Positions 1 through 64,000 of a stretch of DNA of 64,000 nucleotides are shown one piece after another. Location: assembly GCA_010015805.1 (NCBI GenBank), contig ML978121.1:3844001-3908000 (forward strand), given 5' to 3'. The notes below the pieces were generated by a model that was given only the letters and a program-made list of their open reading frames with translations, was not told the origin of the DNA and did not search any database. The DNA comes from Rhizodiscina lignyota. Lineage: Eukaryota; Ascomycota; Dothideomycetes; Aulographales; Rhizodiscinaceae. Within the stretch, counting starts at the first letter, position 1. Each line of letters opens with the position of its first letter. The position numbers and the translations under genes were made by a program.

Positions 1-510
1 AAGACCAAGAGCGCCGTATCAATCAATGGAAAGAACAATCGCCCTACCGTTGCTGCATCAGCAGAGAACGGATACTATTTGGCTAGCGTATCTGAAGAGG
101 TCACACCAGATGCAGATGCCGAGGTGAACAATGGGTATATTATGGCTTACTTTAAAATGTACGCACCGCTGACCGTCTTCCAGCGAGACTGTGATCGACG
201 CCGTCGCCTCCAAAGAATCATGGGACAAGCTTTTCGCAAAGCGCGCTGCGCCGTTGTGCGAGGGCCATAGCGAACCGTGCATCACTCTGCTCAGTAAGAA
301 GAAAGGCTTCAATTGTGGGAGGAGCTTCTGGATATGCCCCCGGTAAGTGCGCTAATCCCGTGTCTTTGGATTGTGGTCGCCATGTGACGGAACAAGACTG
401 ACGTGTCGTTGACGTGCAGGCCTCTTGGTCCGTCTGGGAATAAGGAAGTTGGAACGCAATGGCGGTGTCGGACGTTCATATGGTCAAGTGACTGGAACGG
501 GAATGGATGA
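1..510 (+). CDS. APN2: DNA-(apurinic/apyrimidinic site) lyase Apn2, 3' end only
   Basis: This is the C-terminal part of the AP endonuclease/DNA lyase of base-excision repair; the catalytic domain lies left of the window. Exons are <1..134, 184..342 and 420..510, with introns 135-183 (GTATAT donor, CTGAC branch) and 343-419 (GTAAGT donor). The joined frame ends in a GRF zinc finger: CEGHSEPC, then FNCGRSFWICPRPLGP across the second intron, then WRCRTFIW and a stop at 508-510. Cys and His spacing and the GR(S/R)F core match zf-GRF, which is typical of the Apn2 C-terminus. APN2 is the classical left flank of the MAT1 locus in many filamentous ascomycetes, and here it lies about 5 kb from the MAT1-2-1 3' end. 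Identification rests on the GRF finger plus this context. Confidence 0.88.
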
Positions 511-1495
511 GCGGCTACTTGCTGCTATGAGGGAAGAGTTTGATGCGGACAATGTGCGGTATCATGATCTGGAATGACGGTGATGCCAAGTATCCAAAGC
601 CCGCGGCTTGGTGGGAATTAAAGAACAGGTGTCAACGTCTAGTCAAGATCAAAGAGCCAATAAGTCCCAAACGACATTTTGCTGTATAAATGCGGCATCA
701 ATTGCCTCCTAAATCTCGATATCAGCTACTAGTATTACTGAGGTTACCATCATCTAGCACAACAAAGGGTAACTACTGCTCGAAAAGCTGTAATCACGGA
801 AGTCTTCTGGCGGCCTCTCTCGACAGGATTGACTCCAATTATACCGGCTCGAGAATAAAGTATTTGGCCGCCGGGCAAACTCTCACACCCAAACTCGAAC
901 AGTTCTTATTCTTCGAGGTAGGCGATAGCACATCGAGAAGCTCACTTCTGAATTCCCTGGAGTACATATAACAGTACGAGTCTGTTGAAAAACTTGTACA
1001 CTATATTAGACACAGAGGCTATACATCGAAGCCTCTGGGGTAAGCTTTAATAGCCAAAGCCGAGTTGCTCTTTCTCCTTAAGTAAAGATACCATCGCTAG
1101 ATCTTCGGTTCTACGTTCTTTGGAGTGTGTACTTCTTGGTTGTTCAGTATCTTGCAGGCTATGATTAACTGGTTTGTCGCCATCGAAGCAGCCCGCACGC
1201 AGGAATGGTGGATTGAATTCATCACCATACCGACGACAAAAAAATAAGATTGCGATACCGGAGATTGGCAACAATAGGTACTTAGCTAGCGTGTTTTTCG
1301 CGTTTTCTTCTTCACCATAACAACAACAACATTGCCACGGCCGCGTGAGGAACACTTCACTAGCGCGTTGGCCACGAGCCCACAAATTCTCTTCCCGAAA
1401 ATAAACGAAGCACCACCTCTCATCTTCTTTCTTCTTCCTACACTTCTTCCACCTCACGCCTTGTTATCCACTGCTCATCGCCAAGGCTCTCTCTA
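511..1495. other. gene-free spacer between APN2 and the next gene
   Basis: No convincing gene is seen. The open frames here have no coding character and no splice-supported extension. It holds the 3' flank of APN2 and the promoter of the gene starting at 1496. A small inverted repeat, CAGAGGCT/AGCCTCTG with a 9-nt loop, lies at 1013-1037. Confidence 0.6.
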
Positions 1496-2706
1496 ATGGC
1501 TGAGAACTCTGCCGGCCATCCTCCTGCGGGAGGTTTTGCCTCTGATGACCCACTTTGTTCGTGTTCCCTTTGTTTGGTTTTCTGTTTTCAGCTTGCTAAT
1601 GCTCATTTCAGCTGTGGCGAACATGTCGGACGAGGACTATGAGAGACTGTACTTGAGTCAGTTCATTCCGGCAGAGTGGCTGCGCGAATTCCGCGAGCGT
1701 TACGATGGCACACCAGCCGCCGACGCGCCATCGAACCGGAAGAATGAATCGAGCGCCAATACGAAGTCAGACATTGGAAAATCATCCGACGTTGACGCGC
1801 AACCGAGCGATCAGGAGGATTCGAACGTCGATGTGGATCACAACATGGTTTTGGACTCGCAGGAGTTCCAAAATTTGCTACTCCCGTTCGGGGCTTACCT
1901 TGAACGTCGGCTCCGACCAAGTCAACGCGTCTCGAAAGAGGCAGCGGTAAAGATGGACCATGAATTCAGTCTCATGCTCCGTACGGTGATAGGTGCTGCC
2001 AAGGAGCTCCTCAAGTATCACGATGAGGATCCACTATCGATCGAGATCCTCGGGGAAACATGCTCCTACATTGAGAACTTAGTCACCTTGCGCGAGGAGC
2101 GCTCCGATGCGGTGTGGAAGTCTCGTCTTGAGGTTGCGGACATTCGCTGGGCCAGAGAGGTCGAGAGGCTAGAAGGCATACATGGCAAGGGCAAGATCAA
2201 CTTCGACAAGTTGAGGGACAACCCATTGAGTGGCTTCCACGATGAAGGCGCTCCACTCGTGTTGCTTCCGGAAGGTCTCCGCCACCCGCGTTACATCGTC
2301 ACGGCGATACCCCCAGGTGAAATCTCGATGCTCGAGAAGCAGTTCCAGGAAGAGGAGAGCATGGCAACTGCTCTTGGCATCCCGTACCAGAGGCCCTTCA
2401 ACTTCCGGCAGGCCGGCTTGCAGAAAGTCGTTGTGAATGGCGAGGCACGTCAACACATCATGGTACGTAGCGCTTGCACAACATACTCGACGTCATACTA
2501 ACATGATTCAGATGCGTATGCCCAGCGCGCATGTGCCCAATCAAGACTTTGAGGTGCCCGGAGGACCGCACAGCAACTTTGACCACCTCAATAGGCTGCT
2601 TGCGCGTCTCGAGGGACAAGTACCCAGGCAAGGCCCCATGCCCGTGGATATCCCGGTCATGCTAGTCGTGAGGCGCAATCCAGATTATGTGCCCACAGAT
2701 GAATAG
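1496..2706 (+). CDS. conserved-looking hypothetical protein between APN2 and MAT
   Basis: I do not recognise the family. The proposed model is join(1496..1556, 1612..2462, 2512..2706), giving 368 residues. Intron 2 (2463-2511) has a GTACGT donor, an ACTAAC branch and CAG. Intron 1 (1557-1611) uses a weaker GTTCGT donor but has a GCTAAT branch site and ends TTTCAG, and it keeps frame from an ATG at 1496. Translation could instead start at the ATG at 1623 (MSDEDYERLY). The product is soluble and acidic: an N-terminal segment with IPAEWLREF, a Ser/Asp-rich linker (about 55-100), a helical middle, and a C-terminal part with LPEGLRHPRYIV and PVDIPVMLVVRRNPDY. No signal peptide or membrane segment remains in this model. 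Its position next to MAT is notable but gives no function. Confidence 0.65.
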
Positions 2707-3107
2707 TTGGTTGCCCTAATGAGGCGGATGGGGTCAAAGGGTGTACAAGATAGATGAAAGCAAGAGTATAGCAATGAAATAATTAAGGTGCAGAACAGTA
2801 TAACTTCAACCAATGCACGCCTGTGACTATGAGCGCTATTTTAACTCACGCATATTCAACAAGACGCAACAGAAGGTGAACAAGGAAATGAGAACCTATA
2901 AAGGAGCTCCAGGGCGTAACTAAACAATGCTTCTAACAACTGAGTACTCCAGGCAACGAGTAAATAAACATAAAATTTACGCGCCACGGCTGGGTCCGGT
3001 TCATAGGTTATACGTGTCAAAGTAGACATAGCTAAAGGTTGAGTACAAAGGTAGAACGAACAAATGAGCTCCAGAGCACAATTTAATGGTCTCTACTCTC
3101 TCCGTAT

Positions 3108-3535
3108 TATAGCAGAACAGTTAGCTAGTACGAGGGTGACGAAATAGTTGAGTCCTATAAAGCTTGAACGTATTCAGTAAAAACGAGGTTTCCTCTTCAA
3201 CGCTAGCAGGAGCATCTCTGAAAGGTCGATAAGTTATATATTAGAGTTCGCCTATCTAAAATGAAGAGGTTTTATAGCAGAGTAGTTAGCTAGTACGAGA
3301 GTGACAAAATAGTTGAGTCCTATGAAGCTTGAACGTATTCAGCAAGAGCGAGGTTTCCTCGTTAACGCTAGCGAGAGTATCTCTAAAAAGTATTCAGTAA
3401 AAGTAAGGTTTCCTCTTCAATGCTAGCGAGAGCATTTCTAAAAGGTATTTAGTAAAAGCGAGGATTCCTCTTTAACGCTAGCGAGAGCATCTCTAAAAGG
3501 TCGATAAATTATATACTAGAGTTCGTCTCTCTAAA
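3108..3535. repeat. nested tandem repeat, 165-bp units with 55-bp subunits
   Basis: A unit beginning TATAGCAGA at 3108 recurs at 3273 (period 165 bp) with only a few differences, including a shared GTTAGCTAGTACGAG block and TTGAGTCCTAT. Inside the second unit a 55-bp subunit (TATTCAGTAAAAGCGAGG through GCGAGAGCATCTCTAAAA) is present three times, starting near 3335, 3391 and 3445. The end block after 3500 includes CGAGGATATACATCCTCG near 3574. A diverged relative of the subunit and end block lies at 43.3 kb, so this is a dispersed family and not only a local duplication. No open reading frame or terminal inverted repeat was found. Confidence 0.75.
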
Positions 3536-4390
3536 ACATATAGCTTCAACGTATATAACTTATATTAACTATCGAGGATATACATCCTCGTAGTTCTATA
3601 TATTGTAGCCACGACTCAATTATTTTGTCACCTACTTAGCCAGATAGCTACGATTAAACTAAACTTAGTAATTACTACCCGTCTTTACTAAATAACTTGC
3701 GTCGTACGTAGGCTTACTGTTGCAGTGTTGCACTATTCGGATTCGCGCACAGAACGGAATATCGTGTCTTGTGATATAGTATGTACGTGTTCAAACTCAG
3801 ATATACAGCTTAATATAGACCAATCAGAAGGCAGGAAAAGCGCACAAACAGTAATCTGAAACGTATATTCAAGAATTGAAAGGCATAAGGCTAAGCTAGC
3901 TGTGAAACCATGAATTGGTACGCGATCAATCGCGATGATTTTTCGCGATATCAATAACTAATCAATAACTAAAATAGAATTAGGAAAGCGGCTATTATCT
4001 AACCTAAGGACAATTCCTTCCAGCTAGCTTATTGCCTCTTTAGGCCGCCCACCCCATCGAAATCTTCGACTTTTTGGTAATGCGCCACTTTGCACTTCTA
4101 TAATAACCGCCTACGGCCGAAATTCGAAAAAAGCGCTCCATTTGATTTCAAGTCAAGCCTTCCTACGCGTATTTACTTACGTTTTATAACTATATAGGCG
4201 CCGGTTGTAACGGTCTACTCTTTTGAAATTCCTTCGTGCGCCCGGCGTCACGTGATTGCCGTATATCTTCGAATTTTAAATATTACCTCCTCTCTCTCTA
4301 CAACAACTCACTCGCTTCAACTACAGCTATCTTAGTAGGTTAATCTCAACGTATATATCACGCGTATAAGCTTACTTTTAACGTAATAAG

Positions 4391-4806
4391 TAGCGAGCAC
4401 CGAATAGCGAGCCAGCGAGCACCGAAACAGCAGGCACTCAAGCCAGCCAGCGAGCGCCCGAGCGAGATAGGCACCGAAACAAGCCAGCCAGCAAGCGCCC
4501 GAGCGAGCCACAGGCACCCAAGCCAGCCAGCGAGCACCGAAATAGCAGGCACTCAAGCCAGCCAGCGAGCGCCCGAGCGAGCCACAGGCACCGAAACAGC
4601 AGACACCCAAGCCAGCCAGCGTGCGCCCGAGCGAGCCACAAGCACTCAAGCCAGCCAGCGAGCACCGAAGCCAGCCAGCGAGCCCATAAGCACCGAAGTA
4701 GTAGGCACTTAAGCTGGCCAGTAAGCACCGAATAAGTAGGTATAGAGGCACTGAATGAACAGGTGCAGAAGCACCGAATGCGCAGGCAAAGGCACCGAAT
4801 AAGCAT
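4391..4806. repeat. minisatellite of GCGAGC/CAGCCAGC units
   Basis: About 400 bp of imperfect, interleaved short units built from AAGCCAGCCAGCGAGC, GCCCGAGCGAGCCACAGG and CACCGAAACAGCAGGCA. Units are most alike at 4391-4680 and decay to the right, where only GCACCGAATAAGC-type units remain. All three minus-strand frames stay largely open and would encode Leu-Ala-Gly-Trp-rich repeats, which is expected from unit lengths and lack of stops and is not evidence of a gene. The array is much richer in GC than the AT-rich DNA around it. Confidence 0.8.
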
Positions 4807-5727
4807 ACACTTAATGAATTCAATATCCCGTTCACGTCGCGTGCCTTATAACTAATCATATCGCGTGACCATAATCACGTGACATTACCCTCTTCCCCTA
4901 ACACGAAGCAACGCGTGTGGGCATAGGGACTGCAACAGAAATAAAGATCGAAAAATCAATGACTAAGCGCTGAACCCTAACCCTGATCACGTGTTAAGCC
5001 CAAACAGGAAATAGTTCCCGAGCTTCCGCTTGAAATGCGCGCACAGAAATTCCCACACAGCTCAAGGCTTGAATGCTAAGGAGATATTGAAACCTTCATA
5101 AAAGCACCCTTTTTTAATGAATTACAAGGCATCTTGCATATTATTCAGGCAGAAACCCCCACGTGGGCCAAAAATGGCCAATGAAAATCTCTCTCTTTCA
5201 CAGAAATTCCACCACAGCACAAGAACCCAAACTTCAAGCTCCGAAGCAAGCAGCTTTCCCGTGTCAGTAGTAGTGATAGTCCAGAGGTGAGATACATTAA
5301 ACCTAATTTCGGCATGCCTCGCCAACAAGTCGATGGCCTCACAGCTTCAAAAAGTTGGGGAAGAACATTGGTGGATAATCATCCTTTTATTTTTCTATAT
5401 ACCTAGAAGAGAGCTTCGTGTATTCCGTAACCCGCACAACCCGCACAATTCTGCAAAAGAAGTAAGGAAATAGAAGGTTTGCCGTGATGCGCCAAAGGGA
5501 AAATCCAGAAAATCCAGAACAATCCTCCATCATTATTGTCTCTTCCACAATCTGTGAGAACCTCCATCGAGAACAAAGCCAACAATCCAATACCCAAAAT
5601 ATGAAAAGGAAAAGAAGGCCGGCATCAGTGTCGACATAATCATGAATTTTTGTCGAATGTAGACAGGGCCGGTGTCGTAGGAGCAAAGAGGCTTGACCGA
5701 ATCAATTCAGCTCAGGGTAAGATCGGT

Positions 5728-7083
5728 TTAGTTGAAGATACGGGGGTCGATGAAATAGTCCTCTGGGCCGCCGTCGAGATTCCCTCCCATGAAATCGCCC
5801 TCCAAGACAGACAACTCATCGACGAGCTGGTCGTGGCGGTCAGTCTCCATATCGAACGCTTGTGCGACGGAGAGAGGATTCGCTGGGTCGAAGTTGGTAA
5901 GGCCAGGGGAGTGCACATATGGTAGGAATCCATCGGTTCCCATTGCATAAACAGTCTGAGCATCATTTTGGGATGCTTGTAGAGCACTGTTCGCAGTCGT
6001 CGCAAATGAGTCAAATCCGCCGATGAGCCGGTTCTCAAAGGAAGCTGCGCCGACGGGATCGACATCCGCATTGATGTTGTTGCAAAGAGCATCAATCACC
6101 TCGTTCGAGCCATCGTATGGCATCATGGGGAATTCGAAACCGTTTCCGTCAGCTGTCGCGGGGCATGGTGGCGGAAGCCCTGCATGAACCATTTGGAGAA
6201 CTTGGGACCCGTAGACGTATCCAATGGGGTCGAGAATCTCAGCGGTATCAGTGGTTCCACCGTTCGAGGCTGCTGTGGCAAAAGCAGCTTTGCGCTTGGT
6301 CGCTCTTCTCTTCTTTTCTCCTGACTTCCTTGGCTGATAGTGGTAGCCTGGGTGGCGAGCTAGATGCTCGGTCTTCACTTCCATCGCCTTCGCTTTCCAG
6401 CTCTCCTTGACCGTCTCGCTCTCGTTTTGCCACTGACGTCCAAGGATAACAGCTAGAGTCTTGTCAGTCAAAGGTCTACTTAGAATATGGCCGAATACAC
6501 TTACAGATCTCGTTGTTATGCAGATGAGGGTTTGCTTTCTTCAGGTCCGGGTGATGCTTCTGGCGATACAGGATGAAGGCGTTTGGAGGGCGAGGGACCT
6601 TGGATTGGGCCTTCTCTGAAGCTCGAGACACTCCATTTGGAGGTGGAGACGCAGAAGAGGTGGAGGAAGTGGACTTGATGGCAACGATGCCGGCAAGTGC
6701 CAAACTGTTAAGGGATCGATCTTGGATGGCTTTAAGCCGAGACATCGGAATTCCAGCAGGAAGGAAGGGCTGAGGCGGAACGTAGGACGGAGGGATTGGA
6801 ACAGCTCTGCCCGGAGATATGGTTGCCCAGTGTTCCTTGTAGACGATCTCCAATGCAGAAATGCGCATGTGGCGGCTGCTAAAGTCAGTTGCAGCTCAGA
6901 ATTGGGATTAGAGAAAACATACGTGAAGTAGTCCTGAAGAACCGCAGCTCCATCATAGCCAACCAACTGTGTAGGAAAGGAGACTTGATTGCGGTCATTT
7001 GGCAGCTGTCTCATCAGAGCGCCGAACCAAAGGTTGTCAACAAGAGTTTGTTTTGCCGGGTTAAGAACGATGTTGGTCGCCAT
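5728..7083 (-). CDS. MAT1-2-1: mating-type HMG-box transcription factor MAT1-2-1
   Basis: Master regulator of mating identity in MAT1-2 strains; a nuclear DNA-binding protein. Model complement(join(5728..6452, 6505..6878, 6923..7083)), 419 residues, start at the ATG of MATNIVLNP. Intron 1 has a GTATGT donor and TTTAG acceptor; intron 2 has GTAAGT and CTCTAG. The HMG box (about 149-215) reads PRPPNAFILYRQKHHPDLK, then HLHNNEIS|VILGRQW, then WKAKAMEVKTEHLARHPGYHY and YQPRKSGEKKRR. Intron 2 splits the serine codon of NEIS|VILG, the usual conserved intron position of MAT1-2-1 HMG boxes. The N-terminal 60 residues resemble the pre-box region of Dothideomycete MAT1-2-1. The gene diverges from the gene at 7476 over a 392-bp spacer. 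Identification is firm; a single idiomorph is present, so a heterothallic MAT1-2 strain is the simplest reading, but homothallism cannot be excluded from one window. Confidence 0.96.
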
Positions 7084-7475
7084 TTTGGAGTGTACTGTTG
7101 AAGATGGAAGCGTAAAGTGAAGAAAAGCTTGGAGAGTTGCTGTTGCAAGCTGGTGAGTTTCGAAGAGTTGGAAGATAGGAAGGATGGAGGACGAGGAGGT
7201 AATCGAGTTACTCCATGGCCTGCAAATGTGGTGGCTGGAATGGCCCCAGTGGTGTGTTGAGAAAACCCAGATTGTTTTCGAGGTGAAATGGTGATTGTTG
7301 TGAGTGCTCCATAAGTTGCGACGTCGGCGCGACAACCAACCTCCTCCACCTTAGTTAGACTTTGCATCACAACACAACACTTTGCCCGAACAAAACTTCA
7401 AATAGTGCACAAGACTATCTTCATCACTTAAAACCTCTTCAAATCCACCATCTGAATTCTTGCATCCCAGCTACA
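7084..7475. promoter_or_regulatory. divergent promoter between MAT1-2-1 and the homeodomain-like gene
   Basis: The 392 bp between the two start codons must carry both promoters. It includes CT-rich and CA-rich leaders near each start (TTCATCACTTAAAACC and ATCCCAGCTACAATG on the right). The shared spacer suggests co-expression of the two MAT genes; no specific factor site could be assigned. Confidence 0.5.
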
Positions 7476-8452
7476 ATGCCATCAGAGGGTGAGCCCAGCT
7501 TTATGGCAGAACTGCGAGAGTTGAGGCGCCTTTTCGAACAACACAGCCGCCCTGATGACGCTGAGAGCTCTTCAGGTGAACCGCCGCCGTCGAATGACGC
7601 CCGCATGGGACGCAAGGTCACGATCCCTTATGACGTTAGAATGGATGCGGAGGCCCTGAAATTGCTCGACAAGTCGTACGCTGAGGAGCAGCGCGTAATC
7701 AATCAGCTGTCAGCCGGGTTCGACGACCCTGTTCTCGGTCCTCTCCACGCTGGTGTCTTCAAGAACTACGGAATCGATGACGCGAGGCCGTTGAGGATGA
7801 TGGCCATCAAGGAGGCGATTGGAAGGTGAGCCAACGAAACAGATATACCTTCTGGCACAAAGAAAATTGACTGACTTACCAACGCAGCGAAACTGATATC
7901 GCGGCAAAACAAGCCGGCTTGATCGCCGAGGGGCCCTACGTCAAGAACGTTCCCGTGGATGCTCTCAACCTTCTCGAACAGTTCTTTGAGGACAACCCAA
8001 ACCCCAACCCCGCTGAAGTGGCGTTGCTTTCGCGAGGAACGAGAATGACGAGAGCAGATGTTAACGCGTGGTGTAAGTTTCCCCGTCAGAATCTTAATAG
8101 AGGAGTTTTGTGCAAGACTAACATGATACATGTTCCAGTCGTGTGGAAGAAGAACTCAATCCTCCACGTGGAGATGGTGGAGAAGATGGCGCTGGCAGAT
8201 ATGAAGAAGTCCTACGAGAATATCAAGACCGCCATGGCTCTAATCGAGGCTAAGAAGGAGGCGAAGGCACAGGAGGAGAAGAGGGCGAAGAATGCAAAGA
8301 AGTACGCCAGAAAGAAGGCCAAAAAGCAGGCGGAAAAGCAGGCCAAGCGCGAGGCCGAAGGAGGCGAGACCGAAGGAGGCGAGACCGAAGGAGGAGAGGC
8401 TACAGAAAGCACTGGCGAAGAACAGGATGAGGAGAAAGACATGTTGTCCTGA
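7476..8452 (+). CDS. second MAT1-2 locus gene; homeodomain-like helix-turn-helix protein with Lys-rich coiled tail
   Basis: Model join(7476..7825, 7888..8072, 8139..8452), 282 residues; both introns have good donors (GTGAGC, GTAAGT) and CAG acceptors. Residues about 138-184 read like a homeodomain helix 1 to helix 3: LNLLEQFFEDNPNPNPAE, then TRMTRADVNAWFVWKKN. The pattern L..FF.DNP.P...E...L......V..WF...K is that of TALE-type homeodomains, but the position of the invariant Asn of helix 3 (WFxN) is Trp181, so canonical base contact would be lost. Splicing of intron 2 itself creates the Trp-Phe pair. The C-terminus (about 195-265) is Lys/Ala/Glu-rich, likely coiled coil, followed by three EGGET repeats. 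It could correspond to the accessory MAT1-2 genes (such as MAT1-2-12) described for Mycosphaerellaceae/Teratosphaeriaceae; I cannot verify this. Gene reality is well supported; the homeodomain assignment is inference. Confidence 0.85.
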
Positions 8453-9182
8453 TGTTGTCTCAGGGCCCAATACATGAACGGGACCGTCTCGGCTGGAATG
8501 TGGGAGCTTTGTTCTCCCACAAGAAAGTGCACAACCCACACGGCCGCAGCAAGCATTGCTTCTTTTCTTTGTTTCCCTTACCGGCATGGAAGATGGGTCT
8601 CTTCCTCTATTCAACAGGGCGACGGATACACATGAAGTCAGGGCAAGGCATGGAAGGATCCGTCGCGGCGTCGCGGATAAATGTCTCACCCGTCCGCTCC
8701 TTTAGTTTACCCTAATCCCCCTGATTTTCCCATTTCCTCTCTCTCCTAGCTTATACTCTACAAAAATTGACTCCTTTCCTTAACTACATGCTCTCAAGAT
8801 GGTGCAGGTACGTGCTGTCCACGCAGATGAGATCGTTGTGTGCTCCAACGCGGCTTTGTTCCCTCCGCTGTCCGAACGCGACCGTAGCGACCTTAAGCAG
8901 TGAAAGCATGCTTACGATGTCGAACAAAGGCTCACGTGCATTCAGCCGTTCTCAATCAAGAGAATGATTGGGAGGTAAAAGATCCAATCTCATCCACCTT
9001 GCCGAGACAGCATCTGTGGATGCATCGGTCAGTTAGGATCTATTCAGAGAGAGAAACAATGCGCAACCTCGACAATGGCATAAACGGACCAAATTTCAAC
9101 TCAATTCTGCTCTCAAAATCATTTAAACTATATTCTTATCCATTGCTATTGACTTGTGATTAATTTTTTTAATCATCTTCTC

Positions 9183-9207
9183 CGTTTTATGTATCTTACA
9201 TAAAACG
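9183..9207. repeat. perfect 11-bp inverted repeat (hairpin)
   Basis: CGTTTTATGTA and TACATAAAACG are separated by TCT, giving a perfect 11-bp stem with a 3-nt loop. Immediately to its left (about 9158-9174) GATTAA and TTAATC flank a T run, a second smaller hairpin. It could be a transcript-end structure or a remnant of an element end. Confidence 0.6.
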
Positions 9208-9276
9208 AAGCGTCGCATCCGACCTTCTCCCAGACGGTCATCTCCTTTTAGAATATGCCCTGTAAACCTTCAAACC

Positions 9277-9539
9277 TTTTCAGAAAACCCCCTGCTCGCA
9301 TCTGAGCCTTTCGAGAAAACTAGGGTGATCCATAACTACCATCTTCCGATAATGTCGAAGGCTGGTGCCTCACGCGGCCATTTCAGGCACAATAGCCCAG
9401 CCTCTGAATAGTGGCAGGCCGGAAGCTCCGACCCCTCCAGCCTCCCCAGCCTCGCCATTATCGTTTTCAGAAAACCTACCCGCCATCCGTCAAACGTTTT
9501 GGGAAAACCTCCTTGCGCAGTCGAACTCTTTGGGAAAAT
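9277..9539. repeat. cluster of five TTTTC-GAAAA palindromic motifs
   Basis: Copies are at 9277-9288 (TTTTCAGAAAAC), 9309-9320 (TTTCGAGAAAAC), 9463-9475 (GTTTTCAGAAAAC), 9496-9508 (GTTTTGGGAAAAC) and 9528-9539 (CTTTGGGAAAAT). Spacing within each group is 32-33 bp. The sequence between the copies is not conserved, so this is either a decayed tandem repeat or spaced binding sites. Confidence 0.55.
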
Positions 9540-10624
9540 CTCTGCTCGGGAAGGCGCCATACCTGATTTGGCATCTTCGGGTCTTCTAGGCGGTCGAGGT
9601 CTTTTCTCAAGCCGGTTGAAGCAACTACGGGTTTCGAAAGAGTGTCAAGCATATCTTGGCACAAGAAACAGTAGATAAGTCCATCCATTAAAGACATCAA
9701 GATAATTCAAAGTTCCCTCCAAGAAATCAATACAGAGAGCTCCATGGTACTGCCAAAAGACCAGACGAACGCCACCCTCTTATACATTTCACTCGGTCTC
9801 TCAAACGCGCTGAATCTCGCCTAGCGCTGCTCGCCGCCCTCCCAACCCCTCTAGCCTCCGACCAACCACCCCGGCGCCTCCATTGATCAAACACCAACAA
9901 TGGCAGGCTGGCACCAGCCATTCTGTGGGTGGGTAACCTTCCCAGCCTCCCAGCCACCAGGCTTTCGGCGCTTGTTGACCAGGAGAGAGCATGCACCTGC
10001 CACTCTTCCAGCAGCTTCTACCAGCCTCTTCGCCAGCCTTTTCCACCAGCCATGCGAGCGCTCGATTGGGAAAACGGACAACTGCAGCGCCGTTTGTGCA
10101 AAATCTGAGGTTTTCGGGTGCCGCTTGAGGTAGTCCGGCCATAATCATGTTGGGAGACGATGAGACGGGCAGGCGGCGCCTTGATGGATTAGAAGCGCAG
10201 AATACCCATCATGCTTGTATTCACGAGACAAAATGCGATTTACATTACAACCAATTCTCTGTGGGCGTCTTCTTTTGCTTAGATCATTACGCTTTCGTCG
10301 CTATGCGAACCTCAAACTCCAATGCGCACGGACCACGCTCCGACGGAAATCACAGAAGCCGCAAATCCAATTCCAAAGGTCATAGGCATTAGATATCACA
10401 GACTGTGAGGGAGAAGCATTCATTATCCCTCACTCGAAAAGAATAGAATTACACTAATCTAATCCTGTTGTTCCAGATAAATCCGCGCGGTGCCGGTGGC
10501 ATCTCGTGCGATTCAATGCAAATACTCCCCCTTCCTTCCAAGTCTCCAGTGCCCAGAAAACGCCATCGCCATGATCCCACTGCTCAGATGTATCTCACCA
10601 TCCTTCTCAAGCTGTTGCAGTGCA

Positions 10625-13600
10625 TTACGAACTCACACCGCTCACGTCTCGCGTCTGCCGCGCTGGTGGCGGCACATCCTCGTCTTCTGGCACAGTGTTA
10701 GACTCCCATGCCGCCCACGCAACGTCGTCTTCGTCCTCCGCACCGTGTTCCTGACCTTGCTCCTGATCCTGATCGGCGACATGTGCATGTTCATCCTTGG
10801 CTACCGCAGACGGGGTATGAGAGATCTCCTCCATGTCTCCAGCGTCTTGCTCCTCTACAGCGCCCTTGTTCTGCAGAGGTATATTTGGCGCGGCGTCTTC
10901 GTCGACATTCATCTCCATGGGACCAAAGGTCTCTTCCTCGCCCTCGTCTCCGTGTGCGCGGTCAAAGTTTTGTGCTACCTCGTGTTCGTGCGCATCGTCT
11001 GCCATATCGGGGATAGGTTCACTGGATGTGTGCTTGTCATGATCAGCATCAGCATCAGGAGCAGCGTCGACGTCAGGTATTTCGTCTGTATTCTCCTCCC
11101 ACGCGCCGTAGTCGTCATCTCCTTCATCGTCAGGGTATTCTTGAGCGGTAGGTATACGTTCGGCGTGAGGATGGTCTTGACTAGCGAGCTCATGTTCAGC
11201 GTCAGGATAAGAGGGTGTTTCGACGAGTTGCTGAGACACAGGCTTCTCCTCCTCAGCAGGTATCGCGCGCGGCGGCAACGGCGGTCTCGGCACAGGCCGT
11301 TTCTTAATCGACAACGAGAGCCTCTTCCCCAACTCTGGGCTCTGCGCCGCCGCGCCATTGACAGCAACCTCGCCTTCTCGTACATCATCTCCTTTCTCAA
11401 AACTTGGAACAGGCCTTCTCGGCAATGGCGGCGGAGATTTCGACTTCGTGTCAAGTGCCGACACATCCTTCCTCTCCTCACCTTCGTCACCCATCGTCCC
11501 CTCCCCACCATCCTGCCGATTCCCCAAATCCACCGACCCACCGCCTGCACCAGAACCCACAGGCTTCCTCCTCATTCCCATTCCCATATTCATCAACACG
11601 TTCGCACTAGCGCTCACTGCTCCCGCCCACGTCCCGCTACGCTGCGGCCCTGGAAGCGGGGTCCCCGGCGGCGGGAGTGGTTGTCCGCGGCCCATAGGTT
11701 GCAGCGGCGAGCCCGGTCCATGCGGTATAGAAGAGGTAGACGGTGTACGGGCGTGGATGTCCTTTGGTGGTGGGAGGGAGGACGGGAATTGGGGGGAGAG
11801 CGCGGAGGGGGAGAGCCCAGAGGACGGGGAAGGAGCGCGAACTTGTGTGGGACTGAAAGCGCGGAGGGAATTCGATGATGATCGGGAGCTGAGGGTTGGA
11901 ATTTTGGAGGGTGTGGGAGCGCGCGCAGGAGTGGAGGTGGAGCCTTGGGAGGAGAGTGAGTGCGTGGAGACTCGCCGTGGTATCATTGAGGGTGATGCTG
12001 ATCGCGCGAGTTCTGGCCCGCTGGGGGGAGTAGGGCCTTCTAGCGAATTTTGAGATGTCCTGTGCTCTAGACGTCCCGGTGATGGCTCTCGTGGTCCTTG
12101 CTCGACGACTTGTTTGGGAGTCGCCTCGGCTGTCTCTGGCTTTGCTGCAAGAGTAGCGGACCTGGCATTTTGTCTCGCGGCCATATAATTCAGACCCCAT
12201 TTCTTTGCCGCAGCTGCCGCAGTCCCCAGACTCTGGCGTTTGTTCGCCGTAGCATTCGCCAGCATCTTCGCTGTCGTTGTTGAGGATCGTTTGGCCGCGT
12301 TCGGACTAGACTCGTTTTCAAAGGCGCTGATAATACTTGAGCCATCGCTCGTCGCAAAGTCTGTGCTATTTGTGCGCGAATGGGGATGTGACGATACCGG
12401 ATATGACGACGTTGTGCTCTGTCGCTTCGAAGATAACGAGCTGCTTGGCCTCGCAGGCAGTTCTGGAGGGTTGGTAGGTATAATCTGACTCTCCTCTGCA
12501 GTTCCGTCCGCAGCTACGGGCTTTACTGAAATTTCGCTGAGCGCAGCAGCAGCTTTTGCCGCAGCCTCGCTGCCCGCAGCACTGACGTTTGATTTTGTAC
12601 TTCCGATACTCCCGCTCTTGCTCCTCGCCATGGCAGCCGCAGCTTGAGCCATGAACTCTGCTGCCTCTGAGGATCGCTCGAGTGACCCGACAGGACTATC
12701 TCTAGGAGAAGCTGCAAGCGAAATGGATCGACTGGGAGTCTGACTTTGCGATTGTTGTGCTGCAGTTATGTCTTTCATTGCGGCAGCTGCGGCGCCTGGC
12801 GCTGGAAGTGGTGACCCTCGACCAGACGAGCCGTTGTCGACGGTCGCATGGTCACTTGTCAGCATTGGAGAGGCTGCGCTGGGACTAGCGAAGGAGTTTG
12901 AGCGGAGAGCTTTCGGTTTATTCGTCGCTGAGGTTCCGTTGATATTTGCAGACGATGGTCGGGAGACGTTGGCATCTTTGGAAGTATCAAGCCCGCTAGA
13001 TATGCCAATGGCATCAACGGATGTTGTCGATCGTGAAGGTGGACTACGTGCAGTGAGACCTGATGGCGCAGTATTCGCAAGGAAAGGTGTGCTCGCTGAT
13101 TTGCCCCGTTCGGGGAGCATTGGAGGTATTGAGATTTCGGAGGCCCTATCATCCATCAAAGTCGGTTTCTCCTCTGTCATCTCCTCTGTGCTTTCCGCTT
13201 TGGAATCCGCCATGGATGGTGGAGGAGCCATGTGGGGGCTTGGTTTCACATCATCTGCCCACAGGCCGCCACGGAACCTCTGAAGGAACGTCTGATGGAA
13301 GGGCACATCGTCCCAATTAGGGGAAACAAGAGTCTCGCTCAAGACTTCGCGGATCCGGTTTTCTATGGCGCGCAGGATGAAGCCATATGTGATCTGCCTA
13401 TTGGAGACAAGAGGCTCAATGGAAAGCTCCATCTTTGGCGGTGTCTCGAAGGAGAACCAGATTCGATTGCTTGGCGGTGGTTTGATGCGAAACAAGACAT
13501 GACCTTCCAGCTTCTTGAGGATGACGGCAAGGAGCAGGCTGACCTCTCGTGCTTTGATGCGCGAACCAAGATCAATGCGTGCGATCGCTGCTATCTCGAG

Positions 13601-14775
13601 TCGGAATTTCCCATTGTACTTCACATCCACCTCAACGGTCACGTCTCCGTCCATAGTGAGCTCTCGAAGTTTGGGGTGAGTAATCATTGGCGCTGCGTCA
13701 CCCATGTGGATCTGGCCCACGGAAAGGCTATCCAAAAACGCTGGTTTCTGGACACGGGAGATTTTCTTGTTGATCTTTGAGCGGATGAAGTCTTCAATCT
13801 GATTGGTCTTGTAGAGGGACAGGAAGACGCGGCCGAGTAGGGCATTGAACCAACGAGTCTGCAGGTTCTCTTCGGAAGCATGGAGTTGCTGGACGAGTTT
13901 GATGAGATGGGCCTGTTCGAATTGCAGTGGGGTCGGGGGATTCTCTGGGTTGTCTGGTCTTCGCTCTTGATTCTGGAGGAGGGCATGATAGAAGTCCTCT
14001 TTGTTAGAGCAATTCTCAGAGAATAGATAGAATGGTCGTGACCCTTGCGAGACTTCTCCATACACACGCTTGCTCGTCAATCGTATGCAGTTTCGCTTCA
14101 CGAATAACTCTCCCTCTGGTATGACCTCGCCACCCCCGTACAGATCCACTCCATGGTGCGCTAGAGCAATGACGTGTCGAACTTCGAGCTGTTCTGCGTC
14201 GTCGTAGAGCATGAGATGTCCCAATCTAACAATAACATCAGTCACTATCCCCCATCTCAACGTCAGGTCTTGCATAGCATGGCATACCTGAGTACGACAT
14301 AGAACACGTTGTTCGCCCTCTTGACAGGCCTCCCTACAGTTTTTCCACCCTCTATACTTGGAGAACTCGTCTTCTTCCTGTCAAACAGACTCCTATACAT
14401 GCTCTGATACACACTCGGACTCTCCGTCGCCACCACCGACCCGGCAGGTGTCGTGCGCTCTGGCGGTTTCCCATTGACACCACCAGGCACATATTCCCTA
14501 CACACAGCAAAGTATCCCGCTGCAACATCAGGCTCGTGAACGCGCGGTTTCAGCTCTTCCGGCAAATCGGTCGGCACATCCGCCAGATCATCATCTTGCT
14601 TCGTGGAACCATCCTCGCTTAACGAGCCGTTCACGTCTCCGTTCAAGCTTGTGGACGGCGTGGACCGGTCAGGAAAGGTAAGGTGCGCGTGGAGGAGGAC
14701 GGCACATATTACGAGGGGGATGAAGGTGATGCCGCCGAGCAGGTAGGTGATGAGGAAGCCGGTGAAAGTCACCAT
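10625..14775 (-). CDS. PH-SMP domain protein, Nvj2/TEX2-like lipid-transfer protein at ER contact sites
   Basis: Model complement(join(10625..14225, 14288..14775)), 1,362 residues; the intron (GTATGC donor, TTAG acceptor) joins NNVFYVVL to RLGHLMLYDD. An N-terminal membrane segment (about 5-30, FLITYLLGGITFIPLVI) anchors it in the ER. A PH-like domain follows (about 60-250), then an SMP domain (about 286-490) with TRWFNALLGRVFLSL, MGDAAPMITHPKL and VEVDVKYNGKF. SMP domains carry glycerolipids between membranes; Nvj2 acts at nucleus-vacuole and ER-Golgi contacts. The remaining 850 residues are low complexity, Ser/Pro/Ala-rich, ending in an acidic region. A long antisense open frame (10490-11878) is a shadow of this biased sequence. 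As a pleckstrin-homology gene next to MAT it matches the right flank of MAT1 known from related fungi. Confidence 0.92.
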
Positions 14776-15376
14776 GGCGTCCAGAAGGGCGGAGGGCGGT
14801 CGTTCGTGGCCATTGGCACTTATGAAAGGTGGACTGGTCTACTCATGGTCCGCCTTGAGTATTAGTTGCAGGGTCTGAGCTTCTTTGAATGTCGATCAGG
14901 GTCAGATGCAAAGTGAAAGGTGTCAAGAAGGCGGTCTCAGAAAGTTGGAAGCACTCTCTTTCGACTCTAGGTTTATTTGGTTTTGGAGGTCTTGGTATGA
15001 GGACAGCTTGAGGATTATGCGAGTATTGAAGCTTCTCCATCTCCGCCCACGAATGGCACTTTCGCCCTGCGGCACCTGACATAAACGGGCTTTAGTCCGA
15101 ATGCAGTTAGCACAAGCCACTTTTAGATCATGGCCAGGACGAGAATGGAAATCATGCAACAATTTCATCACAGAGTTTGGTCAGGACAAAATGGGATTGG
15201 TCAATGTGCATTTGAGTGAACAAGTATTGATTTGGACGCCTAAAGCCCGCTAGTTCAGTGAAGGCTACCGAAGACTTTCTGTAGCCAGAACGCATGATTT
15301 CATCCGCCATTGAATGCCTCTCCTAGGCATCATCTTCATCGAGGCAAGAAGAAGACAGGGACGTTCAAGAAGATAT
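14776..15376. other. spacer: promoter of the Nvj2-like gene and 3' flank of rps9
   Basis: Both neighbouring genes are on the minus strand; the 600 bp hold the upstream region of the PH-SMP gene and the terminator region of rps9. No further gene or repeat is seen. Confidence 0.5.
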
Positions 15377-16189
15377 CTACTCCTCTTCCTCTTCTTCACC
15401 GCCCTCCTCCTTCTTCTCAGCTGCCTTGGCCTTCTTTCTCCTGACACGGCCAGGACGCCCACCACCGAACGGAGAAGTAAGAGCGAAGTCAATATGCTTC
15501 TGGGAGTCGAGACGGACGATGAAGGACGGGACGTTGACGATTTGCTTGCCGACACTGTTGCCATTGAACATGATTAGCTGCCGTCTCCAGCATCATTCAA
15601 ATTTGGAATGTGTGATGCACTTACCGAATATGCCTCTGCTTGATCAAGACACGAGCATGATGGATGCTCTTCGCAAGGCCAAGCTTGTACACGCACGTCT
15701 GCAGACGGCGCTCCAAGAAGTCCTCGATCTTCAGCGCGAGCACGTAATCGAGTTTCATGCGGGATTCGTCGAGCACACCGACGCGCACGAGACGGCGAAT
15801 AAGGGCGTTGCCTTCGAACAGGCGCTTGGGGTCTTTCTCATCGAGGGTGAGAAGTTGACTGCAATGGCTGGAGTCAGAACCACCATTTGAAACGACTCTG
15901 ACTGTTGAAAACCGTTCGAGGGATACATACCGGGCAGCACGTCGAATTTTCGACAGCGTCAGCTGCACGCGCCACACCTCGCGCTTGTTGCGCAGGCCAT
16001 ACTCGCCGACAGTCTTCAATTCAGAGTCCCTACATTCCAAAATCCTCTGGTCAATTACATTGTTCAACGACTTGAAGTAGGGAACAAGCCGCTACTCAGT
16101 GGCCGAGAACAGAGTTGTACGTACAGACGTGCAGACTCGAACGGGCGCCGAGGGACCTTGTAGGTCTTGCTGTAGCTCCTGGGAGCCAT
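15377..16189 (-). CDS. rps9: 40S ribosomal protein S9 (uS4)
   Basis: Structural and 18S rRNA-binding protein of the small subunit, involved in decoding accuracy. Model complement(join(15377..15554, 15625..15858, 15931..16029, 16125..16189)), 191 residues, the family's usual length. Joined exons give [23 protein letters not shown], then [55 protein letters not shown], the S4 RNA-binding segment [35 protein letters not shown] and [14 protein letters not shown], ending in a Glu tail. All three introns preserve frame and have fungal donors. Head to head with rpl21 across 267 bp, which suggests co-regulation of the two ribosomal-protein genes. Confidence 0.98.
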
Positions 16190-16456
16190 GTTGTCGGCGG
16201 ATTGAGATTGTTGTTGTGAGGAAGTCGACTTGAAGCTCGAGAGGGTGAGCGGCGATGGTTTGATGGTGGGATTTTCGGCTGTGCGGCCGGAGAAACTTGG
16301 CTTCCGACCACACCTCTGGCGGGCGATTTTGAACTGCATCTCGAAGAATCATCAAGTCGTAAACTCCACAACGCAGCGTCAGAGTCGTATGTCTAATTCG
16401 GGCTCGACCAAACGCAGATACTAACGGACATACAGTAATCCTCATCTGTCGCTACA
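16190..16456. promoter_or_regulatory. bidirectional ribosomal-protein promoter (rps9/rpl21)
   Basis: The 267 bp separate the two start codons. Ribosomal-protein genes are highly and coordinately expressed, so a shared promoter is a reasonable inference. No exact known site was identified. Confidence 0.55.
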
Positions 16457-17073
16457 ATGGGTCACTCAGCGGGTCTACGCGCAGGCACTCGCTATGCCTT
16501 CAGCAGAGGCTTCAAGCAGCGAGGAAACATCCCTCTCTCAGTCTATCTTCGACAGTACAAGTACGAGATCTGGCTGTCTATAAAATAATCATTTGAGCTA
16601 ATCAATATCCCAGAGTCGGTGACATCGTCGACGTAGTCGCAAACGGCGCCGTGCAAAAAGGGTCAGTCCCTCTATACCCACACCATCCTCTCTCCCCCAA
16701 ATTTCCCTTCGCTCCATAACCAGAATCTAACCTCCCAAATAGCATGCCCTACAAAGTCTACCACGGCAAAACCGGCGTCGTCTACAACGTCACAAAATCC
16801 GCCGTCGGTGTGATTCTGTACAGACAGGTCGGCAACCGCTACATCGAGAAGCGCGTGAACGTGCGCATCGAGCACGTTCGGCACTCGCGCAGTCGCGATG
16901 AGTTCCTTGTGCGCGTCAAGACTAATGCCGAGAAGACAAGGCTGGCGAAAGAGAAGGGCGAGAAGGTGAACCTCAAGAGGCAGCCTGCGATGCCGAGGAC
17001 TGCGAGGACGGTGAGCACAAAGGATAACTGGCCCGAGACGATCACACCAATTCCGTATGAGACGACGATTTGA
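16457..17073 (+). CDS. rpl21: 60S ribosomal protein L21 (eL21)
   Basis: Large-subunit ribosomal protein. Model join(16457..16560, 16614..16661, 16743..17073), 160 residues, equal to the yeast protein. The start is MGHSAGLRAGTRYAFSRGFK; exon 1 ends in LRQYK and exon 2 supplies VGDIVDVVANGAVQKG; exon 3 gives MPYKVYHGKTGVVYNVTK, RVNVRIEHVRHSRSRDEFL and KRQPAMPRTARTVSTKDNW. Intron 1 has a GTACGA donor and intron 2 a GTCAGT donor; both acceptors are in phase. Such early introns are typical of ribosomal-protein genes. Confidence 0.98.
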
Positions 17074-17275
17074 GGTGGTGGTAGTGGTTGGGGATGGGCA
17101 GATGGGGAAGATACTGCATTTGACTCTGAGGTCACGGATCTTTTTGCTTCGGGTCTTGCGATGAGTGGATGGGCGTACTGCATGTGCCTTATACTCATAC
17201 AATGGGAATGGACAAAACTTCACAATCAAGTGCTTCGATGCGTAGTACATTTCTCGCCGTTGTCTAGCTCATGTT

Positions 17276-18172
17276 TCAGCCCTTCTCGTCATACCACTCG
17301 AATACATCATCTCCCAGGCCCCAATCCTGCGCCAATGACCGTGCGATATCCTTCCACTTGACAATCAAAGGATGCGAGTCCGCAATATCCCGGAATGTCA
17401 CGTCCTCCTTCTCTTCTTCCTTCTCCTCGTCTATCCTGCTGCTTTCTTCTCTGCCATGATGACCATCTCGGGCCCGGACATCCCACTTCCAAATGCCATC
17501 CTCATCGACATACTCCCGCCCAAACACATTCTGTAGCGAGAGATCTGCTTCCGCCTCATGCAGCAACTTCCGTAGCACTACTCGTCTCTGATTAGCGGCA
17601 TCACTCTGCTCCTGCTCCTGCACATCCCGGACTGCTTCCCCTGCGATCGACTGTGACCCTTGCTGCTCAGTGCGCGCATCCATCACTTCCACTTCTAAAT
17701 CTACCTCTTTTCTCCCTTGCAGTACTACCCCATTCGCCTTTCTCCCCTTTCCCTTCCCAAGACTGCCTCTCACAGACATGCGAGCGGGCTGAATCGCAGA
17801 GATAATCCCCTCCAGAACCCCTAGCACTGCCCCAACCCTCAACCCAGCCTCTGCACCCAGCGCGAATCCCTCGTCGAATCCCTCCTGCACGAAGCTCGCC
17901 TTAGAGGCCGACACGCCGTCCCGGTAGCCCGCGGTGGTATGCACGTAGCGTAAGCGCGGGAGGTCTGATAAGTCTTGCTGTGATGTCTCTCTTGGGATTT
18001 CTGGATTTGGCCGCTCCGATGATGACGGGTCTGAGAAGAAGACGTCGTCAAATGGGTCCTCATGGTGGGATTCTTGCTGTAGAGTAGGTTGGTCGTGGTT
18101 ATGATCCAAGCCGGCGGTGGACGACAGTGGTGGGGAAGGAGGCGGAGATGGTGCTGGTTTGAGATGTGCCAT
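17276..18172 (-). CDS. yae1: Yae1 domain protein (Lto1-Yae1 adaptor for Fe-S insertion into Rli1/ABCE1)
   Basis: Single exon, 298 residues. Residues about 82-122 carry the deca-GX3 motif of Yae1: AGYRDGVSASK followed by EGFDEGFALGAEAGLRVG and AVLGVLEG, with Gly at nearly every fourth position. In yeast Yae1 with Lto1 recruits the cytosolic iron-sulfur machinery to the ribosome-recycling ATPase Rli1. The N-terminal 75 residues are Pro/Ser/acidic and probably disordered; the C-terminal half contains an insert between about 130 and 200 before a helical, charged tail. Its 3' end is about 200 bp from that of rpl21 (convergent). Confidence 0.88.
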   Translation of the reverse strand: MAHLKPAPSPPPSPPLSSTAGLDHNHDQPTLQQESHHEDPFDDVFFSDPSSSERPNPEIPRETSQQDLSDLPRLRYVHTTAGYRDGVSASKASFVQEGFDEGFALGAEAGLRVGAVLGVLEGIISAIQPARMSVRGSLGKGKGRKANGVVLQGRKEVDLEVEVMDARTEQQGSQSIAGEAVRDVQEQEQSDAANQRRVVLRKLLHEAEADLSLQNVFGREYVDEDGIWKWDVRARDGHHGREESSRIDEEKEEEKEDVTFRDIADSHPLIVKWKDIARSLAQDWGLGDDVFEWYDEKG

Positions 18173-19211
18173 TCTTTCTTTTTACTAGAAGAAAACAAAG
18201 GAAATGGTTTGATGAAATAAAGACACCAGTGAGTCTCGCGTTGGGGCGGGTTTGAGGCACGTGGGCTTGAATATCAAGCGCCAGATCAGGCGCACACGAG
18301 CATTGTGCAAGGTGGACCTCGCGGTAACGTCAATAACCTGGACTTGTAATGAATCCAGAAGATTATCTCGTAGACTTGAATGAGAGTAGCCTTCTGTCTC
18401 TCTTGCACCGTAGCGTTGGGAATGTGCGTCGAGGAAGATATGTTTTTGGGTGAAATATCACAGTTGAATTTTGTGAAACCCAAAAATAGCTTAGAAATGG
18501 TCTATGGTCGAATATGTCCCAACTCCGCCCATGAAAAGACTAAGAGTACTAGCAGCTTGAAGTCATATAGAGAGAGAACCATATAGACTTTATATCCAGC
18601 GACTCTAATTGCAGTTGTGCAACATATATCCATCGTCAAAATAATGGTCATCATGGAGCAGGGTTAGGGTTGGGGTTAGATATTCTTTAGAGATCATATA
18701 TCTAAAAATAGCACACGCAGTTTGGACTGCGAAAACTGCTCAAAAACAGATCAAGATGTTCAGTTCTTTGTGTATTAATTTTGAACGATTTCGCTCCTTC
18801 TATTCATGCAGACCCTCTATTGTACCGCCGTATCTCTAATCATACACATGCCAATTCTCAAACGTGATTTGGAAACTGGACCGAAACTATGCCTCGAATC
18901 GGCATGACCCAAAAATGCTGAACCCTTCTCCGTGGAGGGCAATGCAGGATACCCATACGCCCTGCTCGTCATGTCCAATCGTACCATCTAATCTACCGTG
19001 CAGATCGTAACCCCGATGCAAGCGCATCGGCACGTATTATACACGCGTATCACCCCCAATTTTTGACCCATCTCTTCAGACCCCTCCAAACCTTATAACC
19101 CCCTAGCTTATATTTCCCGGCACGTGGAATGGAGCAAGACATTCCTTTTCACTGCGGCGCGCACCCAATATCCGTAGCCATATGATAGCTCAACAACTCA
19201 TGGTCGGCTAG
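18173..19211. other. 1-kb spacer with a telomere-like tract
   Basis: It holds the yae1 promoter and the 3' flank of the bZIP gene. No gene is seen. A short G-rich tract resembling telomere repeats lies at 18661-18679. Confidence 0.55.
18661..18679 (+). repeat. short interstitial telomere-like tract
   Basis: GGGTTAGGGTTGGGGTTAG is three TTAGGG-like units, one degenerate. It is too short to show a fusion or former chromosome end; chance or telomerase-patched repair are both possible. Confidence 0.45.
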
Positions 19212-21056
19212 TCACCGCCCGCCCTCTTTAATTCGCACCGTGTCGCCAATATGTGGAAACGTGTCGCAGAACGCAGGCCCCAAGCTCCAATTGCTCAGGT
19301 CGCGAAGGTGCGATTCGAATGCCGGGTTCATGATGTACTTCGGCTGGGTATTACCTCCGCTGGATGAATCTTCCGATGGGGTGCCGCGTGAGCGCGTCTG
19401 GGATGCGGGTGTGGTAGAGGTTTGGTGGGAGGAGGGAGGTTGGTACAATGGGTTGCGAATAACGCAGTGGTGTGCTTCGTATGGCCAGTTGAGGGAGAGG
19501 GTGGTGGTGTAGGGAATGAAGAATTGGTCGAAGGGCATGACGGTTTGGGAGTTTACGAGGCGGTCGCGCATTCGTGGCCTAAACCCACACCATCCGTTAG
19601 CTGCTTCTATTTCCTTTCCTTTCTCCTTTGAGAGAATTGAAAAAGACGGAACCCACCAAGGTAAATACGTGCACCACAATGGATACGGCGTGAACAGCTG
19701 ACACGGCCTTGGCTGCACCCACTCGGGCATCAGCTCGTAGTTCTCCCGAGTCGGATGCACCTGCCACCGCATGATCAGGAACATGATATACACCACCGCG
19801 ACCTGCTCCGGCAGGCGGCTGATATCGGGAAAGGTGCGCAGGATGTCTGTGAATAGCTTGGACAGCTCGTGCGAGTGGTGCTCGCGGCCGGGCTCGATCA
19901 GCGGATCAAAGTTTGGGTATTTCGGCCCTACGAGAGTATTGCCGTCCACGCCTTCTGCGCTGCGGCGGCGGCGCTCCGTAAGGAAGTCGCCGAGGAGGGT
20001 GTCGAGGGGGCATGTTGGGGGGAGGTAGCGGGGGAGGGTCGACCATGCTTCTCGGTGGGGAGTGTCTGATGCGATGGAACGGGGAGGATCTTGGGGTGAT
20101 AGTGGTGTGGGCTGTGTGACGGCAATGCCATTCTGCAATTGAAGGTGTCGCTGGCTGCCGTCCAGCAAGAAATCAACGCCCAGTCTTTCATCGTTTGAGT
20201 GACCGAACGGAAGGTTTGGATCGAAGTTCCCACGCTGTACGTCGTACGGGATGGTTGGAGACTCGCCCATGTGCCAATTCCGCGATTGCTGGCCTTCTGG
20301 AGAATCTACGGCGGGGCCGGATCGGCCGGTGCTGATTTGCATGGCGGAGATGGAGCCATTGTATGAGGCGGCGTCATTGATGGAGGTATGTTCGCCTAGA
20401 CCGGGTTGGATTGGGATGGCATTTCTTTCTGCGGCGGCTGCAAGTTCTACAGGGATTCATTAGCAGCTGAGCAAAGCAGTAGATACACATATGACTTTGG
20501 AAATACAGGAAATAGGACAATTGAATCCAGCGGGTCTCCGATTGACATTGGCCTCCACGAGACTATCCAAAATGAAATACACATTCTTGTCCATAGCCTC
20601 CAATTGCTTTTCCAACGCAAAGTACAACTCACCATTCAAGCCCTGCGTTCCCAGCAGAGGCTGTATAATCCCAATTACCGTCGCTAGTCTCCTCTTTATA
20701 TCCTCATTCTCGGCCTGAACAGCCTCCTTCTGCCGTACCGCCTGCTGCAAATCATGGTACGGCTGCGCACTCTCGAGCTCCCGTATCCGCGCATTCAGCG
20801 AGTCGATCTGGTTCTTTGTGCGCTCGCGAATCGCCCTCTGCGCCTCGCGGTCATTGGCCCTCTTGCGCGCGAGCTGCTCGGGCGTGAGGTTCGCGACGCC
20901 GCGAGACGAGCTGCTGGCCGCGGCCGCGGTCTTCTTGCGCTTTGGAGGTGGCGGTTGCGAGCCGTCGTTGGGACTGGCGGCTGCTGATTCTGGGTTGTCG
21001 TCGCCGTTGACGTCGGGCATGCTGAGGCCTGGACTGGGGCCCTTTGAGCCGCACAA
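19212..21056 (-). CDS. bZIP transcription factor with C-terminal DUF3425
   Basis: Model complement(join(19212..19578, 19657..20437, 20507..21056)), 565 residues. The basic region NDREAQRAIRERTKNQI (about 68-84) and leucine-zipper heptads beginning at IDSLNARIRELE identify a fungal bZIP. The C-terminal 200 residues have the DUF3425 pattern: LSKLFTDILRTFPDISRLPEQ, VVYIMFLIMRWQVHPT, PEWVQPRPCQLFTPYP and FFIPYTTTLSLNWPY. This combination is common in filamentous ascomycete regulators of stress or metabolism; the target genes are unknown. Intron 2 is 78 nt, in frame and without a stop, with a GCTAAC branch. Intron 1 is less certain: a GTATTT donor with the acceptor at CTTGCAG keeps the frame, whereas the nearer TGTAG acceptor would create a stop. 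Confidence 0.85.
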
Positions 21057-21422
21057 GACGTGGATGTGCAGCGCTGACTACGGCTGCTGCAGGGAGAGGC
21101 GGTTGGTTGATTCATGAAGGTCTGGGGAGCTTGACTCTCGGTGGAGGTGCTTGACTCGTTCCCATGACTCGTGCGGCGGAACTCTCCCGCTGCTCGCACT
21201 TCGTCCAACCTTAGCACCACTTCTCCTCCCGCGGATATCGAGTACCGGCTACAGCGAAATCTCGCGCTCGGATTTGGAAACTATGAGGAGCAGCTTCCGA
21301 GTTTCATTGCGCTTGGCAGTGCGCGCCATCATGTAGGCTTGTAGCGTCTCTCCAAAGGTAGGCCTGAATCGACTTCATCCGCTCCATTTCCTCACCTCTC
21401 AGTCGTCTCTACAGTTCTTATA
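21057..21422. promoter_or_regulatory. divergent promoter between the bZIP gene and the hydrolase gene
   Basis: The 366 bp between the two start codons hold both promoters. Divergent arrangement with a regulator raises, but does not show, the possibility that the bZIP protein controls the hydrolase. Confidence 0.4.
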
Positions 21423-22750
21423 ATGTCGGAGAAGAAAGAGTCTGTTTCGAAGCTCGGCCTGGCTGCTGTGACAGCGGGAACCCGTTCGTTTCCACTCCTC
21501 TCCTTCAGCGACAGAATACTGATCTCTTCCATTCAGTCTTTACAGCCCTCTCGCGACTACTCACATCTCCCTTCCATCCTCATGGCGCACCTACATTGTG
21601 AGAAATTTACCGAAGAAAGCAACATGTTGGCTTACAATTGCTGAACGAGGGTAGTAAACGCGATGTCATGTACGCCGCATCCCGCGCCCAACTGCGCAAT
21701 ATGACGCTCGCGCAAGAGAAACACCTCGAAGTCCCCACCGACAAAGCCTACCTCGATGTTTGCAAAGCTCGCGGCGTCCAGCCGGAAGTCATAGTTCTCT
21801 CCAATGGCAAGAAAGTCAACTGGATAGGCCGACGAAGCTCCAAATACGTCCTTGTATACCTTCATGGTGAGTTACGTCTACGCTACAGCTCCGTTTTATA
21901 TTTATCTTTGATCCTTCCATCTCCTGTAATTCGCATACATAGTATATTAATGAACAACATAGGAGGTGGATACGTCGCGCCCGCAACCCCGGGTCATTTC
22001 GCCTACCTCTCCGACCTAACCACCCTCCTCAACGCCGCCGGCCACGACATCTCCACCTGCATACTATCCTACACACTCGCACCCCAAGCGCAATATCCCA
22101 CACAACTCGCTGAAACATCTGTGCTCATCAACTTCCTCCTCAGCAACGAATCTCGGTCCGCAAATAGCCTCCTGATAGCAGGCGACTCCGCAGGCGGAAA
22201 CCTCTGTCTCGCGCTGCTGAGTCACATTCTGCACCCGCACCCCTCGGCCCAAGTTCCTAGGGTCGACCTGAAGGGTGAGAGCTTGAAAGCGACGGTGCTC
22301 ATCAGTCCGTGGGTCAGTTTCGCCGACGCCGACCACTCCTTTAAATCGAACGCGCAGACCGACGTGTTTGATGCCAAACCCTTGATACGCTGGAGTTCCG
22401 CCTGGCTCGGCCAGTCTCCCTCCTCTGGTCCACCCGTCGGCGATGAATATGCCGAGCCGCGCCGCGCCTCCGCCGACTGGTGGGAAGGTGCAGCAGAGGT
22501 GGCGGGTGATGTGCTGATTTGGGGAGGGGGCGGGGAGATCTTTGTGGATGGGATACAGGAGTTTGCGTGGAAGTTTGCGGAGGGGTATAATCGGGGCGCA
22601 GGAAAAGAAGGGAGGAAGAGAGGGAGGTGCGAGTTGGTGATTAGCCCGCGGGAGCCTCATGAGGCGCCGATTTTGGATGTTATTCTTGGGTTTAAGGAGA
22701 AGGAGCATGGGGCGAGGGCGATTGAAGGGTGGGTGCAGTCGAAGTTGTAA
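21423..22750 (+). CDS. alpha/beta hydrolase (hormone-sensitive-lipase type, abhydrolase_3)
   Basis: Model join(21423..21483, 21537..21597, 21655..21866, 21963..22750), 373 residues. Three introns restore the frame: GTTCGT donor for intron 1, GTGAGA for intron 2, GTGAGT for intron 3; joined protein reads GAPTFKRDVMYAAS and VYLHGGGYVAP. The oxyanion-hole motif HGGGY is at 111-115 and the nucleophile elbow GDSAGG at 185-190 with Ser187; the catalytic His is probably in the PHEAPIL segment near the C-terminus. This places it among serine esterases/lipases acting on small esters or lipids; the substrate is unknown. No signal peptide is evident. The acid residue is less clear and could be the Asp or Glu of GGGGEIFVDG. 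Confidence 0.88.
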
Positions 22751-23036
22751 TGCAGTGGATGTGATATGGATTGGAAGGATGGCGACGTGATTGCAGACTT
22801 CTTGTAGTTCATGGATGCTAGCTGATATTTGGATAGTTGACTTTGTACATATGATAACTTCGCTGTTGGATACAAAGCGCCTGGAAGCTTGAGCATATCC
22901 GTCTACCATTTCTTGACTTATGGAAGCCGGGTTTCAGTGAATGCGCTGTGCAGAGCGAGACACTCATGTCCTCTTTACACAGAAGTCATAACTTCGAGGA
23001 CTTGATTCTTAGTAACGAGACTGGGGATCTAGCTCC

Positions 23037-24004
23037 TCAAGTCAACAACCTACTAACGTCCTCATACCTCCTTCTCGTCCCCTCAACAATCTCCTCCGGC
23101 ATGTTCACGCCATCCTTGCCCTTCAGCCCGCTCTTCGTCAACCAGTCTCGCAGATACTGCTTGTCGTAGCTCTCCTGTGAACGGCCAGGCTCATATTTAT
23201 CCAGCGGCCAGAACCTCGAGCTATCCGGCGTCAGGACTTCGTCAGCCACCACCACTTCTCCATTTTCGTCCTTCGCAAACTCAAACTTTGTGTCTGCAAT
23301 GATGATCCCTCTCTCCAGCGCATACGCATGCGCCGTCTCATACAGCTGCAAACTCAACTTCTCGATTTTTGCGGCGTATCCTTTACCAACCAAAGCGGCA
23401 GCTTGCGCCGGGGATATGTTCTCATCCTTGTCGCCGACTTCTGCTTTCGTGCTGGGCGTCCATATTGCTTGGTCGAAACGCTCACTCTCCTTCATGCCTG
23501 GGCGGATGGAGATCCCGTGCACGGTGCCGGACGTTTGGTATTCTTTCCACGCGCTGCCGGTGATGTAACCGCGCACAATGCTCTCCAGGGGGAACATCTC
23601 GAGTTTGCGCACGACCATGCTGCGCTGGGATAATTGCTCTGCGCGGTTTGCCTCGAGCTGGTCGCGCACGCTGGGAGGCAGACCAATTGAAATGAGGTGC
23701 GTCTTTAGACCTGGGATTTGGCGTGAGAGGTACGCAAACCAGAAGGCGCTGAGGGATGTGAGCAGGCTGCCTTTCTGGGGGATGCCATTTGATAGGATGA
23801 CATCGTAGGCGGATATGCGGTCCTGCTGAGGGTTAGGATTGTAGACAGATGGGAGGGAGGATGGAGACTGACTGTTGCTATGAAGAGGAGTGCGGAAGAG
23901 TCGAGGAGGTACACGTCTCTGACTTTGCCCTTTGCGAAGATGTCGCGGAATGGTTTCCCTTCGCCAACTAGTGCGCTATCGATGATGGCGGAGTCGGAAG
24001 ACAT
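23037..24004 (-). CDS. ade1: phosphoribosylaminoimidazole-succinocarboxamide (SAICAR) synthetase
   Basis: Joins CAIR and aspartate using ATP in step seven of de novo purine synthesis; cytosolic. Model complement(join(23037..23822, 23873..24004)), 305 residues, the yeast Ade1 length. The single intron (GTCAGT donor, GCAG acceptor) joins LLFIAT to DRISAYDV. Family motifs: GKVRDVYLLD near the N-terminus, DRISAYDVILSNGIPQKG, MVVRKLEMFPLESIVRGYITGSAW, and ADTKFEFAKDENGEVVVADE followed by LTPDSSRFWP. Head to head with the lipoyl synthase gene across about 600 bp. Confidence 0.97.
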
Positions 24005-24600
24005 GCTGAGAGAGGGGTGTGTAGATGTGTATATAGAGAAGTTTTTGGGAAATGGGCTTGGAGATAAATGATTGAAAGACTGGAGAGGTTGATGGAAGAA
24101 GGAAGGGACTCGACGGCTATATGTAGAATTTGAGTTCAACGCCGAGAAACTGTGTCCGACCTTGAACGACACCCCTCACAGACACCTAGTGCACCGTGTC
24201 GATAGGTTGCAATCGATCTGCTTTCGAATTGGATCGAAATGGTCTGAACCTTTTGGCTTCGTGATGTATGGAGTGTCTCCCTTATTTCTCACGTTGTCGT
24301 GTACAACCAAGAAGTGAAGTTGTGCCACGAGACACAGTGGCTCCGACAGTGAAGTCTCCGTAGTCGCTACAGAGTTAGTTTCAGCGAATTGATCACAGTG
24401 ATGGTGTGATCGCAGTTCGAGTTAAAAAATATCGATGTCGGCCCGATCTAATCTAATCTTTTAGATCCAGTGGCGTTCCGAGCTTGTAGGGCTGCAGGGA
24501 GCGAATGGGAGCCGACAGGAAGTTCGTTGAATAATCAAACCTTCAACATCACCATCTTCACAACCGTCTCCCTAATTCACCACCTTCAAGAACGTCCACA
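24005..24600. promoter_or_regulatory. divergent promoter region between ade1 and lipoyl synthase
   Basis: The 596 bp hold both upstream regions; a C/T-rich leader precedes the lipoyl synthase ATG. No transcription-factor site could be assigned with confidence. Confidence 0.45.
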
Positions 24601-25863
24601 ATGGCTTCACCAGCACCTCTCCGCCGCGCCGTCACAACGCGACTCCCCATCTGCCGCTCCTGCGCCCTCCGCACGACTCCCTCCGTCCGCCGCCTCGCCA
24701 CCATCAACTCACCTCCAGACAACACCTCCACCCCTCGACGACGCCCAACATCCTTCTCCGACAAGCTCAATGCCGGCCCTTCCTTCACCGACTTTGTGGC
24801 CCCCAAAGCAGAGGAGACGATGTCAAGAGAAGACATGCTTGAGCTGCGGACAGTGATGGTCGGACCGAAGGGCAAGCAGCGCCAAATCACACGACTGCCA
24901 GAGTGGTTAAAGACACCTATCCCCGAAGGCGACAACTACAAGACTCTACGCAACGACCTGCGTGGCCTGAACCTGCACACTGTATGCGAAGAAGCGCGCT
25001 GCCCGAACATCTCGAGCTGCTGGGGCGGCTCGAGCAAGAGTGCAGCTACCGCGACTATCATGCTCATGGGGGATACCTGTACACGAGGATGCCGCTTCTG
25101 CAGCGTGAAGACGAACAAGGCCCCGGCGCCGCTGGACCCACATGAGCCAGAGCATACGGCTGAAGCGCTGTCGCGGTGGGGGTTGGGATATGTCGTTTTG
25201 ACGTCTGTGGATAGAGATGATTTGCCTGACGGCGGGGCGGCGCATTTCGCGGAGACCATTAGCAAGATTAAGGCAAAGAGCAATGGCCAGGTGCTCGTGG
25301 AGGCGCTGACAGGCGATTTCGCCGGCGACGTCGCGCAAGTCGAGCAGGTGGCGCTGAGTGGACTGGACGTCTACGCGCACAACGTCGAGACGGTCGAAGA
25401 ACTCACCCCCATGGTGCGTGATCGTCGCGCGGGCTTCCGACAGTCACTAGATGTCTTGCGCGCCGCGAAAGCCGCGAAGCCAGACCTCATCACCAAGACG
25501 AGCATGATGCTCGGGCTGGGCGAGACGGAAGAGCAGATGTGGGATGCACTGAGAGCCATCAGGGCCGCAGGCGTCGACGTCGTCACGTTCGGGCAGTACA
25601 TGCGGCCGACGAAGAGACACATGAAAGTGCACGAGTACGTTCACCCCGATGTATTTGAAGCGTGGCGGGTGCGGGCGCTGGAGATGGGATTCTTGTATGT
25701 TGCAAGTGGGCCGTTGGTGAGGAGTAGTTATAAGGCGGGCGAGGCGTTCATTGAGAATGTGTTGAAGAAGAGAAGGGGCATTGATGCGAGCGCAAGTGAG
25801 GGCGCTACGGTCATGGCTGAAGCTGTTGGAGGGGAGAAGATTGTAACAAGAAGTTCGACGTAG
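24601..25863 (+). CDS. lip5: lipoyl synthase, mitochondrial
   Basis: Radical-SAM enzyme that inserts two sulfurs into octanoyl groups on lipoate-dependent enzymes (pyruvate and 2-oxoglutarate dehydrogenases, glycine cleavage H protein). Single exon, 420 residues. The Arg/Ser/Ala-rich N-terminus lacking acidic residues is a mitochondrial targeting sequence. The auxiliary cluster motif [12 protein letters not shown] has Cys at 129, 134 and 140; the radical-SAM motif CTRGCRFC has Cys at 160, 164 and 167. Further family signatures are [59 protein letters not shown] and [13 protein letters not shown], whose RSSY serine ligates the auxiliary cluster. Everything expected is present. Confidence 0.97.
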
Positions 25864-27129
25864 GATAACCATACCTTATGAAGATCTTGGTGTTTGAGTA
25901 AGTTTCTGTACAGATGACATCGCCTTATGCTTTCGAAATAGAGGACGCTTGGCCGAAACTCAAGGCAATAGCATCTCTTCCTCTGCCAAAGCACTGGATA
26001 CTGACATCCTAACGTTGGTTGTGCCCATTCAACCGTGCAAGGTCGATATCTGTCAGCCATTTCCCCAAAGGTCGGCCCATCATCGTGATGAGTTATCGGA
26101 TGCTGTTGGAGGACAGGCTGTTTTCTCTCCTCACATTTGTGACTCGCTGTCAGTGATGCTTTCCACAGAAGCCTCTCCGGAGACTGAATCGTCGTCGGAT
26201 GTTAAACCGACGCCAAAGCCTTCGCCCGCGGATCCCACCGAATCTCTCCTCAACTGCGGCTTGCTATTGTAGCACTTCTCTTTGCAGAATCGCAAACATG
26301 CATTTGTGAAATTCCTGAGAGCCAAGCTAACGTTTGGCGCCTTGTAATGTTTTAGTTTGGCAAGCCCTTCGCAATCGATTGTAACATTCCGGAAAGTCTC
26401 CAAGACTGCCTCCTCATAGATGCCATTTGCTTGGTATCTGATAAGCCCGTTGATTGAACGAGAAACGATCTTGCATCCTTATCAACGTTGGACAATTCGG
26501 CTTCTCTGGTGTGCACAAAAGGCTTGTCGGTGCTCTCCGACAATAGCATTGATAGGTATTTGATGGAGAACAGGTATATATGATCGTTGTTGTATGCAGT
26601 TGAGCTAAGACGAGTACATCATCCAATTTTGAAGTGTCGATTGTGGACACGACACAAGGTCCTCTAATCTTCTCGCATTACCTCTCAGCCCATTGAAGTG
26701 CAGACTTCTCATCAGATACAACGTTGACTAAAGGGCGTCTCAAAGGGCAATGGCAATCGAGGTCCTGTTTAACGGCAGGTTTGAGGTCGTCCACGGTTTC
26801 AATGCGAATGTCGTGACCTTCCGGCTTCAGACCATGAACTGGAGAGAAGCAACATGAGTGCGAGGATACTCGATGCAGTAGAAATGGAGGAAACTTTGAG
26901 TGGTCCTGAACTGGATACTTCTGTATCGGATTTCGATTCATCATTGTGGTGAAATGCTCGTGGATAAGACTATTCCCGTAGGACACTGATAATATTGGAT
27001 CTGTTGCGAACGAGTAGTACGATGATGTGTGTGGGGGCCATACCTCTGGAGGAATGAGAGCATTTAAAAGGACCGGAATGCCTTAATGGTTGCGCCGTAT
27101 CAAAGACTGCTGGTCTCACATTTGCGGTT
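25864..27129. other. 1.3-kb stretch after lipoyl synthase; mostly without gene
   Basis: Apart from the coding-like minus-strand remnant described separately (26131-26986), no gene is seen. The left part (25864-26130) is 3' flank of lipoyl synthase. Confidence 0.5.
26131..26986 (-). pseudogene. possible decayed or mis-modelled host gene
   Basis: Consecutive minus-strand segments look coding. A frame covering 26986-26678 ends in LVNVVSDEKSALQWAER at a GTAATG donor-like site (about 26680). After a possible acceptor near 26607 a frame continues as TAYNNDHIYLFSIKYLSML and ELSNVDKDARSFLVQ. The downstream segment INGLIRYQANGIYEEAV to KHYKAPNVSLALRNF lies in another frame and ends at 26131 in an acidic Ser-rich tail. 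The two frames meet around 26440-26480 with no intron of acceptable length between them, so a frameshift is the simplest reading. I do not recognise the family. It could also be a real gene with an unseen intron, or chance. Confidence 0.35.
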
Positions 27130-28161
27130 TTACAGGCCGGTTGTCGAAGGCGCAATTTTGATGTTGATCCTGGGATAATGTATCCGTACATCAATGCCAT
27201 CCTTTGTCTTTGCCTTCACTGTGACTCTGCCTGCAGTCAAGCCTATCAGCTCTCCAGTGTCTCTGTTTTGGAATCCGTTCGGTACGTCTGTCGCAAATAG
27301 GTCAACTTCAGCTCCTTTCTTCAGGCCCGTCGGATCCCATTCTACAATGTCTAACTCTTCGTGCTCAAACAAAGAGGAATTTTCGATCAACTTCACGGCT
27401 TCATCACTGCTCAGCATCTTGAGTTCACCCTGCTCTTTCCTCTTCTCCTCCATGAACCGATTGAGGCGATCAATCCATGCGAACATCTTCGGATACTTCT
27501 GCTCATTCAACAACTCCGGATACGCATGCTTCATACCCATCTTTTCTGGGTCCCTCAGCATCCAATCAAACGGCCAACCTACATGGACATCCGCTAATCC
27601 TGGCTCTTCCCCGCCTGAGATCCACTCTCGTCCATCCCCCAATAGCATATTCTCCACAATGTCAAGATGCATACGAGCGGCGGCCAGCGCGTCAGGACGG
27701 ATCTGCTCCATGGCTTCTTTACTGAATCGAAAGCCCGAGAGCTGATACCGGTCCTCCAACCACGACGGATCCTGCACGAGTTTCGCATCTGGGGATATGA
27801 GCATCGCCGTCTTCATGAATACGCCCCCTTCGAACGCCCAGTTCTCCAGTAACTTCTGGATACCGGCGTCGAACGGTCGCTGCTTCGGATCTGCGCCCAG
27901 TCTCTGTGTCTTGGGATATAAATCCTCCATGGTCTGAATGATGCAGCGCGAATCGCAATATAAATCGCGCCCGACCGCCAGCACGGGAATGCGACGGTAG
28001 TGCACGCCCAGGCGCTCGAGCACGGGGCGCGGCATTTTGTTGTCGACTTCACAGTGCACGTAGGGGATACGCCGGAGGGTGAGATACCAGTCAAGTCGTC
28101 TGCCAACGACTGATTCAGGGTAGGTGAAGAGGAGTAGAGATGGAGTTTGGAAGGGAGACAT
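27130..28161 (-). CDS. glutathione S-transferase-like protein
   Basis: Single exon, 343 residues. The first 85 residues have the thioredoxin-fold GST_N pattern: LLLFTYPESVVGRRLDWYL (fold start), then HYRRIPVLAVGRDLYCDSR, in which RIPVL carries the cis-proline and DSR the glutathione gamma-glutamyl contact. A helical C-terminal GST domain follows (about 100-240) with ADVHVGWPFDWML. Residues about 260-343 form an extra C-terminal extension, rich in acidic and beta-prone segments, not part of a standard GST. This architecture is shared by a group of fungal proteins of unknown substrate. A role in conjugation or stress is inferred only from the fold. Confidence 0.85.
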   Translation of the reverse strand: MSPFQTPSLLLFTYPESVVGRRLDWYLTLRRIPYVHCEVDNKMPRPVLERLGVHYRRIPVLAVGRDLYCDSRCIIQTMEDLYPKTQRLGADPKQRPFDAGIQKLLENWAFEGGVFMKTAMLISPDAKLVQDPSWLEDRYQLSGFRFSKEAMEQIRPDALAAARMHLDIVENMLLGDGREWISGGEEPGLADVHVGWPFDWMLRDPEKMGMKHAYPELLNEQKYPKMFAWIDRLNRFMEEKRKEQGELKMLSSDEAVKLIENSSLFEHEELDIVEWDPTGLKKGAEVDLFATDVPNGFQNRDTGELIGLTAGRVTVKAKTKDGIDVRIHYPRINIKIAPSTTGL

Positions 28162-29614
28162 GGTTCGTGACAGTTTTGATGAGAGCTAGATCCAGCTGAT
28201 ACAGAACGTTGGAGAGAGAAGGGTAAACTGTTTCGTGAGTGACAAGAGAGTGGTGCAGGTTTTGTGGTCAAGAATTGCTATATACGAGTTATTACAGTAC
28301 GCATATGGTTAGTTAATTGGCGATGAAGAAGATTTTGGATGCTCAAGTGCTGAAAGTGCCAGCCTGTCTGCTAGACTGCTACCATCGACCCCCCTCTCTC
28401 GGGGAGGTTGAGCAATGGGACGGAGAGCTCCTCTCACGCCTCTCCCAGGCACGCAGAAGCCTCGGTAGGACTTGACGGACGGGAAGCTGCATTGGCAAAT
28501 AAGCGAGGGGGGCAATCAGCGTACGTATGGCATTGAGCGGTGGAAGGGGATGGATGATTCGATGTTGAGCTCACGCCTTGCTGTGCAATGCGATCAGAGT
28601 GCTTGCCCTGCTTGAGCCATCAGCCACATCATACCCCGATCTGAACGGCAAAGTGGCGTTCCAACTGCGGTTCTAGCGCGACATGGGCTCGGCTCCAAGC
28701 GAAAATTTATTTCCAAGGATCGAGTGTGAGATCGCGATCATGCCAGCGCTGCATTCGCGTGTGTGCTCTTCATCATCTTCTGGTATCGAATGCTCTTGAT
28801 ACTCTTTCGGCCGAGGATAGGGTGGCCAAGGACGGGAAGACGTTCCTGAAAGCGCAATCTCGTTGCTCGTGTCACACATGAATGTTTCAACATGGCCTCG
28901 CGTGGCAGGCACCAGAAGGGAGCGGAGGGACAGGGCGAGCAAGCCTGGCCCATGATTCCAGGAAATGTGTTCCAAGGATGACGAAAAACCGGGGGAGCTT
29001 TGGGCTAGTGGCGATCCGAGCTATCTCTCGGCGACATCTGCTTTGGTGGAGCGCGACGAGCGCATTAAGGAGCTGGACCACGCGTCATCCACTTTGCAGT
29101 GTGCTGATGCTAATCGAGTGAACGGCCGGTCCCAGCACATGTGAACCGTCTCGCACGATGGCGGCCTGCGAAGCCAGCGGTGCGCGAATCATGGCAGACA
29201 GAGAGGGATTGGGCGTGCGCATGATTGGCTGGACGGCACGCAGCCGCTCGCGCGCCCAGAATCCGGAATGGCGTGGACGTGGGAACAGGCAGGGCGGCCA
29301 AAAAAGGAGCGATCAAGCCACACCTGGCGGTGATGTCACGAATGCGAAATGCTCTGAGGCGGCGGGCGACCTTGCTCTGTGCGACTTCAATAAAACAGGT
29401 CTCCTCGCAAGCCTCCCTCCTCTCTTCTTTTCCTCCTCACACCTCCACCTTTCCACTTTCCATCAATTGACCTTTTCGTGATACCCCGTCTCGACTGCGA
29501 GATTTTATTTACCTGCTCCCTTCCTAGCTCTGCATCTGCACCCTGCAAGCACCCTTGCATCGTCGTCGAACACCAAACACAACAACAACAACAACACCCA
29601 CTCTCACATCCAAC
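28162..29614. other. 1.45-kb spacer; promoters of the GST-like and HAM1-like genes
   Basis: The two flanking genes are divergent, so both upstream regions lie here. A CT-rich leader (about 29399-29465) and CAACAACAACA tract (about 29578-29596) sit just before the HAM1-like start, typical of highly expressed fungal genes. No additional gene is supported. Confidence 0.5.
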
Positions 29615-32567
29615 ATGGCGTCGAAGGCTGCAGTCAATGTGCCTGTAAACCAGCAGATTAAGGAGCGCGATGTCAACAACAAGCTCCAGCTCTACGGCAT
29701 CTACTCTGGTACGCTCTCAATTCCACTCATTGCTCGCTCGCGTGACTTGCACCTTGGACGTGCTCGCTGACATCATGATTTTGACAGCTTTCGCAAACGG
29801 CAAAGTGCCTTCCGTAAGACCCAAATTCCCGCTATTGAAGGTGTATTGCTTGGTTTATTGACTTGTAATTCAGAACGCGCAAATCGATGTCGCCCTCAAC
29901 AGTGTGCTTGAGTCCGACGCTCTCTCCAATCCGTCCAAGAAGCTCTCGGCAGAAGGTCAACAGCTTGTCGCGGATCTTCGAGATGTGATCGAGAAGGCGA
30001 AGGTCCTGGTCCTCTCAAAGAATGACGGTAACCTCTTGCAAGACTTTATCTGGCAGACCCAGCAGATCTCCAAGGGCAACTTCAAGTCACCCAACATGCC
30101 AGTCGAGAAGGAAACCGCTCAACAGCACAGCCAAGAAGCTCTTGAGGGCCTTCGCACCCTTGGAACCCTCATCCTTTCTAACGGTCAATTCCGCAAACTC
30201 CGTACGTATATTCCTACCATTTGAGAATGCGCAGCACTAACTGTCATGCAGTCAACGATGCCACTATTCTCCTCCGCTCCATCGCTGGTGACGCTGCTAC
30301 CAAGGCGGCCGGCAAAGTGAACCCCAATGAGGACCAGCTCGCGCAGCTCGATGAGCCAGCGGCTGATGATACCTGGCATGATGTGCCGGACCTGTCCAAG
30401 GATGCTCTGCGCGGCCAGGCTAAGGAAGCGTACAATAAGAACAAACCCTTTGCCAGGAGCGATGTTCAGAAGGCCGCTGGTGATGCGTCTGAAGCTGCGC
30501 ACCCTCGCGGCTCCCGCGATCCTGCTGACGCAGCTGATCTGGCTGCCCAGGACCAGCAAGCTGGTACTGCATCCGGTGTTGACGCTGCTTCGGGCGCTCA
30601 GGCTGGCGTAGAGACTCTTAAGGGTACAGCAAAGGAAAACATTCCAGAAGACACTCAGCAAAAGGGCAAGGAGTACAAGGGCCGTACACAGGATTATCTC
30701 AAGGGCAAGATGCCGAAGGAGAGACGTGAGCAGACCATCTGGCGCCTGAAGAAGATGGTCGTTGAGATCCAAGGACATGAGGACTGTAAGTGGCCTTGAA
30801 CTAAACGTGTGATGACGATGCTAATTGCAATTTAGACCTCCAGGCGGTGGAGACACTGTTGCGTCTCGCTGAAGAGTACAGCGGTCACAGCAAGCACGTG
30901 GCTCTTCAGGGCCACTCCTCCGTTCAGGATGCTCGTGGTGATGACAGCTTGCAGATTGCTGAAAATGACTTGAGGGTGCGTTTGTGTCGTGCATTGTCCA
31001 TCATGGGCTATCAAGGCTGACTTTCTTATAGACCCTGATCGAGCGCTTCGCCAACAGCACTTCGCTCGACGACCTCTTCGATTCGATCGACACCATATAC
31101 AAGGACGCTGACAAGGATGAGCAACTCAGAAACTGGTTCAAGAAGATGGACACATTCGTTCGCAAGTGTCTGAAGGAGCAAGGCTTCATCATGAAGGATG
31201 AGTGCAACGACGAGTGGAACCAACTCTACGATGAGGGCAACTTCCTTCTCCGCGACAAGTACCGCACCCACACTGATCGCATCGTTGATGAGTTCAAGTT
31301 CCTCGGCAACCAGTTCGACGAGGACCCGCAGAACAAGGCTCTCGGCGAGGCCGTGAAGAAGCTCACCCTCGACCTTGGCCAGGACGAGAATGGCAATCCG
31401 AAGTTCAAGCCGCATCTTCTGAAGGATGTTTCCGAGGTCATCATACCTGCCTTCTTTGAGAATATCCGCTACGTGCCTATTCCTCGCATCGAGTATTCGG
31501 ACCCGATGATGGATGCTGTTGTTGAGAATCTTGTGATCGAAGGTGACAACCTCGCTCCCAACGTCTTCGAATTCAGCACCGACAACTACTTCCGTTGGGG
31601 ACGCAAGAAGATCCAGAACAAGAACAAGAATAAGGTTATGGTTGCCGTCTCCGGTGTTCAGGCTGATCTTCGCGGTATGCAGAACCCACACTTCGGGCTC
31701 CACACAAACAATTGCTAACAATTCATAGACGTCTCGTACTACCTCAAGAAGAAGCAAGGCTTCCCGAGCATCACCGATCAGGGCATCATGGACATTCACT
31801 TCGGTGGCGAGGGCCTTGCCTTCAAGATTGAGATGGAGAACGCTGATCCCAAGGATCAGGCTAATTTCTTCAAGATCAACAAGGTTGACGTGCAGGTCAA
31901 GAACTTCACCATCAACGTCAAGCAGTCCAAGCACAAGCTGCTTCTCCTACTCGCTAAGCCGTTGATGCTCAGGGCTATCCGCCCCGCCCTGCAGAAGGTC
32001 GCTGAAAAGCAGATCAAGCAGAACGCTGCACAGCTCGACCAGTTCCTCTATGGCATCAACCAGGAGGCCAAGAAGGCGCAGGAGGACTTCCAGAACAACC
32101 CGGACCCAGAGAATGCTCAGAACATCTACCAGCGCTATGCTTCCGCCTTCAATCAGCAGCTCATGCAAGGCAAGGAGAAGGTCAACCGCGTCGCCAAGGA
32201 CAAGAAGGTCAACATGGCCGTCACTGCCCACGACTCCATCTTCCCCAACATCAAGCTCCCAGGTGGCATCTCATCCAAGGCTACCGAGTACAAGGAGCTC
32301 GCCGCCAAGGGAGACAAATGGGAGTCGCCCATCTTCAGCATTGGCACTGCCAAGGAGTCCTCCAACGTCCCCAAGCCGGACAAGATCTCCACGAAACCTC
32401 ATTCTACTGCTACTAGCGGACAGGGCTTCACCAACGGTAACGTCACCAACGGCAATGCCGCTACCGGTCTCGGTAACCAGATGGACAGGGCGTTCGATGG
32501 TACCAACGGCCAAGCGATGACCAATGGCAGGAATGTGGCCAATGGCAACCGTAGCGTCGGCGTTTAG
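29615..32567 (+). CDS. large HAM1-like protein with BPI/TULIP-like lipid-binding character
   Basis: Model join(29615..29708, 29788..29813, 29874..30201, 30252..30785, 30836..30975, 31032..31674, 31729..32567), 867 residues; all six introns are phase-consistent, including a 26-nt second exon. The N-terminal half is helical (LNSVLESDALSN, QDFIWQTQQISKGNFKSP, then a low-complexity Ala/Asp-rich stretch about 215-275, then KERREQTIWRLKKMVVEIQ). The C-terminal half has FENIRYVPIPRIEYSDP, MDAVVENLVIEGDNLAP and IMDIHFGGEGLAFKIEM, a pattern like the LBP/BPI/SMP (TULIP) fold. This fits fungal proteins carrying HAM1-type N- and C-terminal domains, linked by name to hyphal fusion; I recall this family without being able to check it. 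The tail is Asn/Gly-rich. Membrane-lipid binding is inference. Confidence 0.9.
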
Positions 32568-33156
32568 AATCGCGTTCACATTGAGGCTCCCTCCGCAAAC
32601 GGACAGTAACGAATCGTATGAGGCGTACAGACTGTCATTCTTTCCCTTTTATTTTTCCTTTCACGCATGTGCTCTTTGGTGGTCTGACGGTTTTGGGTAC
32701 CTCTTGATACCCTTTGATACCACTACTGCGTCTGGTTTTCTTTTCGCTCTCTTCCAAAGCGGCCAGCTCCTACGTAATGGGGATGGTTCAGGAAGAGGGC
32801 TGGTTACGCGGTAGATGCACGAAAAATGGCCTTCGCTCGTAACTCACTTGATTGGTGGGAGCGATCGACCTTGGTAGTTGATACATGGTGGTGATGCATT
32901 CTCCTTTGTACACTAGGTTACGATAGATAAAATTTCCTATGCTTCTATGAACCTACTCGTCTTGCATTGTGGTGTCGTCGCTCTCGCAAGCGCAACTTTG
33001 ATCATTGTCCCATCCCTCGAAAGGTGTACGGACCAGCTCCGCAGATGCTGCCCGGACTGACTTATTTTGAGCATTGCGGTAGATCGATATATTTTCGACT
33101 TCACTTCAGACCGTACTATGTGGCAGTATTAGCGTATGCGAATTACCGTTGACAGT
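32568..33156. other. convergent 3' spacer
   Basis: Lies between the 3' ends of the HAM1-like gene and the minus-strand gene at 33157. Nothing else is seen. Confidence 0.5.
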
Positions 33157-34127
33157 TCAGAGACTTACAGATTTTGAGAACGAGCTCATTGTTTGCAAAT
33201 CCACCGCGTCGAAAGAGCCACCGTGCTGGGCGATCAATTCTCCATCAGGACCTCTCTCAACCCCAAGCGCTGCAAGCGACGTCAAAGTGGGAGGATCAAA
33301 GAAAACTGGAGCGTCATTCTTTCCGAGTACGGGGATGGTTCTGGCAAGTGGGCCTCTCCAGAATCCATAGTGTGCCTTGACTTGAATTGTGGCGGAGAAA
33401 CGGCCCTCTCCTGGTCGGGTCACGATCAAAGGCAAGTCGACGATGTGAGGGATGCCTTGCTTGGCTACTTCGTCTTCCCTGATAGTCCAAATAATTGCAT
33501 TTCGACGCCGGCCACCTCCTCTTACGCCTTGTACGAGGACTTTCCCCTCTTTGACCTGCGAAATCATGTCAGCCCGCTATCATCCACTTCAGATTATCCT
33601 CCTGGACAGACTGCCGCGTTACATACAGCAGTTGTTGATTGTCCCGCCGCGAGGTTAGCGCCCACGCCCATGTAACCAGCGTCGAGGGAAAATTCCCGGC
33701 GAGTTTCTACCGTTGCCTTCGAGGGATGACCCTCATATAGCTCGGGATAGTATGCTGCTATTGCTGGATGCGGCCATGAGTTGTATCCCTCCAGTGGGCT
33801 GTCCTCGAAGACGATGGTGATGACGGCCGCCTGTACGCGCGACAGCCAGCTCGTCGTGAATAGCTGGAACAAGAAGCGAGTGCGCAGAAGATAAGCGGGC
33901 AGTCCCTTGAAATCTCCGATCAGGAGCGGTCGGCCCAATTCTGCCTGGAAATGAGCGCATCCAGCTGCTTCTGCAATGATTTCTCGCGGTAGTAGCTCCT
34001 CTTGCTCACTGTTTGTTTCAGGTCGGCTGCTGAGGAATTGCTCTGCTTTTGTGTCGATTTCAATCGGCGCGGACCATGAGAACGATGGCGGCGTTTCGAT
34101 ACCGGCAGCCTCGTCTTCGGAAGCCAT
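33157..34127 (-). CDS. beta-rich protein of unknown function, divergent partner of the CHAT protease gene
   Basis: Model complement(join(33157..33555, 33627..34127)), 299 residues; the intron has a GTATGT donor, CTGAC branch and GCAG acceptor and is phase 0. The start is the ATG of MASEDEAAG (the upstream frame opens with TTG, not ATG). The N-terminal half has GRPLLIGDFKGLPAYLLRTR and SWLSRVQAAVITIVFED; the C-terminal half has NAIIWTIREDEVAKQGIPH, DLPLIVTRPGEGRFSATIQV and a VFFDPPTLTSLAALG to VDLQTMSSF end. The order W.I.E....GIP...LPLIV......F is one I recall from a recurrent family of unnamed ascomycete proteins, often near NLR- or protease-type genes. No signal peptide or clear membrane helix. 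The head-to-head arrangement with a CHAT protease (289 bp) suggests a functional pair, possibly an effector cleaved by it; that is inference. Confidence 0.8.
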
Positions 34128-34416
34128 TGTATTTCCTTCAGACGCTGTCCGAGCTGCAATCAAAGACTCAAACCTTTATTTGCGGATGCCCTCGCGCAGC
34201 CAAGCGGCCCCTGAGGCTGTACTTAAGTTCACAGCAGGTCGAGACCGTCTGGGCATGACGCCACCAACTTCAGCTCCTGCGCCTTGGACAGCAAATATCA
34301 CACACAAGTCCCTTTGTTAACCCTGTCTCCGAAGCATGAAGGCAAATGTGAGTCTTAAATAGTCATTGTCTGCAGCGACTGCCGCGCTCGAGCGGTACGC
34401 CTTCCTCATTGCGAAG
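34128..34416. promoter_or_regulatory. divergent promoter of the CHAT pair
   Basis: The 289 bp separate the two proposed start codons, so the two genes probably share their control region. The open frame to the right extends upstream to a TTG at 34366 but contains no earlier usable ATG. Confidence 0.45.
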
Positions 34417-37400
34417 ATGCCTCTCATGCCCAACGACTTTGTTGGGCTCAATACCTCTCTTTATTCTACGCTTCACGGAAAGCAAATCGAGCACCTGGAG
34501 CGAAGTATATGGCTCCGACGTGTTGGTCGATTCAACGAAGCGCTCGACATCTTCCGAGAGAATTTAGACGAAGTGAAGGAAGTACCCGTGGTTTTGATAG
34601 AGCAAGCAAACATCTACTTGGAATGCTACTCTTATGGCAAGCTATACAGGTTTCTCGACAAACCCTTGCGGGATCGCGAAGGCGACGAAGAGACCCTCGC
34701 GCGACCGGAATGGCGTCTGATGGCCTTGACGCGAGCCATGGTGGTGGTTCGTCATAGAGGCACAATAGAACCTGCCATTGAAGAGCTTGAGAGAACGCAG
34801 AAGTGGTTGAAAGATTTTCCGGTCGATTCATACACTGACGTACATGTATACATCTCCTCTTGCAGACATATTCACCTCTCCTAATACTGACCACGTTCAG
34901 GTAAATTGCGTCTGGAGATACATTATAGCCTACCTCTTCGTCAAGCTCGGTGCAACGTACGAGTGTCCCGACGCCGAGTTAATTCCTAGGCCTGAATCTG
35001 TCTTTGCACCTTGGCAAGGTCTCACCGACCTCCGGAGCTCATTGCTCAAACGCGGAATGGTCAGACACGCGGCTGGCCTCTTCCGCGTCGAGATCAGTCG
35101 AACGCCTCTGATGGATCGCCTTCGGAAGTATGAAGAAATCATCCCTACTCTTAGTATGATCGAATCACCGCGTAGCCGTCATTTAGCAGAAGCAGACTTG
35201 AGGCTGCGACTTTGCGATGACCTGGCCATCATTCACGATTTGTCTGCTGCGCAAAACGAAGCTGTAAAATGCGAGCTGGCTCTCGACAGTCTGTGTTCTG
35301 ACCCGAACGTAGATTTGGGAGATGACCAGTCGCATCGTCTACATCTCCAACTTGTGCGCCTGGGCTTTATTTCCGATCCCATCGCCAAGTTCAACGCCGC
35401 AATCGAACTTCTAGAACCACTATCGGCACGATCTCATCCCAATCAAGGGAACTGTCTGTACCTGGCCACCGAAGTAGCGGCGATGATCGCACAGACAGGC
35501 TCGGAAGCCCACCTTGTCAAGTTCTACGAGCTCCATCGGAGGCTTGAGCACTTGAATGAGTACGTGTTTGAAGACCTTTGCGACCTGGTATCTTGTCAGA
35601 GTGGTCTCTTAAGTCTTACGGTGGATAATCGTGTCGATGCTCAGAAGTCTCTCGAGTGGATCCAAGGCTTCTTCTTGAAGTATCCACACTTCCAAGCACC
35701 AACGGTTATGGCCAACCTTTATTACAAATGCAGCATCCTGTTCAATACCGTTCGAGACGAGGGAAGATCAAAAGAAGCCCTTGACAGGTCCAGAGAGTGG
35801 GATAGACGCGCTGGCCAGGTCCAGAACATTCATCACCAGAATTATACCAACATCTTCGCCAATAGTGGTGGCTCAGCGGAGGACAGTGCTTACGATTCAG
35901 AGGACGATGTGTCCAACTTCTCCTTCTCAGAACGATGGATACACTGTCTGACAGATATTCCCCAAGGCACAATGATTGTCATGCACGCGATCATTGACTG
36001 GGCCTTTGATGACCTTGGAAAGGACCTGATAACGATAAACACGGTCACAGGTCTTTTTGGAATGGATGCAGAAGATTTGGAACAGATGCGCGAGCATGGT
36101 GCAAACAAGTATCGCGAAAAGCTCAAAAGCGTGGATGCTGGTGCCGTTTTTGAAGCAGTTTACCTACCTGGTGGCCGCCCTTCTCACGAACGATATGATG
36201 CGCTTTCATCATGGTTGCATAAACCTCCCAAAGGATCTCGAAACGACCGCTTGTTCGGGTTGTTGATGTTTCTGTATATCAGGAAGGGATGGCTGGAACA
36301 ACTTCAGTTGCGCGATGTGCACATCGAGGAAATTGACCGGACTCTAGAGCTGCAGTCCAACTTTCCACAAATGCTGAAAGCCTTCAGTTCGCCGTGGCGA
36401 TGGGCCTGGGTGGTTGAAAAGGCCTGGTGCTATTACTTGAAATTTTTAGCGACCGGTGACCTTGAAACTGGCTGGGATTTTGTCTTGAAGGCTAAATGCC
36501 TCGTCGAGGAAGCTGTTTCCGGCTTTCGTGAGACAAAACAGATCGGGCAGGTTGCTCTTGGTCAGCGACTCTCCGCTCAGATCTCACTTCTCTATATTCG
36601 CAAGCTTCAGCAACGAGACAGTGTTCAGGATGCTGGCGGAGCCCATGGGAGCGCAAACCTTTCGATCAACGAACAGATTCGACAGCTTCGCAGAGATGGA
36701 CTCGAAGCAGTCCTCGAGACAGATCGAATTTTCACGGAAATTGAACTCGAGGCATCCTGGCTGGACGGAGTAGAGGGCATTGAGGAGCGCAAGAAGGTGG
36801 CAAGGTTCCAAAACAGCCATACGACCGTCCAGGTTGCAGTTCAATTGCTCCTGTCTGCACCGGATGAGCGCAGTGATGAATCAAGGATGCTCGTCTGGGA
36901 GCTCGTTCAGAAGTTCAAGGCTCGGTCATTGGCAAGAACGATTGGGATGTTTCGTCCGAATCCGCCGGGTCTAGTCAACAAAATCCTCGCTTCTCCAGAC
37001 TGCGGTCCAGTCTATCAAGAGATGCTTGACCTACAAGCTCGCATCGATGCTGCCGAGGCGAAGGATAGGCTCCACTTGCGTCGAACACTGGATGCCCATA
37101 GGAAGAAAATGAAAGAGCACGACCTTTTGAGGCAGCTGATAAACCGTCGTGAAGGGACGCCATTCGACCTAAGTGAGCTTGACGGAATCCAGTCGCAAGC
37201 TGGCAAGCCTGTCGTCTTGGTAGACTGGTTTTTTGTCCCTCCGTACTTCAATGATCCTCCCAAGATGGGGGACGGTTTCATTATTCTTCTTACTGCACGG
37301 GCCCGGCAGACTCCCACTATCGATATCTTGGATACAGATCCCTCTGCAGCGGCCAAGTGGATAAAAGCTACCTTTACGGCTCAGAAAGATCTCGATCAAC

Positions 37401-38437
37401 CCATGCTTGGTCGACATTCTGCCAAGACCGACTTAAATCAATTGTGCGGCAGTCTCGTAACCCCTCTCGAGCGGAGAACAAGGGAGGGTGATGTGCTCGT
37501 GTTATGTCCGACTCACGAGCTGCACAGGTTGCCGATGCATGCTTTAGATGTGGATGAGGAGCCGCTCATTCGGCGGAATCCAGTGCTTTATATCCACTCT
37601 CACTCATTGCTAAGGTCTTGTCAATCCGCTGCGCTTTACGCAGCGGACGTACAGTCTCCTATGAATGCGCTGGTATTTTCCGGCATAGGACGTATACATG
37701 ATCGAAGCTATAGGGCTGGCCGAAAATCCGTAGTGGATGTTGCCGCTCGTTTGAATGCTGAGCCACTCATCGACGAAACTGCTACAAAACCCAGGTTCCT
37801 GGATAGTGTAACGCGCTCACGGGTCTTTCATCTTCACACCCACTGCTCATGGAATGCTAGCGACGCACTTGAACATAGTCTGGAGTTTCCAGTCCTCACA
37901 GATCCTCCACCTCAATCTCCAATACCAATACACGACACGACCGAACGTCCGAAACTTACTGCTCGGGAGATTTTCGATGTTCGTCTTCAACAAGGAGGCC
38001 ATGTCAATTTGATTGCTTGCTCGGCAGGTTCCATTGATAATCAAGCCGGTGATGAACCAATGGGCCTGGTCCCGGCAATACTTTATTCGGGAGCAAGCTC
38101 GACAGTTTCTACCCTTTGGCCGATTGAAGACGATGTCGGTGACAGATTTTCGAGGTCATTTTTTGATTCTTTTATCCGCCAGGCTAAAAAGAATGACCAA
38201 GGAGCTTTGCGCTCGATAAGAGAATTGGCTCAGGCTCTCCCCGAAATAGACAGGGAGTATAGACGAGGAGAAATCGAAAGAAGCGTACGGTGGATCGACA
38301 TTGCAGAGGCTGTACAACTCGCAGTCCTCTCACTGGACCCTCAACAGACGGAGCCATTGCTGTCTTGGGCTGGATTCATCCTTCACGGATTCTGGATGTT
38401 TCCAGTGACTGGAGATGAAAGTAAGGAACTGAAATGA
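34417..38437 (+). CDS. CHAT-domain (caspase-like) protease with helical TPR-like N-terminal region
   Basis: Model join(34417..34845, 34901..38437), 1,321 residues; the intron (GTATAC donor, CTGACC branch, TTCAG) is phase 0, joining YTDVH to VNCVWRYI. The long N-terminal region (about 1-950) is helical with TPR-like units such as HLERSIWLRRVGRFNEALDI. The C-terminus is a CHAT domain: VLVLCPTHELHRLPMHALDV, the histidine segment FHLHTHCSW (His at 1120, 1122 and 1124) and the cysteine segment NLIACSAGSIDNQAG with Cys1183, followed by GLVPAILYSGASSTVSTLWP, a hallmark of CHAT. The probable His/Cys dyad is intact. CHAT proteases are separase/caspase relatives; in fungi some are coupled to cell-death proteins in allorecognition, and in bacteria TPR-CHAT proteins act in defence. 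The substrate here is unknown. The 5' end is uncertain; no better upstream ATG exists in frame. Confidence 0.88.
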
Positions 38438-38688
38438 AGCAGCAGTCCAGGTTCGTCTTGTGGAGTACTTATTAGGGTTGTGGTACAATCGATGGCATTC
38501 ATTCGCAAGCATATATCTCAACAATTGATTCCAAATAAGAGCCGCTTTCTCGTGGGCGGCGCTGGGCAGGCCACACTCCGAAGACGGTGTTAGAGTCACG
38601 TGCAAGCCAGGGGCCATAAAGCATATATATTTTCTCGCTTTGTAGTCTTCTCTTTCAACAGTCAACTCTCTGAAACACCTCAACTAAT

Positions 38689-39300
38689 ATGCCTTCGAGT
38701 ACAATCCAACCCCGTCCACAATCACCAAAGCGAGTTTTATGCCTCACAGGATTCTCCAAGGAAGAAATACTTAAGTTGCAAGGCACATTCACATACCGTG
38801 CCGCAGAGCTCGCACTTCTCAAACACGGCGAGGCAAGCAGTGTGCAATGGCCCGATGGCTTCGACGAGAATTTCTTCTTCATCCTCCACAACCAGGCCCT
38901 CCTCTCGAAAGCTGTCGCGGAAAGCTGTCAACGCTTCTTCGGTCTCGTCTGTGATCTTTACGAGGACATGTTGACGAAAGAGGATATCTCATCTCGCGTC
39001 ACCACGACTGGCGTTTTCCATGATCTACATGCCAAGTTAATAATCGACTTAAAAGGCTCGTGCTGTGTTGACGGAAGCTACGCCTTTGAGGACATTGACA
39101 AAGCCTTCTCTTTCGTGTTCAAATTGGCGATGGAGGAGATTGACACGGTGCTGAAAGTTTTTGCGCACTTTGCGATGGTGTATGCGCGCATACTCAATAG
39201 GGAGGGTGAGATAAAGGCAGAGGGCGAGGGGTACCCGGAAGGCCGAGGAAGGCTCACACCTGAGGGTATACTGGGCATTGGGGGGACGACACCAGAATGA
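38689..39300 (+). CDS. small protein of unknown family, tandem paralogue A
   Basis: Single exon, 203 residues. No known domain is recognised. The N-terminal block VLCLTGFSKEEILKLQGTFTYRAAEL matches CLTGISNDEISELCARLTYRWAR of the gene at 40007, and near the C-terminus VFAHFAMVYARILN matches VFAMAYAHTL, so the two are diverged tandem duplicates. Predicted largely helical and soluble, with a Gly/Glu-rich tail. It lies 250 bp after the CHAT gene on the same strand. Composition and third-position GC look like those of host genes. Confidence 0.7.
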   Translation: MPSSTIQPRPQSPKRVLCLTGFSKEEILKLQGTFTYRAAELALLKHGEASSVQWPDGFDENFFFILHNQALLSKAVAESCQRFFGLVCDLYEDMLTKEDISSRVTTTGVFHDLHAKLIIDLKGSCCVDGSYAFEDIDKAFSFVFKLAMEEIDTVLKVFAHFAMVYARILNREGEIKAEGEGYPEGRGRLTPEGILGIGGTTPE

Positions 39301-40006
39301 ACTGTTGAAACCTCTTAGGTGGAGAAAAGATGGAACGAACAGTGCCAATACGGAGAGGCTTGAGTTGAGGTTTGAGATATGGGGCGCAGAATCAGCCAGC
39401 TTTGATACAACGGATAGAATAGCAGACAGGGATAGGGATTGAGAACAACCTTGGCTCAAGCGTGGTGTCATTAAGTACGAAGGAGATCCTTTGAGTGAAT
39501 GCCACGCCTTTATTATCAATACAGTTCCTGGGAGCATCTTCATGTCGCGGCACACTCGACTTGACCTAGTTTCCTGTGAGCGAACGATTTACAGAGCGTC
39601 TCTGTTAGGAGTTCTTCTACGAAGCTTACGCATAGTAGTAAGTTTACATTCGAGATTATTAGGGCGTAGCTTACTAGGCCTGTCTTAAGAAATTTACTTC
39701 TTGTTATTGCGGAAAAGAGACGTAGTTTAGGCCTTACACACTCACGAGAAACTGGCTCCTTCGTAAGCTACCTCTGTACAAAAGTAGTTGTGTCGGGTAA
39801 AGGAGCAAATATATATTCTCTGTCGTGCTTCTCCCCTCCGTCAATGAAACAATTCCCTCTTAAAACAACTCTCTGCGCCATCCTCATAACCCTTAACAGG
39901 TTGAACCTCGGCGCGTACGCATCGTAGGCAGCGAATATTCCCATGGTACACCAAATCATCCCTCATCCATCCGTTCACAAGATTCACTTTCAAGACGTCA
40001 ATCAAG
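39301..40006. other. 706-bp spacer between the tandem paralogues
   Basis: No gene is seen. The part from 39590 to 39790 is more AT-rich than its surroundings (AGTAAGTTTACATTCGAG, repeated GTAGCTTACTAGGCC-like words) and may be decayed repeat DNA, but I find no second copy in the window. Confidence 0.45.
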
Positions 40007-40579
40007 ATGGCGCAGACACCACAACCAATTCAATGTCAATGCCTCACCGGCATTTCCAACGACGAGATATCCGAGTTATGCGCAAGACTCACATATCGCT
40101 GGGCCAGAGTCCATCTTCCTTGGTCCATCGATCTTCACATCCTTTTCGTACACGCCTTGCGCTCGAAAGAAATCGCGAAAAGCCTATACCGGAACTTCGC
40201 CAGCATCTGCGCGATGCACGAAAACGCCTTAATACTAGAGGACTATTGGGCGGAGGACGACGAATTTGCGGAGGATATTATCACGATCTGCAGCAGAGCG
40301 GATTCGACGGCTGATCTGACAGACCACGTACACCGCGTTATCGAGGACGCCGAAGTGCTTCGGGATGTTGAAGTCGCCAACCGCGTGCTGAACGAGATGG
40401 CAAGGGAGAAACTGAGCATGGCAAAGCCTATATTCAATGTCTTTGCGATGGCGTATGCCCACACTCTGGATATGGAGGAAGACGATGGCACAGAAGAAGA
40501 CGACACAGAAGAAGACAGTCCGGTGTCGGATTACCTGGAGCCTTGTCCAACACCAGGGCTATTTGTGGAAGAAGATTAA
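40007..40579 (+). CDS. small protein of unknown family, tandem paralogue B
   Basis: Single exon, 190 residues; start MAQTPQPIQCQCLTG. Shares the CLTG.S..EI..L...LTYR block and the C-terminal VFAMAYAHTLD block with the gene at 38689, at low overall identity. Mostly helical, with an acidic tail rich in Glu and Asp (EEDDGTEEDDTEEDS). No signal peptide, membrane segment or known motif. An alternative reading in another frame is also open but lacks this similarity, which is the main evidence that this frame is real. Confidence 0.68.
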   Translation: MAQTPQPIQCQCLTGISNDEISELCARLTYRWARVHLPWSIDLHILFVHALRSKEIAKSLYRNFASICAMHENALILEDYWAEDDEFAEDIITICSRADSTADLTDHVHRVIEDAEVLRDVEVANRVLNEMAREKLSMAKPIFNVFAMAYAHTLDMEEDDGTEEDDTEEDSPVSDYLEPCPTPGLFVEED

Positions 40580-40828
40580 GTGGAAAAGAACTTGACGTGC
40601 AATGTGAATAGGGAGAAGTTTGAGCTTAGTGGTTGGGATACTCAACGGCATATTCAGCTTCGCTACGAGCACACAGCGGCTGCAAGAAAGGTGGTGAGAA
40701 CATGGGAAGTACAAACGCTCTGATGCTTTATGAAGCTTAATAGAGAGTATATCTGAATGGGACAATACCACGCTATGGAAGCAACCAAGTTCATCCCATC
40801 GAACGTCATCGTTTCCAATCGTGATACA

Positions 40829-43216
40829 TCATATGGTGAAGTTCTCATCCCACTCCGGTCGTCCTTCCTCTCCCCATTCATCGAACGGCCCACTGCCTGG
40901 CATCTCAATGCCGTTGCTAAGTCTTAGGCGCGGGAATAAATCGTGCGCCCAGACATATCTGTATCCTGGGCGTGGCGAGCCGAACGGATTGTAGCGCGAC
41001 TGGGTAGTGCTGGTTTCGCTGCCAACAACTCTCTGATATTGATCTTGCCTAGAATGATTCAGATCCACAAGCGGTAGGCCCAAGAAGCTGCGGCCGAAGT
41101 TGTACAGGACATTGAATACGGTGCTGATGCTAAATCCAGCCGCACCCTGTACGTTGTCTATGGATGTTGACGATTCCGCTGTTATTGATGCTTCATCGAC
41201 CTGCTCTTCCGGCCCCTCAGGCTCCCTCTCCTCAATACTGTCATCTTTCACGATACAGCTCTCACCAATCTTCTTCACCAACTCTTCATTCACAAGCACC
41301 AGCGCACCACTATGCCACCCCGCAGCCGCCACGCTGAGCGCAAAGTAAGCGCCCAACCCATCTTCATCTTCCTCTCTAATCTCCGGCCTCTTATCCCATG
41401 CCCGTCCACGCTGCTCGATCCACTCGCTGACCTCTCCTTGCATATTCTGCGCTCTCGTTATTATATCCGGAGGACCCGATACTGGCGTCCTTCCCCTTGC
41501 TAACGCTGTACTTGGATATTTCCCTCCTGCCGCCAGGAACTCCAGCCACACGCGCTTCTCGGGCTGGAACCAGACTTGTCTTCCTCTAGCATACGCGTGT
41601 GGCAGCAGTTTGCCATCGCGCGCGAAACCTTGCGATCTGATGCCGCGCAGCATGCCTTCGGATACCTCCGATTCTGATGGGGCACATTGGCCGAGCCCAA
41701 GAGCACCACATCCCTGTGGCTCGACGCCGTACGATGTGATAGCGCCGGAGGCATGTAGTGCATGGAAATGGTAGTCGCCAAAGGCCATGGCGATGACGCC
41801 GGCATTCTGCAGTGCTGAGATACGGTGGATGTGTCCTCTGAAAGGAGCATGCTCGTCCTGAGAAGCTGGGCTGGCTGTTGCTGGAGCGGGAGGTGGGACG
41901 GGATCGCCGTTGGAGTATGGCAGGTCAACGAGGCTGCCGAGAGCGAGCGTGCCGGAAAATGCAATGTCCCAGCATGCATCGAGGTATTGTTGTTTGACGG
42001 TAAGGACCTCGCCGGTGGATTTGAGGACGGCGAAAGAGCGAAAGGATCCATGGATGTCAGTGATACAGGGCGTTGAGTCTTCGGTGGAGGTTCGTTGTAG
42101 AGGTAGGAGTTCGAGTATGTTTGCCACGTCGAGGAAGTCGACATTGAATGTGACTTTTGCACAAAACAGGCGGCACAGATCCGTGACGAAGAGAACGTAA
42201 TTCTCCAGGATGATGAAGGAGGTCACTTCCCCAACTTCCTCGCCGAGTTGATGCGTGGCAGAATCAATGTCACGATGGGACCTTCGCGGCCGTAGATAGG
42301 AAGCCTTGGGAACAACAGCGGTCTCATTGATGAGCATAGTGTCGAGCTCGACGCCGGCTGCTTGAGCCTCGAGGCTGACTGGTTCCCAGAGCACAATGCC
42401 TATGCCAGTGATGTAGGCGGAACTTTTATTCCAGCCTGCCACTACTCTTCGGACATGTCCATGCCTACGGCTGGACGAGTCGGCGGATCCGCTTTCGACG
42501 ACATCGTGATGCAGAAATTTGATGTGCAGTCCGGCCTTAGGCTTGTCATACCATGACCATATCGTACCGCTATCTGCGACGCCCAAGATGTGTGAACGCC
42601 CAGATGAGAATTGGCGAATTGCGACGTATGGATCATAACGCTCGGTCGGCCGTGGAAACCCTGACGGAAACTTCAACGGTGAGAGTATAGGATCCGTCCA
42701 CGCGCGATTCCCTCCGTCCAACGTACCCACATTATACAAGATGCCCTTTGAATTCAGTAGCGTTGTAGACCAGCCACCGCACTGCAGGTCCGCAATGATG
42801 CCAATATTCCGCGAATTTTCCATCTCCTTCGGCCACGATACGCTATCTCTCAACATCAACCGCCGCATCCTTGGTGGATCTCCACCTCTTCCCCATACCG
42901 TCGGTGCAACTTTATCATAGCTATGGCCCAGACAGCCATTCGTATTGCTGCCCCATGTGAACACCCTGCTCTGTGTGAGGAGCCGCCTATACAGTCGCTG
43001 CCATCGCCGACCGTTGGATTGTACGATGGGGCGGTTTGGAATGCGGAAGGTGGTGCGGGTTGCGTGGCTCCAGAATGTTGGATCGAGGCGGATATTGTCC
43101 TGGTGGAGGTCTTTGCAGGTGCTGCAGAGGGAGAGGAAGGACTCGGCGTCGAGGTAGGGAAAAATGAGGACGAGGATGTCGAGGGGGAGGTTTGCAAGAT
43201 TTGATGATTCAGGCAT
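40829..43216 (-). CDS. F-box protein with RCC1-type repeats (Saf1-like SCF substrate adaptor)
   Basis: Single exon, 795 residues. The N-terminal F-box (about 8-50) reads LANLPLDILVLIFPYLDAES and FLSLCSTCKDLHQ; F-boxes bind Skp1 in SCF ubiquitin ligases. RCC1-like beta-propeller units follow: SRVFTWGSNTNGCLGHS (near 85), the NVGTLDGG segment, SSGRSHILGVADSGTIWSW, and HALHASGAITSYGVEPQG with GALGLGQ further on. This F-box plus RCC1 order matches yeast Saf1 and its filamentous orthologues. The target is unknown. The C-terminal 200 residues are variable and acidic and end in GRPEWDENFTI. Confidence 0.9.
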   Translation of the reverse strand: MPESSNLANLPLDILVLIFPYLDAESFLSLCSTCKDLHQDNIRLDPTFWSHATRTTFRIPNRPIVQSNGRRWQRLYRRLLTQSRVFTWGSNTNGCLGHSYDKVAPTVWGRGGDPPRMRRLMLRDSVSWPKEMENSRNIGIIADLQCGGWSTTLLNSKGILYNVGTLDGGNRAWTDPILSPLKFPSGFPRPTERYDPYVAIRQFSSGRSHILGVADSGTIWSWYDKPKAGLHIKFLHHDVVESGSADSSSRRHGHVRRVVAGWNKSSAYITGIGIVLWEPVSLEAQAAGVELDTMLINETAVVPKASYLRPRRSHRDIDSATHQLGEEVGEVTSFIILENYVLFVTDLCRLFCAKVTFNVDFLDVANILELLPLQRTSTEDSTPCITDIHGSFRSFAVLKSTGEVLTVKQQYLDACWDIAFSGTLALGSLVDLPYSNGDPVPPPAPATASPASQDEHAPFRGHIHRISALQNAGVIAMAFGDYHFHALHASGAITSYGVEPQGCGALGLGQCAPSESEVSEGMLRGIRSQGFARDGKLLPHAYARGRQVWFQPEKRVWLEFLAAGGKYPSTALARGRTPVSGPPDIITRAQNMQGEVSEWIEQRGRAWDKRPEIREEDEDGLGAYFALSVAAAGWHSGALVLVNEELVKKIGESCIVKDDSIEEREPEGPEEQVDEASITAESSTSIDNVQGAAGFSISTVFNVLYNFGRSFLGLPLVDLNHSRQDQYQRVVGSETSTTQSRYNPFGSPRPGYRYVWAHDLFPRLRLSNGIEMPGSGPFDEWGEEGRPEWDENFTI

Positions 43217-43936
43217 TGTTCACAATCGAGGTGTGGAGTCTTTTGGGGATGGAGGTTAACTGCCCTGGCATGGGGGTGATAAAATAGCTGAGCCTGATCA
43301 CGATACTGGGTGAGGTGCTCCTGCAAAATCGAGGTTTGCTCCCCAACACGAGCAAGAGTATCTCTAAAGCTTAACTAAACATATACCAGCTAGTATTTAT
43401 CTAAAATGCGTAGATTTAGTGTGTACAAGTTGTATTGACTGCCGAGGATATGCATCCTTGGAGTTCGACATATTATAAAACTCAACTTTCTGTCACCCAC
43501 TTGCCTGGATCGCGCCAGAACCGTGAAACTTTCGTAATTAGATTTCGAACGTGCCATCACCTGGAATTGCTAGAAATATGAGCATTATTGAATTAGAGGG
43601 GTTATATAGCTTTATAGTCGTCGGGGATATCATTGGCGCATATCCTCCTTAGCCTTTCCAATTCTGGTTAACGTGCCTAATACAATAAAGCGTTCGTCGC
43701 ATCTGGAGAGTATTGACGAAGGATATAAAAAGCGCCTCCATTATTGTATGACAGCACTTGCTTCTCGATACAAGTGCTGATTGGTGAAAATTATCCATAC
43801 ATCGTACTGTCATTCCATTCAATCATACCGGTCATTCGTCTATTCCAGAAATGTCGGAATCACTTCGATCCAAACTGAAAGCCGTATCTATTCCTTCCAA
43901 GCCTTTCCATTTCCTCCCTCTTACAATTACCAGATT
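43217..43936. other. 720-bp spacer with a dispersed repeat copy
   Basis: Between the F-box gene's start and the FEX gene's stop. It contains a diverged copy of the 3.1-3.6 kb repeat family (43313-43505) and AT-rich DNA without a gene. Confidence 0.55.
43313..43505 (+). repeat. second copy of the dispersed repeat family seen at 3.1-3.6 kb
   Basis: ATCGAGGTTTGCTCCCCAAC and GAGCAAGAGTATCTCTAAA correspond to the GCGAGGTTTCCTC and GCGAGAGTATCTCTAAAA blocks of the left copy; CCGAGGATATGCATCCTTGG corresponds to TCGAGGATATACATCCTCGT near 3574; and CTGTCACCCACTTGCC corresponds to TTGTCACCTACTTAGCC near 3627. Order and strand are the same in both copies. The left copy is more AT-rich at matching sites. 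Confidence 0.65.
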
Positions 43937-45991
43937 TCAAATCACACAAACAGGATTACTCCATCCCACCGTCCACCTTACACTCCCCATAATCACCACC
44001 AGCAACCCCAACCCCACACCCACACTCGTCGTCCCGTAAACCCAAGCATGCCGTCTCCTCAGCCCATCCAACTCAACGACCCACGTACTCACCGTCGTCA
44101 GTGCGCCACAGAACCCATCCATCACTCCATTTAATACCTGACACCCAACTCGCCCGCCGCCAACCATCCCGCTTGCCAGGCTCACATGCTGCAGATCATA
44201 TGCCATGCCAAGTACCGCAGTGCCGAAGATATTCACGGCAAACGTACCTAGTGGAAACGAGGGCGCTAAGGCGTTCATGTAGAGTGAAGCGTAGTATCGA
44301 CCCAAGCAACCTAGCGGTGCGAATACGCACGCGAAAATCGCTTCGCCGCGCCACGTCTCGTTGCTCCACGGCCCACGTGAAGACGGTCCGCCGGGGCGGT
44401 CTGGCGGCCAGATGGCAAGGAAGACGGCACCGAGCCAGGAGCCTACTGCTAGCACGGGAACTGAGAAGTCGAATGCTCTGCGGAGCGAAGGAGCGCCGAA
44501 GATGTGTAGAGGGAATGGGGCATGTTCGAGTCCAATGGCAGCATGTGCACCGACTTTGAGTGCGCCAAGTGACAGGGAAACTGTGAGGATGATGACGGCG
44601 ACGAGAGCCATGAAGGAGTACCCTCCATTACGGTGAGTGGAGGGCTCGGCGGCGTGGAAGGCGGTGCCCGGGGGTGGGCCTTGGTTGAAGGGTGTGGGGA
44701 GATCGTTGGAGAGGGCGAGGAAGACGTCGCGCATGAAGGAAGAGAAGGAAGTGAGGGAGCCGCAGAAGCCGGTTGTTAGGCCGATGTATAATGGGATGGA
44801 CTTTTTGAGTTTCAGAAAGGCGATGAAGCGGTCTGCGGACATGCGTGAGCGCCGGCGGAAGATGCGGTTGCTGTTCTTTTCTGTTACTGCGACTTCGGAG
44901 AGGGCACCGCCTGTTTCGCCGGCGGAGATTAGTGGCCTGCCTCGCCCGTATGAGGAGGATGAAGAGCGCTGGGCTTCGCGGAAAAGCATCCGGTCTTCGG
45001 ACAAGAAGCCCATCATCATGCTGCCTGCGAAGTTGGCCCATAGTACACCCAAAACCGCTGGGGCACCGGGGTAGAACGTGAGCCATACGAGCCCCATACG
45101 AGCAAGTGTGCCGAGAATGGAAAAGAAGACGAGATACGAGAGTGTGAAGAGCGGCGTGGTTACCAGTTCTGCTACGGATGCTCGTGGAGAAGTCTTGTCG
45201 TCACTTTCTTCGGGAGAGTATGACAACTCTGGGTCTATACCTGCCTCGAGCGTGCCTTCGAGATCAGGCCGACGAGGATCGCGCTTTGGAGATGGTACGG
45301 TGGGGGCAGGTGCCGCAAGCTCGGATAGATCAACGGTAGCATCATGCTGCTGGTAGCTGGACGAGCGGCGTTCATGTCGCGTGTGTGTTGTCCTACTACT
45401 GCTGCCAATCCCACGACTATGTGGACGTCCGCTTGTGGATCTGCCACTTCGAGCCTCCTCCAGTCTCTGATATGCCCTTTGTCGTACTGCCTCGATGGTG
45501 TCATCGCGATATAGGTCGTTATCGTCTGGATCAGCCGGGGCGGGGGACGCAACCTCAGTGAGGTGCTCGTATGGTGACTCTGCCAATGTATACTCGTCCG
45601 ATATATGCTGTCCACTCCAGCTCTTCATTGCCTTTGGCCTCTCCCCTGACATCGGTCTCTGCTCCTCCGCTTCTCTGGCCTTTGAAGACTCGCCGCCGCT
45701 CATATTACTCCCAATGCTGCGATAGCTCTCCCGATGTTTTCTTCTGCTGCTAGTCCGATGCTCTGGCTCATCGTCAACTCTTATCGCATGCGTACTCGCA
45801 TCTACGACCTGCGGACCACTCCTCGGCCTTGACGGCGGCCCTGTCACCTCGCTGAGACTCTGGAAGCTCGTGGGCTGGGGGTAGTATAGCTCTGCAGCGC
45901 TGTGCGGTCGCGAGCGCGGATTCGATGCCGACGAGCCTATCGACGCACGCTTCGAATGGCCCGATGCCCGCTTGCTGCTGCTCTCGGCCAT
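43937..45991 (-). CDS. fex1: fluoride ion exporter (FEX/CrcB family)
   Basis: Plasma-membrane fluoride channel that protects against environmental fluoride. Single exon, 684 residues. The two fused, inverted CrcB-type domains of eukaryotic FEX are both present: the first has FSILGTLARMGL, VLGVLWANFAGSMMMGFL and GLTTGFCGSLTSFSSFMRD; the second has CVFAPLGCLGRYYASL, FAVNIFGTAVLGMAYDL and NGVMDGFCGALTTVSTWV. The asparagine in WANFAGS and NIFGT and the FCG(S/A)LTTxST motifs are the pore residues. The first 280 residues are a Ser/Arg-rich, probably disordered extension with phosphorylation-like sites, much longer than in yeast Fex1. Membrane segments start near residue 283. Confidence 0.95.
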   Translation of the reverse strand: MAESSSKRASGHSKRASIGSSASNPRSRPHSAAELYYPQPTSFQSLSEVTGPPSRPRSGPQVVDASTHAIRVDDEPEHRTSSRRKHRESYRSIGSNMSGGESSKAREAEEQRPMSGERPKAMKSWSGQHISDEYTLAESPYEHLTEVASPAPADPDDNDLYRDDTIEAVRQRAYQRLEEARSGRSTSGRPHSRGIGSSSRTTHTRHERRSSSYQQHDATVDLSELAAPAPTVPSPKRDPRRPDLEGTLEAGIDPELSYSPEESDDKTSPRASVAELVTTPLFTLSYLVFFSILGTLARMGLVWLTFYPGAPAVLGVLWANFAGSMMMGFLSEDRMLFREAQRSSSSSYGRGRPLISAGETGGALSEVAVTEKNSNRIFRRRSRMSADRFIAFLKLKKSIPLYIGLTTGFCGSLTSFSSFMRDVFLALSNDLPTPFNQGPPPGTAFHAAEPSTHRNGGYSFMALVAVIILTVSLSLGALKVGAHAAIGLEHAPFPLHIFGAPSLRRAFDFSVPVLAVGSWLGAVFLAIWPPDRPGGPSSRGPWSNETWRGEAIFACVFAPLGCLGRYYASLYMNALAPSFPLGTFAVNIFGTAVLGMAYDLQHVSLASGMVGGGRVGCQVLNGVMDGFCGALTTVSTWVVELDGLRRRHAWVYGTTSVGVGLGLLVVIMGSVRWTVGWSNPVCVI

Positions 45992-46559
45992 GACGTCTCC
46001 TTTGCCTCTGACTCTTTATATAGCTACAACTGATTTATCCAGAATCCCAGCTGGTGTCCCGCGTGCCAGGTCGCGAACCTTGCTCTTGTCCAGGGCCCTT
46101 GCTGGGAATGGTCAACGAACGGTTCGTGAACAGTTCGCGAACTTGCTGTCATCAAGGCATGTTGGCGAGGAGACAGACCTGCACGCCAGGTGAGGCTGAG
46201 GAGTGGGACTCGTGCATGCTGCGTCGCTGCGTCGGCGTATGCAGCGGCGGGCCATTTTGCGCAGTCGGTGCCGTGCCTTGCCTTAGCAGATCTGACTCGC
46301 AAGCCACCAGCCACTTACGCTCCACAGCTCCGATTGCGGCTAGCGAGCGAGTTGGAGCTTCTGATCACCGCAGGGATGAGCTTGTCGGCATCGGCGCACC
46401 GCAGACTTGGATATCAGATCGATATCAAGACCACTCCAACTTCTTCTCCACAGGCACCTCCATCTCCCCAGAAGCGCCAATTGCTCTTCAACCAGGTCTT
46501 AGAGTTCCTGCACTTACTGCTTCCTTATCATCACTGGTTGGAATTGGCTTTTAGACACT
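45992..46559. promoter_or_regulatory. divergent promoter region between FEX and FUR1
   Basis: The 568 bp hold both upstream regions. A group of GTTCG/CGAAC motifs lies at 46066-46142, including CGAACGGTTCGTG (46116-46128) and the perfect palindrome GTTCGCGAAC (46133-46142). Several open frames cross the region but none has coding features. Confidence 0.45.
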
Positions 46560-47378
46560 ATGTCGACGGCTCTGCCAGCAAACGCTCACGTTTCGAAACA
46601 TCCGTGTACCAGGGCGAAGCTATCGCAGCTAAGATCTCACACGACAAACGCAAGAGAAACAAAGCTGTTAATACATGAGATTGCGACTATAGTCGGCTGC
46701 GAGGCATTGGCTTCGTGCGTGGAAGCTGTGGAAGATGGAACGGTGCGTTCATCTTATCACTCTCCCCGCATTTGCGGATAGACGGCCTCACGAGACGCTC
46801 AAAACTAGTCGTAGAGAAGCTGACACTGGTTGGGTTTGTAGGATGTTTCCCCCCTGAACTATGAATTTGAGCGCCAAACAATCTCCCCTCAACGTATCTC
46901 CCTCGTCCCCATCCTACGCTCTGGTCTCTCAATGACAGATGCTCTCCTCGCGATACTCCCCTTCCCTGTACCAGTCCACCATCTCGGTCTCTACCGCGAG
47001 AAGTCAACCCTCCAGCCAGTCGAGTACTACAACAACCTACCCTATCACCGTCCACCACCTGAAGAATTAGGCGACCATTCCCACCACGTTGAGGGAAACG
47101 CTGCGGCGTCAGAACTGGCAATAGTCGTGGATCCGGTGATCGCAACCGGTAGCACGATGTGTGCGGCTATTGAGACTCTAAGAGATTGGGGTGTGAAGAG
47201 GATTGTTTGTATCAGTGTGTTGGCGAGTGAGGGAGGTCTCCGGAGGGCGTGCGAGGAAGGTGGAGATGGGGTTGAGATATGGGCGGGTGGTGTGGATGCT
47301 GAGACGGACGCAAAGGGCATGATTAAGCCTGGCTTGGGAGATGTCGGTGATCGATTGTTCTTGACTCTGGGAAAGTGA
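46560..47378 (+). CDS. fur1: uracil phosphoribosyltransferase
   Basis: Pyrimidine-salvage enzyme converting uracil and PRPP to UMP. Model join(46560..46742, 46842..47378), 239 residues; the intron (GTGCGT donor, TTGTAG acceptor) is phase 0 and joins AVEDGT to DVSPLNYEFE. Family features: an N-terminal ARETKLLIHEIA segment, RISLVPILRSGLSMTDALL, and the PRPP-binding loop VVDPVIATGSTM (about 156-167), then the C-terminal uracil-binding end IKPGLGDVGDRLF. The residues ILRSG and DP.(I/L)ATG are as in yeast Fur1. Slightly divergent positions (Ser for Gly in ATGST) are tolerated in the family. Confidence 0.95.
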
Positions 47379-49965
47379 ACGAGAAAATGACATCGGCATC
47401 AAGGAAAGAAAAGATCAGGATGGTTCGATGATTGCGAATGTGAAATGCGAATATCACGGCTAACGATCCATTTGCGATAGAAGGTTGATATGGCTCGATA
47501 CCGTATAGCTTTTGACGAATATGATACCTTCGATTCGCTTGTACTCCATTCGCGGCTGGCCTGAGAGTAGTTATAATGGCACGCCAATCAAGCTAACTAG
47601 CTAATAGAAGGTTTGGCGTGGGATAATCCCAAGTTGGCCGATTCGTCAATTTTGTTAAGGACAACTAAAAGTCTCCTCCCGTTTGAACTGTGCCGGATCC
47701 ATAATGAACTCACAGCGTGATCTTCCTTTGTCGGAAGCCTAGCTACAGCAATTTGCTTGTATGCTAAGCCGCCACTCGGTTGCGTTGCATATCTATTACC
47801 GCTAGGCATGTGATGGGCAATATCTCGCTATCTAAGCTAAAGTACAGTAAACATTAACGAGCTCAAGCTTGTCACGTCTTATAGAGTATGTACAGAAGCA
47901 GGTTTGTTATAGTTGAAATCGCTAATCCAATGTCTTTATGGAAGAATGTATGGGTTGCGTGAGGGCACAAAGGGATGGCCAATGAAAGCTGCAGTTTGTT
48001 GAGCCTCAGCCTTGCAAACTGAAAATATCTCAATTGAATAGACTAGTAAAAATCATATTGATTGTCGCCAAACGGTGCTTAAATGGAACTTTTTCTTGCT
48101 GATGCGAGCCAATAATCTTACATGGATCTAACTATTCGCCAACATCAACCTGATTCTGATGAGAATTATATTGATGCTCGGTTATCAGTGGCTATAGGCC
48201 TCTTTACTTGTGCTAATTAGTGTTACCTAAGATTTCCATGTCAGGACGTGCTTTATTAAGGAGTATCAAACTAAACAAATTAGGCCTCAAAGCCTGAATT
48301 GGTACCGCTTGATCAAGCACTACAGTTATGTGGTCATTGACTATATATTTGAAAGTAAATTTTAGTGTACTCACTTAATCAGAGTTGTCTGGTGTAGGGG
48401 GCAGCCCCCTCTACCTCCACAGCGTAACCGGAACTCGTTGTTCCAAATAACCCGCTGTTCCAAATGGAGTCAGTCTTTTAATGGGTTTCTAAAGACTTAA
48501 ATAACTACCTGTTCGATCCATGGTGGATCACCCTTTTTTTTTGGGCTGTAATTTTTTTTAAATCTTTTTTTCCCCTCCCACAGACTCGGGTCGATCCTCT
48601 TATATAACATACGCGATCCGATACTAGTTGACCTCGTATTTAAGAAAGAAGCTATTGAATTATTACTAACGAGCCCGGTTGATGGCTAGTCTTTGCTAGA
48701 TGTGGGTAGCTTTCAACTTGCACTCGCACCGTAGTTATCAGCCCCTTCTCCAGTCGAACTTTTACTGAAGTATAGATCCGATCCTAATCATCGCTTTAGA
48801 GGATACTGTGTATGGGAAATGGTCTTGTGTCACGCTGAAAACTTTCGTCCAAAGCTTCATCGATACTAGTAACATCCGAGACTATGAATGCTGGCTTAGC
48901 TCAGACTGGAAATAATTCTGGGTTGGGACGATCGTTCGGAGGAGCTTGGGAGTGAGAATGAACGAGGTAGGAAAGGAGAAATAAGAAGAGGACAGGGGTT
49001 TCATTTAATAAGGAATCTTGGACAGTATGACGAGGCAAGGAGAGAGGACAGTCCATGTGCCCCCGCTCAACTCTTAAGACTTATCTTCCATTGTCGATGC
49101 AGAACCTGAATACGCCGCGATATTCGCCGCGGCACGCAACGATGTCACTCCAGCGTCCTTACAGAAACATGGACACACGTATTTTTCCTTTCCTCCCCCC
49201 TCTCCCCCTCTCCCTTCTCTCACTTCTCAAAACACTATACCATAGACGCCTTGATGGCCGCTCAAAAGCTCTACACCAGTGCTGTATATATGACGCTGAG
49301 ACGTTTAAGGGTGTCGAATGTGCTCTTGAATTCACGCATGCCGACAGGCGCGAGGCATTACTCGATCTATATGCGTAAGCAACAAGTCGAGCGCCCGAGC
49401 ATAATCGAATTGAAGCTTGAGACCTGTGCGCCAGTTGGAAGCTTGGTAGGGGTGTTAAGTTGAGTTAAGACTTCACCTGCGCGTGGAAACTGTAAGCATA
49501 CACCCCAAAGAACGTAGAGCCGAGCTCTCGGAGATAGTCTCACTCACCTTAGAGTACAAGAGCTGGGGCGTTACTGCTTGCCTAGCGGGCAAATATTTTG
49601 TCACCCTCAAGCCATGCAACCTCACATGGACGTCACAAAAACTAAGAGATCACAATGCTCACGTTGCATGTATGAGAGGGCGATGTAGCACATAAACATT
49701 ATATATACTAGACGTATCATCAGCTTCGTTATCTTTACACGGCTCACATGCACTGCGGAAAACGAGATGGACTCAAGCTTGTCGATCCAACCATCAAACG
49801 CGCAAATGACCGGGTGCGCCAGTGCTACTGTATCCCATCCTAGCGCCAGTTTTGCAAATATGCATATCCATAGTTCAACTTCCCTCCAGATTATCATTCT
49901 TAGTAGAATCCATCCGTTCGCCTCATCGCATGCAATTTCCATCCCCTCATAGTCCCTCCAGGCCT
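47379..49965. other. 2.6-kb gene desert
   Basis: No gene is supported on either strand. The DNA is AT-rich, with homopolymer T/A runs at 48531-48575 and a strong GC hairpin at 48396-48410 (AGGGGGC/GCCCCCT). Open frames at 49055-49695 have no recognisable features. It may be decayed transposon DNA, but no terminal repeats or coding remnants were identified. Confidence 0.55.
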
Positions 49966-50907
49966 TTACGAATAATCATCCTTGACTCTTCCACCCAATC
50001 TGTCCCTCTCGCTATCAAGGAAGCTGCCTCGGCTCACTCCACTCTTCTGACTCCTCGCGCTCCGCACGCTACGCCTGTTCCGGCTGAAGAATCCACCTCG
50101 CGTGCCTCGCGTGCCTGTGCTATATCCGTAGGCGTCGTTCGTGCTGCGGTTCGATGCGCCGGCGAGGCAGTATAGTATCGTGGAGAGGAAAAGGCACGCC
50201 ATGGCGGCCCAGGTGAAGGCGTAAGCCTTGACACCGAGCTTGGATGATTGGCCGGCGGAGCGGAAGACATCGCGGCCTTGGATGGTCCATGCACTGGTAT
50301 AGAGTCAGTCTTGTAAGATGCAAAGATTGCCATTATCGAGAGCACTCACGTCATCAAGCTCGCCGTGATGGCCTGGAAGAAACAAGCGACTGCCGTGCTC
50401 AGTGCAGACACGTACGCACCCAGCCTTGCGCACATCGCCAGGAAGCCCGTCAACAGCGCCATCACAGCGAAGAACAGCGCGATAAGGTAGAATGCGAACA
50501 TGAACCTGCTCAAGTAGTAATAACGGTTCGTGCCAATGAACTGGTGAGGCACGCCTGTGGTCGTACCAAAGTCATTATGATGAGGTGGGTCGAACGGCAG
50601 CGCTGGGACAACATGGCGACAGTTGGTGTTGTGTCCGTTCGAGTTGACGCCGCAGATGGCGAAGAAGGTCCATCGCGCGGGATTTGGTGCGCCAGGGATG
50701 CCGTTGGTGCTGGTTTGGAGGAAGTAGATTTGGTCTTCGGGGGAGCCGTTTGTGCCGCCGGAGAGGATGACGAGGAATTGGAGGACGATGGCGCCGGCGA
50801 CGAGGATCCAGGATACGAGAGATAAGTGTGTCTCTGATGGAGAGATGCATTAGCAGTGAGAACGAACAACGGGTTTGGAGGGTGATGTCGGACGTACGAA
50901 CAGCCAT
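49966..50907 (-). CDS. SUR7/PalI-family plasma-membrane protein
   Basis: Model complement(join(49966..50293, 50350..50833, 50898..50907)), 273 residues, with a 10-nt first coding exon (ATGGCTGTTC, GTACGT donor). Joined protein begins MAVQTHLSLVSWILVAGAIV. There are four predicted membrane segments: about 6-26, about 105-125 (SRFMFAFYLIALFFAVMALL), about 128-150 and about 175-195 (FTWAAMACLFLSTILYCLA). The extracellular loop between the first two has WTFFAICGVNSNGHNTNC, the cysteine pair typical of SUR7/claudin-like proteins. Family members (Sur7, Fmp45, Pun1) sit in eisosome/MCC domains. The cytosolic tail is Arg/Ser-rich. Which paralogue this is cannot be said. Confidence 0.87.
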
Positions 50908-53673
50908 GGCGGAGCGACCGAAAATCGAGATGGCGCGCTAATTGCGATTGCCTGATCGAGGCTGGGATTCTGTTTCGATTGAGTTGGACCCCGGAGGTTG
51001 ATATTTCAAAACAAATCGACCTCTGGAGGCTTGTAATTGCCTTTGAAACACGTTTTTGCAGACTGGAGGGGCGCAGAAGGCGGAGTGACGAGGATAGAAG
51101 CTCTTGTATGGATGGCAGCTCCTGCAGCTTCGTACGCCGAACCGGGGTGACGTATATTTTTCACTTCTTTGTACGGAGTATACGCGCGCAGCACGGCACT
51201 AGCCCGATCTAAATGCAACACCAGGCGAATTGAACAGCTCGAGGCTCTCTCTGGCTCCTCAGAAACCAGGTTTTGCTGCAAACAGCTTTGTGGGGGAGTG
51301 GGCTCTAGCTCGATTGCAACACGTCACTGTCACTGGAGCACGACAGATCCCGGTATGGACATGGACCGGATCACACTGGAAAAGTGTTTCAGACGAGCCA
51401 ATTGCACGGGCTAAGGAGACGCTGCTCGAGTACGGCCTAGCCTTGGTGGTAGAACGCTGCTTCGGGCATTCGTGAGAGCTGATCCTGCACCGCGTGGCTT
51501 CTCGCGCTCACGATGACGTATACAGCACCATTTCACGATGGGGAGAAGGTCCAGGCGAGCGGAGTCTGGGCCGAACTGCTAAAAGATGGAGAAAAGACGT
51601 CGCATGAGGGATGGCTCAAGCTTAGGGCAAAGGGCGAGCGACGACTTTTGCGGTCGGAGGAAGCCGCGAACGGGCCCAACGGCTGAGTCTATCCAGACGA
51701 CAAGTCGACCGGACGAAAGCGCCAAGGTACTCTGTGATTGTCAATATAGACTCGATAGTCCCTTCGTTGGATATTTTGAATTAGAAGAATCATCTCAAGC
51801 CTTCCATTGTTCTGATAAAAGCCTCAATTACCTCACTCGCTCGTCTCCACATTGCATGTAGCAGCGTAGCTTTGCCTCGACCCACGCATCGTACGACTGA
51901 ATGACTTGACGGATGATAAAAGGGGTCGATGAGAAGAAGTGGATGTGGGTGCATTTAGCTATGCACGTCCAGGAATTGTATAGTGATTGAAACCCAACGA
52001 CGCAGAGTGGAATGGCGAGGGAAACGGAACAGCAAAGAGATGGAGTTGCCACGGTGGGACCATGTTACGAAAGAATCACTTCAAGACTTGAAAACAATAC
52101 TTGATGCGATGTATCTTCCTCTGCGAAAATCATCATGCAGCTATGTGCTTGTTTGGAGCGGAACCTACGCATAACGCTCTAGAGTTGGAGGAGACAGACA
52201 TGGGGAGAAAAGCGGACGTTGGACTGGACATTCAAACCCTCCCTGAGGGGGAATACAGAACGAGAAGTATGAACAGGAAAAATAGAAAGAGATAATGATG
52301 AGAGAAAGAGGAGTTTGAGTTGGTATCGTTTCTCTCGTTTTCGTTCCCTTCTGTGCCCTTCAGGCGATGATTCCGTCGCCATCTCTTTTTAAATGAACTT
52401 GAACCTCGCTTTCTCTAAATTATTCAGGTTTGCAAAGTAAAATCTCGTATATACGGAACTGAAATCGCAGCTGAGGCTGAATGTGTCTGAGAGAGCGTGA
52501 CGGAGTGATCACCAGGGGCGGCATCTTGGCACAATAACAGCTTGCAGCAGCCACCACAGGTCGATTAGACTTGGAAAAAGAGTCGGCGGTTTTTGGAATG
52601 TTTAGAGGGTCGCTGTGGCTTGGAAAGAACTGCTGGGAACCTTATTTATTGCGTTGGTGGCCCGTGGCGAAGCGTTTTGTTGACAATTATTTTAAGGGTC
52701 GGTAGGTATATATTCAAAATCGAATTTCGGTTTTCTCAGCGGGCTGCGGCGGACAACTTAGTACCGGCGGTTGGGGGAGGCATTCCGTACTGAGGTTTGC
52801 TAACGATATCAATGCGTTCGTGGGCCGATTCCCACCCAGCTCCATTGATTTTTTTTTCTCGTCATTTTTTTCTTTTCTTCTCTCCTCATTTTTTAAAATT
52901 TTTTATTCAAAGTTTTGTGCTCTCACAGGCGTAAGATGGGAGCTGTCTTGAGCAATTCCCGACCCGCTCTATGAGCGGCGCTTGGAGCTAATCACGCCGA
53001 AACTTGGAAACCTATCTATCTGTGGAGATTTTTTCTACCATTGGCATAACCTGCAGTACAAAGTAACAAAGTAAGATATGACAGCCTGCAAGGTATTCAC
53101 AACTATCTGCCGCTTTCGCTGGTAATGGCGCTTATTTCATATTATACGTATTAACCTATGTAAAGCAACTCGGAATCTTAGATCCCTCAACAATCTCAAG
53201 AAGGCTCGACCGTTTAACAGGGCTGTATTAGGGCGTAATGGCGCAAGAGGCAAGGGGTTGTGAGTTCGTACTATCATTTCATATCGTGCATATGTATATT
53301 TCAATAATTTCAATCGCAAAGTCGATCGCAGCAATTGTATTGAATCTCTGCAGCCACTCGTATCACCAATCAAAGCAGTTTAGAAGACGAGCGACACCGA
53401 GCTAAAGTTTTTCTACATGTTCAAATAAGAGGTTCGTCACAGAGACAAGAACTAACAAGGTAGCTGCAAAAGCTGACGACATATCATTCCTAGGCTACAC
53501 CATAATCTTTTGAATCCAACCCTCCAGACTCCGCATGCTTTGCAAAGCACAATTCACTACCCACGACGGGGGCGACCATACTCCATTCCCCCTTCTTCCG
53601 CTAGCAGCGACACGAAAAGCCCAAACTTCATTTGTCTCATGGCACATTGCTCGCACTCCAGCCACTGTTCCAA
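50908..53673. other. 2.8-kb gene-poor stretch
   Basis: No gene is supported. The left end is the promoter of the SUR7-family gene. Open frames at 51169-51475 and 51586-51861 are short and lack motifs. T-rich runs occur at 52850-52910. The right end is the 3' flank of SEC21. Confidence 0.55.
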
Positions 53674-56600
53674 TTACGCCACACTTGCGACAACGAGTGT
53701 CGCTACAGCCGGCTCATCGCTTCTCGCCTCGATCTTCATGGTCACACCCGTCTTCGCGCTGTACGCCATGCGCACCAGTGCCGCGACTTTGCCGCCGCCG
53801 ATTGTCTTACCGTAAAGCTTGAGCGTGTGCGTTGAAGAATTGAGCGCGACGTCTGTGCCTTCGAGCGGCTGGAGGGAGAGTGTCTTGGGGAGGGTCTCGA
53901 CTGCTTCTGTTCGGTTATCAGTAACTTGTAGTAGCAGTGATATTTGCGTAGCTCAAGCATGGGCTTGATGATGTTGGGAAGATGAAACATACCTGAGATA
54001 CTCTTGACTCCAGCCAATTGCAATGTCTCACTAGCCTCATCCGCCTCATCACCAGCGCCCGCCTGCTCCCATACATTGTCGAAGCTACCCGCATATGCCG
54101 GCAGGACGTAGTCACTACCACTGAGCTCTAGATCCTCAACCTGGTATTCGTCCTCGTATCCACCTTCTTCCGGCTCGCTTGTCGTCGGGTCGATTTCCTT
54201 AAGCGTGAATTTGAGCACATTGGTGAAGCTCGCAGCAACATATTTCTGCGCCTCTGGATCGACCTTCTTGAACGCGACATAAACCGTACCCGGAATGTCA
54301 GTGACGAGTTTCTCGGCTGGGATAATAAACTCTTCTTCCAGCATGGCACCGCCATCTTCGTCTTCCGATGGTGTAGAGACAAGAGAGACGTCGGCGAGAA
54401 CGGTGTCGGGAAGCGTGTTCTTGATAGAGAACTGTAGGACGATGTGGCTGGCGAAGATGTGCTTGATGCAGCTGACGACGTACTCGGTCTCGCTCTCGGT
54501 GAGTTCGACAGTGAGGCTGCTCTTGAGGACGCCACCGAATGCAGCAATCTCGGGGATCTTCTGCAGTTCGGCAGCATATTGCTGCGTGGCGGCAGCGGCG
54601 TTCTGGGCAGCGTCGGCACCGGCACCTCTCGCAGTTGGTTTCGGCCCGGTAGAGGGCGCCTTGAGAGTGGGAGTGGCGGTGGTGAGCTTCTTCGTGCGGT
54701 CTTCGGCGTCTGCTTGTTCGCGCGTGACGACAGGAATTTTGGAGAGGTCGAATGGCGTAGCGAAGGTCTCTTTTGAGGTATCCGTGACGTACATGACCAG
54801 TTGGTGCTCGAGGACAGGGAGGGAGAACATTGAGTCTACGGGACGTTAGCACCTATTGGACCGCGGAGGGTGTGTGCGCATTGAGGAACTTGCCATTCCT
54901 GATGAATCGCTCTGCCATATCTTCACCTTCCTCACCTTCCTTCTCCATCAACCGCAAGTTCAGCGCTGCGCGATCTCTGACTTCGTCGTCGGTGTCATCC
55001 AAACATCTTGTTAGTAGCACGTGCACGCTGCGCTTGACTTCGGGGTCCTTCTGTCCGACACCAAACTTGGCCAGGGCAGTGACTGCGGCGGCGCGAACGA
55101 TAGCATTTTCGAGTACGACGCGGTTGTAGATGTATCGGATGTATTTCGTCGGATGTGGTGTCTTGGGACCTTCCATACCGAGAAGGTGGAGGATGCGAAC
55201 AGCGAGCTTCGTAAACTCGCAGTCTTCGATGAATTCGCAGAGGTGTGCAAGGGCTGCAAACTATCAGAAGCATTCATGAAGAGAGGATTCTTAAACTTAC
55301 CGTCTTCCTTGCTCTCAGGCACAAACTTGATCAGGTCGAACATGCTCTCCACGACAGCTCGCTTGAACTCATAGCCGCCCTCATCTCTGAGGATGCCGCT
55401 GAGGAATGCAAGCATGCCCGCCTGCTTGCTTGGGAATTTGAGGCACAATGTGCGAATGGCTTCCACAATGGTAACCTTGAACTCGTCGGTGATCTCCGCC
55501 ATGAACCCAGATATCTGCTTCATCAAACGATCAACGCTCGACTCATTGCCAGTCTTCAGAAGCGTGGTGATGGCGAACGTGGCTATTGACCGGTTGCTGT
55601 TTGTGATGAGCGCCTCGATATCCTGATTGCACGTCCGTACCGAATCTGGCTTGAACGAGGCGAAGCTGTGCAAGATACGAATCGCTGCGAATTTGGTGAC
55701 AGCACGTGGGGAGGTTAGGAACAGCTGGAGGACATGAATGGCTTGGACGACTTCTGCATCTGTAACATCTTGCATGTCGCAGATGGCTTTTGCGGCCTCG
55801 AAGTTGACCATTTCGCTCTTGTGCCTTAGCCATCCATCGAGTAGTTGTATCATTGGTTTCCGCAAGCCAGGATCTTCCTCTGCAAGCTTAGCCGCTAGTC
55901 GTACGAGCATGACGGTTGCTGCTGGGCTCTTGACAACACCTGCAGCACTGTATTGTTGGACCATCTTGACCAGAGCCATTCTGTCATGCGATCGCATCTG
56001 GTATAGCAAGCCAATGGCGTGGTACTGTGTCATGTAATTTGGACTCGTCGTTGCTAGCGCATGACTGCTGGAGGATCCTCCAAAGCCAAGTGAGAAGCCA
56101 CCACCAGACTTTGCACCTGATGCGGCTTCCTGTGTCTCGCTTTGCCATCTTCGAACCACATCGCGCGCTATGGGAAGGAGGTGGTATGCGGAAACAAGTG
56201 CGGCGGAGGAGACGGAGGGGACCTTGTCGACAATGGCGGTTTTGATAGACCGCTCGATTGCTTGCACGGTTGAAGCCTAGACAGATATCAGCACCTTGAA
56301 ATGCCAGCCTCTGGAGATCAGTCTCTTACGTCTATTATCCGACACAATGCCCGAATGGCGTTTGCTCGATATACAACGTCGCTTCCCATAGCCGTATCCT
56401 TCATGATACTGCTCGTGACCATAATGATATCCTCCGCCGTTGTCGCCAGCTCCTTGATGACAAGGTATACCATCTGCCGTAAACTGGCATCTTTGTTCTG
56501 GAAGAGCTTCGATATGCCAAAGAAGAGGTCGGTGGCTTCGGTGGTAGGAAACTTCTCTCCCGTGAAGAGAAGGAGAGCAATCTTGGTGAGAAGGATGCGG

Positions 56601-56761
56601 CATTTTCGAGGCGAGACTGGAGAAGTATTGAAGACTCGCGCTACAACGTATCAGTTCATAGCATACGGGTAAGACTGTAACTGCACACCTTCTTGGAAGA
56701 CGGACGTTCTGTCCACCTTCACAAGAGCCCCGTCCACGTCCTCATCCTTCTTATAACTCAT
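53674..56761 (-). CDS. sec21: coatomer subunit gamma (gamma-COP)
   Basis: COPI coat subunit for Golgi-to-ER traffic. Model complement(join(53674..53906, 53993..54835, 54894..55253, 55301..56276, 56330..56640, 56689..56761)), 931 residues, close to yeast Sec21. The N-terminal adaptin-type trunk reads [51 protein letters not shown] and [20 protein letters not shown]. The linker holds Ala/Pro-rich sequence, and the appendage (from about 620) has [19 protein letters not shown] and [17 protein letters not shown]. Intron 4 (54836-54893) is a GC-AG intron with donor GCAAGT: only this donor keeps frame, giving [18 protein letters not shown]. Other introns are GT-AG. The first exon is short (73 nt). 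Confidence 0.96.
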
Positions 56762-57563
56762 TTTGTGTGAAATGTGGTGCGCGAAAAGAGAAGCTTCCTA
56801 GCCTCTTTGACAATTGCTTGAGTAGTGGGATTTTGAGGGTTGACCGCGAATTCCAACTTCGACGGAAGGTAGGAGGATGACCCAAGGGTTCTAGTCGTCC
56901 ATGCTCGGATGTACAACAATGAGTGAAGCGCTTGGAATAGAGAACGAAACGACTGCACAGCTTGGGAATGGCCCTTGGGTTCGTAATTCGAATTGCTGCT
57001 GTATTATTTCGAGGTGCGGTGTCCATTCACCATTCCAGGGTCAGCTCCGTCCTTGGCGTCCCCAATTCTGCTGCGGTCCGCCTCAGTCGCTATTTCAATT
57101 TCCTACAGCAAAACGAGAGGCAGAAAGATTGCAGTCTTACTCTCAGTTTGAATCTATATCTGTGATCGCCAAGGCCCCGCACTCATGCAACTCTACGTCA
57201 GTCATTTCCAATTGTTCAAATCTTCGATCTCAACTTCCATCATGCTTCTCTCATTGCGATGTATTCTCATCCGCCCAAGCATTGGCGTTAGCTAAGCCCC
57301 TCAAGCTCGTAACCTCATGCCCGAAAGGGCATAGACTCGTATAGGTCACCCTGAATTGGTATAGAATCTTGACGCGTAATTCGGCGAGCGGAGAGTTAAG
57401 TTTCAGGCGCCAACAATCCACTTCGCCGAGAGCCATAGTGGTATATGTAGGAGACATTTCCTTTCTTCCAAGCCAGAGCAGAATGCTCAGAATTTCACCT
57501 TTACGGCCAAGCGGGCTGAAGATTCACATTTAACGATACCGGAACTCCTGAGGCGCATAGCCA
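56762..57563. other. divergent promoter region between SEC21 and the SURNod19-type gene
   Basis: About 800 bp without a gene; the open frame 56901-57344 has no coding features. No repeat was noticed. Confidence 0.5.
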
Positions 57564-58864
57564 ATGATGGCTTTCTATGAAAGGTCTCGATCGCGGGGAA
57601 ACATCTTCTATCTTTCCATCACAGTCGCCTTCATTGTGACATTGCTCACGCTATGGCTTGGGCTGCTCTCATACACGACTCCTTTCCCAGCCGCCCCTCC
57701 CCACCAGGAACCGGTCGCAGCAGATGACGATAGTCATCATGGTATGGTTTTGAATCCTCTACAAGAAAATCCATGCATGAATGTTCCTAATTAATTTCCA
57801 GAGTCAGCAGACATCCAGAACCCAGAGAATTTAATTCAACTACAGCCCCAATTCTTCACAGACCTTGGCAGCAAGCGCGTCCAAATCAAATATGGACCGT
57901 TCACAGTACCCGGATCCGGCACCAACAATGGCATGAAAGATTTCGTGGACGAAAAAGCAACTAAGCCATGCGATGATTGCCTCATCACGTACATGCGGGC
58001 TGGCCTGCAGTACCCGGACGGAGCGAATGCAAATGCCAACACAGGCATGTGGCTGCACCATGTCGTGCTTCTCGATACTGCAGTGCCTGATACCGTGTGC
58101 CCAAAGGACCGGAAAGGTCGCCCAGTGCCAAATCGTTTCTTTGCGAGTGGTAACGAGAGGACGGCTATGGATCTGAGCGGCGCTAGGTATGTCCCATGGC
58201 ACCAGAGCAATACAATGTCCTGTTCGTGATATGGAATACGGACCTGTGCTGACCCTGAATGCACAGCACCATTCAGACTGGGTATTTCCTCAGCGCTCAG
58301 TCGCAAGTGGTTGTTACACTCGAGTTGATGAATCAAATGGCTGAGGCCAGAGAAGCCGTCCTTACGGTCGAATACGAGTTCATTCCTTCACCGATTCCAA
58401 AGTCTTTCAAGCATGCGAAATCCATTTGGCTCGATATCGGTGGCTACTGTGGCAATTCCGAAGCCTCCGTTCCAAACGACACATCGACTTTCGATTTCAA
58501 CATGCAGCCGGGATGGAAGGTTCCCGATGGTTGGGAGGAGAATTTGCTAGTCTTTCTCGGTGGCCATTTGCATGATGGCGGAACTCATTTGGAGGCCATG
58601 AAGAGCGGGGGCATCTTTTGCGACAGTGCAGCGACATACGGCGCAAACGATGATTTTATCGACGGGACGGGCGAGAAGATGGCTCATATATCGAACATGT
58701 CATTGTGTCACAAGGCGACGACGCTTAAGGCGGGAGATGAGCTGAGCGTTAAGGCTTATTATGACAAGACGGCGCATCCTATGATGGTGGATGCAGATGC
58801 GAGTTTGGAACCAGTGATGGGAATTGCGATTTTATATGCGGCGCAAAGTGAGGGAGGGAATTGA
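57564..58864 (+). CDS. membrane-anchored SURNod19-like protein
   Basis: Model join(57564..57741, 57802..58186, 58267..58864), 386 residues; all junctions keep the frame (DDDSHH|ESADI and LSGA|STIQTGYF). One N-terminal membrane segment (about 15-37, FYLSITVAFIVTLLTLWLG) makes it a type II protein or an uncleaved-signal secreted protein. The lumenal part has TGMWLHHVVLLD, FIPSPIPKSFKHAKSIWLDI and LLVFLGGHLHDGGTHLE, with the His pairs and paired cysteines (CDDC) expected of the stress up-regulated Nod 19 family. His-rich HH and H.HDGGTH motifs suggest metal binding. No function is known for the fungal members. Confidence 0.82.
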
Positions 58865-60887
58865 TGAGTCGATGTACATTCAAAGATATATGCTTGGGAA
58901 TATCCGGCCAGTCTAATCTAGTTAGTTGGAACATTGTACCCCCGTCATTCATCCTAAAGTACTATCTGTCAAGGAATCTGCGCCGCATTCAGCTTCAAAC
59001 CACCGCTGAACGTGCGCTAGTTTGTTGACCGTCCGTATAGGCTCCTGCATTCGTGAAAGGGTGTACATCAAATTCCTTCCCAGATTCTTGTGGCTATCGA
59101 TGAATTCGCACTACTTCTCGAACTTTTTCTCGTTAAGTCGTACCATACCTACGAAAAATTGTAAGAGAATCCCTCTATTCCAGTGCCATTGCATCGTTTC
59201 CGCGTATGATTGTAAAGCTATCGTTTGACGTAATTCGGGAGCTACTTCCTTGCTTGGCGCTGACTTGGGGATATTCGACTGTGCTGGCCTGCACCATCCT
59301 TCTGCATAAGACCGTCTCCGGAAGTACGCAGACCTATTAGCAAATAACAGAAAGCAGAAAGCTCCCAGGTAAGAAAAGCTTGCATTCAGTTATCTTGGGG
59401 ATCCGCCTTTTGATTTTCTTGCAGCCTTTAACTGCTCCACTTTTGCGCACAGTCGTTCCTCGACTTTGTCGCTACAGACTTATAAATTTGGCAATGGTTC
59501 AGTCGCCTACGGTAAGCTGAGCTTGCGCTCTGTCCGACTCCGTAACATGCGTGAGGACCGGTATTGTTCATTGACGAATCGAAAGGAAGAGCGGATCGTC
59601 GACAATCGAGGAGAGAAGTGGACCAAATGTCCTCGATTCTGCTCCAGTCTGCTGCTCTCGCTCGACTTCATCCCAATGTTATCTCAGATTGAACCAAGAA
59701 TTTGAAACCAAAAACATGATTCAAACTTAGTTGCGAGCCACTGCATATGACCATTATGTACTTGAGCATTTGGATAAGGCACAAGGTCTTAATGGATCCA
59801 TGCTTCAATCATAGCGGGCAACGTATTCAAATAAACAATCGCTACTCTTGTAGCACTAAAGGGTTGTATGTTTCATTATTGGAATCTGAATGCGCTGGAG
59901 CTACCATTGATTAGACGTCTAATGCTTTTGGCTCCATTCCGCATCCTTTTCCTTTCACGCTCTGTCAGCGTTGTCGGCGTAAGGTTTGATTTGTTTAAAA
60001 TACTCCGTAGTCGTTGCGTATCGTATCATTACCCTGGCACGCAAGAACAAATTCCTCAGTGTGCTACCGTAGTGAATTTCGTTGTAAGACCGATAATATG
60101 CGTGGTGCTATCTGCTACGCGTCGTTATAGTTCGCCCAAGGTCACACAGGGCACGATATCACCACCAAACGCCAAAAGAACCATGAGTGAATAGCAAAAG
60201 GAAGAAGGGACAAAAAAAATACCAAAAAATAATGGACAGTCTTAGTTTCATCTTATTAAGATTACTCACACCCAGTACCACGAGAAGGTGCTGTCCGTTA
60301 CTGAGCGCCTAAATGTTAGTATTTTGATCCCTTCGGGGATCGAACCACCCTGCAACACGTTAACCGTACCCGTTCTTTTCAGTTTAATCTCTGTACCGAT
60401 TACCCCACGATGCCCGAAGGCGATAGTCTGTAAAACTTAAGTTAATTATATAGTCAACAACCACATAACACCGTACGTAGAACTTGGGCTTACAAGAATA
60501 TTTTCGTATAGGTTTCTTTTGGAGCAGCGTTCAGTTAACGTTAAACACGCCCATTCTTGTAAGTTGTGCTTCCTTTCCTATTACTCGGGGTAAAAGGGAG
60601 CACTGCAATTCCGTGCAGCAGTCTTCTGAAAGGCCCATATACCTACACTTCCTTTCCCTGACAACGGAGTCAGCGACAGTCGCTGTCCATGAAAGCGGTT
60701 CAATGTTCACTGAGTAATGTTGATAGATATAAGGCATCAAAGGAGACATATTGGAAAAGAATATGTTGGAGGAGTTCTTGGATCCTGACGTCTACGGAAA
60801 GCGATCATAACAGAATCCTACCCATAACAAACGCTCAACCTGTACCGCACAGAATCCAGCACGCTCTCAGCGTTCTCATACACATCA
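58865..60887. other. 2-kb gene-poor stretch with a tRNA-like remnant
   Basis: Convergent 3' ends of the SURNod19-type and Rad4/Dpb11 genes flank it. No coding gene is supported. A tRNA-like sequence lies at 60331-60420. Confidence 0.55.
60331..60420 (-). other. tRNA-like remnant (not a functional tRNA)
   Basis: On the minus strand the 90 nt start with CTTCGGG and end with CCCGAAG, which would pair as a 7-bp acceptor stem. A box-A-like TGGGGTAATCGG follows the 5' end, CTGAAAA could be an anticodon loop (GAA), and box B-like GGTTCGATCC lies at 60337-60346. However, box B abuts the acceptor end and leaves no 3' strand for the T stem, and the anticodon stem does not pair. A decayed tRNA or tRNA-derived SINE head fits better than a working gene. 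Confidence 0.3.
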
Positions 60888-63747
60888 TCAATTATCCTTC
60901 ACACCTCTAGCTCTCCTCCTCACCCTCGTCCCGACGCCACCGCTGTCCTCCAGACTGATACCCATATCTCTAACAACGCCGACACTCTCGCTAGCAATAA
61001 CCCTCCTACCGACGACTTTTCCGCCCATCCTGCGAATCATGTCCTCCCTCTCGCGCTGCACCGACGCGTCTTCAAAGACGAGTGCTTGACTCGGCAGCGG
61101 AGGCTGCTTCTGCAGCGCTTGTGTCGCAGGCCCCGGATTATCCGACGTAATCGAGCTGGTCCTGGACAACGGGTTTGATCCTGGGCCCCCGGCGCCGGAG
61201 GTTGAAGGGTTAGATGTCGTAGAACCGGCGCGGCCCAGAACGCGTCGGTTTCGTCGACGGGGTTGGTTCGCTTCGGGAACGTCAGCTGGAGGGGGGATGA
61301 CATCCTTTGCGGAGGGAGGTCGCGCGGCTTGCTTCTGGGCGAGGAGGACCGATATCGCATTATGGATATACCGTGAATTGTTTGGTTTGGGGACATCTCC
61401 ATCTTCAGTTTCACCTTCAGATGGTTGCTTGGCTTGTGTAGATGGCCCCGATGTATCGCCCGCTGGCGGCGTGTTCTCGTCGACTTGAGAGCTCTGCGCG
61501 CCATCAAGTGCTGGGACATCTCTGGTATCGGTCTGAGATTGAGATTGAGACTGAGAGCGGCGTGCAGAGCTGTTCACTTCCGGTGGAAGTTCTTGCAGAG
61601 GGCGAGCACTGGATACGGACTCGGGAGGGTCATCTTCGTCGCGGGCGGGCATGGGAGCTTGAGATCTGGAGGAGTCGAAGCCGTCATCCAGAGCACGCAG
61701 TTTCTTAATATCTTCTGGTGGACGCTCTTTTAGAGGATGGGTACGGGCGGCTGGCTCGAGAGGGGGTTCATGCACTTTGCGAGCAGTCGTCGGAGCTTGT
61801 GACTTGGAAGGTTTGAAGCCGTCATTGAGAGACCGCGGTTTCTTGAACTCGGAATTATTCGTTTTTGGTGCTGCTGGTGTAGACCTATAGAAATGAGTAA
61901 GCCATTGTATTATTAAACGACATGGTTTCAACCCGGAGAAAGCGACTCGGGCCATGAGACTGGCGATTCGAGGCTTTGGAAGCGTGAGCGACGATGTGCG
62001 ACATTCTATTAAGCGCGCGAAAGAGTATGATTAAGGGGGGGGGGGGAGTGCCTACCTGTGCTGTTCCTCCGGCTTCTGGAGCTTCACCGTATCTTGAGTC
62101 CGGGCTTGCGATACCTCAAATGCGGGATAGCGCTGGAGCCTAGGTGTCTTGCTGTATCCTTCAGTCTTCTCGGAAATGGCGTCAAGGAGGTAGTCGTCGA
62201 CGGGGTCTAGTTTCCCGTTATGGTAACTCATCCATAGCCATCTAGCATTAACGACTGGAATCCCGTAGCGGACCGCAAACTGCAGCTTCTCCTGATTTGG
62301 AGTTTCAGAATTGCAGATAAGAACAGATGTTCCTTCTTTGAGATATTCATCGTATCTCCCTCCCATCATTTTGATGAATTTGGCCAAGTGGAGGATGTTA
62401 ATAGGAGCGAATCCAGTTGAGCAGACGACAACATCCTCGAAGCCTTCTATATGAGACTTTCGAGGAGGGCAGCATAATATCTGCAATGTTTCGTCGTCTG
62501 CGGGCTCAACCACTATCTTGCTATGCAGGCAAGTTTCAACCCAGCACTCATTCACCAACTGGAATTTGGCATCGTCTACGATATAATCGTACCGATGCAC
62601 ATGCGTGTCGTGCGGGACAACTAGAAAGCCATCGACCTGTTCGTCTTCAGCGGCCTCACGTAGCTCATCCAGCGAAACGACAACGGCGTCGTTTGATATG
62701 AGGTGCTGACGTAAAATAGAAGTCTTCTTCTCATCAAATCCGTCAATAGAGACAAGCCGATGTTGGAAAATTCCCGCCCGCTGCAGCTTGCGAGACGGTG
62801 CAAGTGCAAGTTTGCCATCGTTATGAGAAGGCTCAGGATCAGGTTCTTGTGTCTCCTCTTCGGTACGCTTCGACATTGTTTGCGAATCGACGTCACCCTC
62901 TTCAGGTTGCACATCCGGTTCTTTGTGGTCTTTTTGCTGAGAAGTGATATCTGCCCACATTGCACCGGCCTGGCTGCCAAATTTCTCACTGACTGTCCTC
63001 CTGAGCTTTCGTCGACTGGGAGCTTGAGCAGCTGTTTGTTCGTCCTCCTGTCTCGGTCTCTTACCAATTACAGACTCCAGTGGCATCTTTCGCCATGCGC
63101 CTTGGCCTCTTTCTTCCGATGGAATATTCGGATCGTACAATGTCTCATCCAGAGCCATCCCACGCACGATACTCTCATTCAGCCATTCGAGCGAAACAAC
63201 TTTGACGTTCCATTGGCGCGCATATTCGTACTTCTTTCCTTTTGGAGCGGCAGCGATGAGGTGGGTGATGTCTCGAGTCAAGTCGCCGCTATACTCTGCA
63301 CCAGATCTTCTAACATTTTGGGAGATTTCCTCTCTTTCGTCTAGATCGTCAAATCCAGTAAGACATATCTTCAGGCCGAGGAATGGTGGTGCTCGATATT
63401 CATCCTCCAGTGCTCGTACATCGACATCCTCAGCGGCCATCCAAGTGTCACGTACAGCAAGAACCCAATCCGGGGTCAAGACCTTGATATCGGGGCGTTC
63501 TTTTGCGACGTATCTGTATTTCGGGGTATTAATGTCGCCGATTAAAAGATGCGTCACGTCAGAGGTGAGGTCGTATTTGTGCTCGGCGCCCATTTCCGCT
63601 GCAATTGCGGATATTTTTGTCTGTACAGGAAGGAGGTATTAGTCGAATTGAATGGGTTTACAACTCTGCCTGATCGTAGGACTGGGCACTGACGCGATCC
63701 TCTGGGCCGATGGATGTACAGCACAAAACAACGCCTTTCAAAGGCAT
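60888..63747 (-). CDS. rad4: four-BRCT replication initiation and checkpoint scaffold (Rad4/Cut5/Dpb11/TopBP1)
   Basis: Binds phosphorylated replication and checkpoint factors to start DNA replication and activate the ATR kinase; nuclear. Model complement(join(60888..61884, 62056..63620, 63694..63747)), 871 residues. Exon 1 gives MPLKGVVLCCTSIGPEDR, joined to TKISAIAAEMGAEHKYDL. BRCT1 (about 1-85) contains SDVTHLLIGD; BRCT2 (about 95-180) has LKICLTGFDDLDEREEI and DITHLIAAAPKGKKYEYA; BRCT3 (about 300-400) has LVSIDGFDEKKTSILRQHL and DYIVDDAKFQLVNECWVE; BRCT4 (about 405-490) has VVVCSTGFAPINILHLAKF and WLWMSYHNGKLDP. The C-terminal 350 residues are disordered, as in Rad4. Intron 2 (61885-62055, 171 nt) contains a G12 run at 62035-62046. 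An upstream exon cannot be excluded, but the ATG at 63747 fits the family start. Confidence 0.9.
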
Positions 63748-64000
63748 CTGGCTGGCGTTCTAACTGGCTGTCAGCTTCAATAATGGCCGACACGAACGGA
63801 GTGGACACACTTCTGCTGCCATAATGGTGCATTGCGAGCGGTGTCGCGTTGTCTGGGACTGGGTCTCTCGTCGGCGTGTCTCGAGCAGTCTGGACAGGCG
63901 CGTCGTCTGGTCCGACGCGTATCTGCGCTGCCAAGAGCTGCATGTGCGGCCTAACCCCAGATGCCCTAGCGCCTGGTCGACGCCACGCCGTTAAAACCCC

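Follow-up and report, generated by a model that had tools for sequence, protein, structure and literature searches.

The MAT1-2 locus and its divergent gene

We analyzed a stretch of 64,000 nucleotides of Rhizodiscina lignyota DNA (the window), which contains an HMG-type MAT1-2 locus, as a sequence-only reading of the same DNA had proposed. On the reverse strand, positions 5728–7083 encode a 418-aa protein with an HMG box (PF00505, E = 8.9e-22) and a start codon at 7083; we read this gene as MAT1-2-1. A second gene is transcribed divergently from it on the forward strand (7476–8452). Its spliced translation, codon bias, third-position GC, and intron signals define a product of 282 aa encoded by three exons (7476–7825, 7888–8072, and 8139–8452), with the start ATG at 7476–7478 and the stop codon at 8450–8452. 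The coordinates, frame, and residue numbers of the earlier reading (282 aa, LEQFF at 146, WFVWKKN at 178) were right. Both introns run from GT to AG and contain branch-like words (CTGAC or CTAAC). The GC content of third codon positions was 0.678, versus overall GC contents of 0.435 and 0.394 in the two introns, and the codon-bias score (0.035) was higher than in any of 2000 random synonymous versions (maximum 0.023).

The start codons of MAT1-2-1 and its divergent neighbor are separated by 392 bp, an upstream region common to both genes (7084–7475). The HMG-type word ATTGTT occurs there twice, at 7271 and 7294, versus 0.10 occurrences expected from mononucleotide shuffles. ATTGT, which is part of ATTGTT, was also found twice (0.46 expected). 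Eight words were tried in all, and the remaining six occurred 0, 0, 0, 0, 0, and 1 times. We set these words aside as evidence.

Beyond the divergent gene, a reverse-strand ORF (10625–14380) carries an MMM1/SMP domain (PF10296, 31.3 bits for a cut-off of 21.9), a family that we take to be the former DUF2404, together with a weak PH match (PF15413, PH_11, 26.9 bits, under its cut-off of 30). At 15621–16091 on the reverse strand lies an exon assigned to the ribosomal protein S4/S9 family (PF00163 and PF01479), which we read as part of a 40S S9 gene, and a ribosomal L21e gene was also detected by Pfam on this side of the locus. The gene order is MAT1-2-1, the divergent gene (hereafter, the homeodomain gene), the PH/SMP gene, and the ribosomal S9 gene. 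OML1 and APN2 were not found by Pfam in the selected window ORFs, which included two ORFs in positions 1–5000. NCBIfam gave two matches, both weak and irrelevant, and scans for tandem repeats and tRNAs revealed nothing relevant to the homeodomain question. Judging by its position, the gene is very probably an accessory (secondary) MAT gene of the MAT1-2 idiomorph, and it is likely the one known under several names in the Dothideomycetes. It could occur in MAT1-1 strains too.

The window has other features at a greater distance. Downstream of MAT1-2-1, an AT-richer region contains direct repeats (3104–3536), including a 55-bp tandem array (3335–3501) and a 123-bp pair whose copies are 87% alike. 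Imperfect tandem repeats with periods of 20, 23, and 35 bp lie at 4392–4805, on the far side of MAT1-2-1, and the 175-aa ORF that contains them is probably spurious. A long ORF of 1208 aa (34811–38434) carries a CHAT domain (PF12770, E = 1.5e-30).

A homeodomain in the product of the divergent gene

The region of interest spans residues about 131–190 (7928–8173, forward strand), is split by intron 2, and corresponds to homeodomain positions 1–60; positions are given here as the residue number minus 130. PF00046 (Homeodomain) matched residues 142–179 with 32.7 bits (curated cut-off 22.9, E = 6.7e-8), and exon 2 alone passed the same cut-off narrowly, with 23.7 bits. Scrambled copies of residues 118–216 (six shuffled, one reversed) never matched a homeodomain model at E ≤ 10 (0/7). 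For the whole protein, six Pfam families were listed at E ≤ 10, including PF00046 and Homeobox_KN (19.8 bits, under its cut-off of 24), which are presumably the only helix-turn-helix families among the six. Sequence comparison with the PDB returned 12 matches at E ≤ 10, the best being ZHX3 (E = 2.2e-4). All 12 are homeodomain proteins, either named as homeobox or taken by us to be homeodomain carriers.

The core of a homeodomain is formed by L16, F20, W48, and F49. All four residues are present here (L146, F150, W178, and F179), and positions 13, 16, 20, 34, 40, 45, 48, and 49 read L, L, F, L, M, V, W, and F. We also compared the domain with five homeodomains without allowing gaps. The Z scores were 8.4 for ZHX3, 8.3 for POU2F3, 7.2 for ZHX1, 5.4 for yeast a1, and 4.2 for an engrailed construct. 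The observed score was reached by none of 5000 shuffles for ZHX3, POU2F3, ZHX1, and a1, and by one of 5000 for engrailed. Because ZHX3, POU2F3, and ZHX1 had been picked by the same query, only the a1 and engrailed comparisons are independent. From its sequence, the gene product almost certainly carries a real homeodomain, in agreement with the family assignment of the sequence-only reading. Intron 2 (66 nt, 8073–8138, forward strand) interrupts the recognition helix right behind W48, within the codon for F49. It has no in-frame stop, so its retention would add 22 residues into that helix.

Homeodomain helices are found at about positions 10–22, 28–37, and 42–58. We predicted the structure of exon 2 (residues 118–178, ending at position 48) and obtained a model of low confidence (mean pLDDT 56.3, pTM 0.28) with helices at 23–35, 41–49, and 55–60 of the segment, corresponding to homeodomain positions 10–22, 28–36, and 42–47. 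A Foldseek search of the PDB with this model gave 100 matches, none at E ≤ 0.001. Among the 50 matches listed, E values were at least 1.1 and rmsd values 7.3–9.1 Å; 48 of these 50 name what we take to be a known homeodomain carrier, and two titles name none. The assignment of the fold rests mainly on the profile match, with which the exon-2 model simply agrees.

The sequence-only reading had described the spacing of the domain as TALE-like. This proved incorrect: the three-residue extension between helices 1 and 2 is missing, and this stretch aligns to ZHX and POU domains without a gap. In TGIF1, a TALE protein and the subject of three of the 12 PDB matches, the aligned part of the chain exceeds that of the query by 3 to 4 residues. 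Thus, without the loop extension, the domain is not TALE; the score of Homeobox_KN below its cut-off also led us to reject a TALE homeodomain.

The N-terminal region (residues 1–116; 7476–7823, forward strand) has no Pfam family at E ≤ 10. A model of exon 1 predicted four helices with low confidence (pLDDT 58.3) and, taken as a rough control, had one Foldseek match, to a chromatin-assembly complex entry (E = 4.8). On the Pfam result and this lone match, exon 1 was rejected as a second known domain. In the C-terminal tail (8174–8449, forward strand), residues 191–216 have a net charge of 0, residues 217–252 are basic (+10), and residues 253–282 are acidic (−11). A 15-bp tandem repeat in the coding sequence (8349–8398) gives the acidic tail its GGETE repeats. 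Downstream of the homeodomain, there was no significant heptad periodicity (P 0.19–0.38 in five overlapping segments), and a dimerising leucine zipper is therefore not supported there.

The DNA face and possible modes of action

At the homeodomain positions that touch DNA (5, 25, 31, 50, 51, 53, and 55), the residues here are V, N, V, V, W, K, and S. Arg is missing from position 5, and the Asn of position 51 is replaced by Trp181, the substitution that the sequence-only reading had singled out. Its further suggestion that canonical DNA contact may be lost also appears likely, as positions 5, 25, 31, 50, and 51 all depart from the usual contact residues. The net charge of positions 1–60 is −2, versus +10 for the 57-aa domain of yeast a1. 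Over positions 15–53, the net charge is 0, exactly as in POU2F3, which keeps N51; charge alone is therefore weak evidence. Both aligned ZHX homeodomains carry E at position 51. Asn51 is thus replaced in these two domains too, and W51 does not exclude homeodomain membership.

Because the usual DNA-reading residues are mostly gone, the domain probably binds other proteins, and from its sequence we consider protein interaction the likelier mode of action than canonical DNA reading. There is precedent among ZHX proteins: PMC2893186 describes protein-protein contacts for ZHX2 HD2 and a homodimer in which the normal DNA site is disrupted. Taken together, these results suggest, with moderate confidence, that the gene is an accessory MAT1-2 gene whose product has a divergent homeodomain and acts as a nuclear interaction cofactor. 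The non-TALE homeodomain has kept its hydrophobic core and lost most of its DNA-contacting residues, and it would most likely serve as a nuclear module for protein interaction instead of reading DNA on its own. As a cofactor, the protein could bind MAT1-2-1 or some other partner of the homeodomain or HMG type, and the partner-bound cofactor would modulate transcription in sexual development.

Alternatively, the protein could be a sequence-specific DNA-binding homeodomain factor of altered specificity that would use K52, K53, W51, and the basic tail. The profile match covers the start of helix 3, a Lys is present at position 53, and the basic segment 217–252 (net +10) could confer non-specific DNA binding. 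The charge shared with the N51-bearing POU2F3 over positions 15–53 is consistent with such a factor, and so is the argument of the authors of PMC2893186 that ZHX1 HD4 possibly binds DNA via other residues. However, the loss of the usual contacts at five positions and the net charge of −2 over positions 1–60 argue against a DNA-binding factor, which we regard as rather unlikely.

The gene might also be a mating regulator in decay, with a homeodomain that is now a relic without a role. The contact at position 51 has been lost along with others, and secondary MAT genes can be dispensable, for instance MAT1-2-7 of Huntiella moniliformis (excerpt of PMC9602353). Yet the frame is intact over three exons with canonical intron ends, codon bias surpasses that of every random synonymous version, and PF00046 scores above its cut-off, which makes decay improbable.

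A further alternative concerns the origin of the gene and is compatible with the cofactor explanation. The gene may descend from an a1-like homeodomain gene already present before yeasts and filamentous ascomycetes diverged, and it may have stayed next to the HMG gene, an arrangement like that of yeast MATa. Like a1, its domain is non-TALE and shares the locus with an HMG gene in a parallel position, and 11 of 57 residues are identical in the ungapped a1 alignment (Z = 5.4). Against this, we saw no specific affinity to a1: the PDB search at E ≤ 10 did not return it among the 12 matches, and its Z score was below those of ZHX and POU (7.2–8.4, though those three were picked by the same query). 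In addition, intron 2 is placed elsewhere than the a1 intron. Descent from an a1-like gene is thus doubtful. Finally, the low model confidence and the lack of a structural match at E ≤ 0.001 would suit another three-helix helix-turn-helix, but such a fold is very improbable given that PF00046 passes its cut-off, that PF00046 and Homeobox_KN are presumably the sole helix-turn-helix families among the six listed from Pfam, and that homeodomain proteins account for all 12 sequence matches in the PDB.

Comparison with known mating-type and homeodomain systems

The closest solved sequence is that of vertebrate ZHX3, and the aligned ZHX domains resemble the domain described here in having lost N51. 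ZHX proteins differ in belonging to vertebrates, in combining two zinc fingers with five homeodomains, and in having no known link to mating. We also looked for relatives of the gene product in contig collections and found none in bacterial and archaeal contigs (0 from 32 pattern matches) or in viral contigs (0 from 6). Because these collections are bacterial, archaeal, and viral, the lack of an orthologue there says little.

In the Dothideomycetes, MAT1-2-9 of Phyllosticta, MAT1-2-12 of Teratosphaeria, and MAT1-2-5 of Botryosphaeriaceae are MAT1-2 accessory genes; we liken them to the homeodomain gene by position and description. For Phyllosticta, the genes listed in an excerpt of PMC6859488 are 40SS9, PH Domain, MAT1-1-1, MAT1-2-9, MAT1-2-1, OML1, and APN2. 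Three of these seven (S9, PH, and MAT1-2-1) have likely counterparts in the window, and the homeodomain gene stands where MAT1-2-9 does in this excerpted list, whose order need not be that of the map. From this synteny, the DNA would probably be assigned to a Dothideomycete. The MAT1-2 idiomorph of Teratosphaeria comprises MAT1-2-1 and MAT1-2-12 (excerpt of PMC7513301), and in most Botryosphaeriaceae the MAT1 genes adjoin a gene whose product carries PH and DUF2404 domains (excerpt of PMC8905617). A word search of PMC7513301, PMC6859488, PMC8905617, and PMC9318749 found no word starting with "homeo". In the open-licence literature, which covers few subscription papers, we found no homeodomain described for a MAT accessory gene of any Dothideomycete; this does not prove that none has been published.

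In filamentous fungi, one would not expect a homeodomain at this place, and the sequence-only reading had called it new or unrecognised among the accessory MAT genes. This claim is weakened by findings in lichens. A homeodomain leucine-zipper (pfam11569) has already been assigned by Pizarro et al. 2019 (PMC6414310) to genes classed as MAT1-2 auxiliary in Cetraria islandica, C. commixta, and Umbilicaria pustulata, and this precedent reduces the novelty. In the same paper, the MAT1-2 auxiliary gene of Xanthoria parietina clustered with MAT1-2-4 of Aspergillus. In Letharia, the gene is MAT1-2-14, for which the authors found homologues in Lecanoromycetes only (excerpt of PMC10512270). The lichen genes and the homeodomain gene share an accessory place beside MAT1-2-1 and, in the three named species, a homeodomain call. 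They differ in that the lichen genes sit between MAT1-2-1 and APN2 (excerpt of PMC6414310) and in that zipper heptads are not supported in the 282-aa protein. In addition, pfam11569 was not among the Pfam matches of this protein at E ≤ 10, in a Pfam copy that may lack the model.

Many secondary MAT proteins are said to be without recognisable domains, so that their functions are difficult to foresee (excerpt of PMC9602353), and homeodomain genes form one category in a map of fungal mating-type structures (excerpt of Martin et al. 2010, PMC2999568). A clear homeodomain gives one of these secondary proteins a biochemistry that can be tested. To our knowledge, homeodomain mating regulators are viewed as a feature of yeasts and basidiomycetes that filamentous ascomycetes lack. 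The homeodomain described here and the lichen report together question this exclusion.

Yeast MATa1 is a non-TALE homeodomain protein encoded at a mating-type locus, where many yeasts also hold an HMG gene, and in this it resembles the protein described here. It differs in keeping N51, R53, and a basic domain. The MAT1-2 accessory genes of Pezizomycotina, in Dothideomycetes and lichens alike, might be fast-evolving descendants of one ancestral non-TALE counterpart of a1 that lay beside the HMG gene. In that case, its homeodomain would still serve to bind a protein partner, perhaps a factor of the opposite mating type. We consider such common descent improbable, as it cannot be likelier than the descent from an a1-like gene that it contains. 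If it were true, the supposed loss of the homeodomain from the MAT loci of filamentous ascomycetes would never have happened.
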